Shown here in pieces: positions 1 through 42,898 of a DNA stretch of 42,898 bases (position 1 is the first letter of the stretch; each line of letters starts with the position of its first letter). This DNA comes from a virus, in IMG/VR virus record IMGVR_UViG_3300024520_000160, positions 1 to 42,898 of that record; one strand, given 5' to 3'. Under the pieces are notes generated by a model. That model was not told the origin of the DNA. It saw nothing but the letters and a program-made list of their open reading frames with translations, and searched no databases. The position numbers and the translations under genes are program-made.

Positions 1-86
1 GTTTTCATTCACGCCCCCGCCTCTCACGCTGATTTTATGGAATTCCAGCCCCACTGTAATTACACTTGTATTGAAATTGTTTTTTT

Positions 87-103
87 TGTCAACTTAGTTG
101 ACA
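87..103. promoter_or_regulatory. 17-bp palindrome, candidate operator
   Basis: The sequence is a perfect inverted repeat with 8-bp arms around one central base (TGTCAACT-T-AGTTGACA). Its right arm is also the TTGACA of the promoter that precedes the small terminase gene. A repressor bound here would block that -35 element. The symmetry is directly visible; the operator role is inferred. Confidence 0.45.
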
Positions 104-126
104 GTTAGCGGCATGCACAGTACATA
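98..126 (+). promoter_or_regulatory. candidate sigma70-type promoter for the structural block
   Basis: A consensus -35 TTGACA at 98-103 is followed after 17 bp by TACATA at 121-126 (3 of 6 matches to TATAAT). The expected transcription start would fall about at the ATG at 133, so the terminase message could be leaderless, which agrees with the lack of a Shine-Dalgarno sequence there. The -10 match is weak. Confidence 0.4.
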
Positions 127-132
127 TCATTG

Positions 133-798
133 ATGAAATTAGTATCCCAACCGGACTTTGCGGACATATCGGGTCTATCCACTCCCACTGTAAACGCCCA
201 TTGCCAACCGGGAAAGGCACTCCACAAGTGTGTAATTGGCGGAAAAATTGACTTAGAGCACCCCGACGCCGTGGCGTATATCGAAGCGAGAATTCAACGG
301 CATACTGACTCAAAATTTACTAAACCGATGACCAAAAAGAGCTCATCGACGGCGGAAGCGGTGACCGCGTGGACCGACGCCCAAACAGCGGAGTCACGCC
401 ATCGCGCTAAAATGGCGGAATTAGCGGCTGATATGCGTGAGTTAGCACATTTATCGCTATCTAAATTAATTTATTATTTTGGTGAAGACATTCGCTTCCT
501 TGATTGGCTTAAGGCTATAAAAATGCAAGAGAAAATCGAGGAAGTTAGGCTAAAAAACGCTGAAAAAGAAGGTACTCTTGTGAGACGAGAACTCGTGCAC
601 GTGGGGGTTATGATGGTATTGGATTCCGCCCTTCGTGGAATGCTCACCGATGGCGCCAAAACGATCGCAACAAAGTCGCATGCGATGGCCAAAAGTGATC
701 GGTCCGTCGATGAGATTGAAGAATACATATCGGGCATCCTTGGGAGCTACCTTAAACCGGCTAAAGCCAAGATGTCACGCAACTTGAAGGGGGCGTGA
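133..798 (+). CDS. terminase small subunit (lambda Nu1-like)
   Basis: Predicted 221-aa DNA-recognition subunit of the packaging terminase, which binds the packaging site and recruits the large subunit. The first 50 residues resemble the winged helix-turn-helix of Nu1-type proteins (VSQPDFADISGLSTPTV, then a short wing and IDLEHPDAVAYIEAR). The middle is helical and charged, as expected for an oligomerisation region. It lies directly upstream of the large subunit, and its TGA overlaps the next ATG by one base. The ATG at 133 was chosen over an adjacent TTG at 130. No ribosome binding site is visible, so translation may be leaderless. The family call rests on the N-terminal pattern and position; sequence similarity in this family is always low. 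Confidence 0.8.
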   Translation: MKLVSQPDFADISGLSTPTVNAHCQPGKALHKCVIGGKIDLEHPDAVAYIEARIQRHTDSKFTKPMTKKSSSTAEAVTAWTDAQTAESRHRAKMAELAADMRELAHLSLSKLIYYFGEDIRFLDWLKAIKMQEKIEEVRLKNAEKEGTLVRRELVHVGVMMVLDSALRGMLTDGAKTIATKSHAMAKSDRSVDEIEEYISGILGSYLKPAKAKMSRNLKGA

Positions 799-2774
799 TG
801 CGTGATTTTGATGACGTCGGGCGGGATTGGCTTGACAAAGCGATAAAAGCGCTTCCAACGAAGATTGTTCGAAGGGGTATACAAGAGTTTAATGAGACAC
901 ATCGCTACCTCCCCGAAAGTGTGACGCCCCTACCCGGGTACATACGATTTGACGTCAACCCCTTCATGATAGAAATTCTTGAATGTTTCGACGTCCGCTC
1001 GCACGTCCGCGAAGTGAACCTAAAAAAGGGCGTCCAAATCACGTATACTACCCTGTTAGAGAGTGTGTTTTTATACTACGCGTTCGAAGTGCGCACGGTA
1101 CCATGCATGTACGTGACGGCCGATCGTGAGTTGAGCGCCGCCCGCATCGAAAACAACTTTATCCCGATGATACAAGACAGTGGTCTATCGCACCTCATCG
1201 CCTCTAAAGACACGTCAAGTAAGCGCAAGAGCGGCATCACGAAAAATCATATCCAATGGCTTGGCGGCGGGTACATGGTACCTTTTGGAGCGAAAAGCCC
1301 TTCCAAAGCACGTCAATTCTCTATTTTGCTCATGTTAATGGACGAGTTAGACGGTTGGCCGACGAGCTTGGGCAAAGACGGTGACCCCAACAGGCTATTT
1401 ACCGATCGTACAAGCGGCTACTGGCTTAACCGCAAGGTCTTTAGGGGTTCAACTCCGCTGTTAAAGAATGAGTCATTGATAGACGCCCAATACTTAAGGG
1501 GTGACCAGCGTAAATATATGGTGCTTTGCAGGGCGTGTAGCTTCCCACAAGAGCTCCGTTGGAGCGGGCACAACAGTGACAAGCGCATCGACTTCGGGTT
1601 CAAGTGGGACCTAGACGACGGCCAATTAGTACATGAGTCGGTCAGGTACCTGTGTTCCAATTGTGGCCATGAACACTTTGAACACGACAAAGAAAAGCTA
1701 TTCGCGCTTGATCATGGCGCCCATTGGAAGCCCACGGCCCGCCCTGTTGAGCCCGACATACGGTCTTACCACTTGCCCGCCCTGTATTCACCCATTGGGA
1801 TGCAACCCTGGTACAAGAGCGTTGGTATGTTTTTGGAAGCGTACGACCCAAAAGAGCGGCGGGTTTTATCGATAGATAAATTCCAGGTTTTTTATAATAA
1901 CGTATTGGGCAAGTCGTTCGAAGTAATGGGCTCAAAAATACATTTTACAATGGTATCGGCCCATCGTCGGTCAGAATACAGGTTGGGTGAAGTGCCCAAT
2001 CTTTTTGCGATTGAGTATGCCGGGGGGCCGATACTGTTTTTGACCTGCCTTGTGGACGTCCACAAACACTTTTTAGCGGTTGCCGTGCTTGGATGGACAC
2101 GGGGGCCGTCGATGTTTTTGATTGAGTACAAGCGCTTTGTCGATGAGTCAGAAGAGGGTTGTTTACGCCCCGAGTCATCCGTGTGGGCGGAGCTCCGTGA
2201 AGTAATAGAAGAGCAAGAGTGGGCGGCTAACGATGGTAAAAAGTACCGTGTTCAAATGACTCTCATCGATGCGGGTTATGAGAATGACCTGGTAACCACC
2301 TTTTGTAACGAGTATGAAACGGGCGTTTTTCCGACGCTTGGACGTGACCGGCCAGCTAAAAACCAAAAAATACTCGAGTTCGCACCCTTCAAGACGCAAG
2401 CGGGAACAATTGGATATCGAATTTTAGTAGACCATTATAAAGACCGCTTGGCGCCCGTGCTTCGTCGTGAGTGGTTGCCCGTTAACGGCCCACAAAAGGC
2501 ATACCACTTCAACGCCCCCATCGACACCCCGGATCCCGCGTTAAAAGAGCTCACGAAGGAAACACGGCGCGAGATTATCGACAAAAAAGGCCACAAATCA
2601 TATGAGTGGTATCGCCCGGGTAACGCGCGTAATGAGCTCTGGGATCTGCTTGTGATGGGTAATGCCGCACTTGAAATCATCGCTTGGGATATATCAATCC
2701 GTCAATTCGAGCGGGAAGCCGTGTCATGGGAAGAATTTTGGGATTATATTAGTGACGGAATATTCTTTTCTTGA
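798..2774 (+). CDS. terminase large subunit (lambda gpA family)
   Basis: Predicted 658-aa ATPase-nuclease motor that cuts concatemeric DNA and pumps it into the prohead. The order of elements fits the gpA family: ATPase region with a Walker B-like LLMLMDELDGW (acidic pair near residues 182-183), a coupling segment FRGSTP, then a zinc-finger-like pair of CxxC motifs (CRAC near 244 and CSNC near 286). The C-terminal nuclease half has candidate metal-binding aspartates in CLVDVHKH (about 420), LIDAGYEND and RNELWDLL. Length is close to lambda gpA (641 aa). I chose the ATG at 798 (TGATG overlap with the small subunit) over a GTG three bases earlier. Confidence 0.93.
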   Translation: MRDFDDVGRDWLDKAIKALPTKIVRRGIQEFNETHRYLPESVTPLPGYIRFDVNPFMIEILECFDVRSHVREVNLKKGVQITYTTLLESVFLYYAFEVRTVPCMYVTADRELSAARIENNFIPMIQDSGLSHLIASKDTSSKRKSGITKNHIQWLGGGYMVPFGAKSPSKARQFSILLMLMDELDGWPTSLGKDGDPNRLFTDRTSGYWLNRKVFRGSTPLLKNESLIDAQYLRGDQRKYMVLCRACSFPQELRWSGHNSDKRIDFGFKWDLDDGQLVHESVRYLCSNCGHEHFEHDKEKLFALDHGAHWKPTARPVEPDIRSYHLPALYSPIGMQPWYKSVGMFLEAYDPKERRVLSIDKFQVFYNNVLGKSFEVMGSKIHFTMVSAHRRSEYRLGEVPNLFAIEYAGGPILFLTCLVDVHKHFLAVAVLGWTRGPSMFLIEYKRFVDESEEGCLRPESSVWAELREVIEEQEWAANDGKKYRVQMTLIDAGYENDLVTTFCNEYETGVFPTLGRDRPAKNQKILEFAPFKTQAGTIGYRILVDHYKDRLAPVLRREWLPVNGPQKAYHFNAPIDTPDPALKELTKETRREIIDKKGHKSYEWYRPGNARNELWDLLVMGNAALEIIAWDISIRQFEREAVSWEEFWDYISDGIFFS

Positions 2775-2798
2775 CAAATCGCTAAACCGTCTTACAGT
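2771..2798 (+). promoter_or_regulatory. candidate promoter upstream of gpW-like gene
   Basis: TTGACA at 2771-2776 is separated by 16 bp from TACAGT at 2793-2798 (4 of 6 matches to TATAAT). It sits at the very end of the large terminase gene and in the 58-bp gap before the next start. It could boost head-gene transcription. Like two other candidates in this window it combines TTGAC with a TACA-type -10. Confidence 0.35.
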
Positions 2799-2832
2799 GC
2801 TACCATGTGCCAAAAATAAGGCAAAGGTGGCA

Positions 2833-3096
2833 ATGGATAGCGCATTCATACAAGCCCGAATCGACGCGTTGAAAGTCCAAGCGGTTGCCGCTTCGGACTT
2901 ACTCACCGTGTTACTGTTAGACGACACCCCCGCGAACAAATCATACACATTAGAGACCGGCCAAAGCACCATCACGGTGACTAAAAAAGACGCCCCCCGT
3001 ATATCCAATTTAGTTGACTCGCTATTTAACCAACTGGCCGTGTGGGAGAGTCGTCAAACGGGCTCCGGGGTCAAACAAAGTGTGCCCGCATGGTGA
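2833..3096 (+). CDS. gpW-like head-tail joining protein
   Basis: An 87-aa protein between large terminase and portal, exactly where lambda-like phages encode gpW, the small protein that plugs the portal before tail attachment. It has the gpW-type pattern: an N-terminal helix (QARIDALKVQAVAASDLL), a short beta turn (YTLETGQSTITVTKKD) and a C-terminal helix (APRISNLVDSLFNQLAVWES). Lambda gpW is 68 aa. The reading frame opens upstream at 2662, but that stretch is inside the terminase gene. The ATG at 2833 is preceded by a Shine-Dalgarno-like AAGGTGG at 2824-2830, so I start there. Confidence 0.7.
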   Translation: MDSAFIQARIDALKVQAVAASDLLTVLLLDDTPANKSYTLETGQSTITVTKKDAPRISNLVDSLFNQLAVWESRQTGSGVKQSVPAW

Positions 3097-3218
3097 CGCG
3101 TGACGAGAAATTTGATGCGTTTGTAGAAGATGTTTTAAAGGCAATAGCTGAATCTGTGGGCTTGCCGGAAGATGTGTTAAAACGACCTATACCGGAGGCG
3201 CCGCATGGTAGAAAATAA
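3093..3218 (+). CDS. small unknown protein overlapping the portal start
   Basis: A 41-codon frame with a GTG start overlapping the stop of the gpW-like gene (GTGA) and running 14 bp into the portal gene. The product begins MTRDEKFDAFVEDVLKAIAE and continues as a charged amphipathic helix ending in proline-rich sequence. It fills the only space between the two genes, and the GTGA overlap matches other junctions in this window (7410, 13091). No function is recognisable. It could serve mainly to couple translation of the portal gene. Confidence 0.45.
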   Translation: MTRDEKFDAFVEDVLKAIAESVGLPEDVLKRPIPEAPHGRK

Positions 3219-4827
3219 CACCGAAGTGGGGGCGATGACAGTAGCGCCAACGGTCAAAGTTAGCGACTTGCAAGCGTCTAACTCGTTCGCAAGCCCCGCC
3301 AATGCCGCTATCTATGACGGCGACAAGTTTTTTGGCGGGTTCGGTGCGACTAACGTATTTGAGATCGACTATTGGACGCTTCGGGAGCGGTCCGCACAGT
3401 TGTTTACCGAAAATCTATACGCGCGTGGGCTCATACGGCGGATAATTACGAATATAATCAATACCGGATTAGGGGTGGAATCAAGCCCCGATGAGTCAGT
3501 AATTGGCGTGCCCGATGACAGCTTGACTGACTGGCAAGAGCAAGTCGAAAATTTGCACGCTATTTGGTCGAAATCCCCTAAAGTGTGTGATTATCTCGGC
3601 AAGAGCACGTTCGGGGAGCTCCAAAAAGAAATATACCGGGAATCGTTGGTCGAAGGCGACATATTGATCGTTCTTCATATCGACGAAAAGACCGGATTTC
3701 CGAAATATCAACTTGTGAGCGGTAGTCTAGTGGAAACGCCACAATTTGATTTCGATGACGAGCGAAATATTAAGCACGGTGTTGAGCTCGACGCCGAAGG
3801 GCGCCACGTGGCGTATTGGGTAACCCAAGACGAAGGGTCCCGAAGGGTGCCTGCATACGGCCCGAAATCCGGTCGCAAGGTCGCATGGTTATTCTACGGT
3901 ACGGACAAGCGCAAGGATGACGTCCGCGGGCAACCTATTCTATCATTGGTACTTCAAAGCCTAAAAGAAGTAGATCGCTACCGTGATGCGGCGGTACGTA
4001 AAGCCGTTATTAATGCCATTGTGGCAATGTTCGTCAAAAAAGACTTGGACAAGCCAGGTTCGTTGCCCATGACGGGCGGCGCGGTCCGCAAGGGTGCGGG
4101 TACAACCGCGGACAACACAGGTACCGAGCGCACCTTTGACATTGCGGAGCACGTGCCCGGGCTATACTTTGAAGAGCTACAAACTGGTGAAACGCCCGTC
4201 CCCTATTCGACACAAGGTACCGACGTCAATTTTGGTGATTTTGAAGCGGCGATTATTTCGGCAATTGCTTGGGCTAATGAAGTGCCCCCCGAAATCCTAC
4301 AATTAGGCTTTTCGCACAATTATAGTGCTTCCCAAGCGGCTACAAATGAATTCAAAATTTATCAAAATATGGAGCGCACCCGAATCGGTGACGGCGCATT
4401 ACAACCGGGCTTTATTGAGTGGCTAGTATCGGCCGTGGCGCTCGCTAAAATAACCGCTCCGGGCTTTTTAGAAGCTCGGTTTGACCCTATGAAGTGGGAT
4501 ATTTTTGGGGCTTGGGTTATGACGGATTGGTCGGGCGCTATCAAGCCCAGTGTGGATATAGCCAAGCAGTCCAAAGGTTACAAAACTATGGTAACCGAAG
4601 GTTGGGCAACTAACGAGCGGTCAAGTCGTGAGCTTACAGGTACCAAATTCCGGAAAAACATCAAAAGACTTAAAAAAGAAAATGAGCTCAAAGCAGAGGC
4701 GCTCCGTCCCTTGCTAGAAATCCAAAACGAATTTAGTCAACAGGGCGGTGACGCCCCGGTAGACGTAGTTGACGCCCTTTCAAGTGCGGTTGAAGCACTT
4801 GAAGACATGACAGTAGAAAGCGGGTAA
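3205..4827 (+). CDS. portal protein (lambda gpB family)
   Basis: Predicted 540-aa subunit of the dodecameric portal ring through which DNA is packaged and ejected. Length equals the lambda gpB class (533 aa), and family-like segments can be seen: an early YWTLRERSAQLFTENLYARG, the G-x-E-S-P turn LGVESSP, EIYRESLVEGDILIV, GQPILSLVLQSLKEVDRYRDA (the conserved helix before the tunnel loop) and the PPEILQLGFSHNYSASQAA segment typical of lambda-type portals. GGAGG at 3194-3198 sits six bases before the ATG. It follows terminase and gpW as in lambda, although here the next canonical gene (protease) is displaced by seven extra genes. Confidence 0.92.
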   Translation: MVENNTEVGAMTVAPTVKVSDLQASNSFASPANAAIYDGDKFFGGFGATNVFEIDYWTLRERSAQLFTENLYARGLIRRIITNIINTGLGVESSPDESVIGVPDDSLTDWQEQVENLHAIWSKSPKVCDYLGKSTFGELQKEIYRESLVEGDILIVLHIDEKTGFPKYQLVSGSLVETPQFDFDDERNIKHGVELDAEGRHVAYWVTQDEGSRRVPAYGPKSGRKVAWLFYGTDKRKDDVRGQPILSLVLQSLKEVDRYRDAAVRKAVINAIVAMFVKKDLDKPGSLPMTGGAVRKGAGTTADNTGTERTFDIAEHVPGLYFEELQTGETPVPYSTQGTDVNFGDFEAAIISAIAWANEVPPEILQLGFSHNYSASQAATNEFKIYQNMERTRIGDGALQPGFIEWLVSAVALAKITAPGFLEARFDPMKWDIFGAWVMTDWSGAIKPSVDIAKQSKGYKTMVTEGWATNERSSRELTGTKFRKNIKRLKKENELKAEALRPLLEIQNEFSQQGGDAPVDVVDALSSAVEALEDMTVESG

Positions 4828-4830
4828 ATA

Positions 4831-5091
4831 ATGGCTTTACCGGTCGAAGTAGATATTACGTTGAATACTTGGACAATAGTGGCGACCAACGTCCAGATTG
4901 GCAATGTATGGATTATGGAGCCCGGGGCCAAATATGCCCACACATATGTAGCAACGGGGGCGGCGGCGCCCTTGGCTACTGTTGACGGGGCGCCAATGCC
5001 GGAGCCGGGGCTTCCAATATCGGTAGACGTTGCGGCGGATATTTATGTCAAAGCGCTCGGCCGGGCTGGAAAGGTATCGGTAGCGGTATGA
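4831..5091 (+). CDS. small structural protein of unknown function
   Basis: An 86-aa protein with no recognised family. It is rich in beta-forming and small residues (VEVDITLNTWTIVATNVQIG, then VATGAAAPLATVDGAP and a C-terminal VDVAADIYVKALGRAGKV). It starts three bases after the portal stop and overlaps the next gene by four bases (ATGA), so it belongs to the same transcript and probably the same structure as the following six genes. A capsid decoration or fibre-base role is possible, but this is only positional inference. Confidence 0.6.
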   Translation: MALPVEVDITLNTWTIVATNVQIGNVWIMEPGAKYAHTYVATGAAAPLATVDGAPMPEPGLPISVDVAADIYVKALGRAGKVSVAV

Positions 5092-6077
5092 CCCAAAGCA
5101 ATAATAATCTAACCATAGGTAATGTACCGGTTGGGTCGGGCTCCGGAGCGGCTTTAATAGCGGCTATACAGGCGAGCGCGGCGGCCCAAATTGTAGCGAT
5201 TAACGCGGCCAGCGCGGCTGAGATCGTGGCATTGAATGCCAATAGCGCATCGGAAATAGTGGCGGCGGAAGCGGCGGAAGCGAGTGCCAAAGTATCGGCG
5301 GGCGCCCTTGCAGGCGCCGCCCTTGGTGAGTATGGTTATAGCAACCTCCGCGACGACTTTACGGCCACAATTTCGAGCACAACCGAAATCGATTTAACGA
5401 GCTTGCCCGCAGGTCTCACCGTCGATGAGACCCGTATCGTAGCGGTTGGATTGCGACCAAACGCGGCGGCCGATGATTATGATTGGGTGTATCTGCGGGG
5501 TAGCGGCGATCTTGTCGTATCATACGCGGCGGGTACCATCACCTTTTCAAGTGCCGTGCTTACCGTAGCGGACCACGAGGCGGCCGTGTGGATTGAGGGC
5601 GTCGGCAAGTACGACGTGACCGGTATCGACGCTACAAAGCGCCTTCAAACGCGCGACGAGGCATTGACAACCGATACCCGTAGCGAGCGTGTTGAAGAGA
5701 TCGACCCCATCGACGCGCGCGGGCAAGCGGACACCCTTTATGATGTGACCAATATCGTAGACGGTACCTACTACGTTTATGTATCGATGGATACCTACCG
5801 CAAAGGGTTCTTTCAATTGGAGCTCAATGGTGGTTCGGGTACTGTGACAATTAGCATTCAAGGCACGTGTCAAGATGAGGGGGTTGCGGCGGCCTCGAGG
5901 ACGTATCAGGATATTGGGTCGGCTACATTTGGATCGGCCAGTTGGACCGCCGACGCGATACTTGCCGATAATGCCGAGAAATTGGCCGGTTACACCTATT
6001 TACGAATTACAATTGTCGCTTCAACGGGCGCCGCCGACGACGCCGACGCGACTATCTACGGCGTGAGGTTGTACTAA
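5088..6077 (+). CDS. virion protein with hendecad coiled-coil stalk and beta-rich head
   Basis: A 329-aa protein. Residues about 19-75 are extremely alanine-rich and contain three successive 11-residue repeats (ASAAAQIVAIN, AASAAEIVALN, ANSASEIVAAE), the signature of a straight, probably trimeric coiled coil. The rest is beta-rich and Asp/Thr/Gly-rich, as in phage fibres and knobs (for example GTYYVYVSMDTYRKGFFQLEL and a final YGVRLY). No enzymatic motif is visible. It sits in the block between portal and protease, so it is best read as a head-attached fibre or spike, though the attachment site is inferred. Confidence 0.6.
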   Translation: MTQSNNNLTIGNVPVGSGSGAALIAAIQASAAAQIVAINAASAAEIVALNANSASEIVAAEAAEASAKVSAGALAGAALGEYGYSNLRDDFTATISSTTEIDLTSLPAGLTVDETRIVAVGLRPNAAADDYDWVYLRGSGDLVVSYAAGTITFSSAVLTVADHEAAVWIEGVGKYDVTGIDATKRLQTRDEALTTDTRSERVEEIDPIDARGQADTLYDVTNIVDGTYYVYVSMDTYRKGFFQLELNGGSGTVTISIQGTCQDEGVAAASRTYQDIGSATFGSASWTADAILADNAEKLAGYTYLRITIVASTGAADDADATIYGVRLY

Positions 6078-6078
6078 A

Positions 6079-6588
6079 ATGGGCGTTTCATATAGCTCAA
6101 AGTCGCGTAGTGAGCCGCTCTATTTCGAGCAAGAACTCGATATTGTGCTCCCCGTAGGCGCGCAAGTTGTAAACGTATTTCAAGTGACCGGAGCGGTCCG
6201 AATACTCAACCAATGGGCCCGTATAACCGACGTAACATTAATGGATAATGTAACGGCCGTTTATGCGACCCTTTACGATGGTAGCACCACAACCGATTTG
6301 ACGGCCGATGGTATCGTTTTGAGCAATTTGGGTGTTAATACGTATTTCACAAAAGACCAGTTATCGGCCCAAACATATTCGCTCCTATCGGGCGCAACAA
6401 GTGGGGTGTTAGAGACGCTTCAAGATCGAAACGCGGGGCGCCCTTTTACGGTCAATCAAAAATTCGGGGCGAATACTTATATCCAATTGCGGGCAACCGC
6501 GGGCGGCTCCGAACAATCATTTAAAATGGTTTTACACTTCGATTATAGGCTACTCAACGGTGGCTCAAATTTGGAGTTTTTACTATGA
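6079..6588 (+). CDS. beta-rich structural protein, unknown
   Basis: A 169-aa protein predicted to be nearly all beta strands (VNVFQVTGAVRILNQWARIT, VYATLYDGSTTTDLT, IQLRATAGGSEQSFKMVLHF). It resembles jelly-roll or lectin-like phage surface domains in composition but matches no family that I can name. The start lies one base after the stop of the coiled-coil protein gene, and the end overlaps the next start by four bases. The following gene is also 169 aa and similar in style, with SF/SL-R-Y-type C-terminal strands. The two may be a duplicated pair of surface proteins. Confidence 0.55.
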   Translation: MGVSYSSKSRSEPLYFEQELDIVLPVGAQVVNVFQVTGAVRILNQWARITDVTLMDNVTAVYATLYDGSTTTDLTADGIVLSNLGVNTYFTKDQLSAQTYSLLSGATSGVLETLQDRNAGRPFTVNQKFGANTYIQLRATAGGSEQSFKMVLHFDYRLLNGGSNLEFLL

Positions 6589-7094
6589 CAGCATATAGCG
6601 GTGAACATTACGTACCCGCGGCCAATTCGGCCGATAATGTCACAACCGCCGACGTTGTGGGCAACAAGAGCGATGGGCACTCGGGCACGCCCCTTGTGGC
6701 CATTACGCACACACTTGAAGAGCACGCGCATGCAATCTCTAAAGTGTACCCGACATTGGCCGGGGGCGTGACAGCTACGGCGGGCGCTTCATGGGTGCTT
6801 GGGTCACTTGTCGAAGTGGTACCGGCCTCGACCATAACGGACGATTTTGACATCCACGCCATTGACGTTGAAGATATTTCGGCGAATGATACCTATGAAC
6901 TCGTTCTATACCAGGGGGCGGGCGATACGGAAGTCGGCCGAATAAGATTTGTCCGAACGGCAGTCCAAAGTGCGACACAAAACACGATAATCCAAACCCC
7001 GATCGTACCGGCTAACGCACGGATCCGGGCGGCGGTTGCAAGCGCGGCGGGAAGCAACGATGTAACGATCTCGCTTCGATACCACACGTATTAA
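6585..7094 (+). CDS. beta-rich structural protein, unknown
   Basis: A 169-aa protein coupled to the previous gene by an ATGA overlap. It starts with a polar segment (MTAYSGEHYVPAANSADN), followed by strands such as GASWVLGSLVEVVPASTI, TYELVLYQGAGDTEVGRIRF and a C-terminal NDVTISLRYHTY. The pattern of a value plus limits on each strand is typical of phage capsid-surface or fibre-head domains, but I recognise no family. It has the same length as its upstream neighbour. Identity between them is not obvious by eye, so paralogy is only suspected. Confidence 0.55.
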   Translation: MTAYSGEHYVPAANSADNVTTADVVGNKSDGHSGTPLVAITHTLEEHAHAISKVYPTLAGGVTATAGASWVLGSLVEVVPASTITDDFDIHAIDVEDISANDTYELVLYQGAGDTEVGRIRFVRTAVQSATQNTIIQTPIVPANARIRAAVASAAGSNDVTISLRYHTY

Positions 7095-7104
7095 AGGGGT
7101 AGCA

Positions 7105-7413
7105 ATGGGATATAAACAGATAATCGATGACGTGATAAACGCGTTGGAAGCCCCCGGGCTCGAAACGGTATTGGAAGCGGAGCTCAAAGCGGGTAAAAAG
7201 CCTAAAAAGGTCAAATTGACCGAAGCGCTCGTCAACGAAATATTGACGCATATTAGGGCGGGTATGGGCGTTAAAGAAATACAGCGGACCGTCATTGACG
7301 AGGGCCCCAAAGGCCAAAAATGGAAGCTTACACGGGCGGTAATTAATGACATTGCCGACGCCCGCCAAGCTCGTTACAGCCTATTAACGGCCGTTGAAGA
7401 GCCCGTCGAGTGA
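7105..7413 (+). CDS. small helical protein with HTH-like segment
   Basis: A 102-aa protein preceded by a good ribosome binding site (AAGGGG). It is basic in the middle (ELKAGKKPKKVKLTE), followed by a two-helix pattern like a DNA-binding helix-turn-helix (VNEILTHIRAGMGVKEIQR, then KWKLTRAVINDIADARQAR). This is out of character for a run of structural genes. It could be a regulator, a DNA-contacting capsid component or a small assembly factor. Its stop overlaps the next start (GTGA). Confidence 0.5.
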   Translation: MGYKQIIDDVINALEAPGLETVLEAELKAGKKPKKVKLTEALVNEILTHIRAGMGVKEIQRTVIDEGPKGQKWKLTRAVINDIADARQARYSLLTAVEEPVE

Positions 7414-9953
7414 CAATATATTGCGCACCCTCGCCAAGCGGCGCGGCCGACGGCTCCGATTGGGATAACGCTATCGGCACTATTGCGGGCGCGATCGCGG
7501 CGGCCACCGCCGAAGAGGTTTGGGTTAAAGAAGGTACATTTGTACTCACGGGCGTGATTAATGCGGTGGCCGGTATCGATATGTTCGGGTCGTTTGATAG
7601 CGCTCTAACTGGTACAAGTGGAACCAAGGGCGGGCGCGACTTCGTAACGGACCCGACCATTATCGACGGCGACGATTCATACCAAATTGTCGAGCTAGAC
7701 GACTCGGATTGGTCGGGTTTCCACTTTTTCGACGCCAATACGGCGGTTAGCGCGGTACGTGGCTCCGGTGTTACTTGTGATATTGACGATTGCGTCTTTG
7801 AAAGTGGGACGAACACAAGTAACTATGGCGGCGCGTCGATGATACGGGACACTTCTACGGTTAATTTCAACCGATGTACTATGATTGACAATATGGCCAA
7901 TCGGGGCGGCGCCATTGCCGTCCGTTATTCGTCGACGGTCACGTGTACCGATTGTGTGATCGGGAGCTCCGGGAGCGGCAATACGGCCACAACCGAAGCA
8001 GGTGCCATTTATGTGAGCGACGCCGCGGCGGTCGTTTTGGTCGATTGTGAGATTGCCCACAATAGTTGTGCCAATGGCGGAGCAATTCGAGTCGTTGAAA
8101 CGGGCTCGTCGGCGACGCTAACCCGTTGCAAAATGCACGATAACAATTCGTCTACTACCGACGGCGGCGCCCTTGTGGCGGATGTAGGGAGTCTTACGGC
8201 GACTAGTTGCTTGTTTTACGACAATACCGCCAACGACGAGGGCGGCGCGGTCAAATTGGCCGGTACCGGTGTTACTGGGTTGTTTGATAACTGTGTTTTT
8301 GAAGGCAATACCGCCGCCGACTATACGATCAAGCAAACGACGGGCACTCTGACAATGCACAATTGCGTTGTATGGGGTAACACAGGCGGCGCGATAAGTA
8401 GCACGGGCGGTTCAGTATCGGTCACGTATTCGGACGTCGAGGGCGCCTATACGGGCACTGGAAATATAAATAGCAACCCAAATTTTGTAGGTAGCGGCGA
8501 CAATCCGTACGATATTGGGTCAACGTCCCCTTGCATCGACGCGGGCGATGGCGACGAAGCGCCTACACTGGATTTCTTGGGCCAAGCCCGATACGACGAC
8601 CCCGCGGTCGGTACTACGGGCACAGGCACGCCCGCTTATACGGATATTGGCGCATACGAATACCAGGGGGCCCCATCGCCGCCCGTAGATTTAGGCGTAA
8701 AGGGTGTGAAGATAATGGGTATGACACCGGCCGAGCGCGCCCGTGGTGGCGTCTTTAACGAGCGTTTTGAGTCGATGGCCAAAGTGGCCCGCAACGGCGG
8801 GGTTGCTACGGGAACTCCTATTGTGGACTTTGGGGCCACTTTCAACGGGACTACTGATTATCTAACGTACACTGACATTGAAGGGGCTTTCGATTCGGCG
8901 GAAATATCATTTGTGCTCGAATTTTATCCTGATTTTGCACCTACCGAGGATGTCACTAGGTACCCTTTTGCTGCCGCGGGTGACTATTTTGTGTATATCG
9001 GGGATAGCGTGGCAAGCAATAGCATGCGTATCAGACTTGGTACCGTAACAATTCGGGATATTGCTGTTGGCACGTATTCGCCGTATTGGCTAGTTGGGCA
9101 AAAAAATGTATTAGTTGTTTCGGGTACGTCGGGTAATACGTCTGCTTGGTTAAACGGTGTATCGATAATGGCAAATGACGTGTCTGCTTGGTCACCCGTT
9201 ACAGTTAGCGCGTTACAAGTGGGTACACGGGCATCGTTCTTTTTCGACGGCAAGATCACCAAATTCCAGATTTATCACGCGCTTCTCACCGCCGACGAGG
9301 CGGCCGATTTTTATAACGATGAGACATACACCTACCACAATGAGCCGAGCCTGAATTTGCCGTTTAGTATGGCGAGTCATGACCCCACCAATGTGAGGGC
9401 GCTCGACGTGTCAGGGAACGGCCGTCACGCCGTCTTTGGCGATGGGTCAACACCTACTACCTATCCGACCAAACTCGGCTATAGGGACGGGTATAACTTC
9501 GACGGCGGCGACTATATGCTTGCCACCGCCACGGGTATCTATAACGCGGCGGGCGTCACCATTGCAATTGAGTTTACACCGGGCTTTGAAGCCAATGACG
9601 GGACCGCAAGGGCGTTTTTGGACGCGTCGGCGGGCGCCCGGTATACTATCCGTAAAGAAGCGGCCAATACCTTGCGCGTGCAATTGGGTAACACCATTGT
9701 GCAAGACATACCACTGGCCAATTACGGGCCATATTGGATATTTGGCGGCCGTAACATTTTGATAATATCGGGCGTAACGGGTGACACGTCCGCTTGGCTA
9801 AATGGGAATATCATTTTGGCCAATGACAATACCGCTTGGACGGCGGCCGACCCCGCCGTGTGTTCAATTGGCGGGCTATTTATAGGCCAAATCAATTCAA
9901 TTCGTGTGTGGCGTAAAGCTCTAACACCATTACAGGTGGCCGACCTATGCTAG
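7410..9953 (+). CDS. large adhesin-like virion protein: beta-helix plus two LamG-like domains
   Basis: An 847-aa protein starting at a GTG that overlaps the previous stop. Residues about 1-420 form a right-handed parallel beta-helix of the pectin-lyase type: repeating turns with GGAI/GGA-motifs and evenly spaced Cys/Asn (for example NRGGAIAVRYSSTVTCTDC, NGGAIRVVETGSSATLTRC, EGGAVKLAGTGVTGLFDNC), ending in the DIGAYEYQG terminus common in such proteins. Residues about 450-640 and 640-847 are two concanavalin A/LamG-like domains that are clearly duplicated: both contain Y-x-PYW, a strand N-(V/I)-L-(V/I)-(V/I)-SG and TSAWLNG. Such folds bind or cleave polysaccharide, but no catalytic residues can be assigned. 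Confidence 0.75.
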   Translation: MTIYCAPSPSGAADGSDWDNAIGTIAGAIAAATAEEVWVKEGTFVLTGVINAVAGIDMFGSFDSALTGTSGTKGGRDFVTDPTIIDGDDSYQIVELDDSDWSGFHFFDANTAVSAVRGSGVTCDIDDCVFESGTNTSNYGGASMIRDTSTVNFNRCTMIDNMANRGGAIAVRYSSTVTCTDCVIGSSGSGNTATTEAGAIYVSDAAAVVLVDCEIAHNSCANGGAIRVVETGSSATLTRCKMHDNNSSTTDGGALVADVGSLTATSCLFYDNTANDEGGAVKLAGTGVTGLFDNCVFEGNTAADYTIKQTTGTLTMHNCVVWGNTGGAISSTGGSVSVTYSDVEGAYTGTGNINSNPNFVGSGDNPYDIGSTSPCIDAGDGDEAPTLDFLGQARYDDPAVGTTGTGTPAYTDIGAYEYQGAPSPPVDLGVKGVKIMGMTPAERARGGVFNERFESMAKVARNGGVATGTPIVDFGATFNGTTDYLTYTDIEGAFDSAEISFVLEFYPDFAPTEDVTRYPFAAAGDYFVYIGDSVASNSMRIRLGTVTIRDIAVGTYSPYWLVGQKNVLVVSGTSGNTSAWLNGVSIMANDVSAWSPVTVSALQVGTRASFFFDGKITKFQIYHALLTADEAADFYNDETYTYHNEPSLNLPFSMASHDPTNVRALDVSGNGRHAVFGDGSTPTTYPTKLGYRDGYNFDGGDYMLATATGIYNAAGVTIAIEFTPGFEANDGTARAFLDASAGARYTIRKEAANTLRVQLGNTIVQDIPLANYGPYWIFGGRNILIISGVTGDTSAWLNGNIILANDNTAWTAADPAVCSIGGLFIGQINSIRVWRKALTPLQVADLC

Positions 9954-11908
9954 ATTTACTCAACACAATCGGCGGTTGCGTCTTATACCATGACTATCGT
10001 TCCGGCTCGTATCGGGATTGGTCGGGCAATGGGAATGACGGGGTTCCGACGGCGACTAGTTTGACGCGCGCGGGGGCCGACTTTCACAGCCAATCGCAAC
10101 TTATAACCGTGCCGTATGATACCAGTGTGGATTTGGGCAATTATGACGCCATGACTACTGTCTATTTGTTGGCCGATACGTTCGGTAATTTGGCGAATAG
10201 TTCGAAGCGCTTTCACGAGCAATTGGGCGGGATTTTCGCATATATCGAAAATAACGAACAAGCGGTAGCTTTTGGTGTCGACGGGATAGCGGCTAGTTTA
10301 GGCGCGATTGGCGCGTCGATAGCACCCGCAAAATGTTTTGCTTTTGATTGGGCCGACGGCGCCGCCCCCAATTTTTATACCGACGGGGCCATTGTTGGCG
10401 CAATGGCGCCCGCTCTAAATAAAGGTTCCGATAATAGCGATGTAGTGATTGGTAACCGGGCGGCCGCAGGTAGGGTGCTTGGCCAAACAGTTGCGGCGGT
10501 TCTATGGTTCTCTAAAGCCCTGACCGCCACCGAGCACGCGCAAGTCTACGCGGCACTTGAGGCGCAACGGTGGCCATCTAAAGTGACGGCCCACACCAAA
10601 TCCCGTGTGACCATAGACCCCGCCGAAAGTGGGTTAGTGCTCGGTTTGGACATGCGACCTGTGGGCGGTACTGTTTACGATCAATCGTCTTACGGAAATG
10701 ATGGGGCCGGGGTAAACGTAATTCCTAAAAATACAATTTTAGGTAACGGGTTAACTTTTAACGGGGCGTCAAGCTATATTGATTTAGGTGACCCCGTTAG
10801 TTTAAGGTTTACCGGAGCTTTCACTTTGGCCGCTTGGGTTAAGACCCCGTCAAAAGCCGTTCGTATATTCTCTAAAGACGACGGTTCCGATAGGGCATAT
10901 TTGATGCGTATCGATACAACGAGTGGCGAACCTGAACTAACAATTTTTAGGTCGGGCGGCGCGTTTACAATTGAAGCCGACACCGCTATTGACGACGATA
11001 AATGGCACAATGTCGTCGGGGTCAATGACGGGACGGATTTAAAAATATATGTCGACGGCACACTTGCGGGTACAAATGCTGGTAACGGCGGGGCGGTTGA
11101 CCCGGATACTGTAAATTTAGAAATTGGCCGCTATGAATTTGGAGCAGGTTCCGAATTTTTTAACGGTGAAATGCTAGATGTAAAAACATTTAATGTTGCC
11201 AAGGATCAAGCTTGGGTGACTGCCGAATACCAAAAGGGTGCCCAAACTGTAACCTACAAAACCGATTGGGCCGCGCGCGAGACTACCGCGGCGGTTGCGG
11301 CGCCCAATTACGTCGGCAATACCCCGTGGGAAGTCATAACGGGCACACATAGCATCGATACCGATACGATTGAGGGCGTGCCTGTCAAGGTGTTGAAGTG
11401 CGTGACCGGGGGTGTCGTAGCGATACCGTCGAGCTTATTTAGGGTAGGTGACAAGGGCGCCGCAAGAGGTACATTCAGATTTTGGGCGTATTGGGCTAGT
11501 GGCACGGCGCCATACTTTGAAATTATAGGCAATCAAGCGACGGGACCGGGCGCAAGCGGGTTTGATGGGTATACTATTCGACTTTTGACCGACGGTTCTA
11601 TTCAAATGCGTCGTTTCACTAATGGCTCGGGGTCTTCTAAATTTGCCACGGCTACGGGTTACGCTGCTGTCGATACGTGGCATAAAATTGGAGTTACAGT
11701 CGGGGACGGTGGCGTTTTTACCGGATTTTTAAATGGCGCAATAATTAGTGTGTCGGGTGGTAGTGGAACCAATCCGTTTACCGATGCGACCCATGCGGAA
11801 TCTAAATTTTTTGTTGTCGATCTCGACGCGGGCGACATGATAGCGCTTGGCGATGTCAATGGTAATTACGCAATTGAACACATGTTAGGGGTGACCAATG
11901 AGCACTGA
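9947..11908 (+). CDS. triple LamG/concanavalin A-like virion protein
   Basis: A 653-aa protein overlapping the previous gene by seven bases. Three lectin-like units can be seen: residues about 1-220 (YRDWSGNGNDG, then a final WFSKALTATEHAQVYAAL), about 228-430 (a textbook LamG unit: DQSSYGNDG, LTFNGASSYIDLGD, FTLAAWVKTP, WHNVVGVNDGTDLKIYVDG) and about 431-653 (FRFWAYWASG, WHKIGVTVGDGGVFTGFLNG). The unit ends match those in the preceding 847-aa protein. In other virions and bacteria these folds bind carbohydrate. Together the two proteins provide five potential sugar-binding units. Their position before the head protease is unusual for tail fibres. Confidence 0.75.
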   Translation: MLDLLNTIGGCVLYHDYRSGSYRDWSGNGNDGVPTATSLTRAGADFHSQSQLITVPYDTSVDLGNYDAMTTVYLLADTFGNLANSSKRFHEQLGGIFAYIENNEQAVAFGVDGIAASLGAIGASIAPAKCFAFDWADGAAPNFYTDGAIVGAMAPALNKGSDNSDVVIGNRAAAGRVLGQTVAAVLWFSKALTATEHAQVYAALEAQRWPSKVTAHTKSRVTIDPAESGLVLGLDMRPVGGTVYDQSSYGNDGAGVNVIPKNTILGNGLTFNGASSYIDLGDPVSLRFTGAFTLAAWVKTPSKAVRIFSKDDGSDRAYLMRIDTTSGEPELTIFRSGGAFTIEADTAIDDDKWHNVVGVNDGTDLKIYVDGTLAGTNAGNGGAVDPDTVNLEIGRYEFGAGSEFFNGEMLDVKTFNVAKDQAWVTAEYQKGAQTVTYKTDWAARETTAAVAAPNYVGNTPWEVITGTHSIDTDTIEGVPVKVLKCVTGGVVAIPSSLFRVGDKGAARGTFRFWAYWASGTAPYFEIIGNQATGPGASGFDGYTIRLLTDGSIQMRRFTNGSGSSKFATATGYAAVDTWHKIGVTVGDGGVFTGFLNGAIISVSGGSGTNPFTDATHAESKFFVVDLDAGDMIALGDVNGNYAIEHMLGVTNEH

Positions 11909-13094
11909 TCCACGGATTTTAGCGGACGTACAAGCCAATCAATGGGCAATGCTTCCGAGTGCCCTTGAAGGAATGCTTAAATTGGACGCCGTGACGTCCG
12001 ATTTTGGGCAACGTGTCGAGGGCACCTTTAAGACGTATAAGGCGGGTAACGTGGGCGTCTTGGACGTGTCCGGGCCAATTGTACCGCGGTCGAGTTGGTT
12101 AGCCAACTTTTTTGGACTGGCCAACGTTGAAGATTTGTCGGCGGGCTTCCGCGTGTTGGAAGCGGACGCCGAAGTCAACGAGATCGTGTTATTTACCGAC
12201 ACCCCCGGGGGCGCCATCACGGGTATATCGGATTTTTCGGAACAAATCGCCGCTTCGACCAAGTCCACAACGGCCTATGTTAGCGGTATGCTCGCAAGTG
12301 CGGGTTATTGGTTTGGGAGCGCGGCCGATCGGATCATTTCGAGTAGGACCGGTTTGGTCGGGTCCATTGGAGTGATTGCCACCGCAACCGCTTGGGATGA
12401 GCCCGGCAAAGTGACGGTAGTGTCAAGCCAATCACCAAAGAAAAATCAAGGCGTCGATACGAAGGAAGGGTTAGCCGCCCTTCAACGGATAGTTGACGAT
12501 TTGGGCGCCGTGTTTGTCGATGCGGTTGCGAGTAACCGGAGCATACCACCCGAATCGGTATCGGCCAATTATGGTGAAGGCGCCGTGTTTGGCGCGGCCG
12601 ATGCGCTTAAACGTGGCATGATAGACGGAATTACAACGTTTCAAGCCCTAATGGGCCAATTGCAGAATAAAGAAGCCGCCGCAAGCGGTACAACTGAGAA
12701 AGGGACTAAAATGAATTTGGAGACACTCAAAGCGGAACACCGCGAAGTCTTTGAAGCGGCGGTTGAGGAAGGGAAGCAGACCGAGCGCCAAAGAGTCGAA
12801 GCACACCTTCTATTAGGGGCGGCTTCGGGTGACCTTGACACCGCGGTTGAAGCGATCAAAGCGGGCGATGGTATGGACATGCTTATAACGGCTAAGTATC
12901 AAGCCGCTAGCATGATCAAAGCCCAAACAATGGCCCGCACCGCCGACAACCCTGAAAACATCGACGGCCAAAAGGGTGACGGGGCCCCGGGCGGCAATAA
13001 AGCCGACGCGGGCGACGCCGTGGCCGACCTTGTGTGTGCGGGTATGTCCGAGGATTGGCAAGACTTTTCAGATTATGAGGGAGGTGAAGCGTGA
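11898..13094 (+). CDS. prohead protease (S49 family, lambda gpC-like) with fused scaffold region
   Basis: A 398-aa head maturation protease that cleaves scaffold and capsid precursors inside the prohead. Residues about 50-260 form the S49/ClpP-fold core: VGVLDVSGPI, the oxyanion segment FTDTPGGAITG, the nucleophile in VSGMLASAGYW (Ser134), then GLVGSIGVIA. The lysine of the expected Ser-Lys dyad is probably in SSQSPKKNQG (Lys181 or Lys182). The C-terminal part from residue 272 is charged and helical and is probably also made separately as scaffold. It overlaps the LamG gene by 11 bp. Confidence 0.9.
   Translation: MSTDPRILADVQANQWAMLPSALEGMLKLDAVTSDFGQRVEGTFKTYKAGNVGVLDVSGPIVPRSSWLANFFGLANVEDLSAGFRVLEADAEVNEIVLFTDTPGGAITGISDFSEQIAASTKSTTAYVSGMLASAGYWFGSAADRIISSRTGLVGSIGVIATATAWDEPGKVTVVSSQSPKKNQGVDTKEGLAALQRIVDDLGAVFVDAVASNRSIPPESVSANYGEGAVFGAADALKRGMIDGITTFQALMGQLQNKEAAASGTTEKGTKMNLETLKAEHREVFEAAVEEGKQTERQRVEAHLLLGAASGDLDTAVEAIKAGDGMDMLITAKYQAASMIKAQTMARTADNPENIDGQKGDGAPGGNKADAGDAVADLVCAGMSEDWQDFSDYEGGEA
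12711..13094 (+). CDS. nested scaffold protein (lambda Nu3-like)
   Basis: An in-frame start inside the protease gene (ATG at 12711, preceded by the purine-rich GAGAAAGGGAC) would give a 127-aa protein identical to the protease C-terminus. It is helical and charged (METLKAEHREVFEAAVEEG-type sequence with KQTERQRVEAHLL), with a Gly/Asp-rich tail. Lambda-like phages make their scaffold Nu3 in exactly this way from inside gene C. The internal start and its ribosome binding site are visible; expression is inferred. Confidence 0.65.
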   Translation: MNLETLKAEHREVFEAAVEEGKQTERQRVEAHLLLGAASGDLDTAVEAIKAGDGMDMLITAKYQAASMIKAQTMARTADNPENIDGQKGDGAPGGNKADAGDAVADLVCAGMSEDWQDFSDYEGGEA

Positions 13095-14362
13095 GCAATA
13101 TCACAATCACCAATAACGACATTGGGTCCGTGGAACACCAGGGCGGTGTTTTTCAAGACGAAACATTGAACCTTTCGGGAGCCCAAACAGTAGCCGAAGG
13201 TCAAATGCTCGCGCGTGACAGTGTGTCTCTCAAACTGGTCAATTACGTACCAGGGGGCGCCGCACTCAAGTCCACTGGGGATGGAACCTTTAACCTTGAC
13301 CCCGCCGACGCCTTCATTATGGACGTCGACGACGTGGGCAACGCAACCACTACATTTGACGCGGCCGCCGCGACAATCGCCGATACTACCACCTATACAG
13401 GCGGTACGGCGGCAACCATCACGGACACGACAACTTATGCCGTGGCCGACCAAGACGGATTGACCTCGGTCATTACCGTTAACGGCACTGCTCAAACTGT
13501 AACTTTTTCGGGCGCCACCACAACCGCCGCGTTAGTTGCCGCACAGATGGCGGACCAATTGACGGGAGTCAGTGTGGTAGTAACGGGCGGTCAAGTCGTT
13601 CTCACAACCGATGCAACTGGCACGGGCGCAACCATAACAGCAGCGGCAGGAACCGGAGCACTCACGTGGGGGGCGACCACTCCCGGAGCGGGTGGTGTGG
13701 CGGACCAAAATGGTCTCACAAGTATCGTTACTCTCACAGGCGGCCCTTTCACCGCAGTAGCTCAAACTGTGACTTTTTCGGGTGTGACGGCCAGTAATGC
13801 CGCCATCGCGTTACAAATGAATGCCCAACTGGACGGGTGCTCGGTTATAGTGTCGGCGGGTCAATTGCTCATTACCCACGATGGTAAAGGGACCGGGATG
13901 GATATCGCCGCCGCGGCGGGCACGGGCGGGCTTCTTTGGGGGTCGGCCAGTACTGCCGGAACGGGTGACGTGGTAGATATAGATGCTGTCACCGCAACCG
14001 AGGTCAAAACACGTATCGAAGCGGATACAACCGCAACGGTCACAGTCTCCGGAGACGCGGCCGTTATCAAGGGCACAACCGAACTCGATTTTATTTCGGG
14101 AACGGCCCTCGCAAAATTGGGATTGTCCGTCGAGACCATTACAGCAAATGGCAACGGGACACCCTTGGCGGTTATGCCTAGTGCGCTTGCGGGCGCCAAT
14201 GGCGACAATCAAATTCGCGCGTTGGTAGGCGGTCAAGTGCGGTTGGAGTGGCTATCCATTGCGGATGGAACTACCGTAACCAAATACCACACGGACTTAT
14301 TGCGCAGTTTCTCGATAATCAGCCAAAGCGTCCAAGAGCTCAATATCTTGGATAACCAATAA
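13091..14362 (+). CDS. head decoration protein (gpD-like) with inserted repeats
   Basis: A 423-aa protein starting at GTG 13091 (overlap GTGA, preceded by GAGGGAGGTGA). Residues 1-95 and 360-423 resemble the two halves of a capsid decoration or stabilisation protein (GVFQDETLNLSGAQTVAEGQ near the start, and RALVGGQVRLEWLSIADGTTV near the end). Between them lie two tandem repeats of about 85-90 aa, residues 118-202 and 203-293, each starting VADQ(D/N)GLTS and containing AQTVTFSG and ITAAAGTG or AAAAGTGG. A third degenerate unit follows at 294-355. The gene lies between protease and major capsid gene, exactly where gpD is encoded, but is about four times its size. Confidence 0.7.
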   Translation: MSNITITNNDIGSVEHQGGVFQDETLNLSGAQTVAEGQMLARDSVSLKLVNYVPGGAALKSTGDGTFNLDPADAFIMDVDDVGNATTTFDAAAATIADTTTYTGGTAATITDTTTYAVADQDGLTSVITVNGTAQTVTFSGATTTAALVAAQMADQLTGVSVVVTGGQVVLTTDATGTGATITAAAGTGALTWGATTPGAGGVADQNGLTSIVTLTGGPFTAVAQTVTFSGVTASNAAIALQMNAQLDGCSVIVSAGQLLITHDGKGTGMDIAAAAGTGGLLWGSASTAGTGDVVDIDAVTATEVKTRIEADTTATVTVSGDAAVIKGTTELDFISGTALAKLGLSVETITANGNGTPLAVMPSALAGANGDNQIRALVGGQVRLEWLSIADGTTVTKYHTDLLRSFSIISQSVQELNILDNQ

Positions 14363-14382
14363 AGGAAGGGAGCGGCTATATT

Positions 14383-15465
14383 ATGAGTGGCACCGGAACA
14401 ATCAAAATGATCAGGGCGTACAATCAAAGCGCGCCCCCGACACTTTTTCTCTCTGGACGCTTCCAAAGCCCCCCGGAGAACTTCCACAATTCTGAGGAAG
14501 TTGAGCTTGACATCGAGCGTGATGACGAAGACGTTGCGATCGTTATAACCGACCTTAAAACCGGTTATAGGTTCAACTCAACCGACGACTACACAAACAA
14601 GAAATTCAAGCCCCCCGTGTTCAAGGAAGCTTTTGCGTTACAGAACACGGACGATCTTAAACGGAGCCCGGGCGACGACCCGTTTGAAGACGTTGAATTT
14701 CAAGCCAAGTCAATCAAAAAATCTTTCAAAAACTTTCGTCGTTTGGAGGGTAAAATTCGTCGCTCAATCGAGTGGCAAGCTTCCCAAATTCTCCAGACAT
14801 GCACCGTCACATTGTACGACGATACCGGCACCGCCCTGTACACGCTCGACTACCTACCCAAAGCCACACACTTCCCAAACGCGGGCGTGGCATGGGACAA
14901 CGCCAACGCAACGATCGCGGCCGACCTACAAAGCCTCGACAATGTGATCCGAAACGATGGCTTAGATGACCCCGATATGAAAATTTTCGGTGAGTTATCC
15001 TTCGAAGCCGCCATGGAAGATAGTGATTTCAGGGCGCGTTTTGAGACACGTCGGGCGGATCTTGGAAACATTCGCCGCATGCGGCGGGTTGGCAACGGCG
15101 GAATCTTTCGCGGTGTTGTCGACATTGGCAACTACTCTTCTGAAGTGTGGACTTACAACGGGCGCTTCAAAGACCCACAAACCGGGCTCAAAGTCAAATT
15201 TGTCGCAGATGACAAAGTGATCTCGCTCGTATCGGCCGCGCGTATGGACGCCACTTTCGGCAATATTCCGCGCTTTGTGCCCCCGGATCGTAGAGTGCTT
15301 AAGTATATGCCTGGCCGCATGCGCAATGTGGGCCGTGGGATGGACTTGCACCCCAATGCTTGGGTAACCGCCGACGGTGAGACTCTCTTGGGCGGCTTGG
15401 CCTCACGGCCACTGCTCATCCCAACAGCAATCGACACGTTCGGTTGCCTTGATACTGGAATCTAA
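14383..15465 (+). CDS. major capsid protein (lambda gpE family)
   Basis: A 360-aa HK97-fold capsid subunit. It matches the gpE family in length (lambda gpE is 341 aa) and in its segments: NSEEVELDIERDDEDVAIV, the E-loop and spine region KSFKNFRRLEGKIRRSIEWQ, HFPNAGVAWDN (also seen in gpE-like proteins) and the C-terminal P-domain region PRFVPPDRRVLKYMPGRMRN followed by HPNAWVTADGET. It is preceded by AAGGAAGGGA at 14362-14371. It follows the decoration gene as in lambda, and a hairpin lies just after its stop. Confidence 0.93.
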   Translation: MSGTGTIKMIRAYNQSAPPTLFLSGRFQSPPENFHNSEEVELDIERDDEDVAIVITDLKTGYRFNSTDDYTNKKFKPPVFKEAFALQNTDDLKRSPGDDPFEDVEFQAKSIKKSFKNFRRLEGKIRRSIEWQASQILQTCTVTLYDDTGTALYTLDYLPKATHFPNAGVAWDNANATIAADLQSLDNVIRNDGLDDPDMKIFGELSFEAAMEDSDFRARFETRRADLGNIRRMRRVGNGGIFRGVVDIGNYSSEVWTYNGRFKDPQTGLKVKFVADDKVISLVSAARMDATFGNIPRFVPPDRRVLKYMPGRMRNVGRGMDLHPNAWVTADGETLLGGLASRPLLIPTAIDTFGCLDTGI

Positions 15466-15474
15466 CCGACAGGA

Positions 15475-15506
15475 CACGGGGGGCGTTTCTCTGGGCGCCC
15501 TCCGTG
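15475..15506 (+). terminator. GC-rich hairpin after the capsid gene, without U-tract
   Basis: Eleven-base arms at 15475-15485 and 15496-15506 (CACGGGGGGCG and CGCCCTCCGTG, one G-U wobble) enclose a 10-base loop. It lies 10 bp after the major capsid stop. No T-run follows, so it may be a partial terminator, a transcript-stabilising 3' end or an RNA-processing site rather than a full terminator. The next gene has its own strong ribosome binding site. Confidence 0.55.
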
Positions 15507-15534
15507 ACCATGTCCATAAGGGAGGAAAATAGGG

Positions 15535-15822
15535 ATGGATAAACCTAAATATGTAGTTGCTTACGGTAAGTCAGTGACGTCTTTAAAAGGCGTTATTGCG
15601 CAAGGTGAGCCAGTAGAAGAGGATTTTTTTTCGGGTGGCAAGCCCACTTTTGAGAATTTGATCAGTATCGGCTTGGCCGTGTCCAGACAAGACTATAAAG
15701 CTGCTTTGCATCAAATGCAAGTTGAAGACCCGGCCGGGGACGAACCCGCCGCGGGGCCCCCGCAACCGACCATTAAAGGCAAAAAAGCTGGTTTGGAGAC
15801 CGCGGGCGCAAAAAGGAAATAG
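15535..15822 (+). CDS. small head protein, position of lambda FI
   Basis: A 95-aa protein with a strong ribosome binding site (AGGGAGGA). The N-terminal part is compact (PKYVVAYGKSVTSLKGVIAQ, then FENLISIGLAVSRQDYKAAL), and the C-terminal third is a Pro/Gly/Lys-rich flexible tail. The position after the capsid gene is that of lambda FI, and a packaging or head-completion role is conceivable. There is no recognisable similarity, so the role is inferred from synteny only. Confidence 0.6.
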   Translation: MDKPKYVVAYGKSVTSLKGVIAQGEPVEEDFFSGGKPTFENLISIGLAVSRQDYKAALHQMQVEDPAGDEPAAGPPQPTIKGKKAGLETAGAKRK

Positions 15823-16212
15823 ATGGGTATTCGCACCCAAGCGGCGGCGGACGCCAAAGCGATTCTCAACGATAAAGAGAATGGGCTTGGGTGGGATATA
15901 ATCCTATTCGACCCCGCCGCCCCTACGGTTGAGATTCCGTTTGTGGGCTTTTCAAACGACATTGCTCTATTGATTGACCCTGACACCGACGAATTCATTT
16001 CGGGGCGTTTGGCATCCGTTGCGATTAGCTTAACGGACGTCTATGCGGCCGATTTGAGCGAGATCCCGCGCGCCATCGCGGACACGTCCGCGCGCCCGTG
16101 GGTTGTCCAAGTCATTGATTTAAGCGGCGACACGCACCGATTCAAAGTTGCAAAGTCAATGCCCGATAGGGGTATTAACTTACTTGTGTTGTATTTGGAG
16201 CAATACGTATGA
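15823..16212 (+). CDS. head-tail connector or head completion protein
   Basis: A 129-aa protein with a good ribosome binding site (AAGGAA). It is beta-rich, with a GWDIILFDPA strand early, PFVGFSNDIALLIDPDTDEFISGRLASVAIS in the middle (read as consecutive strands) and HRFKVAKSMPDRGINLLVLYL at the end. This looks like the small beta-barrel head-tail joining proteins (lambda FII type and Mu-like connectors). It overlaps the next gene by four bases. I am fairly sure that it is structural, but less sure of the exact class. Confidence 0.65.
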   Translation: MGIRTQAAADAKAILNDKENGLGWDIILFDPAAPTVEIPFVGFSNDIALLIDPDTDEFISGRLASVAISLTDVYAADLSEIPRAIADTSARPWVVQVIDLSGDTHRFKVAKSMPDRGINLLVLYLEQYV

Positions 16213-16874
16213 CGCTTGGACCCATACAATCGTTAATCGATAAACAAGATAATTTCGAATTAATTCGGGATGAAATTGCTTCAATTATAGCGTTAGAAAC
16301 TGCAAGTCAACAAGTGTTAGCCGTTACGGCGGGCGAAGATCCTACGCTATGGGAACTCAAAGTCTATACGGAGCGGGCTAACCCGTGGGAGCTCTATTTA
16401 AATGGTGAAGTAACGACCCCCATTGTCAACGTATGGTACGATTCATACAATAGCGATGGCGGCGCATCGGATACCATTCAGCGCCAAAAAGTGGACGGTC
16501 TGTTCAATATTGATTGTTACGGCCGAGGCACTTCACAGGCAAGCGGGGCGGGCCATGTGGCCGGGGACGAATCGGCCGCTAAAGAAGCGCAACGATGTAT
16601 TAGACTAGTGCGTAACATTATCATGTCGGCCCACTATACTTATCTCAATATGAGAGGGGTGGTGTGGCGTCGATGGCCACAAGTCCACACAATGTTTCAA
16701 CCGCAAGAAACTGACCGGGCTTCACAAGCTGTCATGGCTTGTCGCTTGGGTCTATCCGTACAATTTAACGAATTTTCACCGCAGTATGAAGCGGAGACAA
16801 TCGAATTGATTTCCGCAACGGTTAACCGTGCTTCGGACGGGGCGCTTTATTTTGAAGCGCAATTTGACGAATAG
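16209..16874 (+). CDS. tail completion or terminator-like protein
   Basis: A 221-aa protein between the connector and tail sheath genes, the usual place of the tail terminator/neck protein that caps the tail tube and joins it to the head. Visible features are an N-terminal helix (IQSLIDKQDNFELIRDEIAS), a strand WELYLNGEVTTPIVNVWYD and a C-terminal pattern common to gpU-like folds (AVMACRLGLSVQFNEFSPQY, then TIELISATVNR). No motif is decisive. The assignment follows gene order and the strand-helix pattern. Confidence 0.55.
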   Translation: MTLGPIQSLIDKQDNFELIRDEIASIIALETASQQVLAVTAGEDPTLWELKVYTERANPWELYLNGEVTTPIVNVWYDSYNSDGGASDTIQRQKVDGLFNIDCYGRGTSQASGAGHVAGDESAAKEAQRCIRLVRNIIMSAHYTYLNMRGVVWRRWPQVHTMFQPQETDRASQAVMACRLGLSVQFNEFSPQYEAETIELISATVNRASDGALYFEAQFDE

Positions 16875-16891
16875 GAAAGGGAGAGAATCAA

Positions 16892-18379
16892 ATGGTAGCT
16901 AGCACCGCGATCGACCCGTCACAGGTAGCACGGGCAACGGCCGTTTTAACAGAATACAAACAAATCGGGGATGCAACGGTTTTATACTTGCCACAAAGGG
17001 TTGCACTTTTTGGCCAAGGCACAACGGCGGCCACCTATGCGGCCACTAAATTTCAAGCCTTCACAAGTACCGAAGTGGGCGACGCGATAGGTTTCGGCTC
17101 ACCTGCGCACCTTGCGTCACGTGAGTTACTACCCGACAATGGGGACGGTATTGCGCCTATCCCGTTGACTGTCTACCCATTGGCCGACGGCACAACGGAA
17201 GCCGCGGGCGACATCACGCCCACGGTAGCGGCAACCGCATCGGCCACTTACAAAGTGGTTGTGAACAATATCGCAACCGCCGAAGTGACGATTGATGCCA
17301 CTGATAGCGTGGCAACCGTATGCACTGCTTTTACCGCCGCAATCAATGCCGTGTCCCATATGCCCGTTATTGCCGTTGACAGTACGACAACGGTCGATAT
17401 TACGGCAAAATGGAAAGGCGCTTCTGGCAATGACCTAGTGTTAGAGGTCGACGGACCGGCCACATTAGGCGTCACTTTCGCATTTACCCAACCTGTAAAT
17501 GGTGCGACTAACCCAACGGTTGACTCCCACCTTTTACAAGTGGGCAATGTTTGGGAGTCTATGTTTCTCAACTGCCTTGAAATCGCCGACACAACGGCGC
17601 TCACCGCCTATTCGACTTTCGGCGAGGGGCGTTGGGGCGCCGACGTCAAGAAACCCTGCGTGGTATTCACCGGCAATAATGAGGCGACCGTGGCCACATC
17701 AATTACGGTATCGGATGCCCGCAAAACGGACCGAACCAACGTCCAGTTGGTAGCACCGGGCTCCAATGACCTACCGTTTGTGACGGCCGCAAGGCAACTT
17801 GCACGCATCGCCAAATTGGCCAACGTGACACCCGCGCACGATTACGGCGGACGAGCGGCGGACGGCTTGACACCGGGGACGGATGCCCAGCAATGGTCCG
17901 TGGCGCAACAAGACGCGGCAATTTTGGGCGGGTCGTCTACTTCCGATTCCATCGACGGGGTCGTAAAAATCGCCGATGTGGTGACCTTCTACCACCCAAC
18001 CGGTGAGCCTAACCCACGTTGGCGCTATGTGTGTGACGTCGTAAAGCTTCAACAGGCGGTCTATAATCTGGACTTAATTTTCAGTTCGGCCGGTTGGAAT
18101 GGAGCTCCATTGGTACCAGATAACCAGCCCACAACGGAGCCCACGGCCAAGAAGCCAAAGACGGCAATAGCCGCCGCGGCCGCTATGGTCGACGCATTGG
18201 CGCTTAAAGCTATTTTGAGTGACCCGGCGACAACAAAGCCGTTAATTACGGCCCAGATTAGTGAAACAAATTCGAAGCGGCTTGACATTATTGTCCCCGT
18301 TTACGTGGGCGGCAATACGAACCAAAAAGCCATTTCTTTGCAGTTCGCCTATTACTTCGGGGCGTCATCGGCCAGTTAA
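16892..18379 (+). CDS. contractile tail sheath protein (Mu gpL-like)
   Basis: A 495-aa protein that forms the contractile sheath, which makes this phage a myovirus. The family pattern is clear: an N-terminal VALFGQGTTAATYAA with GSPAHLASRELL, the alpha/beta insertion with repeated TYKVVVNNIATAEVTIDATD-style strands, a central HLLQVGNVWESMFLNCLEI, then AARQLARIAKLA and the conserved C-terminal WRYVCDVVKLQQAVYNLDLIF with RLDIIVPVYV. The gene starts after AGGAAAGGGAGAG and is followed by the tube gene, the standard order. Confidence 0.93.
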   Translation: MVASTAIDPSQVARATAVLTEYKQIGDATVLYLPQRVALFGQGTTAATYAATKFQAFTSTEVGDAIGFGSPAHLASRELLPDNGDGIAPIPLTVYPLADGTTEAAGDITPTVAATASATYKVVVNNIATAEVTIDATDSVATVCTAFTAAINAVSHMPVIAVDSTTTVDITAKWKGASGNDLVLEVDGPATLGVTFAFTQPVNGATNPTVDSHLLQVGNVWESMFLNCLEIADTTALTAYSTFGEGRWGADVKKPCVVFTGNNEATVATSITVSDARKTDRTNVQLVAPGSNDLPFVTAARQLARIAKLANVTPAHDYGGRAADGLTPGTDAQQWSVAQQDAAILGGSSTSDSIDGVVKIADVVTFYHPTGEPNPRWRYVCDVVKLQQAVYNLDLIFSSAGWNGAPLVPDNQPTTEPTAKKPKTAIAAAAAMVDALALKAILSDPATTKPLITAQISETNSKRLDIIVPVYVGGNTNQKAISLQFAYYFGASSAS

Positions 18380-18392
18380 GGGAGGTTGAAAT

Positions 18393-18776
18393 ATGTCGGC
18401 AGTAGGTGGAAGCGTAGAAACAGCAAATATCGGCGGGCGGGATTTTTCCCCAACGGCGGATAGTGAAGCCGTTGTAAAATTGGGCGGCTTCGAAGCGACC
18501 CATTCAGCAAACGGCGATAGTACCGCGCGTAAAATCAAGACGCGCGTTACATGGAGTGTGACCGGGCTCAACTTGTCAATGGACGAGTCAAACGGCGATT
18601 TGGAGTTTTTGCAAGACATTGCGGATAATGACATCGACGTCCCTTGCGCGTTTACTTTTGCATCGGGCAAAACGTACCAGGGCGTCGGGTCGGTATCGGG
18701 TGAGCTTGCAAGGTCGAGCCAAAGTGCAAGTGGCCCCGTGGTATTCACGGGCCCCGGTAAGTTGACCAAACAATAG
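18393..18776 (+). CDS. tail tube protein
   Basis: A 127-aa protein directly after the sheath gene, with a strong ribosome binding site (AAGGGAGGTTG). It is beta-rich and has the simple topology of myovirus tube proteins (VGGSVETANIGGRDFSPTAD, KIKTRVTWSVTGLNLSMDE, VPCAFTFASGKTYQGVGSV). Tube subunits stack as hexameric rings inside the sheath. An intrinsic terminator follows, so sheath and tube are probably the end of the most abundant late transcript. Confidence 0.88.
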   Translation: MSAVGGSVETANIGGRDFSPTADSEAVVKLGGFEATHSANGDSTARKIKTRVTWSVTGLNLSMDESNGDLEFLQDIADNDIDVPCAFTFASGKTYQGVGSVSGELARSSQSASGPVVFTGPGKLTKQ

Positions 18777-18788
18777 GGGAACATTTGT

Positions 18789-18847
18789 GCGTCACGCGGG
18801 CCGCTCCCCGGCTCCTCCCGCCCCTAACGGGGGCGTGACGCCTTTTT
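18789..18847 (+). terminator. intrinsic terminator after the tail tube gene
   Basis: A perfect 9-bp stem (GCGTCACGC at 18789-18797 and GCGTGACGC at 18833-18841) is followed at once by CTTTTT (18842-18847). The 35-base interior is itself GC-rich and may form smaller hairpins. It lies in the 96-bp gap before the chaperone gene and would let head, sheath and tube genes be expressed at a higher level than the downstream tail genes. Confidence 0.85.
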
Positions 18848-18872
18848 ATCCCAACGGGAGGGGATAACCACA

Positions 18873-19271
18873 ATGGAAAAAGTTACAAGAGAAATAGCGG
18901 TTGAAGACTTTGAGCGGTTCAAGGATGCGATGCGGCTCCGTTTAGACCGTGAAGGGATGGACGAAAACGAGCGCAAAGACGTTAGAGAAGACATTGAAAT
19001 TTTGACGCTTGAAATTATGGCGGGTAGGGCAATTGTAAACGAGAACGATCAAGTTGTGTACTACCCGGAAGATTGTGACCCGTTAACGTTTATCAAGCCA
19101 AAAGGCGGTAATGTCGCCGTAATTGACAAAAAGAAGGATTCTCAAAAAGTCGGCCAAGCCTATGCGCTAATTGGGGCGTTTACGGGTGTCGCACCGTCTA
19201 AAATAGGCGCGATGGATTGGGCCGATATTGATATTTGTATGTCGATTGTATCGCTTTTTTTTGTGAAGTGA
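18873..19271 (+). CDS. tail assembly chaperone, short form (gpG-like)
   Basis: A 132-aa acidic helical protein just before the tape measure gene, the usual place of the chaperone that coats the tape measure during tail assembly (lambda gpG analogue). It starts with a clear ribosome binding site (GGGAGGGG). The coding end runs over eight T residues (19255-19262) and stops six bases after them, as expected for a gene with a programmed frameshift to the overlapping downstream frame. Confidence 0.85.
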   Translation: MEKVTREIAVEDFERFKDAMRLRLDREGMDENERKDVREDIEILTLEIMAGRAIVNENDQVVYYPEDCDPLTFIKPKGGNVAVIDKKKDSQKVGQAYALIGAFTGVAPSKIGAMDWADIDICMSIVSLFFVK

Positions 19272-19492
19272 GCGAACCGCTTTTGGTTCGCAATGGGGCC
19301 GATGTGCGGCTTGACGTAGACCGGGAGGGATTTTCGAAACATACTTTTTTTAATGTCTATCATGAGATGTTTTTACAGGTTGTTTCGGACGTTAGGGGAA
19401 TAGGCGATTTTAGGGAGCTTAGTTACGATGAGGTTGAGTATTTTTATGACACACTTAGACCGTCTTTAAGGGAAGCGACGAAGCCAAAGTGA
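18873..19492 (+). CDS. tail assembly chaperone, -1 frameshift product (gpGT-like)
   Basis: A -1 slip at T TTT TTT (19256-19262) would extend the chaperone by 74 codons to a 206-aa product ending at 19492. The extension begins just after the slip as CEVSEPLLVRNGADV and contains FFNVYHEMFLQVVSDVRG and ELSYDEVEYFYDTLR. It has no good independent start: an ATG at 19235 is upstream of the slip and lacks a visible ribosome binding site. Two overlapping frames before the tape measure are the hallmark of this system in phages with long tails. The slip is seen as sequence; its efficiency is unknown. Confidence 0.85.
19256..19262 (+). other. -1 programmed frameshift slippery heptamer
   Basis: The heptamer T TTT TTT is in the correct reading phase (0-frame codons CTT TTT TTT then GTG AAG TGA). 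Both tRNAs can re-pair after a -1 slip, and the 0-frame stop is three codons downstream. No long downstream stem was obvious by eye. Confidence 0.85.
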
Positions 19493-19501
19493 GGTGATTT
19501 T

Positions 19502-21217
19502 ATGGCTCGAAAATTGGAAATAAAAGCGATATTTCGAGCCATTGATAAAGTCTCGCGCCCAATGTCACGCATGCAAAAGCGCGTACATCGGTTCACAAGT
19601 CGCATGGAACGCGGCCTGCGCAAGGTTAACAGGGTATCTGATAAACTAGTGCGGGGCTTCAAAACGGTCGCCAGAGTGGCCGCCAAAGCCCTTGTGGCGG
19701 GTGTCGTGGGGGCCGGGCTAGCCGTTGGCTACCTAGTCAAGCAATTCTCTAAAATTGAAGATGCGGAAGCGGCTTTTACTCCATTGTTAGGGGGCGCTAA
19801 AAAAGCCAAAGAAATGGTTGATCAACTCAACAAGACGGCGGCAACCACACCCTTTCAATTTGAGAATTTAGCGGACACGGCCAAGCAATTGCTACCCGTA
19901 ATGGACGGGGACATTGAGCGCACCATTAAGACCGTCCGTATGCTTGGCGACACGGCGGGCGGTAACGCCAAGAAATTGGAGTCAATCACAAGGGGTTTCA
20001 CCAAAGCGAGTCTCAAGGGTAAAGTCGATATGGAGTCGCTCAATATGATTGCGGAAGCGGGCGTTCCCATATTTACGGAGCTTGCCACGTCGATGGGTAT
20101 GGCGGTTGGGCCCGAATTCTTTAAACAAATGCGAGCGGGCAAAATTAGCGTCGACGACTTAAACACCGCCTTCGAAACAATGACTAAAGACGGCGGGTTG
20201 TTTTTCAAGGGTATGGAGATTGCCAGTAAAACCACAAGTGGCATCTTTAGCACTTTGAAGGATAATGTCCAATTGACGGCGGCGGGGCTTGGTGAGACGC
20301 TTGCGCCCGTCATTAAAGACATTATGAAGAGCGCGATCGAAATGACCCAACGCATTAGGGAATGGGTCGAGAACAATAAAGAACTCATAAAGAGTAAGGT
20401 TGTGGACTTCGTCGAGCGCGCGCGCAAGGGGCTCGAAAAGATGGTTGAGAAGATCCGGGAAATGAATAAACAGCGCAACCTTATAGACATGTTTTTCAAA
20501 GCCATCAAAAAAGTCGGTGAAGTGATTTCATTTTTGAAAGAGCACGGTAAGACGATTGCGACTATCGTTGCGGTTATAGGTACTCTAATCGTGATTGCCA
20601 AAGTACTAATCGGGGTACTCACCCTAGTCAACCTTGTAATGATGGCTAACCCTGTAACGCTCATCGTATTGGGCATAATGGCACTTATAGCCATACTTGT
20701 GGCTTTGGCCGTGCACTTCGACGTGTTCCGTTTGTTAGGTGACTTTTTCCAAGAGTTATGGCTTGACATCAAAATGAATACCGACCGTTTTTTCAAGGCG
20801 ATGGTTAAGGCGTTTGGTATGGCGGTCAAAAGTATTAAAGATACGTTTACGTCTATAAAAGATATGGTGATCCATATTTGGGATAGTATTGTAGCAGGTA
20901 TCAAGTCACGTATAGAGAAAATCAAAAATTTCATAGGACCCATCGTGGACGCCGTTAAGTCGGTATTTGGCGCCGACGAAGCCAAGCCCGGTTTAACCAT
21001 TGTAGACGGCGGACGGGACGACCGAGCGGGTATGGGCCCGGGCGGGAGCTTTACACCACAAGTCGTGTCGCCCGAAGAGAAAACCGCGCGGTATATCGAG
21101 GAAAGTCGAAAAACAAGCTCCGCAGAAGTAACCATCAAAGACGCCACTGGACGCGCCGAAGTGACGCGCGGTGAACTGGGTCAAGGTGTGACCTTAGACC
21201 GAACGGGGTCATTTTAA
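19502..21217 (+). CDS. tape measure protein
   Basis: A 571-aa protein that sets tail length. The N-terminus is basic and helical (ISRPMSRMQKRVHRF-like), followed by a small-residue hydrophobic segment at about 57-78 (ALVAGVVGAGLAVGYLV), the tape-measure core typical of TP901-type proteins (AEAAFTPLLGGAKKAKEMV, then GNAKKLESITRGFTKASLKG and a ATSMGMAVGPEFFKQM segment) and two hydrophobic segments at about 350-405. At the commonly used 0.15 nm per residue the tail would be roughly 85 nm. Gene order and the chaperone pair upstream support the call. Confidence 0.93.
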   Translation: MARKLEIKAIFRAIDKVSRPMSRMQKRVHRFTSRMERGLRKVNRVSDKLVRGFKTVARVAAKALVAGVVGAGLAVGYLVKQFSKIEDAEAAFTPLLGGAKKAKEMVDQLNKTAATTPFQFENLADTAKQLLPVMDGDIERTIKTVRMLGDTAGGNAKKLESITRGFTKASLKGKVDMESLNMIAEAGVPIFTELATSMGMAVGPEFFKQMRAGKISVDDLNTAFETMTKDGGLFFKGMEIASKTTSGIFSTLKDNVQLTAAGLGETLAPVIKDIMKSAIEMTQRIREWVENNKELIKSKVVDFVERARKGLEKMVEKIREMNKQRNLIDMFFKAIKKVGEVISFLKEHGKTIATIVAVIGTLIVIAKVLIGVLTLVNLVMMANPVTLIVLGIMALIAILVALAVHFDVFRLLGDFFQELWLDIKMNTDRFFKAMVKAFGMAVKSIKDTFTSIKDMVIHIWDSIVAGIKSRIEKIKNFIGPIVDAVKSVFGADEAKPGLTIVDGGRDDRAGMGPGGSFTPQVVSPEEKTARYIEESRKTSSAEVTIKDATGRAEVTRGELGQGVTLDRTGSF

Positions 21218-22479
21218 TGGGTTGGGAAGACAGATTAAAAGAAGCCGCATACACGTCCAAATCGGGCAAGCGATTGACTTTCAAGTTTGAAGATGTAAGC
21301 AAGACGTGGAATAAGAAAACGACCGCTTTTGAGTTCCCAAATGTAACGGGCGGCTACATACAAGATCGGGGCGTTGGAATTCAAAAATTTCCAATGCTTT
21401 GTCATTTCACCGGGGCGGATTGCGACATTGAAGCGGACGGCTTCGAAGTACTTCTAAATGAAGATGGGTACGGGCGGTTAGAGCACCCACTTTATGCCGC
21501 GGCCGATGTTATCCCTTTTGGCGAAATTGGGCGCCGAGATGACCTAAAAACGGCGGCTAATCAGACAATTGTTGAGGTAGAATTTTGGGAAACGATCGGT
21601 GTTATATACCCAACGGGGGGCGTCGATTTATCGAGTTCAGTATCGGCCGCCGTCGACGCTTTTAATGCGGCAAGTGCGGCGCAATTTGCCAAACAAATAG
21701 ATATATCCGGAGCGGCTAACCAAATCACTTTTAAAGACCGTATTGAGTCGCTTTTGGGTACGGTTGAAAGTGCGCTCGGTAAAATAGCTAAGACCACACA
21801 GAAAGTTAATGACCAATTCCAGGGCGTAGTTGACTCCATTAATCGAGGTATCGATGTATTGATTGCCGCTCCGCTCACCCTAGCTTTTCAGACTAAAATT
21901 GCTATACAAGCCCCCGGGCGCGCGGCTTCGTCCATTCGCGATCGGTTGGAAGCCTATGGCAACCTTGCACAAACGATTTTTAGCTCATCCGATTCGGTAT
22001 CAAGTGACGCCAACCTATTCTTGACCCGTGAATTATTCGCGTCTACTTATGTGAGTGGTTCGGTTGTGAGTGTGCTAAACAATCAATTCACCACACGTAC
22101 GGACGCCCTTGAAGCCGCTCAATCGCTACTTGCCCAATGGGACTTGTTGACCGCTTGGCGCGATGACAATTGGGAAGCGATAGTTGACGCCGATACGGAT
22201 GCAATACCACAAAATAGTTCACTGGACACAGGCGAAGGCTATTCCGCGCTACTGGATGCCGTTGGGCTTGCGGCGGGTTTCTTGGTCGAGATCTCGTTTA
22301 GTCTCAAACAAGAGCGCGCCCTGGTACTCACAAGCGCCCGGTCGTTTTTGGATTTGGGTTATGAGCTTTACGGCGAAGATTTTGAGAGTAAAATCGATTT
22401 TTTCATAAATTCAAACAGGTTCACCGGTAGTGAAATTTTAGAAATACCGAAGGGGCGCCGTGTCAAATACTACGTATAG
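21217..22479 (+). CDS. Mu gpN-like tail/baseplate protein (DNA circularisation N-terminal family)
   Basis: A 420-aa protein. The N-terminal 120 residues match the family first annotated from Mu N as DNA circularisation protein, now seen as a baseplate hub/tail protein: YTSKSGKRLTFKFEDVSKTW, TGGYIQDRGVGIQKFPMLCH, GRLEHPLYAAADVIPFGEI. The rest is alpha-helical. It overlaps the tape measure stop by one base (TAATG) and the next gene by 20 bp, as in Mu-like baseplate operons. Confidence 0.85.
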   Translation: MGWEDRLKEAAYTSKSGKRLTFKFEDVSKTWNKKTTAFEFPNVTGGYIQDRGVGIQKFPMLCHFTGADCDIEADGFEVLLNEDGYGRLEHPLYAAADVIPFGEIGRRDDLKTAANQTIVEVEFWETIGVIYPTGGVDLSSSVSAAVDAFNAASAAQFAKQIDISGAANQITFKDRIESLLGTVESALGKIAKTTQKVNDQFQGVVDSINRGIDVLIAAPLTLAFQTKIAIQAPGRAASSIRDRLEAYGNLAQTIFSSSDSVSSDANLFLTRELFASTYVSGSVVSVLNNQFTTRTDALEAAQSLLAQWDLLTAWRDDNWEAIVDADTDAIPQNSSLDTGEGYSALLDAVGLAAGFLVEISFSLKQERALVLTSARSFLDLGYELYGEDFESKIDFFINSNRFTGSEILEIPKGRRVKYYV

Positions 22480-23701
22480 CACGGTTGCCGGGGATACCTT
22501 TGAAAGCGTATCGCGCAAGGTCTACGGGGACGATCTAAAGTCGAGTAAGTTACGGCGTGCCAATCCGGGCGCCCATGAGCCGTTTGTATCTGGTGTGGTG
22601 CTCACGGTACCTGCCGATCCCGCCGCCCCCGTCGACGCACCGCAACAGGGCACAACGGGGGGCACCGATGAGGTTGAAGTCCGCATCGATGGCGAGTCAT
22701 TTGTAGGATGGACACAAATACAGATTCAACGGTCAATTGACCGCGTCTCATCGGCCAGTTTCAGCGCTCCGTTTGAACCGACGTCGTTTAAATTCCGTGA
22801 GACGTTTAGACCACTTAGGTTTGTGGCCTTAAATGTACTCATCGGCGGGTCACTCCATTTCACCGGTACACTCGTTATGCCCACGTCCAAGGGGAGTAAA
22901 GATGGGGCGGTTGTGACGGTTACAGGGTACGGCTTCCCGGGTATCTTATCCGATTGTTCAGCCCCCATCACATCGTTTCCAATAGAGCTCAACAAATTAG
23001 ATTTAAAGCAAATAGCCACCGAAGTGGCTGGATACTATGAAGTTGGCGTTCAAATGTTTGGCGAAGCGGGCGCTACTTTTCGAAGGGTAAAGCTCAAACC
23101 GGAGCAACGGATTTTAAAGTTTTTGGCGCCCCTTGCAAAAGAGCGAAATTATGTGATGACAGATACCACCGAAGGCGATCTATTGTTTCACCGGAGCGTG
23201 CCCACGGGCTTTCCAGTGGCCCGCTTGCAACAAGGTGAGCAACCGCTTATATCTTTCGGTGAGAGCGGTCAGAAGCCCCAAGAGTACTATTCACATCTAT
23301 CCGCTATCAAAACCACTAAATTGGGGTCACGTGGCTCCGCTTATACGGTCACTAACATGCGAGCGGAAGGGGTGTTTCGATGTAATACTTTTGTGGCCAA
23401 AGACGGGCGCAAAGCGGATGCCCAAATTGCCGCCGAAGGGCGTATGGGGCGTATGTTCGCTAATGTGATTTCGTATACCGCAGAGGTTGCCACATGGCGC
23501 GATCCACAAGGTGATTTGTGGGCGCCCAATACCACAATTCAGATACTTTATCCCGATGCGATGGTTTATAACTGGTATGAGTTTTTGATACGTGATGTCG
23601 AGCTAAATCAAGACGCCCGGAGCGAAACAGCGAAATTAACGCTCGTGATGCCGGGGGCGTTTAGTGGGGAAGCTCCGGAAAGTTTACCATGGGACGAATA
23701 G
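22460..23701 (+). CDS. Mu gpP-like baseplate hub protein with LysM-like start
   Basis: A 413-aa protein with a GTG start inside the previous gene. Residues about 1-55 resemble a LysM fold (YSTVAGDTFESVSRKVYGDD and ANPGAHEPFVSGVVLTVP). Residues from about 70 match the gpP/gpD-type hub: VEVRIDGESFVGWTQIQIQR, VTVTGYGFPGILSDCSAP and KPEQRILKFLAPLAKERNYV. It forms the centre of the baseplate with the spike. The order N-P-45-46-47-48 follows. Confidence 0.88.
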   Translation: MSNTTYSTVAGDTFESVSRKVYGDDLKSSKLRRANPGAHEPFVSGVVLTVPADPAAPVDAPQQGTTGGTDEVEVRIDGESFVGWTQIQIQRSIDRVSSASFSAPFEPTSFKFRETFRPLRFVALNVLIGGSLHFTGTLVMPTSKGSKDGAVVTVTGYGFPGILSDCSAPITSFPIELNKLDLKQIATEVAGYYEVGVQMFGEAGATFRRVKLKPEQRILKFLAPLAKERNYVMTDTTEGDLLFHRSVPTGFPVARLQQGEQPLISFGESGQKPQEYYSHLSAIKTTKLGSRGSAYTVTNMRAEGVFRCNTFVAKDGRKADAQIAAEGRMGRMFANVISYTAEVATWRDPQGDLWAPNTTIQILYPDAMVYNWYEFLIRDVELNQDARSETAKLTLVMPGAFSGEAPESLPWDE

Positions 23702-24099
23702 GCACGTTTAAACAACTTAAAGCCGTCGATGTGGACGGTGAAAAAGCCAACGAAGCGACCGTTGACTTTGGGGCCGATGACGTTGTAACGGCGGCCGTAT
23801 ATGCGCCCGCGGGCGTCTCATGCAACCCCGTAAATGGTGATTTGGTAGTCACTACCGAGTTAGAAGGAAGCGACGAGCACGCGGTTGTGGGGGTCATCGA
23901 TGTGACCTTCACGGACCCATCGGCCACGGGCGCAATTTACCTAAGAGCACGTGACGCCGATGGCGCCGAAATAGCGCATTTATGGATTAAAGCCGACGGG
24001 GCTTTTGAAGTGGTCAATGATGCGGGTAATTTTGGGTTAAGTGCGTTGGGCGTGTTTAGCGCCAATGGTCATTTAACCGTAGCGAAGCCGACAGCATGA
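23689..24099 (+). CDS. Mu gp45-like baseplate spike protein
   Basis: A 136-aa protein that starts 13 bp inside the hub gene. It is beta-rich with a repeating-strand end that fits a trimeric spike helix (HLWIKADGAFEVVNDAGNF, GVFSANGHLTVAKP), and its N-terminal part is an OB-like barrel (TVDFGADDVVTAAVYAPAG). The position between the gpP-like and gp46-like genes is that of Mu gp45, the membrane-piercing spike. It is shorter than Mu gp45, so part of the spike may be supplied by the next protein. Confidence 0.8.
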   Translation: MGRIGTFKQLKAVDVDGEKANEATVDFGADDVVTAAVYAPAGVSCNPVNGDLVVTTELEGSDEHAVVGVIDVTFTDPSATGAIYLRARDADGAEIAHLWIKADGAFEVVNDAGNFGLSALGVFSANGHLTVAKPTA

Positions 24100-24476
24100 C
24101 GAAATTAATTATGGTCGACGGCGGCACGCTTGCCCATGGTAGCGGGTCCACAATAACGGGTGGGGCGTTTGTCATCACATCGACGCCCAACGCCAACGTG
24201 GGGGTGGACACAAAGGGTGTCTATACAACGGCTTTGACGTACACCTTTTCGGGCGGTAGCGCGCCCGGTTTTGTGGTCGGGGACGTGGCAAGTGTTGGCC
24301 CGCAAGCCCTTGTGGCCACCGCGCAAGAGACGAACATCGATGCGCTTGCCCCGATGCGGGAAGATGACACGGGCGTGATGGCTTGTGAAGGCGAATTGTT
24401 GGCGGGCGGCACGGGCACAGTCAACGGACCGGTTATTGTGGACGATGCGGGTCAAGACAATACGGAGTGCAATTAA
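24096..24476 (+). CDS. small baseplate-cluster protein, possible spike tip
   Basis: A 126-aa protein coupled to the spike gene by ATGA. It is Gly/Thr/Ala-rich with short strands (MVDGGTLAHGSGSTITGG, FVITSTPNANVGVDTKGV) and ends LAGGTGTVNGPVIVDDAGQD followed by a cysteine. The place after the spike gene and the Gly-rich short-strand style suggest a PAAR-like tip or a spike-associated protein, but I cannot identify the conserved metal ligands of PAAR proteins. The function stays open. Confidence 0.5.
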   Translation: MTKLIMVDGGTLAHGSGSTITGGAFVITSTPNANVGVDTKGVYTTALTYTFSGGSAPGFVVGDVASVGPQALVATAQETNIDALAPMREDDTGVMACEGELLAGGTGTVNGPVIVDDAGQDNTECN

Positions 24477-24949
24477 TGGGCACATATGGCGACAATCAAC
24501 CCCAAGACGGCGATGTCTTACTGTATCACTCTGATACGAATAGTGGTGATGTCACTATCGAAGGTGGGATCACAGAAATGACAGCCCTGTTTAATACAAT
24601 GGGGTATTTGACCCTATTTGGGGGCAATGAAGATGACCCGGGCGGCGACGACAAAACAAAGCAATGGTGGGGTAATTTTACCGAGCCCGACGAAGCGCGC
24701 CAATACCGAAGCGAGTTACAACATATTTTAATCGGCTTGCCCGCGTCATCGGGCAACCTACTACTTGCAGAGCAAGCGGCGACACGTGACTTGCAAAAGG
24801 CGTTTGTCACAACGGGTATTGCGTCGGGTGTCGAAGTCACGGCCACAATTCCGATTCGTAACAAAATAAACGTTACCTGTGTGATATTGGCCGAAGGCGA
24901 GCGGCACGAATTTACCTTCACTGAAAATTGGGATAGGGCGGTAAAATGA
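24476..24949 (+). CDS. Mu gp46-like baseplate protein
   Basis: A 157-aa baseplate wedge component. It starts MGTYGDNQPQDGDVLLYHSD and shows the family pattern G-x-ITE-M-x-AL with YLTLFGGNEDDPG, then WWGNFTEPDEARQYRSELQ (commonly seen in gp46/gpW-like wedge proteins) and a C-terminal ETF-like HEFTFTEN strand. I prefer the ATG at 24476 (TAATG overlap with the upstream stop) to the GTG at 24467. The next gene overlaps by four bases. Confidence 0.82.
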   Translation: MGTYGDNQPQDGDVLLYHSDTNSGDVTIEGGITEMTALFNTMGYLTLFGGNEDDPGGDDKTKQWWGNFTEPDEARQYRSELQHILIGLPASSGNLLLAEQAATRDLQKAFVTTGIASGVEVTATIPIRNKINVTCVILAEGERHEFTFTENWDRAVK

Positions 24950-26145
24950 CACTACAAGTCCCCACGATACAGGAACTCAACGATCTAATTATCGCGCAAG
25001 TAGAGGCGAAATTAAGTCAAACGATTCCGCTTCTACCAAAAGCATTCAATCGAGTGATTGCGAAAGTATTCGCGGGCGTTTTCATCATTCTGTACAAATA
25101 CGGCGGCTTCATGTTCTTGCAAATGTTTGTCGAGACCATGACAAATCAGGAAACCATGATCAACGGGGTGCCTGTAAAGCCTCTCACCGCCGTGGGTGTT
25201 ATGATGGGGGTCGGCCCGCCCACGGAAGCGGTACCGGCCGAAGTGGATTTCGATTTTACCGTATTGCTTCCCACGGGTGCGGACACGTTACCTTCGGGAA
25301 CACCGATTCTTAACGATGCGAGTGGCATAACCTACGTGACGATCGGAGACACCGCATATGGTGGTGCGGGGCCCGCAACTGAAACGGTCACCATACGCGC
25401 CGCAAGCGACCAACAAGGGGGCAACGGAGCGGGCGATCAAGGCAACGTAGACAATGCTACGGTGTTATCGTTTGTGGCGCCCCCGGCCAATGTGGACCCC
25501 GATGGGGTGGTATCGGCCCAAAGCGTGACGGGCGTCGACGAAGAATCCGAGTCGGTCTATAAAAGCCGAATTTTTGCACGCTTCCAAACGCCACCACAGG
25601 GCGGTGCTTATGCGGACTACTCTATTTGGGGTGAGACTGTAACGGGCGTGATTAACGTGTATCCATACACAGGCGACCCGGGCGAAGTGGACGTATACTC
25701 GGAAGTGTCGACGGATTTGGATGCGGACGGCATACCCGATGCGGCCAAGCTTTTGGAAGTCTATAACGCCATCGAAGTGGACGTTGCGGGGCTTGCCACA
25801 CGGCGCCCGGCCAATGCATTTGTAAATTCGCTCGCAATCGCCCGCACGGCCTTTACCGTCGAGGTATACGGCATCACGGCGCCCAGTGTATCCGAAGCAG
25901 AAACGGCCGTAACGGCGGCGGTTGAAGCGTGGTTCTTAGACCGTGAACCGTACATACCCGGTTGGAGTGTAGGGGTGAGAAAAGACCAAATAACCGATAC
26001 AGCAATAGGTGGTGTCGTTCAAGACGTAATGGCGGCTTTGGGAGGCTTGTTTACTAGTGTGATTTTAAAAGAAGCGGCGGTTGCATTTCAAATCCGAACC
26101 CTTGCGGCCGGTGAGAAGTGTAAAGCAACGGTGAGTTACCCATAA
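24946..26145 (+). CDS. baseplate J-like protein (Mu gp47 family)
   Basis: A 399-aa baseplate wedge protein. Family features: N-terminal PTIQELNDLIIAQVEAKLSQ, the helix AFNRVIAKVFAGVFIILYKY, the strand-rich domain LPTGADTLPSGTPILNDASG with GITYVTIGDTA, and the conserved middle block GVDEESESVYKSRIFARFQTPPQGG and NVYPYTGDPGEVDVY. It follows gp46 and precedes gp48, the fixed order of Mu-like baseplates. Confidence 0.93.
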   Translation: MTLQVPTIQELNDLIIAQVEAKLSQTIPLLPKAFNRVIAKVFAGVFIILYKYGGFMFLQMFVETMTNQETMINGVPVKPLTAVGVMMGVGPPTEAVPAEVDFDFTVLLPTGADTLPSGTPILNDASGITYVTIGDTAYGGAGPATETVTIRAASDQQGGNGAGDQGNVDNATVLSFVAPPANVDPDGVVSAQSVTGVDEESESVYKSRIFARFQTPPQGGAYADYSIWGETVTGVINVYPYTGDPGEVDVYSEVSTDLDADGIPDAAKLLEVYNAIEVDVAGLATRRPANAFVNSLAIARTAFTVEVYGITAPSVSEAETAVTAAVEAWFLDREPYIPGWSVGVRKDQITDTAIGGVVQDVMAALGGLFTSVILKEAAVAFQIRTLAAGEKCKATVSYP

Positions 26146-26999
26146 TGGCTTGGTTAAACATAGCAAAGCACTTGCTACCACGGGCTAAAGCTTGGCGCTT
26201 GACGCTTGACAATACGTTAAGACGCCTAATTGACGGGCTAATAGACTTCCCCAACGACATCCAAGAATACTTTGATTTAATTTGGCTCGATATGTTCCCG
26301 GCAACCACACGGGAGCTCGACGCTTGGGAGTATCAATGGGGGTTGCCCGAAACCAATCTAACCGAGCAAGAACGGCGCGATCGTTTGGCCGCAACGTGGG
26401 CGGCTATTGGCGGGCAAGATCCATCGTATATCCAAGCCACCCTTCAAGCCAACGGCTTCGATGTCTATATTCACGAGTGGTGGCTACCCGCTAGCGACCC
26501 CCCGGAAGTGCGCAATCCGATCGCGTGGTTGCTAGGGTTGCCCGTCGAGTGCGGGGAAGACATTGCCGAGTGCGGGGAACCAATAGCCGAGTGCGGCAAT
26601 CGAATACCACAAGGGGCAAACCCATATTGGCTCGTTAACAAGCTAGATTGGACGGGCTATAATTGGACGGTACTTTGTGGCCAAGCGCTTGCCCAATGCG
26701 GGGAAGCATCGGCCGAGTGCGGCGAATACGATGGATTTTTGGTGAGTCGAGTGTATTACCCGTTGCCAACCGACCCCGACTATTGGCCGTATTTCTTATA
26801 TTTTGGCGATACGACTTTTGGCGAATCGGTTGTTATATCGAGTGAGCGCCAAGACGAATTTGAAAACCTGCTTTTAAAGCTTTGTCCGTTGCAACAATGG
26901 ATAGGACTTTTTATCGAGTATTCCGACCCGTTGGTTGAAGATTTGACGCTTGATCTCATCGTTGAAGATGGGTCAGGTTCCTACGTGGTAGAAGGGTGA
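26145..26999 (+). CDS. Mu gp48-like (YmfQ-type) tail protein with ECGE repeats
   Basis: A 284-aa baseplate-fibre adaptor. The N-terminus is that of the family (KHLLPRAKAWRLTLDNTLRR, IWLDMFPATTRELDAWEYQW, QERRDRLAATWAAIGGQDP). Between about residues 130 and 200 it has a run of short Cys-Gly-Glu motifs (VECGEDIAECGEPIAECG, then LCGQALAQCGEASAECGE), giving seven cysteines. These would suit a metal site or disulphide ladder. It overlaps the gp47-like gene by one base (TAATG). Confidence 0.86.
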   Translation: MAWLNIAKHLLPRAKAWRLTLDNTLRRLIDGLIDFPNDIQEYFDLIWLDMFPATTRELDAWEYQWGLPETNLTEQERRDRLAATWAAIGGQDPSYIQATLQANGFDVYIHEWWLPASDPPEVRNPIAWLLGLPVECGEDIAECGEPIAECGNRIPQGANPYWLVNKLDWTGYNWTVLCGQALAQCGEASAECGEYDGFLVSRVYYPLPTDPDYWPYFLYFGDTTFGESVVISSERQDEFENLLLKLCPLQQWIGLFIEYSDPLVEDLTLDLIVEDGSGSYVVEG

Positions 27000-27003
27000 A
27001 AAT

Positions 27004-27582
27004 ATGACGACTGTAAATCATAGCGAAGTGGCTTTGGGCGCAAGGCATGCAATACACAATTTGACCTATGCGGATGCGGCCAACCGTATAGCGGGTACAA
27101 ACGAAGGTAGCAGCATTGTACTTGCGGCGGCCAACGTGTATCAAATCGCCAAGCAGTTGGACGACGAGACCTTGTGGATTTTGTTAGATGATTCGCCTAT
27201 CACGTGGAAAAACATCATAACGGCCGATGTGGTCGACGATTTGACTTACTCCGTGGCGGATGGAAATGTTGTGCATACCCACGTTGCGCCCCGGTCGCTT
27301 GCCGATGACGAGTATTTTGACCTACCCGCGGAAACGGTCGGTTGGGGCACTTTCATGCTTATGGCGGCCACGGGGTCCGGGACATTGGAGTGGTTGAAAA
27401 TAGCTTGGGGCCACAACGGTGCCGTGACTGTGTTTGAAGCGGGCCCAAATAGCGCGGGTACCGATTCTGACGGGGACTTTTGTGCGTTTGACAACGGAAA
27501 CGATGTTAGGATTAGAAATCGTTTGGGCTCGACGAAGCTTGTATTTGGCGATTATCACTATACGCAAATAATTGTTGCGTAA
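27004..27582 (+). CDS. tail fibre-cluster protein, unknown
   Basis: A 192-aa protein between gp48 and the collar fibre. The first 70 residues include the segment YADAANRIAGTNEGSSIVLAAA and DDETLWILLDDSPITWKNI, which is reminiscent of small domains at the start of phage tail-fibre proteins. The remainder is beta-rich (GTLEWLKIAWGHNGAVTVFE, RLGSTKLVFGDYHYTQIIVA). It may be a fibre segment or fibre-attached lectin-like domain. The ribosome binding site is GAAGGGTG. Confidence 0.55.
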   Translation: MTTVNHSEVALGARHAIHNLTYADAANRIAGTNEGSSIVLAAANVYQIAKQLDDETLWILLDDSPITWKNIITADVVDDLTYSVADGNVVHTHVAPRSLADDEYFDLPAETVGWGTFMLMAATGSGTLEWLKIAWGHNGAVTVFEAGPNSAGTDSDGDFCAFDNGNDVRIRNRLGSTKLVFGDYHYTQIIVA

Positions 27583-27596
27583 AAGGAGCAAATAAA

Positions 27597-28379
27597 ATGT
27601 CACTAAACCCGTATGTAAAATGGCCGACCAAAATTACGGCCCCATCGGCCGCCTATCCGTACGGGTCGGCTCAAAACATAACCGTGCCCGGTGACGGTAC
27701 CGGTACCCCGTGGGACGAAGATCTTGTCAATGACATTTTCGGGTTTCAACAAGAGCTTTTGGACAAAGCGGGCATCACGCCAAGCGGCGATCCCGATGAG
27801 GTTGACGACTCGGAATACTTCCAGGCGATGCGCGCAACTTGCGGATACCCGGGAACGGTTATAGCGACTTGCACAACCGCAACGCCTTTTTCCCTTGGCC
27901 TTCGGGTGCTTCCGCTTGACGGTACGGTTTTATTAATAGCGAACTACCCGGATCTCGTTGAAGCCACCTACGTTGGGGACATCGCCAATGGTGCTTCGAC
28001 TGTGTTTATCAAGACAAGCGATGCGGGGGGCACCACACCGGACACGGGAGGCACCTATTTTGTGTTGCCCGATTTTACGGGGTGTTTCATTCGCGGGCGG
28101 GATCAAGGCGCAACGATTGACCCCGATGGCGCGTCAAGGTTTCAAGGGGACTTACAAGCCGAAGAGATTGAGAACCATTATCACGCGGTCACGAATAGCT
28201 TGCCGACCCCGGTCGCATTACAAACAACCACCGATAACACGGCGGGTGGCGCGGCGGTTGGAATAGAAGCGGGCGCGGGTGCGACCCGATTGTATGCCTA
28301 TACCGAATCACCTAGTTTACCCCTGGGCGATGAGACACGGCCGACAAATTGTATGGTCTCTTGGGGTATCTGGTATTAA
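27597..28379 (+). CDS. tail fibre protein with phage tail collar domain
   Basis: A 260-aa protein preceded by AAAGGAG. The tail-collar domain is apparent: GTVIATCTTATPFSLGLRVL, PLDGTVLLIANYPDLVEATY, FVLPDFTGCFIRGRDQGAT, EIENHYHAVTNS (the His-x-His of collar domains) and the final C-x-VSWGIWY in place of the common PTN-YIIKY ending. Such domains bind the host surface. The N-terminal 80 residues are the likely attachment part. Confidence 0.85.
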   Translation: MSLNPYVKWPTKITAPSAAYPYGSAQNITVPGDGTGTPWDEDLVNDIFGFQQELLDKAGITPSGDPDEVDDSEYFQAMRATCGYPGTVIATCTTATPFSLGLRVLPLDGTVLLIANYPDLVEATYVGDIANGASTVFIKTSDAGGTTPDTGGTYFVLPDFTGCFIRGRDQGATIDPDGASRFQGDLQAEEIENHYHAVTNSLPTPVALQTTTDNTAGGAAVGIEAGAGATRLYAYTESPSLPLGDETRPTNCMVSWGIWY

Positions 28380-28708
28380 TGCTCAACACCGCACGATATG
28401 TCGAGATTGACGGCAAGCGGGTTTTGAGACGCTTTGGTGTCTTACATGTTGACCCGGTGGCCACCCGCAAAAATGCGCTCCGTCATGTATGCTCCAAAGC
28501 CGTCAAGGTTGCCCGTGAAATGATGGAGGTGGCCGAATATAACCGGGTGCCCTATGCGGACCATAAGACGCTTAAAAAGGCGTATGAAGCCGAGCGGGCA
28601 ACGTATTCGGAAGCCGTGGAAAGATACGGGCGTGACAACCCAATACACTTTGGACCGCGGGCAAATGAAGTCGTACTTTGCCCGCTGCTATTCAATGGTC
28701 AATCTTAA
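28379..28708 (+). CDS. small unknown protein after the fibre gene
   Basis: A 109-aa basic helical protein starting at the ATG that overlaps the fibre stop (TAATG). It contains ARYVEIDGKRVLRRFGVLHV and ATYSEAVERYGRDNPIHFGP. No family is recognised. Genes in this place often encode fibre assembly helpers, but there is no direct support here. Confidence 0.6.
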   Translation: MLNTARYVEIDGKRVLRRFGVLHVDPVATRKNALRHVCSKAVKVAREMMEVAEYNRVPYADHKTLKKAYEAERATYSEAVERYGRDNPIHFGPRANEVVLCPLLFNGQS

Positions 28709-29081
28709 AGAGACCACTCAAGTCCGAATCATTCAAAGCGAAGCAAAGACTGCGATACGTGAAGAGCGTGACGCAATTTTGACGAAAGTCGAGAGAATCG
28801 GCGACAGTATCAAAGACGAAATGCACAGGTACTTTGCGACCAAAACCGACTTAGCTAATTGGCAATTGAGGGTATATCAAGAAATGGACACGAAAATGCG
28901 AGACATCTTGCGTTTGCACGTTCGTAAAAACCACAAAATATCCATCACGCCCGCGGGCCGCGTGTCTATCATCCCAAAGCGACGGTACACACCCACTCAA
29001 AAAGCGAGTATAACGGCGGGTATTTTAGGAGTTATTAGCGCCATTATTTACGCTATCAATAGTTGGCTCCAAAGCCGTTAG
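28695..29081 (+). CDS. C-terminally membrane-anchored protein, possible holin-like
   Basis: A 128-aa protein. Residues 1-60 are a charged helix or coiled coil (TKVERIGDSIKDEMHRYFATK), a basic stretch follows (RKNHKISITPAGRVSIIPKR) and residues about 105-125 form one membrane helix (ASITAGILGVISAIIYAINSWL). This topology resembles XhlA-type hemolysin/holin accessory proteins, but no match can be claimed. I start at the ATG at 28695, which overlaps the upstream gene by 14 bp. A further in-frame ATG lies at 28663. The stop overlaps the convergent minus-strand gene by four bases. Confidence 0.6.
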   Translation: MVNLKETTQVRIIQSEAKTAIREERDAILTKVERIGDSIKDEMHRYFATKTDLANWQLRVYQEMDTKMRDILRLHVRKNHKISITPAGRVSIIPKRRYTPTQKASITAGILGVISAIIYAINSWLQSR

Positions 29082-29287
29082 TGTAACAACCTTTCTTTTG
29101 TCTCTTCTGTCAATACCGTAACGGCGGCGTCGTATCGGTCTTGAGTTACGGCTAAAACTACCGCCGCCCGTGCCATTCTTAGTGCTTCGCCCACATCTTC
29201 GTCGTCCATTTCAGTGGTAACCAAACGCACTAAACTGGTAATAAGCATTGCCGCTTCAAGGTCGTTTAGTTGTATTTTGTCGCCCAT
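29078..29287 (-). CDS. small acidic helical protein, unknown
   Basis: A 69-aa protein and the last gene of the leftward operon. It is helical (LNDLEAAMLITSLVRLVTTE, GEALRMARAAVVLAVTQD) with an acidic middle MDDEDVG. It starts two bases after the transglycosylase stop. Its stop overlaps the stop of the convergent plus-strand gene by four bases. No function is recognised. Confidence 0.6.
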   Translation of the reverse strand: MGDKIQLNDLEAAMLITSLVRLVTTEMDDEDVGEALRMARAAVVLAVTQDRYDAAVTVLTEETKERLLH

Positions 29288-29288
29288 A

Positions 29289-29966
29289 TCAGTCTACTAT
29301 CCCCTTTCGTGTCTTATTTGTGACTTTTGCGGCCGATACGCCTATCTGTTTAAACCGGGGCGTTGGCACGCGCGCGCCGCCCGTGAGCTCGTTTAGATAT
29401 CCCCAAATCCATACCCTGTTTTGTGTTGCCCGTTGAGCGCTAATTGTGCGTGGGTTGCATCGGCCGGACACATAGGCATTGATCCCCTTGATAATATCGC
29501 CTTGACACCAATCCCGTCCGCGGGCAAGCCAACAAGCCCCGCAAAATACGCCACCTTCGACCGTGTCCAAGTCTTTGCAATACCGCCGACACCCACGGCG
29601 GGCATCCTTCCCAACCTGCAAGATCCCTTGCTCACCCGCGGGGCCCAATAGCCCGGTGCGAAATACGGTTTCACGGTAGGTCATGGCGATCAAAAGGTTG
29701 GTGGGTACTTCGAATTTTTCCGCCGCGTTTTCGAAGGCCACAACCAATTTAGAGCGGTATACCGCATCTTTATACGCTTTGAGATATTTTCCATTATACG
29801 GTAAACGCCCCCGGTACGACGTGCGGGGTGTCACAAGGTCAAGGATCGCATCGCTCCGCCCCATTGGCTCCGCCGCTTTACATTGCCAAGCTACGGCCAA
29901 TATTAATATTATGACAAATCCGATCGCCGTTACAATGAGCATCTTTCCGCTGTTATTTCTTTCCAT
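29289..29966 (-). CDS. membrane-anchored lytic transglycosylase-like protein (SLT fold)
   Basis: A 225-aa protein that probably cleaves the glycan strands of peptidoglycan. Residues 9-28 form an N-terminal membrane helix or signal anchor (VTAIGFVIILILAVAW). The SLT core follows: catalytic Glu99 in LLIAMTYRETVFRTGLLGPAG, then GEQGILQVGKDA and a GINAYVSGRC segment in place of AYNAG. Six cysteines after residue 120 suggest disulphides outside the cytoplasm. It has a strong ribosome binding site (AAGGGGA). It lies in the replication operon, apart from the holin-amidase pair. It could act in lysis or as a virion- or entry-linked muralytic enzyme. Confidence 0.78.
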   Translation of the reverse strand: MERNNSGKMLIVTAIGFVIILILAVAWQCKAAEPMGRSDAILDLVTPRTSYRGRLPYNGKYLKAYKDAVYRSKLVVAFENAAEKFEVPTNLLIAMTYRETVFRTGLLGPAGEQGILQVGKDARRGCRRYCKDLDTVEGGVFCGACWLARGRDWCQGDIIKGINAYVSGRCNPRTISAQRATQNRVWIWGYLNELTGGARVPTPRFKQIGVSAAKVTNKTRKGIVD

Positions 29967-30279
29967 CTTTTCCCCTTTCTTTTGTGGTTGTAATTCTATT
30001 TCGTGGGTACGTTCGAAAAGTATACCCGTATTTTCTGCCGCTCAAAATCAATGCATCCCAAAGCCATATGATGCCCCCGTTGGGGGGCTCCGGGAAGTCT
30101 TTGGAGATACGCTCCAAAACCGAAACTTGCATGTATCGATCGTTTTGAACCTTGACCCATCGGGAATAGTGTACGATTATGTTTTTGATAGACGCGCCCG
30201 CGCGGAGTGTCCAAATAGAACCCTTCAGATATTTGGATTCTCCGCGCTTTATAATTTTGTTCTCAATCCATTGTTTCAT
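29953..30279 (-). CDS. small basic protein, unknown
   Basis: A 108-aa protein starting right after the polymerase stop, with the ribosome binding site GGAAGG. It is basic and rich in aromatic residues (KSIWTLRAGASIKNIIVHYS-like, IIWLWDALILSGRKYGYTF) with the tail TTTKERGKDGKK. No family is recognised. It overlaps the transglycosylase gene by 14 bp. Its place beside the polymerase hints at a DNA-related role, but this is weak. Confidence 0.55.
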   Translation of the reverse strand: MKQWIENKIIKRGESKYLKGSIWTLRAGASIKNIIVHYSRWVKVQNDRYMQVSVLERISKDFPEPPNGGIIWLWDALILSGRKYGYTFRTYPRNRITTTKERGKDGKK

Positions 30280-32418
30280 TCAGTCCTTCCGAAATCTGTA
30301 ACCGCGCCAACCGCCCGCGGCACGTATTGGCCACCCTATACACCACCATATAGCCGCCATCATTATGGCTTCCATTTCTTCAATGTTCCCAAAGCCCTTG
30401 ACTACTTCACAAACCGGCTCATCGTGCACGTGCATAACTACGGGGTATCCGCATTGTTCAAGGCGTACAAGTGCCGTGGCGAGCACGTCACGGGCAACCG
30501 CTTGGGTTATATTTTCGACAAATTTTCCGCCCCAACTTTCGAGCCGCACCCAACCGACCGCGCCCTTCGTGGAATCGGTATTGTGTCCCATATATGTGAT
30601 TTTGAACGATGGGAGCTTAGCAAGGCGGTGAAACGTTGGGTGAAGGCGGGGCTTGTGATACGTCAACTTGCGGCCGCTTGGAAGGGTGCAAAGCAACTTG
30701 TCATCGATGACCACAAAGGAAAGGGAGCGCACGTCATAGCGCTTCCCGGGGTTACTTATAGCATTTACAACGGCGCCTTCAACACCGTAGCGCTCCGGGA
30801 TAAAATCCCACGTTTTACCGATGCGGCGGTATTGATCGCCCCAAAATTCGACTATTGCCGGGGAGTCGTCTCGCCATTTTAGGATATTTTTCTTTATTTC
30901 CCTGTCATCTCTAAAATACTTATCGGCCCCAAACGCCTTCCAAGCTCCAATCCATCCTTGATACCCGCTCGCCAATTCGGGCACTTTCCCAAACGGCTTG
31001 CGGTGTTTGTGGTGTTGACCGGTTTGTTTTCTGTGTTCAATAAATTTCTCAAACGGCACGCCCGTGATTTTCGAGGCGCACATCTCATAGATTTTGCCGT
31101 GTGTCCGAAATACGTTTATGCGCCACTCTTCACCGGCCAGCATTGCCAATACGACCGCTTCGATGGCGGAATAGTCCGAACATATAAGGTCACGCCCCGG
31201 GCCGGCCACGAAAAGCCCCCGTACACACCCCCCAACGGTCTCAAGTGCGTTGCCATACTTTGCCTCAACCCGTTCAAGGGAGCGCGTGGCGATGACGCCC
31301 AGGGCGGTCTCGACTTCGATTATATTCCAATCCGGTATTGTGTTCGGGCCACTTGACTTTAGATTTTGTGGTTGCGCCCCGCCCGCGCTCCAACGTCCAG
31401 TTCGTGACGCCCCGCAATACGTAAAAAGCCCCCGGAGCCGCCCATCGGGTGACAGCCTTCGTTTGATGGCTTTGAGTTTGAGCACGGCGGCCGAATTGAG
31501 CGCCAAGCGTATTTCAAGAGCTCGACGACATTGAGGCGACAAGTCGTCACGCTCCAAAGCGGCTTCAACTGTCTTTTTCTGCATATTGGGCAAGCTCAAA
31601 CCGTTGGTAGCCAACCACACCCTAAACGTGGCCACTTCCGCCGCCGCTTGCACTTTGCCCGCGGTGAGCGTAACAAGCTCCCGTGTGTATTTAATGGTGC
31701 ATTGGCGGACTATTTCGAGGCAATTTGCAAGCCCTTCCAAGTCGATGGCCACACCCCGGGCGTTAACCCGTTGATCTAGTTTCCACACTTCGAGCTCAAA
31801 CGGCGGTAGCTCCGGGATGCGGTCGGATGCGGAGCGCTCCGCTTTGATGTCGGTTATGTTGTACCCGTACAAGAGCGGGCCGTCTTTGGGTTCTTGGTGT
31901 GGGTATATGCGCTTGCGAGGGTCTTTTTTCGTCGGGTTGTGCGGTTCGCTAAATATCTTTAAAAGTCGGCCCCCATCGGTGTCTTTGAGTATTGGCGCTT
32001 CGACCGCTTTGGCCATTAAGTCAAGCCCCCCGGGTAACCCGTGAGCACGCGCTTTGGCCGATGTGTCCCGTAACTGGTCAAGCGGTAGCGGTGGCCAACC
32101 CATACGCCCGTAACATACTTTGAGCCATATTTGGTATTCAAAAAACGAGTTCACCGCTTCAAGTATTCCGCCGCATTTGACGTGCCAAAATAGGTCATAG
32201 GGCGGTGAGTCATGTGGTGTCCATAGGCGCTCCCCGGAGCCTATATCATACGCAAGAGAAAGTAGGCGTGTCGAAGGGTGCCCCGCATAGGCGCACGTCC
32301 CCACGGCGGGCAATCCGGGCTTACCCGTCGACTCGGCGATAGGAACCCATCGAAGGCGGACCGGGCACCAATACCGGCCCGCTTCCGAATAGGTTTCAAA
32401 GTCAAATTCACCTTTCAT
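30280..32418 (-). CDS. DNA polymerase I-type (family A) with 3'-5' exonuclease
   Basis: A 712-aa replicative phage polymerase. The exonuclease domain has Exo I DFETYSE (residues 6-12), Exo II AVNSFFEYQIW (about 88-98) and Exo III YGYNITD (184-190). The polymerase domain has motif A LICSDYSAIE (Asp415), motif B HRKPFGKVPELASGYQG (about 472-488) and motif C VMHVHDEPV (His665-Asp666-Glu667). No 5'-3' exonuclease domain is present. I start at the Met ten residues into the open frame (32418), because Exo I follows at once and this overlaps the upstream stop by 11 bp like its neighbours. It sits with SSB and nuclease genes in one operon. Confidence 0.95.
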   Translation of the reverse strand: MKGEFDFETYSEAGRYWCPVRLRWVPIAESTGKPGLPAVGTCAYAGHPSTRLLSLAYDIGSGERLWTPHDSPPYDLFWHVKCGGILEAVNSFFEYQIWLKVCYGRMGWPPLPLDQLRDTSAKARAHGLPGGLDLMAKAVEAPILKDTDGGRLLKIFSEPHNPTKKDPRKRIYPHQEPKDGPLLYGYNITDIKAERSASDRIPELPPFELEVWKLDQRVNARGVAIDLEGLANCLEIVRQCTIKYTRELVTLTAGKVQAAAEVATFRVWLATNGLSLPNMQKKTVEAALERDDLSPQCRRALEIRLALNSAAVLKLKAIKRRLSPDGRLRGLFTYCGASRTGRWSAGGAQPQNLKSSGPNTIPDWNIIEVETALGVIATRSLERVEAKYGNALETVGGCVRGLFVAGPGRDLICSDYSAIEAVVLAMLAGEEWRINVFRTHGKIYEMCASKITGVPFEKFIEHRKQTGQHHKHRKPFGKVPELASGYQGWIGAWKAFGADKYFRDDREIKKNILKWRDDSPAIVEFWGDQYRRIGKTWDFIPERYGVEGAVVNAISNPGKRYDVRSLSFVVIDDKLLCTLPSGRKLTYHKPRLHPTFHRLAKLPSFKITYMGHNTDSTKGAVGWVRLESWGGKFVENITQAVARDVLATALVRLEQCGYPVVMHVHDEPVCEVVKGFGNIEEMEAIMMAAIWWCIGWPIRAAGGWRGYRFRKD

Positions 32419-32689
32419 TAATTTCCGGGTGTTTTTCGAGCAATTCAATTAACGGACCAATTGCGATAAAATGGCGGGCCACAACCGACCATTTATTTCG
32501 TCCAAAATCGCGAGCAATACCGTGTTTTAACGCTAATTCATAACCCATGAATTTACCGTCATCGGGCTTAAACATAGGTTTGATAAAGGTTACAAAGTCT
32601 TCTTTTACCAGGCAATACTCGTTATCAAAATCTTCAATAAGTATGTAAGTCGAATGACCCTTCATACCCGTCTTTGTGTCTTCACCCAT
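32408..32689 (-). CDS. small unknown protein in replication operon
   Basis: A 93-aa protein starting at an ATG that overlaps the SSB stop (TGATG). A GTG three bases upstream is possible. The sequence is of mixed alpha/beta type (STYILIEDFDNEYCLVKEDF, GYELALKHGIARDFGRNKW, HFIAIGPLIELLEKHPEI). No family is recognised. It probably acts in replication or nucleotide metabolism judging only by its neighbours. Confidence 0.6.
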   Translation of the reverse strand: MGEDTKTGMKGHSTYILIEDFDNEYCLVKEDFVTFIKPMFKPDDGKFMGYELALKHGIARDFGRNKWSVVARHFIAIGPLIELLEKHPEINER

Positions 32690-33639
32690 CACACGCCCCT
32701 CTTGGCGGCTTCAATTTGAGCGTCATTGTAACCAACCGTCACGAGTTGATCGCGAGTATATGCAACCCCTTGGATAGTTATGAGCTCCGGGCCCGGAGCG
32801 GGTGGCGCGGGCGGCGGAGCGGTGAAGCTTGGATCGGGCGTCACGCCTGCAAACATTGGCGCGGATATTGAGCCCGGCATTTGTATGGGGGCACCCGCCG
32901 TGGGTATTGAGCCCGGCAACCCTGGAATAGTAACGGCCCCTGTCACGGGTGGCGCGCTCATTGCGGGCATGCCGGTCAAGGCGGGCATGCCACTGGGCGC
33001 CAAGGGCGTGGCGCTTGCGCCCATGGGTAGGGCGGCCACGGGTAGGGCGTTAAATGCGGCCGTAGCGTCGGGACCCGCTTGCATTTCTTCACCGAAGGCC
33101 ACAAACTGAATTGCATTATAGTTGAGATAGACGCCCGGGTTGCTTTGCTCTTCATTACCGACCGCGCTCCCAAGGATGCGAACGTAGAAACCCCGTTTGA
33201 TACTTTGGGGATCGGTTAGTACGCGGGAAGCGTCTTGGCCGTAGCACTTCGGGGCAAAACTACCCGAAAAACCAAACACGATATTACCCGGATAACCTTC
33301 ATGGTCGCAATGTCGGCGCCCTTTTTTATCGACGGCCGTTGAATCGCCGTCTTTATACTTCCACGCGAAGTCTGGCCGCTGTACTTGCCCGTTGGCGTCG
33401 AATAATGTCGGAAATGATAACCGCGCCGCCTCTTGTATTGTGGCCATTAATGCGGGTAACCCGGGGTCTGTTTTGGGTATCGCCAACCCCATGAAATAAC
33501 GAATTGTTGGTTGACCTGCATTGGGTCCGCGTTTGATGACAAGCGGCGCCCCGTCGTGGTCTTTTGTTTGGGCTTCAAAACATGATCCCGCAACTAAACG
33601 CCCTATCGGCGTACAAAACTCTTTTCGTTCTTTAGGCAT
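32689..33639 (-). CDS. ssDNA-binding protein, DUF2815 / T7 gp2.5-like
   Basis: A 316-aa protein. Residues 1-195 match the DUF2815 OB-fold ssDNA-binding family (TPIGRLVAGSCFEAQTKD, GFYVRILGSAVGNEEQSNPG, VYLNYNAIQFVAFGEE). Residues about 200-285 are an unusually long Pro/Ala/Gly/Met-rich linker, and the end ITIQGVAYTRDQLVTVGYND resembles the short helical tails of related phage proteins. The strong acidic tail of gp2.5 is absent. Start ATG 33639 has GGAAGGAAG upstream. It overlaps the nuclease gene by eight bases. Confidence 0.8.
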   Translation of the reverse strand: MPKERKEFCTPIGRLVAGSCFEAQTKDHDGAPLVIKRGPNAGQPTIRYFMGLAIPKTDPGLPALMATIQEAARLSFPTLFDANGQVQRPDFAWKYKDGDSTAVDKKGRRHCDHEGYPGNIVFGFSGSFAPKCYGQDASRVLTDPQSIKRGFYVRILGSAVGNEEQSNPGVYLNYNAIQFVAFGEEMQAGPDATAAFNALPVAALPMGASATPLAPSGMPALTGMPAMSAPPVTGAVTIPGLPGSIPTAGAPIQMPGSISAPMFAGVTPDPSFTAPPPAPPAPGPELITIQGVAYTRDQLVTVGYNDAQIEAAKRGV

Positions 33640-34777
33640 TTTTAAACTTCCTTCCTATGGCTTCCATATCGTGTGGTAGTAGGTAACGTTTACCGGATTT
33701 CACGGTTGTTAGGGCTTCCACCATATCTTGCGGTATGCCCGCATCGATGGCTTGTTTAACGGTTATAGGTTTCTCTTTTGTGACCTTCACGTCATATAAC
33801 GCCCCGATCGCTTTTAACTCTTCAACGCCCGTGGCCCATTCGCGTTTGGAGCCTTTGGAGCGCATTTCCCATTGGGGTACGTTTTTACCCTGTTTAAGGA
33901 GTGATTCTATTTGTTGCGACACTCCCGCGTGACGGTACTCAATGGCTTCCTTGGCACGCGTCAAGTATTGGAGTTCACGACCAAGTTGCTCCGGGCTAAG
34001 GTCACACAGTTGGGGCACTTCAACGTATTCAAATGCTGACATTGCCGCGTTATTCGCCGCCCCGCATCCATAGCGCGCTCGACAAAAGCGGCAATGGGGG
34101 CCAGTCATAACGGTTGGAGTATTGCCTAAGGCACGGTTGGCCGATGCGTTTAGGCGAGCTTCAAACGATTGTAGGTCACCCGCCTTGAATTGCCAAGTAT
34201 GTACAGGCCAACCGGGCCGATAACTTCGGGGTTGTACAATGCGTATGTCTATAAATTTGGGCTTTATGCCGTTTGAGACTATACCGCTTGCGTAGCACAG
34301 TAGTTGCCAATTGGCGTACGCTTCAACGGCTAAAAACCCGTATTTTAGATCCCATATATGCAAAATCCCTGTGACTTCGTTGAAGTACCAGCAATCGCAG
34401 GTACCAAAGCACACATCATGCACCTTAGGGATTTGAAGTTTGTCTTCTATGGCAAAGTTTTTGCCGTGCTCGCAACCTGTTGATACTATTATCACGTCCC
34501 GAACGTACAAAAGTGCACCGTCGAAAATCGCATCGGTTACTTTGACACCGTGAAAACTGTACTTGCCGACGTATTTGATGCGCAAGTTTTCAGGGTCTAA
34601 AGTGCGGTCATTCGCCCAATGGTAGATCAAATCGGCCGCTAATTCATGGCTACACAAGCCTTCATTCGCCGCGTCTTTTTTGGACGTGTCGGGTACTCGC
34701 GCTTCGAGCATAATCGAGCCTTCACAATGCACCCAACGCCCGCTACTTGACGGCGCCGCTATTGAGTGTTCAGCCAT
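33632..34777 (-). CDS. DUF2800 RecB/Cas4-like nuclease
   Basis: A 381-aa PD-(D/E)XK nuclease of the DUF2800 family, which is often found next to DUF2815 and a family A polymerase in phages. The core motifs are GTCDCWYF (Asp128), ILHIWDLKYG (Asp143-x-Lys145) and NWQLLCYASG (Gln158). Cysteines at residue 18 and in HCRFCRARYGCG form the four-cysteine iron-sulphur-like cluster seen in Cas4/AddB-type enzymes. It presumably processes DNA ends for recombination or maturation. It starts 19 bp inside the upstream methyltransferase gene. Confidence 0.82.
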   Translation of the reverse strand: MAEHSIAAPSSSGRWVHCEGSIMLEARVPDTSKKDAANEGLCSHELAADLIYHWANDRTLDPENLRIKYVGKYSFHGVKVTDAIFDGALLYVRDVIIVSTGCEHGKNFAIEDKLQIPKVHDVCFGTCDCWYFNEVTGILHIWDLKYGFLAVEAYANWQLLCYASGIVSNGIKPKFIDIRIVQPRSYRPGWPVHTWQFKAGDLQSFEARLNASANRALGNTPTVMTGPHCRFCRARYGCGAANNAAMSAFEYVEVPQLCDLSPEQLGRELQYLTRAKEAIEYRHAGVSQQIESLLKQGKNVPQWEMRSKGSKREWATGVEELKAIGALYDVKVTKEKPITVKQAIDAGIPQDMVEALTTVKSGKRYLLPHDMEAIGRKFKNA

Positions 34778-35367
34778 ATTATAAGCTCCGGTATTTTGTG
34801 GGGTTGGCTTGCCAATAGTCCGATACTAGGTAAGCCCACTTTCGTACAAAGTTCGTTTAGCCCTTCTTGGGTGCGGTATTTATCGTCGAAAGTGCCCGCA
34901 TATTGAATGAATTCTGGGAATGACATCGGCGCCACGGCCACGGGTTCGGGCGGCGGCGGCGGCGGCGGTTCGGTCGCTACGGGTGCGGCCGCGGGCGTGA
35001 CGGGTGTCGCCATTGCCGCCCGGAGCTCCGCTTCAACGCCCGGTATTGCGTCTTTATCGCCACCCCGCCGATACATCCAAGTCCCCGCCCGCGCGGTACA
35101 CTTTTTATTCCCGTTGTGTATGCGTGCATCCCACGGAAGCCCCGCGCTATCTACCATCACGCCATTAACAGGGCGCGGCCAATCCGCCGCCACGGGATCA
35201 GGGGGCGGCGGGGGGTCAATAATGACCTCATTGGTGGCGCCCATTGCGGGCGGTTTGTTGACGATTACTTCTTTAACGGGCTCGCCTGCAATCTTCAAAA
35301 GAAGATCACTTGCGGCACGTAACGCATTCGTATCAGTCGGGTCTACTGTAACTCTAATTTCTGCCAT
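34759..35367 (-). CDS. internal-start product of the methyltransferase fusion gene
   Basis: An in-frame ATG at 35367 (MAEIRVTVDPTDTNALRAAS) is preceded by AAGGA seven bases upstream, as good as the signals of the real starts here. It marks the junction of the methyltransferase and the C-terminal domain. The short product would be 202 aa. It could have been an independent gene whose upstream stop was lost, or both forms may be made. Expression is inferred from the ribosome binding site only. Confidence 0.5.
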   Translation of the reverse strand: MAEIRVTVDPTDTNALRAASDLLLKIAGEPVKEVIVNKPPAMGATNEVIIDPPPPPDPVAADWPRPVNGVMVDSAGLPWDARIHNGNKKCTARAGTWMYRRGGDKDAIPGVEAELRAAMATPVTPAAAPVATEPPPPPPPEPVAVAPMSFPEFIQYAGTFDDKYRTQEGLNELCTKVGLPSIGLLASQPHKIPELIIWLNTQ

Positions 35368-36219
35368 TATTTTTCCTTTTTGTTCGAAGCAAGCGAATTT
35401 GCCTGCGTCGTATAGTTTTTGGAGTTCTTTTCTTACGGGTACTTTTGAGACTTTACGGTATACTACTTCGGTTCGTTTTTTGCTTTTGCGGTTTTTACCA
35501 TTCGCCGCCGACATAATAGAGCTAAACTCAAATTTTTCCCAATTGGCTGGAATAGATACTTTGACATTGTAACAAGATAAAATAAACGACCCGTCGATAC
35601 TGTCTAGCGTATCGACTAATTGGGAGAATTGCTCAATACTATATTTATGTTTATAGTTTTGGTCGGTGCCCGGATATGGTGGGTCAACGTAAAAAAACGA
35701 TTGAGGCGAATCACATTGCTGAATACATTTTATTGCGTCGACGTTACTTATTGCTATAGGCATCATGCGGTCAAGGTATTCGGGTAAACGCGTTATTTTA
35801 TTTAACCAAGTAACAGACAGATTTCTACCGAATAAACCGCGCCCCCATCCCCTGCCAAACACGTTTCCGAAACTTTGTTGACTATTGATATAATACCGTC
35901 TAGCACGCTCTAAATCGTCACAATCAAAATTTTTGGCGATCCTGTACTCTTCCTCAGAATAGGGCGTCAACTGTAATTGTCGGCATAGCTCCGGGCCGTT
36001 GTCGCGCAATTGACGGTAAAAATTAACAAGCTCGCCGTCTAGGTCATTTATGACTTCGCGGTAGTGGTCCCCATTGGTCACGTCGGGCCACGGTTTTGCG
36101 AACAATATCGCCGAGCCACCCGCGAAAGGTTCCACGTAAACAGTGTGTTTCGGTATCAACGGCACAATTTTATGTGCCATACGCTGTTTACCGCCATAAT
36201 AGCTAATCGGTGGTTTCAT
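34759..36219 (-). CDS. D12-class DNA adenine methyltransferase fused to a phage C-terminal domain
   Basis: A 486-aa protein. Residues 1-280 form the class D12 (Dam-like) adenine methyltransferase: MKPPISYYGGKQ, SAM-binding VYVEPFAGGSAIL, VINDLDGELVNFYRQLRDN and catalytic FFYVDPPYPG (179-184). Residues 286-486 are a separate region with Pro-rich spacers and a segment PWDARIHNGNKKCTARAGTW that is common in phage proteins of unknown role. I start at ATG 36219 with AAAGGAAA just upstream and not at the longer frame start. It may protect phage DNA from host restriction, but the target site is unknown. Confidence 0.85.
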   Translation of the reverse strand: MKPPISYYGGKQRMAHKIVPLIPKHTVYVEPFAGGSAILFAKPWPDVTNGDHYREVINDLDGELVNFYRQLRDNGPELCRQLQLTPYSEEEYRIAKNFDCDDLERARRYYINSQQSFGNVFGRGWGRGLFGRNLSVTWLNKITRLPEYLDRMMPIAISNVDAIKCIQQCDSPQSFFYVDPPYPGTDQNYKHKYSIEQFSQLVDTLDSIDGSFILSCYNVKVSIPANWEKFEFSSIMSAANGKNRKSKKRTEVVYRKVSKVPVRKELQKLYDAGKFACFEQKGKIMAEIRVTVDPTDTNALRAASDLLLKIAGEPVKEVIVNKPPAMGATNEVIIDPPPPPDPVAADWPRPVNGVMVDSAGLPWDARIHNGNKKCTARAGTWMYRRGGDKDAIPGVEAELRAAMATPVTPAAAPVATEPPPPPPPEPVAVAPMSFPEFIQYAGTFDDKYRTQEGLNELCTKVGLPSIGLLASQPHKIPELIIWLNTQ

Positions 36220-36236
36220 GTTTCCTTTATTTTTGG

Positions 36237-36265
36237 TTGACGGGCCCCAAGATACGAGGTACACA
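36237..36265 (+). promoter_or_regulatory. candidate rightward promoter for the helicase operon
   Basis: TTGACG at 36237-36242 and TACACA at 36260-36265 are separated by 17 bp. The -10 is weak (3 of 6), but the pattern matches the candidate at 98-126. It would start transcription about 14 bp before the helicase ATG, in agreement with no visible Shine-Dalgarno sequence. Confidence 0.3.
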
Positions 36266-36277
36266 CAGCTGTGTCAA
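36249..36277 (-). promoter_or_regulatory. leftward promoter of the methyltransferase-polymerase operon
   Basis: On the minus strand TTGACA (36277-36272) and TATCTT (36254-36249) are separated by exactly 17 bp. Transcription would start near 36242, leaving a leader of about 23 bases that contains the AAAGGAAA ribosome binding site. This is the best promoter in the window. Confidence 0.6.
36263..36274. promoter_or_regulatory. 12-bp palindrome, candidate shared operator
   Basis: The perfect palindrome ACACAGCTGTGT overlaps the -35 of the leftward promoter (last three bases) and its spacer, and the end of the -10 of the rightward candidate. A dimeric repressor could switch off both operons here. 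The TetR-like gene at 39034 is a possible partner by inference only. Confidence 0.45.
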
Positions 36278-36285
36278 CATAAATT

Positions 36286-37971
36286 ATGATTTTACGCAAC
36301 TACCAGAAAGACGGTAAAGATCGCATCGCTTCCGCTTGGCATAATGGACATAAAAACGTCTTATATGTCATGGCCACGGGCGGCGGTAAAACCGTTCTAT
36401 TTTCCGACATTGCCGCCGAAAATGTGGGTGGCACGTGTCTAATTGCTCACCGTCAGGAGCTCATCGGGCAAATGAGTCTCGCGCTTGCAAGGCGGGGGGT
36501 CCGCCATCGTGTGATTGGGCCCACTAATGTAATCAAATACATAGTACGTCTACAAATGGACGAATTTGGTAAAGCTTTTTATGATCCCATGGCCCCTTGT
36601 GGTGTTGCCGGTGTTGACACAATTATACGTAGAGGCGCCGCTTTTATACGATGGCTTGACACCGTGACGCTTTGGATACAAGATGAAGCGCATCACGTCC
36701 AAACAAATAATAAATGGGGTAAAGCCGCCGCGCTTATGCCCAATGCCCGTGGGCTTGGCGTCACGGCCGAACCATCACGTGCGGACGGTGGCGGGCTTGG
36801 GCGCCACGCGGACGGGGTCTTTGATGTCATCGTTGAAGGACCCGGGGCCCGGGAGCTCATAAACGACGGGTGGCTAACAGATTATCAAGTCGCATGCCCA
36901 CAAGGTGATCTTGACCTATCTAAAGTTGAATTGTCTACCGCAACGGGAGACTTTAAAAAGCCCCAATTAAAAGCCGCGGTACAACGTTCACAAATAGTGG
37001 GTGATGTAGTCAAAAATTACCTACGTCTTGCGCCCGGCCGACTAGGCATCACATTTGCCGTCGACGTGGAAAATGCGATCGATATTGCCAACAAGTATAA
37101 CGAAGCGGGCGTACCGGCCGCGGTAATATCACACAAGACGCCCGACGCCGAGCGCGCCGAGATATTGAGACGCTTTAAGGCGCGTGAAATATTGCAACTT
37201 GTAAACGTAGACCTATTCGGCGAAGGCTTCGACTTGCCCGCTTGCCAAGTAGTGTCAATGGCACGCCCAACTGAGTCGTTTGGGCTGTATTTACAGCAAT
37301 TCGGTCGGTCTATGCGGCTTTGGCATGACGGCCCAACGGGCACCCGAGCGGAGCGCATGCAGAGCATTGCCACAAGTGCAAAGCCGCATGCGCTCGTTAT
37401 TGACCATGTGGGCAACGTCGAGCGTCATCTACTACCCGACACCCCGCGCCCCCGATCGCTTGATAGGCGTGAGAAGCGCGGCCGCTTGCTACCCGATGAC
37501 GCCATACCACTTAGGGTGTGTCCCGATTGTACCCGGCCATATGAAGCCGTCAAGCCATCGTGTCCCTATTGTGGCTATATATTTGTGCCAACGCAACGGA
37601 GCGCCCCGGAATTTGTCGACGGTGATTTGGAGCTCTTGGCGCCCGACGTGCTCGCCAAGCTACGGGGTGAAGTGGCCGCCGTAGATAAAGACCCCGAAGT
37701 GTACCGAAGTGAACTGGCCGCCAAGTACGTGCCAATCATAGGCCAGTTAGGCCACGTGAAGCGCCACGTGAAGCGTCAAGAGTGTCAACAGGGACTTCGA
37801 GCCGTGATGCAATGGTATGGCGGTATACAACGCGCCGAGGGGCGTCAAACAAACGAAGCGCAACGGCGGTTTTTTCACCGCTTCGGAATAGACGTGCTCA
37901 CCGCCCAAACGCTTGGATCGAAGGAAGCGGTTGAGTTGAGTGAGAAAATCACAATGGAGTTGATTAAATGA
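36286..37971 (+). CDS. SF2 DEAH-box helicase
   Basis: A 561-aa superfamily 2 helicase/ATPase with the classic motifs: an N-terminal LRNYQKDGKDRI, Walker A VMATGGGKTVLF (30-36 region), Ib-type LIAHRQELI, Walker B IQDEAHH (133-136 DEAH), motif III-like LGVTAEPSRADG, and motif VI QQFGRSMRLW. A C-terminal zinc-binding CPDCTRPYEAVKPSCPYCGY is present. It is related to the phage repair/replication helicases near family A polymerases. The ATG at 36286 lacks a ribosome binding site, but the first residues already match the family start. It heads the rightward operon. Confidence 0.92.
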   Translation: MILRNYQKDGKDRIASAWHNGHKNVLYVMATGGGKTVLFSDIAAENVGGTCLIAHRQELIGQMSLALARRGVRHRVIGPTNVIKYIVRLQMDEFGKAFYDPMAPCGVAGVDTIIRRGAAFIRWLDTVTLWIQDEAHHVQTNNKWGKAAALMPNARGLGVTAEPSRADGGGLGRHADGVFDVIVEGPGARELINDGWLTDYQVACPQGDLDLSKVELSTATGDFKKPQLKAAVQRSQIVGDVVKNYLRLAPGRLGITFAVDVENAIDIANKYNEAGVPAAVISHKTPDAERAEILRRFKAREILQLVNVDLFGEGFDLPACQVVSMARPTESFGLYLQQFGRSMRLWHDGPTGTRAERMQSIATSAKPHALVIDHVGNVERHLLPDTPRPRSLDRREKRGRLLPDDAIPLRVCPDCTRPYEAVKPSCPYCGYIFVPTQRSAPEFVDGDLELLAPDVLAKLRGEVAAVDKDPEVYRSELAAKYVPIIGQLGHVKRHVKRQECQQGLRAVMQWYGGIQRAEGRQTNEAQRRFFHRFGIDVLTAQTLGSKEAVELSEKITMELIK

Positions 37972-38288
37972 CATACCAAGTAGGCGACGAATTCGAAATC
38001 GATTTTAGCGGTAAATTGATGCTAATAGATACCAGTATCGGTTTAGATCGGTGTTACAAATTGGCATTAACAGCTAAACCGTTGCAAACCGTTTGGGTTA
38101 CCGAAGAGGAACTCGACGCGGCCATATTAATTCTACCCGCGCCAAAAAAGGGCGAATATTGGGAGTGTGAAATGGATGATAGTGTGCACCGGGTAATATA
38201 CTTCGACGGGTCAGAGTGGCGTATTACAAAAAGCGGCCCACGGTTTAACAACCAACGGTTTATAACCCATAGATTTAAGGTGGCTTAA
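37968..38288 (+). CDS. small unknown protein
   Basis: A 106-aa protein overlapping the helicase stop by four bases (ATGA). It is beta-rich and includes the segment PKKGEYWECEMDDSVHRVIY followed by FDGSEWRITKSG. This is the same kind of short G-x-W/YW pattern as in the three paralogues further downstream, but the relation is too weak to claim. No function is recognised. Confidence 0.6.
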   Translation: MTYQVGDEFEIDFSGKLMLIDTSIGLDRCYKLALTAKPLQTVWVTEEELDAAILILPAPKKGEYWECEMDDSVHRVIYFDGSEWRITKSGPRFNNQRFITHRFKVA

Positions 38289-38761
38289 TGAATCTCTATA
38301 AGTGGGCCCAAAAGTGGGGGGTGTCGATGGGGGCGTTGTACGACCTTGAGAGGTTGATGGGACGATATACGCAAGCGGGGCGCCCTATTCCGGTGCTTAG
38401 TGAAGCGGCCGTATCCGCCGAAGTGCGGCTTGAAGCGGCCGAAAAAGGCGGGGTGCTTTGGCGTAATAATGTGGGCGCCGCCCAAGACGCCAAGGGTAAT
38501 TTTGTAAGGTATGGGCTTTGTAATGACTCCAAAGCGCTCAATGCCCGTGTCAAGTCGAGTGACCTAGTGGGCTTGCGCCCCGTGTTAGTGACTCCCAATG
38601 ACGTTGGCTGTGTGATCGGTCAATTCGTATGCAGGGAAGTAAAGCGCTCCGCGTGGGTATACACAGGCACGGCCAGGGAGCAGGCGCAACTTAAATTTAT
38701 TGAGCTTGTGTTGTCAATGGGCGGCGATGCGGCTTTTGCTAATAGACGGGGAACGCTATGA
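38288..38761 (+). CDS. VRR-NUC-like nuclease
   Basis: A 157-aa protein with the VRR-NUC pattern of the PD-(D/E)XK superfamily: VLWRNNVGAAQDAKGNFVRY, SDLVGLRPVLVTPND and the core GQFVCREVKRSAWVYTGTAREQ. The Asp of SSDLVG and the Glu-x-Lys of REVKR are the expected metal-binding residues. Such small phage VRR-NUC proteins cleave DNA junctions. It is coupled to both neighbours by short stop-start overlaps. Confidence 0.78.
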   Translation: MNLYKWAQKWGVSMGALYDLERLMGRYTQAGRPIPVLSEAAVSAEVRLEAAEKGGVLWRNNVGAAQDAKGNFVRYGLCNDSKALNARVKSSDLVGLRPVLVTPNDVGCVIGQFVCREVKRSAWVYTGTAREQAQLKFIELVLSMGGDAAFANRRGTL

Positions 38762-39030
38762 ATGATTTCACGCGTGGACTGGCAGGTATTTGGTATTTTT
38801 ACGATGATATGCTTGACGTGTTTGATCGTGGCGTAAAAAACGGGCGTGAATTTGGTGATTGGCAACGGCTTAATTGGGATAAAACATATGAACAATTGTA
38901 CGAAGCGAAGTTAATTGGGCACTTTGCGCAAGCTATGCGGAGTGACTCGGCGGCTGATAAGTGTAAGCATTTGGCTGCCGTGGCGTGTAACGCTTGCATT
39001 TTATGGTATCACGCAAAAAAGGAAAAGTGA
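38758..39030 (+). CDS. small helical protein, unknown
   Basis: A 90-aa protein starting at an ATGA overlap. It is helical and aromatic (GIWYFYDDMLDVFDRGVKNG, YEQLYEAKLIGHFAQAMRSD, KHLAAVACNACILWYHAKK), with three cysteines in the last third. No family or motif is recognised. It is co-transcribed with the nuclease. Confidence 0.6.
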   Translation: MNDFTRGLAGIWYFYDDMLDVFDRGVKNGREFGDWQRLNWDKTYEQLYEAKLIGHFAQAMRSDSAADKCKHLAAVACNACILWYHAKKEK

Positions 39031-39033
39031 CTT

Positions 39034-39378
39034 ATGGGACGTATCAGATTAGATCCGGAAGTTAGAAAAGCAGAATTGTTAGAAATAGCCTTTAAATTGG
39101 CTGAAAAAACACACTACAAACACGTAACGGGCGTTGAAATTGCGCGGGAAGCGGGCTTGTATCATTCTACTATATACCGATATTTTAGAGATATGGCGGA
39201 AGTCCGCCGATACATTGTGCGGCAAGCAATAAAACGTGAAAACCTAAACATCATTGCGCAAGCCATCATTGCAAGGGATGTGCTTGTCAAAAAAGCGTCC
39301 GTGGAACTCAAAACCGCGGCACTAAATGAGGCTTTAAAGTGGGCTACGAAATCACAGAAATCAAGCGCATCGAGATAG
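39034..39378 (+). CDS. TetR-type HTH DNA-binding protein without ligand domain
   Basis: A 114-aa protein with a good ribosome binding site (AAGGAAA). Residues 10-65 match the TetR N-terminal helix-turn-helix: AELLEIAFKLAEKTHYKHVT then IAREAGLYHSTIYRYFRDM. The normal TetR ligand-binding domain of about 130 residues is missing, and only a short helical tail follows. It is therefore a minimal regulator. It is the only clear transcription factor in the window and so the candidate reader of the two palindromes. Confidence 0.7.
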   Translation: MGRIRLDPEVRKAELLEIAFKLAEKTHYKHVTGVEIAREAGLYHSTIYRYFRDMAEVRRYIVRQAIKRENLNIIAQAIIARDVLVKKASVELKTAALNEALKWATKSQKSSASR

Positions 39379-39932
39379 CGGGGCCAAAGCGCTTCGAATA
39401 CATCGAGCGGTCAAGAGCGGGCTATTATGTCCAAAGGAACGCGTGGCGGGTTCAACGGGAGATAGAATTACCGCCTTGGGAGCGCATATCAGAGCACGGC
39501 AACCTTAACGATCTACGCATCTTATGTGTGACTTTAAGCGTATTCATTAAGCTTAAAGATAGTAGTTGGCTAGAATTTATATTCGAGCCGGGGTTTATTA
39601 CCGATTTTGCGTCGGTGCCCTGGTACTTCCGCAACATAGTCGACAACGATGATCACAGGGTAGCGCCCGCCGCGTTGATCCATGACTATTTGTTTGCAAC
39701 CCATCGGCTACCCTTCAAGCAAACGAACGACCTATTTCACAAGATATTGCTGGATTGCGGTTACCCACGTTGGCGGGCGCGCTTGGCATATTGGGCGGTG
39801 AGCTCGTTTGTTGGGCGTCGGCGATGGCGGGCGTTTAGTTGTGCTCGGGATAAATGGTCCGACGAATACGCGTCGATGGTTATGCCCCGACCCGTGCTCA
39901 TCGATGGCCACACATATAAGGGGAGCAAATGA
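39339..39932 (+). CDS. DUF1353 protein
   Basis: A 197-aa member of the DUF1353 phage family: EPGFITDFASVPWYFRNIVD, HRVAPAALIHDYLFATHRLP (the conserved HD-containing helix) and QTNDLFHKILLDCGYPRWRA. The function of the family is unknown; it is typical of late or lysis-adjacent phage clusters. GTG 39339 is the start, 40 bp inside the TetR-like gene, with GAGG eight bases upstream. No other start exists before the conserved part. Confidence 0.75.
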   Translation: MGYEITEIKRIEIAGPKRFEYIERSRAGYYVQRNAWRVQREIELPPWERISEHGNLNDLRILCVTLSVFIKLKDSSWLEFIFEPGFITDFASVPWYFRNIVDNDDHRVAPAALIHDYLFATHRLPFKQTNDLFHKILLDCGYPRWRARLAYWAVSSFVGRRRWRAFSCARDKWSDEYASMVMPRPVLIDGHTYKGSK

Positions 39933-39961
39933 AACATCGTAGAACGCGTTGGGAGGTTTGA
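39929..39961 (+). CDS. possible 10-codon minigene
   Basis: The frame MKHRRTRWEV starts at ATG 39929, overlaps the DUF1353 stop (ATGA) and has GGGGAG just upstream. It ends five bases before the next gene's ATG at 39967, and the GGGAGG of that gene lies inside it. It may serve for translational coupling or be a leader peptide. It is very short, so the confidence is low. Confidence 0.3.
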   Translation: MKHRRTRWEV

Positions 39962-39966
39962 CGAAG

Positions 39967-40326
39967 ATGAAACTTAGAAAAATACTACAAGATGATAAAA
40001 TCAAAGCGAGCGGGTTATATGTTACGGTCTATTCGTGGGGGTTAGTATCAATAGGGACGGGCGGTCACGACCATTATTTTGTCGAAAATCCAGCTATCTA
40101 CACAACGTACAAATTGTTTGGATTTATCTTTCCGCCAAAGACGCAATTTAAAGCACTGGACGCAGGTAATAGGATACACGAAGGCGGCCACTATTTGACA
40201 GTACCGCACAGTTGGCTGCCGCCGAGTATATTTATGAGTTCCGTCGACCGGCCGTTTGTGGTGCGCAATAACTCGACGACATATGAGATGACAAATTTTC
40301 GATTTCCAAAAATACCGAAGGGGTGA
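39967..40326 (+). CDS. small unknown protein
   Basis: A 119-aa protein with GGGAGG ten bases before the ATG. It is beta-rich and aromatic (GLYVTVYSWGLVSIGTGGHD, HYFVENPAIYTTYKLFGFIF) and ends in RNNSTTYEMTNFRFPKIPKG. It is of the same size as the three following paralogues, but I see no clear shared motif with them. No family is recognised. Confidence 0.55.
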   Translation: MKLRKILQDDKIKASGLYVTVYSWGLVSIGTGGHDHYFVENPAIYTTYKLFGFIFPPKTQFKALDAGNRIHEGGHYLTVPHSWLPPSIFMSSVDRPFVVRNNSTTYEMTNFRFPKIPKG

Positions 40327-40330
40327 AGTT

Positions 40331-40678
40331 ATGATGACACGTAAAATTTATAAATTAGGTGAAACGATACCGGCGAAACAACCATTTATCGTATATGACG
40401 AACATGAAACACGCATAGTGATACAACATGAAGACTTTGAGATCGGTGCGGCTCCATTCCCACCACGATATGAGCTCATAGACCTACCAGAATTGCCCCC
40501 CAAGCCAAAATCCCGTGAATTAAAAATAGGCCATTGGTACGTAATGAGACAAAAGGATGATAATGCGATTTATCAATACTGCGGTAAAAATAAAAAAGTC
40601 AAAGACGTGGGCGGTGAAAAATGGGACCGTTGTGAAGAATACGAAATTGGTGACGAGTGGGTAAAGGTGAAACGATGA
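40331..40678 (+). CDS. tandem paralogue A, unknown
   Basis: A 115-aa protein, the first of three tandem paralogues. It contains YKLGETIPAKQPFIVYDE, a middle KIGHWYVMRQKDDNAIYQYC and the shared end EYEIGDEWVKVK. The triple motif G-x-WY-x-M, a Y-x-G turn and EIGDEW suggests a small beta-sheet fold. The function is unknown. It starts at the first of two adjacent ATG codons (40331), after GGGGTGAAG. Its last codons supply the ribosome binding site of the next copy. Confidence 0.6.
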   Translation: MMTRKIYKLGETIPAKQPFIVYDEHETRIVIQHEDFEIGAAPFPPRYELIDLPELPPKPKSRELKIGHWYVMRQKDDNAIYQYCGKNKKVKDVGGEKWDRCEEYEIGDEWVKVKR

Positions 40679-41007
40679 GACGAATTAAAGTGGGTGACGT
40701 GTTAGAAGCAAACCAATGGTACATTTGTTATGGTAAATTCCGAACAGTGCTCACTCAAAACCACACGGAAACAGTTTTCAAGTCGATAACTGATCCTGTT
40801 TACGAATTGGATTTCATAGGGTGCCCCGAAATGCCGCTACAACCCGAAGTCGGCAAGTGGTACATAATGACGGACCGTTACGACGGAAATGCGCTTTTGT
40901 TACGGTACAACGGCGACGACCGCCCAACCGTAGATTTAGACGGCGATGACGCAGCAATGCCCGAAGAATATAAAATTGGTGACGAGTGGGTAAAGGTGAA
41001 GCTATGA
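40675..41007 (+). CDS. tandem paralogue B, unknown
   Basis: A 110-aa protein related to paralogues A and C over its whole length: IKVGDVLEANQWYICYGKFR, GKWYIMTDRYDGNALLLRYN, DDAAMPEEYKIGDEWVKVKL. It starts at ATG 40675 (ATGA overlap with A). A longer frame beginning at GTG 40657 only reads the end of gene A. It shares an exact 47-bp stretch with C. Confidence 0.65.
   Translation: MRRIKVGDVLEANQWYICYGKFRTVLTQNHTETVFKSITDPVYELDFIGCPEMPLQPEVGKWYIMTDRYDGNALLLRYNGDDRPTVDLDGDDAAMPEEYKIGDEWVKVKL
40906..40952 (+). repeat. 47-bp exact direct repeat, copy in gene B
   Basis: This stretch is identical to 41238-41284, 332 bp downstream, while the flanking sequence differs at several positions. It lies within the YNGDDRPTVDLDGDD coding segment and marks recent duplication or gene conversion. 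Confidence 0.9.
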
Positions 41008-41339
41008 GAAAAGGTAAGAAATACAAAGCGGGTGAAACGATACCGGCCGATACTATGTTTATAAATTATCGTAGTGACGGGACGATAGTAATAACAAAAG
41101 CACCCTATCCAACCGAAATCTATTCAAGCATAAACATTTATAAAGTTTTAGATTTCGGGCACCTACCGTCAAATCTAGAAATAGACCATTGGTACATAAT
41201 GACCGACCGCGACGATGGCGGTGCGCTCTTGTTACAGTACAACGGCGACGACCGCCCAACCGTAGATTTAGACGGCGATGACGCGGCAATGCCCAATGAA
41301 TACGAAATCGGCGAAGAGTGGGCAAGGGTGAAGTCATGA
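41004..41339 (+). CDS. tandem paralogue C, unknown
   Basis: A 111-aa protein, the third copy, starting at ATG 41004 (ATGA overlap with B). It reads KAGETIPADTMFINYRSDGT, HWYIMTDRDDGGALLLQYNG and EYEIGEEWARVKS. Protein similarity to B is very high in the second half, and the N-terminal part is closer to A (KAGETIPAD against LGETIPAK). This suggests that B and C were separated or homogenised recently by recombination. Confidence 0.65.
   Translation: MRKGKKYKAGETIPADTMFINYRSDGTIVITKAPYPTEIYSSINIYKVLDFGHLPSNLEIDHWYIMTDRDDGGALLLQYNGDDRPTVDLDGDDAAMPNEYEIGEEWARVKS
41238..41284 (+). repeat. 47-bp exact direct repeat, copy in gene C
   Basis: This is the second copy of the exact repeat found at 40906-40952. 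Recombination between the two copies would delete 332 bp and leave one hybrid gene in frame or near frame, so copy number may vary between relatives. Confidence 0.9.
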
Positions 41340-41557
41340 AAAAATTTCTAATGACCTGCATATGGTTTCACTTACTCGGCACAATGGCGGTCTTATCCTG
41401 TGTGGCTATATCGCTCGTAACGACCGAACCGACCATATACGAGCCCGATTCGGTGTTGTTGGCAATGGTTATCTATCAAGTGTTCCAATTGGTAGTTGAT
41501 GTAATTTTCATAGGGAGGGAGATGCAACGTAATGAGAAACCTACAAATAGGGGATAG
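41336..41557 (+). CDS. two-transmembrane holin candidate
   Basis: A 73-aa protein with two membrane helices (about residues 4-27, FLMTCIWFHLLGTMAVLSCV, and about 41-62, VLLAMVIYQVFQLVVDVIFI) and charged ends. It lies directly before and overlaps the endolysin gene by 26 bp. Size, topology and position match class II holins, although it could also be an antiholin or other lysis membrane protein. It starts at ATG 41336, in a ATGA overlap with the last paralogue. Confidence 0.65.
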   Translation: MKKFLMTCIWFHLLGTMAVLSCVAISLVTTEPTIYEPDSVLLAMVIYQVFQLVVDVIFIGREMQRNEKPTNRG

Positions 41558-42362
41558 GGGAGCCGCCGTGCGGCGGCTCCAAGAACTCGGTGATTTACTG
41601 GGGTACGACTACGGCGATAATGACGGCGTGTTTGGGCTACAAACTGACCGCGTGGTTCATGATTTACAACAATCGCTTGGTGTTTGTCAAGACGGAATTG
41701 TTGGGCCGATAACGTGGCGAGCGATTTTAAACCAGGCCAACGGTGAGCCGGGTCATGCGTCTGTTGACGATTTAGGTATTCACGATATATCAAAATCGCA
41801 CAAACCACCTAAGTTATTTGCGCACTTGCGCCCCTGGAGTTCAATAATCGGTGTAACTTTACATCAAACGGGTTGTGAAATGCCGTTACAGCCTTTGGGT
41901 TGGAGTCGTGTCAACGCCCATTATGGTGTTAGCCGTTTGGGCACCCCGATACTGATTAACCGTCCAGAAGATATGATATGGCACGCCCAAAGGTTGTCAC
42001 CCACTACAATAGGTATTGAAATTGACGGTAACTATGAAGGCGTCGAAGGGCTCCGGAGCACTTTATGGGCGCCCGGGGGTGGCCCGGCCACGTTGCACCC
42101 GTGGGCCATTGATGCCTGTAATGCGATTTACAGGGATATAGCGGAGCGCTTCGAAGCGGCCGGTCAAGAGTGGTTAGCCGTATATGGTCACAGGCAAAGC
42201 TCCCGTACCCGCCGTGGTGACCCGGGCTCCGCTATATGGCAAGCCGTGGGCGTGCCGTGGCGCAAGCGCTTGGCGTGCGACGCGCGGCAATGTCGGCAAG
42301 CTTTTGGCAAGGGGCGCCCCGTACCGCGCGTATGGGATGCCAATGGAAAGGGGGAATACTAA
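41532..42362 (+). CDS. endolysin: peptidoglycan-binding domain plus N-acetylmuramoyl-L-alanine amidase
   Basis: A 276-aa cell-wall hydrolase. Residues 1-65 are a PG_binding_1 domain (LQIGDRGAAVRRLQELGDLL, DGVFGLQTDRVVHDLQ, DGIVGPITWRAIL). Residues about 95-245 form an Amidase_2 domain with zinc ligands His111 (GVTLHQTG), His220 (VYGHRQSS) and Asp230 (RRGDPGSAIW) and the helper His151 (IWHAQ). It has no signal peptide, so a holin is needed for its release, and one lies just upstream. The ribosome binding site is GGGAGGGAG. Confidence 0.93.
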   Translation: MRNLQIGDRGAAVRRLQELGDLLGYDYGDNDGVFGLQTDRVVHDLQQSLGVCQDGIVGPITWRAILNQANGEPGHASVDDLGIHDISKSHKPPKLFAHLRPWSSIIGVTLHQTGCEMPLQPLGWSRVNAHYGVSRLGTPILINRPEDMIWHAQRLSPTTIGIEIDGNYEGVEGLRSTLWAPGGGPATLHPWAIDACNAIYRDIAERFEAAGQEWLAVYGHRQSSRTRRGDPGSAIWQAVGVPWRKRLACDARQCRQAFGKGRPVPRVWDANGKGEY

Positions 42363-42584
42363 ATGCAAATTTCATATAGGGACACCAATGGCGTCCAAGT
42401 CATTCTAACGGGGCATCACCAAGATATAGCACTTGTATTAGGTGCGATGACGATAGACCGGTTAACCCTTGTGACCATTACGTCACGAAAGTACATGTTG
42501 CCCATTATAGGCACCCGCTCAACACTACTAAGATGTCTTGGCGGCCAGTCTATTTATGATTTGTTTGAGGTGGCCAATGGATAA
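42363..42584 (+). CDS. small unknown protein
   Basis: A 73-aa protein starting directly after the endolysin stop with AAAGGGGGAA upstream. It reads MQISYRDTNGVQVILTGHHQ, LVLGAMTIDRLTLVTITSRK and ends in a helix (STLLRCLGGQSIYDLFEVAN). No family is recognised. Its overlap with the next gene by eight bases supports co-translation. Confidence 0.55.
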   Translation: MQISYRDTNGVQVILTGHHQDIALVLGAMTIDRLTLVTITSRKYMLPIIGTRSTLLRCLGGQSIYDLFEVANG

Positions 42585-42825
42585 AATGGTAATACAGATA
42601 ACACATGAATACGACTATGCTGGGCGTACCGCTACCCGGGATTTCATTACGTCGGATTACTCTAAAATGGAGTATCTCTTCGACGCCGTACTTCGATATT
42701 TGTGGCGTCACGGGCGGGGTGTGGATAGGGTTGTAACCTTCGGGATAAAAAATGGCGATGAGCCTGAAACGGCCACGACTTTACGTGAGTTAGTGTGTTA
42801 CGGATCGGGGGCGCCAATATGCTAG
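42577..42825 (+). CDS. small unknown protein
   Basis: An 82-aa protein starting at ATG 42577 inside the previous gene. It is of mixed alpha/beta type: MVIQITHEYDYAGRTATRDF, MEYLFDAVLRYLWRHGRGVD, RVVTFGIKNGDEPETATTLR. No family is recognised. It overlaps the following partial gene by seven bases. Confidence 0.55.
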   Translation: MDKMVIQITHEYDYAGRTATRDFITSDYSKMEYLFDAVLRYLWRHGRGVDRVVTFGIKNGDEPETATTLRELVCYGSGAPIC

Positions 42826-42898
42826 TATTACCCAATGGACTACAAGGCTTGCGCCAATATAAGCAATTTATCTTATGGAAGGGTGTGCTCAATGCTCG
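42819..42898 (+). CDS. probable primase or primase-helicase, N-terminal fragment
   Basis: Only the first 26 codons are inside the window. The start (MLVLPNGLQGLRQYKQFILW) resembles the N-terminal L-x-x-L-x-x-Y-x-QF-(V/I)-LW motif of phage and plasmid bifunctional primases. Together with the nearby helicase and polymerase this would complete the replication set. The evidence is short, and the gene continues beyond the window. Confidence 0.5.
   Translation, partial: MLVLPNGLQGLRQYKQFILWKGVLNA

Follow-up and report, generated by a model that had tools for sequence, protein, structure and literature searches.

The seven genes between the portal and protease genes of an uncultured, contractile-tailed phage probably encode a virion-surface adhesin cassette, set in a variable slot of the head module and most likely displayed on the capsid or at the portal/neck. 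The first two of these genes, as sequence comparison indicates, are a recurrent portal-adjacent cassette, which is a new finding. The window, that is, the whole stretch of DNA analysed, is a virus record from IMG/VR and comprises 42,898 bases. The features on which the argument rests are the following.

3205..4827, plus strand: portal protein of the lambda family, upstream border of the slot (PF05136, 2.1e-54; phrog_21, 3.1e-70)
4831..5091, plus strand: 86-aa protein, here called SMALL, predicted beta-sandwich, whose gene opens the recurrent portal-adjacent cassette (about 51 IMG/VR contigs with homologues; AlphaFold2 pLDDT 85.9)
5088..6077, plus strand: IGN-motif protein, 329 aa, with an N-terminal LTIGN peptide, a putative alpha-helical stalk of 11-residue repeats and a beta-rich C-terminal part (4-bp overlap with SMALL, IGN, repeat)
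6079..6588, plus strand: 169-aa protein, an open reading frame with no family or homologue detected
6585..7094, plus strand: 169-aa protein, homologue of the gene behind SMALL in L025 (phmmer 8.6e-28 to L025 3789-4253)
7105..7413, plus strand: 102-aa small protein, possibly DNA-binding-like (phmmer 1.6e-20 to L008 6508-6807)
7410..9953, plus strand: 847-aa adhesin, with an N-terminal right-handed beta-helix and then two LamG/ConA-like units (PF13229, 1.8e-12; PF13385, 5.1e-8)
9947..11908, plus strand: 653-aa LamG-type adhesin (PF13385, 1.8e-30, two stretches; L008 homologue, 5.4e-181)
11898..13094, plus strand: S49-type head maturation protease, which bounds the slot downstream (PF01343, 7.5e-20; phrog_53, 3.7e-62)
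13091..14362, plus strand: enlarged gpD-like decoration protein (alignment with L002/L003 decoration proteins)
14383..15465, plus strand: major capsid protein (phrog_29, 6.9e-32)
16892-18379: sheath (phrog_165), the basis for assigning a contractile tail to this phage
27597..28379, plus strand: separate tail-fibre gene, after the baseplate genes (phrog_1858 tail fiber, 1e-13)

The block (4831-11908, 7.08 kb) consists of seven open reading frames, neighbours among which overlap by up to 11 bp or are separated by up to 10 bp, in agreement with the preliminary description of a tight seven-gene block of about 7.1 kb between portal and protease. The bordering genes encode a lambda-type portal (PF05136) and an S49 protease (PF01343). 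Its GC content is the same as that of the rest of the genome, and a horizontal origin judged by composition was rejected on this ground. Internal promoters and terminators were no more numerous than in shuffled sequence. BLAST searches with the block DNA, the 329-aa protein, both 169-aa proteins, the LamG protein of L008 and two SMALL-family queries found no relatives in cultured phages, no fitting Pfam or PHROG family was found for the products of the genes at 4831, 6079 and 6585, and searches of the loci and libraries yielded no homologue of the 6079-6588 product.

Relatives of the window were collected by a portal search of cultured phages and IMG/VR, and the portals of eight aligned relatives are 38-76% identical to that of the window. 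Among 74 loci, the portal-to-protease spacing ranges from about 0 to 7.1 kb with a median of 0.8 kb, the window having the longest. The slot is empty in Scuro and Vibrio phage 1.009.O and holds one collagen-like gene in SppYZU01, PD0307 and 367.14; other loci carry unrelated proteins there, and the contents turn over fast. A Pfam search of 91 slot proteins identified collagen, LamG, ice-binding-like, beta-helix and sialidase N-terminal domains, and the names that PHROGs gave to slot proteins included tail fibre, collagen-like minor tail and portal. In L008, an uncultured relative with a portal 72% identical to that of the window, SMALL, a coiled-coil gene, a 178-aa gene, a homologue of the 102-aa protein and two LamG genes follow one another in the same order. 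A search for the same block in related genomes, which had been proposed as a check, found a largely matching one between portal and protease in L008, with other fibre-like genes in other relatives. Because homologous genes stand at the same place in L008, and partly in L001, the block is, on this comparison, no chance arrangement. Judged from the gene orders of these loci, the portal-protease gap is a variable cargo slot and no one-off insertion. The variable slot and the two-gene cassette that opens the block both go beyond the preliminary description.

The collagen-like slot gene of PD0307 (OL658619, 5378-6508) adjoins the real portal gene and is itself annotated 'portal protein', and 15 slot proteins match phrog_1289, which bears the same name. 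This label on collagen-like slot genes looks like an annotation error that spread.

SMALL is a member of a small protein family, as seen in the family alignment. A scan of IMG/VR with a family profile that made no reference to portals retrieved 35 contigs; lineage profiles and PHROGs placed SMALL directly behind a lambda-type portal in most of them, and in other contigs it lies between the terminase and a portal of the phrog_146 or phrog_145 type. With L128 and L130, where SMALL stands beside phrog_113 and phrog_2662/12 portals, the adjoining portals span about five families (phrog_21, 146, 145, 113 and 2662/12). Another 16 contigs, roughly 13 of which are independent, came from a second scan, and all 16 were portal- or TerL-adjacent. 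Together the two scans place SMALL homologues in about 51 IMG/VR contigs, in nearly all of them directly after the portal or between terminase and portal, a count that exceeds the number of independent events because contigs share ancestry, which also means that the p values given below overstate the significance. The exceptions are L118, with the portal on the other strand, and L131, whose neighbour gene is without identification; L118 (124-812) is the sole contig with the cassette on the strand opposite the neighbouring portal gene. All 18 whole records searched contained a single copy of SMALL. No cultured phage gave a BLAST match to SMALL, the cultured-phage collection searched contained no carrier, and the literature searches made found no paper describing the cassette.

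The AlphaFold2 model of SMALL (pLDDT 85.9) is a predicted beta-sandwich. It had no match in the PDB below 0.001, the best being a carbohydrate-binding module at E 0.025, and among viral models it matched only uncharacterised small phage proteins (E 3.6e-4); the homologues in H101 and LIET2, two phages that have proteins of this kind, were not assigned to a gene. In L059 (5324-7177), a 617-aa protein begins with SMALL as its N-terminal domain and has a C-terminal part that appears LamG-like by eye.

We define the SMALL+IGN cassette as a SMALL homologue beside portal or TerL that overlaps a next gene with an N-terminal IGN/IGP, the motif being IGN or IGP, or V/L/M replacing I, within the first 35 aa. 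The window pair (4831-5091 and 5088-6077) is such a cassette, with a 4-bp overlap, as is usual for this gene pair, and IGN at residues 10-12 of the second protein. The motif was found near the N-terminus in 26 of 37 genes behind SMALL and in 29 of the 485 remaining ORFs in these contigs (Fisher p 2.7e-20), a comparison made after the pattern had been seen. The second scan alone was a fresh test, on contigs partly related to the first set, and there 11 of 15 next genes carried it. The bodies of the genes behind SMALL fall into 15 unrelated groups, and the motif is present in 12 of the 15.

In the window, the gene behind SMALL encodes the protein that had been described as a hendecad coiled coil, and autocorrelation confirmed its eleven-residue repeats (identity 0.57 at lag 11). 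It has homologues in L001 and L008. The structure model of this 329-aa protein was of low confidence (pLDDT 45.5) and was discarded; the 11-residue repeats that suggest a stalk are seen in the sequence.

These data raise the possibility, in our view a tentative one, that SMALL and the IGN peptide form a plug-and-socket display, in which a conserved adaptor at the head or portal vertex would accept interchangeable adhesins and the pair would move between unrelated phages as one unit beside the portal gene. The block may encode collar or neck fibres, a narrower form of the surface-adhesin reading, with the coiled-coil protein as a whisker at the head-tail joint and SMALL binding the portal or neck. 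Helical stalks are a feature of fibritin-like whiskers, and the cassette adjoins the portal gene, on one side or the other, with five portal families. Gene neighbourhood need not mirror structure, however, and Pfam and PHROGs revealed no relation to known neck proteins; we consider this narrower form rather unlikely.

Of the remaining genes, the two largest carry the carbohydrate-binding-like domains. Pfam placed one LamG unit in 7410-9953 and two in 9947-11908 (PF13385, 33.6 and 106.5 bits against a cut-off of 27.6), assigning both to the LamG/concanavalin A-like family, and the unit in 7410-9953 has a paralogue within the same protein (2.7e-30), which makes a second unit there. Four of the five LamG-like units originally proposed are therefore supported, three by Pfam and one by paralogy, and the fifth is without support; the proposed beta-helix was recovered in 7410-9953 (PF13229, 1.8e-12). 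A beta-helix is also present in L020 (11274-12656). The first LamG gene of L008, the homologue of 7410-9953, is without the frontal beta-helix of the window gene, so domains, as this pair of genes reads, are exchanged within the block. The case for calling the 102-aa protein (7105-7413) HTH-like, as was done earlier, is weak: a match to a DNA-binding Pfam family came from the L008 homologue alone, and at E 0.0013 (RovC_DNA-bd) it stays below the cut-off. The gene for this protein stands halfway through the adhesin block, a place that is kept in L008.

Tail spikes often contain LamG and beta-helix domains, and the block could thus encode additional receptor-binding proteins of the tail or baseplate that lie in the head module by happenstance. 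The tail fibre or collagen-like minor tail names that PHROGs gives to some slot proteins would fit this, as would the shortness of the window's own tail-fibre genes (192 and 260 aa) and the resemblance of FCL-2 ORF17, from the same gap, to the N-terminus of the TP901-1 baseplate protein (PMC6867891). On the other hand, the SMALL cassette was seen in no tail module among about 51 contigs, and it occurs with several portal families, also in records where the sheath of this lineage was not found. A separate Pfam sheath search of the carriers was uninformative, since the Pfam model misses this sheath lineage. The block is not encoded behind the baseplate genes, where tail fibres are expected, but about 15 kb upstream of their end, and SppYZU01, PD0307 and SFCi1 have their own separate long gene at the tail-fibre position, that of PD0307 being annotated polygalacturonase. 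In the window, the tail-fibre genes had been placed at 27004-28379; 27597-28379 is borne out by phrog_1858 (1e-13), and 27004-27582 has no family match. We regard a tail or baseplate role as unlikely. What stands of the capsid-attached carbohydrate-binding apparatus of the preliminary description is an extra carbohydrate-binding-like set in the head module of a phage that also has separate tail-fibre genes, a reading that agrees with all the evidence; the products of this set would probably be attached to the capsid or the neck.

The location of a gene between portal and protease has a precedent in T5, where T5.151 (164 aa), which we take to be pb10 from its matching length, lies between portal T5.152 and protease T5.150. 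The pb10 protein is a proven T5 head decoration whose Ig-like beta domain projects from the capsid, and it is dispensable in most laboratory conditions (PMC5292684). Like the window block, its gene lies between portal and prohead protease; unlike the block, it is one 164-aa protein with no SMALL/IGN pair, LamG or coiled-coil stalk, and the T5 portal and protease families differ from those of the window. The gene position shared with pb10 and the presence of separate tail-fibre genes make a head or neck location of the cassette seem more likely than one on the baseplate.

No significant Pfam, PHROG or PDB match connects the block, by sequence or fold, to a proven head fibre. The closest cultured relatives, SppYZU01, PD0307 and Vibrio phage 367.14 (portals 52-57% identical), have their collagen-like protein in the same slot, but it is a lone GXY-repeat stalk gene with another tip and with neither SMALL nor IGN. 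SPP1 gp12 and phi29 gp8.5 are trimeric collagen-like or coiled-coil accessory head proteins proposed to aid host adhesion (PMC7602432); they are likened to the block by description, whereas the window has seven genes with LamG and beta-helix modules. For T4 Hoc and Ig-like mucus-binding capsid proteins a glycan-binding role has been proposed (PMC6867891, PMC13370021), as we propose for the window's putative surface proteins, but they are Ig-like and have no SMALL cassette, in contrast to the LamG or beta-helix proteins here. The capsid fibres of phage 7-7-1 are real (PMC12796354), but this phage was rejected as a precedent, its portal being of a different family with the protease directly behind.

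The distant relative FCL-2 has portal, protease and capsid proteins homologous to those of the window, and its ORF17, a proposed mucin binder (PMC6867891), lies in the same portal-to-S49 interval. ORF17 is likened to the block by position; it is a protein of 114 aa, similar to a baseplate-protein N-terminus and encoded beside lysis-type genes. The gap in FCL-2 (KM873719, 9099-11798) also contains an M15-like peptidase and membrane proteins, lysis-type by eye. Gene position alone is no proof of protein location, because lysis-type genes share this gap with a baseplate-like protein and, in other phages, non-structural genes lie between portal and capsid genes, for example a HipA-like kinase between the portal and MCP genes of another phage family (PMC8008677). 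The block may accordingly be read as moron-type cargo, late proteins that act outside the virion such as secreted adhesins, exclusion or matrix factors. The lysis-type genes of FCL-2 and the fast turnover of slot contents are consistent with this reading, and signal-peptide-like starts occur on slot proteins of related phages (L020 7326-11264 and 11274-12656, L058 4946-5824, L078 5774-6829). However, none of the seven block proteins of the window was flagged signal-peptide-like, the window's beta-helix gene begins, by eye, about where the signal peptide of the L020 beta-helix protein would be cut, and the IGN motif and the adjacency to SMALL are conserved across portal families. We therefore consider moron-type cargo very unlikely.

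For the surface-adhesin cassette we infer the following course, including entry into the virion. SMALL and the protein of the 4-bp-overlapping next gene would be made together, and SMALL would be the base or adaptor. The second protein would attach to it by way of the short IGN peptide at its N-terminus and extend outwards as a helical stalk that ends in a beta-rich tip. Polysaccharide-binding surfaces would be supplied by the LamG and beta-helix proteins. Assembly on the capsid or portal/neck would tether the phage to glycans of the host or the environment, separately from the tail fibres. Known accessory proteins of the head surface, such as T4 Hoc, T5 pb10, SPP1 gp12 and phi29 gp8.5, occur one at a time. 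If the reading is true, a cassette reused beside several portal families would be a genomic handle for predicting glycan-binding heads or necks in uncultured phages, and a shared docking-like peptide with swappable adhesins would amount to a specific, testable docking hypothesis.

The decoration gene of the window (13091-14362) encodes a lambda gpD-type protein enlarged by an insertion of about 290 aa, part of which is repeated sequence. The protease-to-capsid interval, and with it the decoration gene, is longer in SMALL carriers (n = 13 vs 61, p 3.8e-5, in a comparison made after the pattern was seen), a difference that we count in favour of a head location; slot size showed no relation to decoration-gene size (rho 0.09). 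The decoration protein of L008 has a similar insertion and that of L074 a different one. A second family of proteins of about 80 aa opens the portal-protease slot in L006 (4781-5023), L017 (3181-3420), L055 (6409-6648) and L078 (5155-5406), and is possibly an analogue of SMALL.

Follow-up and report, generated by a model that had tools for sequence, protein, structure and literature searches.

A predicted D12 DNA methyltransferase joined in frame to a conserved protein of a phage recombination operon, with a candidate second start at the joint

The sequence studied here is a virus record of 42,898 bases, analyzed over its whole length (hereafter, the window). Its minus strand contains a single stop-free frame at 34759-36219, which runs from an ATG at 36219 to a stop at 34759 and encodes 486 amino acids (aa); the mechanically delimited open reading frame of this gene starts farther out, at a GTG at 36264. 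The N-terminal part of the protein is a predicted methyltransferase (MTase), and the C-terminal part is a 202-aa PWDARIH protein (phrog_11133, residues 285-486), for which we use the working name TAIL. The preliminary description of this locus, that is, a D12 methyltransferase running without a stop into a region of about 200 aa, with an ATG and an AAGGA signal exactly at the joint, agrees with the features in Table 1. The GC content is 42.8% in the MTase half, the lowest among 23 segments checked, and 57.3% in TAIL.

Table 1. Features of the fused gene and its surroundings (window coordinates)
Feature	Position	Strand	Remarks
D12-class N6-adenine DNA methyltransferase half (predicted), residues 1-284	35368..36219	-	PFAGG (31-35), DPPY (179-182), PF02086
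TAIL, 202 aa, phrog_11133, in frame with the methyltransferase	34759..35367	-	stop 34759-34761
Internal in-frame ATG at the joint, residue 285	35365..35367	-	
AAGGA ribosome-binding site of the internal ATG	35374..35378	-	predicted unpaired stretch
Next-frame TAA sharing its last base with the internal ATG (TAATG); probable remnant of a stop/start overlap between two genes	35367..35369	-	
AAAGGA ribosome-binding site of the first ATG (36217-36219)	36223..36228	-	
Promoter-like TTGACA-17-TATCTT, just upstream of the fused gene	36249..36277	-	consensus match only
Divergent DNA helicase (phrog_16); usual left neighbor of TAIL genes	36286..37971	+	
Exonuclease, phrog_69 (family called DUF2800 in relatives); 19-base overlap with the TAIL stop	33632..34777	-	
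Gp2.5-like single-stranded-DNA-binding/annealing protein (phrog_7011)	32689..33639	-	
DNA polymerase (phrog_17)	30280..32448	-	

An antisense open frame of 221 aa (window 34907-35572, plus strand) spans the joint and TAIL, and is probably a by-product of the GC-rich TAIL codons. Elsewhere in the window, neighboring ORFs of about 115 aa at 40331-41339 contain internal repeats, with stretches 85-91% identical (extra blastn matches, window 40634-41344), and look like tandem paralogous genes.

Residues 7-223 match PF02086 (MethyltransfD12) with 67.7 bits, compared to the cut-off of 22. The DPPY and PFAGG motifs are both present and are invariant or nearly so among the relatives; we take DPPY to be the catalytic motif and FxGG the SAM motif of D12 methyltransferases. 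The solved relatives found by sequence include DpnII 1 adenine methyltransferase and chains annotated as 'DNA adenine methylase'. By homology, residues 1-284 are thus predicted to constitute a D12-class N6-adenine DNA methyltransferase. The earlier label 'Dam-like' applies to this protein in the broad sense of the PF02086 match but not in the narrow one, because the score against TIGR00571 (dam), 66.7 bits, falls short of the NCBIfam cut-off of 114.85. The counts of palindromes in the window do not reveal the MTase target (for GATC, 103 observed and 131.9 expected). Across the whole window, CCGG (186 observed against a Markov expectation of 311), CTAG (38 against 72), CATG (87 against 128) and CGCG (231 against 333) are all rarer than expected, perhaps reflecting avoidance of host restriction.

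To collect relatives of the MTase, we scanned with nine aligned D12 enzymes, which gave at least 600 stretches and at least 571 relatives, the best 80 of which were kept. Among these best 80 of at least 571, the free-standing phage MTases of phrog_56 (L100-L106) are 43-60% identical to the window protein along the whole MTase half, and several of them share with it the C-terminal KVPVR..IQKLY..G..CF stretch (KVPVRKELQKLYDAGKFACF in the window). Their frames stop 8-17 residues beyond the equivalent of residue 278 (278 or 279), the last shared residue; in the window, six residues after FACF are followed by Met285. Apart from ending in a stop a few residues beyond the shared stretch, the free-standing enzymes differ from the window gene in that no TAIL was found in their contigs. 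Within about 4 kb of the MTase loci, tblastn detected TAIL only in the window's own virus and in none of the others, and none of the eight contigs of the closest free-standing MTases, most of them short fragments, contains TAIL.

The C-terminal part of the protein matches the phrog_11133 profile at 2.9e-16, and the PWDARIH-type segment pointed out in the preliminary description is located at residues 362-368. The TAIL set that we assembled comprises 95 loci, 84 of them distinct, from viral contigs (126 stretches, with the best 80 of 95 relatives kept), bacterial genomes (18 stretches, 8 relatives) and named phages (7 of 10 records read). A DUF2800 exonuclease is encoded downstream of TAIL in 90 of the 95 loci, a helicase is encoded divergently upstream in 88, both flank TAIL in 85, and a recognizable SSB is present downstream in 74. 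The DUF2815/Gp2.5-like proteins have been described as binding ssDNA in phage Enc34 (PMC5686142). The TAIL of the window, lying between the divergent helicase and the DUF2800 exonuclease, occupies the place that served as our working criterion for the family. TAIL is usually a gene of its own, and in most loci it begins with a Met, after which come a short hydrophobic segment and a helix, similar to MAEIRVTVDPTDTNALRAASDLLLKIAG in the window; the start of each gene was picked by the best SD, so that the SD strength at these starts is partly a matter of construction. Close free-standing TAILs (L016, L025, L069 and L185) begin at the Met equivalent to the joint ATG, and the internal ATG therefore corresponds to the start that the TAIL family normally uses.

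When modeled alone, TAIL is predicted to begin with a helix and a proline-rich stretch, followed by the PWDARIH module and, at the C-terminus, by a helical part (mean pLDDT 83, pTM 0.38). No PDB relative was found by fold (best E 2.2), no Pfam family scored above chance in 46 TAIL members, and a PDB sequence search with TAIL returned just low-complexity chains and, over 24-27 residues, designed 'Pizza' propellers. The 18 matches to TAIL in BFVD at E<=0.001 are uncharacterized or unnamed viral proteins and one protein called RecT. We rejected the 'RecT' label on TAIL relatives (L005, L006 and L011), given that no RecT profile matched the B8b protein; in public records, this label apparently spread by propagation, with Silvanus citing B8b as its source. 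TAIL-like proteins are also found in records named as diatom viruses (Pseudo-nitzschia and Skeletonema; BFVD A0A678W3H4 and A0A1B1IHW7), which may come from phages of associated bacteria, and one TAIL chain (L022:3584-5008) contains two PWDARIH-like segments. The PWDARIH module also exists outside the phage operon: in a Burkholderiales MAG (L184:2792-4618), a 608-aa protein combines a T5orf172 domain with a PWDARIH segment and Sel1 repeats, and its gene neighborhood lacks a DUF2800 exonuclease. This different architecture was excluded from the count of start-codon fusions.

The internal ATG at the joint is preceded by AAAAAGGAAAAATA, so the window gene has the features of a two-start gene, namely, an in-frame internal start with a ribosome-binding site and a C-terminus that the two products would share. 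Taken alone, the ribosome-binding site at the window joint is unremarkable compared with chance: of the 1205 ATGs in the window, 13% equal or surpass it in anti-SD energy, and by SD the joint ATG ranks in the middle, fourth among the 10 in-frame ATGs inside the gene. Where the joint lies is a different matter and is not due to chance: it is there that the free-standing MTases end and the free-standing TAILs begin. The full-length model has a confident MTase fold, with low confidence for most of TAIL and for the joint (281-286), where this is what would be expected of a flexible link.

The fusion of two genes by loss of a stop, one of the two origins considered in the preliminary description, fits these data well. 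The search for relatives with the two parts as separate genes, recommended there, recovered both free-standing MTases and free-standing TAILs; their ends meet at the joint, where the base composition shifts, and the TAA that overlaps the internal ATG is as expected if the two genes once overlapped stop-to-start. An hmmsearch of 7147 ORFs from the 95 loci found a D12 MTase beside TAIL in the window's virus alone, the sole match being L013, which is the same contig as L002. The latter differs from the window at 1 position in 11,458 bases, with 100% printed identity over another 18.5 kb. Being near-identical to the window, it is not an independent case and may stem from the same sample. The MTase-TAIL fusion is accordingly known from one virus lineage only, in two near-identical contigs, and the internal start of the MTase form was likewise seen in that one lineage.

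TAIL is fused to other upstream proteins as well, and an Rv2179c/RNase-H-like exonuclease is joined in frame to TAIL in 12 of the genes read. In Enterobacter phage Mulvp2 and in L043 and L061, an Rv2179c-like exonuclease (PF16473, in a scan that covered Mulvp2 and L061) precedes TAIL in one frame, and all three genes have Met187 at the joint. At codons 181-195 of this fusion, synonymous identity at invariant degenerate residues reaches 6 of 7 codons, versus 46 of 141 elsewhere (Fisher p=0.008, for an interval chosen after the sequences were seen), and the 11-codon stretch with the highest synonymous identity in the gene is the one at the joint. In nine Vibrio phages of about 60 kb, an RNase-H-like exonuclease is fused to a distant TAIL (hhalign against the main family: 94% probability, E 1.5e-7, 54 columns), and in four relatives, 19-40 other residues are found where the exonuclease sits. 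These 13 Vibrio genes were taken from the top and the spread of 415 matching records, 28 of which cover at least 80% of the query; L191 (Vibrio phage VP58.5) was left out of the set because its exonuclease is in another gene context. All 13 have an in-frame ATG (11 genes) or GTG (2 genes) at the joint, with an anti-SD energy of -5.4 to -6.6, located 3-12 residues ahead of a conserved QEF motif and behind linkers that differ. These starts rank first or second among the internal starts of each gene, and starts of such strength occur in 75 of 4285 random 12-codon windows of the nine exonuclease fusions, a comparison to be read with the qualification that the Vibrio and Mulvp2 joints were chosen by eye after viewing the sequences and that related phages are not independent.

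In addition, in a Rhodospirillales MAG (L181), a 124-aa protein of unknown kind is fused to TAIL at an ATG behind GGAAGAGGA. A candidate read-through fusion in L066 was not retained, since the start typical of the family lies at 3617 and has an SD of its own. In public annotation, the exonuclease-TAIL genes appear as exonuclease, RNase H-like or hypothetical protein. In Vibrio phage 13VV501A (L190:1312-1812, 4318-5484), two DUF2800-annotated genes flank the exonuclease-TAIL gene, and the same arrangement is seen in several relatives. The exonuclease-TAIL genes of Mulvp2 and the Vibrio phages resemble the window gene in the C-terminal family, in the location before the DUF2800 exonuclease and in a joint that is in frame and coincides with a start codon preceded by a ribosome-binding site, and differ from it in that the N-terminal enzyme is an exonuclease rather than a methyltransferase and, in the Vibrio phages, in that TAIL is distant.

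The Vibrio joints keep the start codon and a strong ribosome-binding site despite the varying linker, and for this reason, production of both a long and a short protein seems to be the best reading of these genes. Repeated loss of the stop with the TAIL start retained would make most sense if the phages still need free TAIL and the fused enzyme is of use to them or at least tolerated. By analogy, the fused gene in the window probably makes both the joined and the short protein. The earlier suggestion that one gene yields two proteins therefore holds up through the other TAIL fusions, with their retained joint starts and the synonymous peak of the Mulvp2 type, but not through the MTase fusion itself.

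It appears unlikely that only the fused protein is made, with the internal ATG and its ribosome-binding site persisting as an unused relic of the separate gene. Such a relic would be compatible with the middling SD energy at the window joint and with the restriction of the MTase form to a single lineage, in which conservation of the start cannot be shown; however, the other TAIL fusions keep the SD and the start while the linker protein changes, and it is at the joint of the Mulvp2-type fusion that synonymous sites are most conserved. We consider it rather improbable that a sequencing or assembly error, with one base gained or lost, merged two genes that are truly separate and overlap at TAATG, because the second contig has an identical joint, viral contigs scanned for joints of a different length yielded just that second contig, once, and other in-frame TAIL fusions come from named, separately sequenced phages. 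These observations are to be set against an A-rich joint, the next-frame TAA overlapping the ATG, and an MTase frame that can be checked by homology only as far as residue 278. Finally, ribosomal frameshifting or RNA-polymerase slippage on A runs, yielding mostly the fused protein and a minority that stops at the TAA and restarts, has in its favor the A runs on both sides of GG and the TAA in the +1 frame at the joint but is very improbable, given that A runs of five are short, no slippery heptamer was recognized and the other TAIL fusions have no such A runs.

The explanation that we favor, and consider fairly probable, is that a D12 MTase gene was inserted before TAIL, its stop was lost, both products are made, and TAIL tethers the enzyme. 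This scenario unites several observations: the frame is single, each half is matched by an ancestral type of separate gene, the joint lies where those genes end and begin, the start signal persists, and similar fusions with other enzymes recur. In this scenario, the MTase gene would have been inserted between the divergent helicase and TAIL, at the head of the recombination/replication operon, and, after the loss of its stop, the frame would have come to run on through TAIL's own ribosome-binding site and start codon. Ribosomes would start at both sites, producing MTase-TAIL (486 aa) and free TAIL (202 aa). The linker-rich TAIL, whose gene stays beside those of the DUF2800 exonuclease and the Gp2.5-like SSB, may then tether the MTase to the phage recombination/replication complex, a role that we infer from gene order. 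The tethered MTase could methylate phage DNA as it is made, for example, against host restriction, and free TAIL would leave the ordinary complex functional as well as diluting the fusion protein. Since MTase-TAIL is represented by one virus lineage only, its function is also something that we infer.

The preliminary description raised the possibility that DNA methylation and the PWDARIH domain are functionally tied. Such a special tie does not find support: the partner enzyme changes, and the partners of TAIL include an exonuclease and unknown proteins. Judging from gene neighborhoods, the link of TAIL appears to be to the recombination/replication operon rather than to methylation. More tentatively, TAIL could possibly be an adaptor belonging to a widespread phage recombination operon, with its gene serving as a socket: varied enzymes (methyltransferase, exonuclease and others) would be placed in frame ahead of it, always with the TAIL start kept. 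Each phage would then produce the free adaptor together with a chimera that brings the enzyme to phage DNA during replication or recombination.

There are precedents for genes of this design. Gene 4 of phage T7 encodes both the 63-kDa primase-helicase and the 56-kDa helicase, the short form being initiated inside the gene at a start that has a ribosome-binding site of its own, and resembles the window gene as a phage replication gene with a second in-frame start that gives a shorter protein devoid of part of the N-terminus (PMC12593628). The T7 case differs in that both products are proven there and proposed for the window gene, that the N-terminal partner of TAIL varies between phages, and that the short product here would be a linker-rich protein. 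In phage lambda, the Nu3 scaffold is nested at the C-terminus of the C protease. An interaction between C and Nu3 has been described (PMC3224144). As proposed for MTase-TAIL, the enzyme is fused in frame to a partner that takes it to a complex, and the short protein is also produced by itself; the difference is that lambda C/Nu3 acts in capsid assembly, as opposed to DNA metabolism. Judged by title, none of the literature retrieved names an MTase-TAIL fusion or a two-start TAIL gene.

Two-start genes are already known; in the present case, one C-terminal protein is combined with unrelated enzymes in different phages, each time at an equivalent position and with the start kept. Annotation pipelines report one long protein for such genes and overlook the short one. 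If both products exist, these fusions would provide a handle on an unnamed protein family that adjoins a common phage exonuclease/SSB pair, and the partners of TAIL could be found from whatever is fused in front of it.
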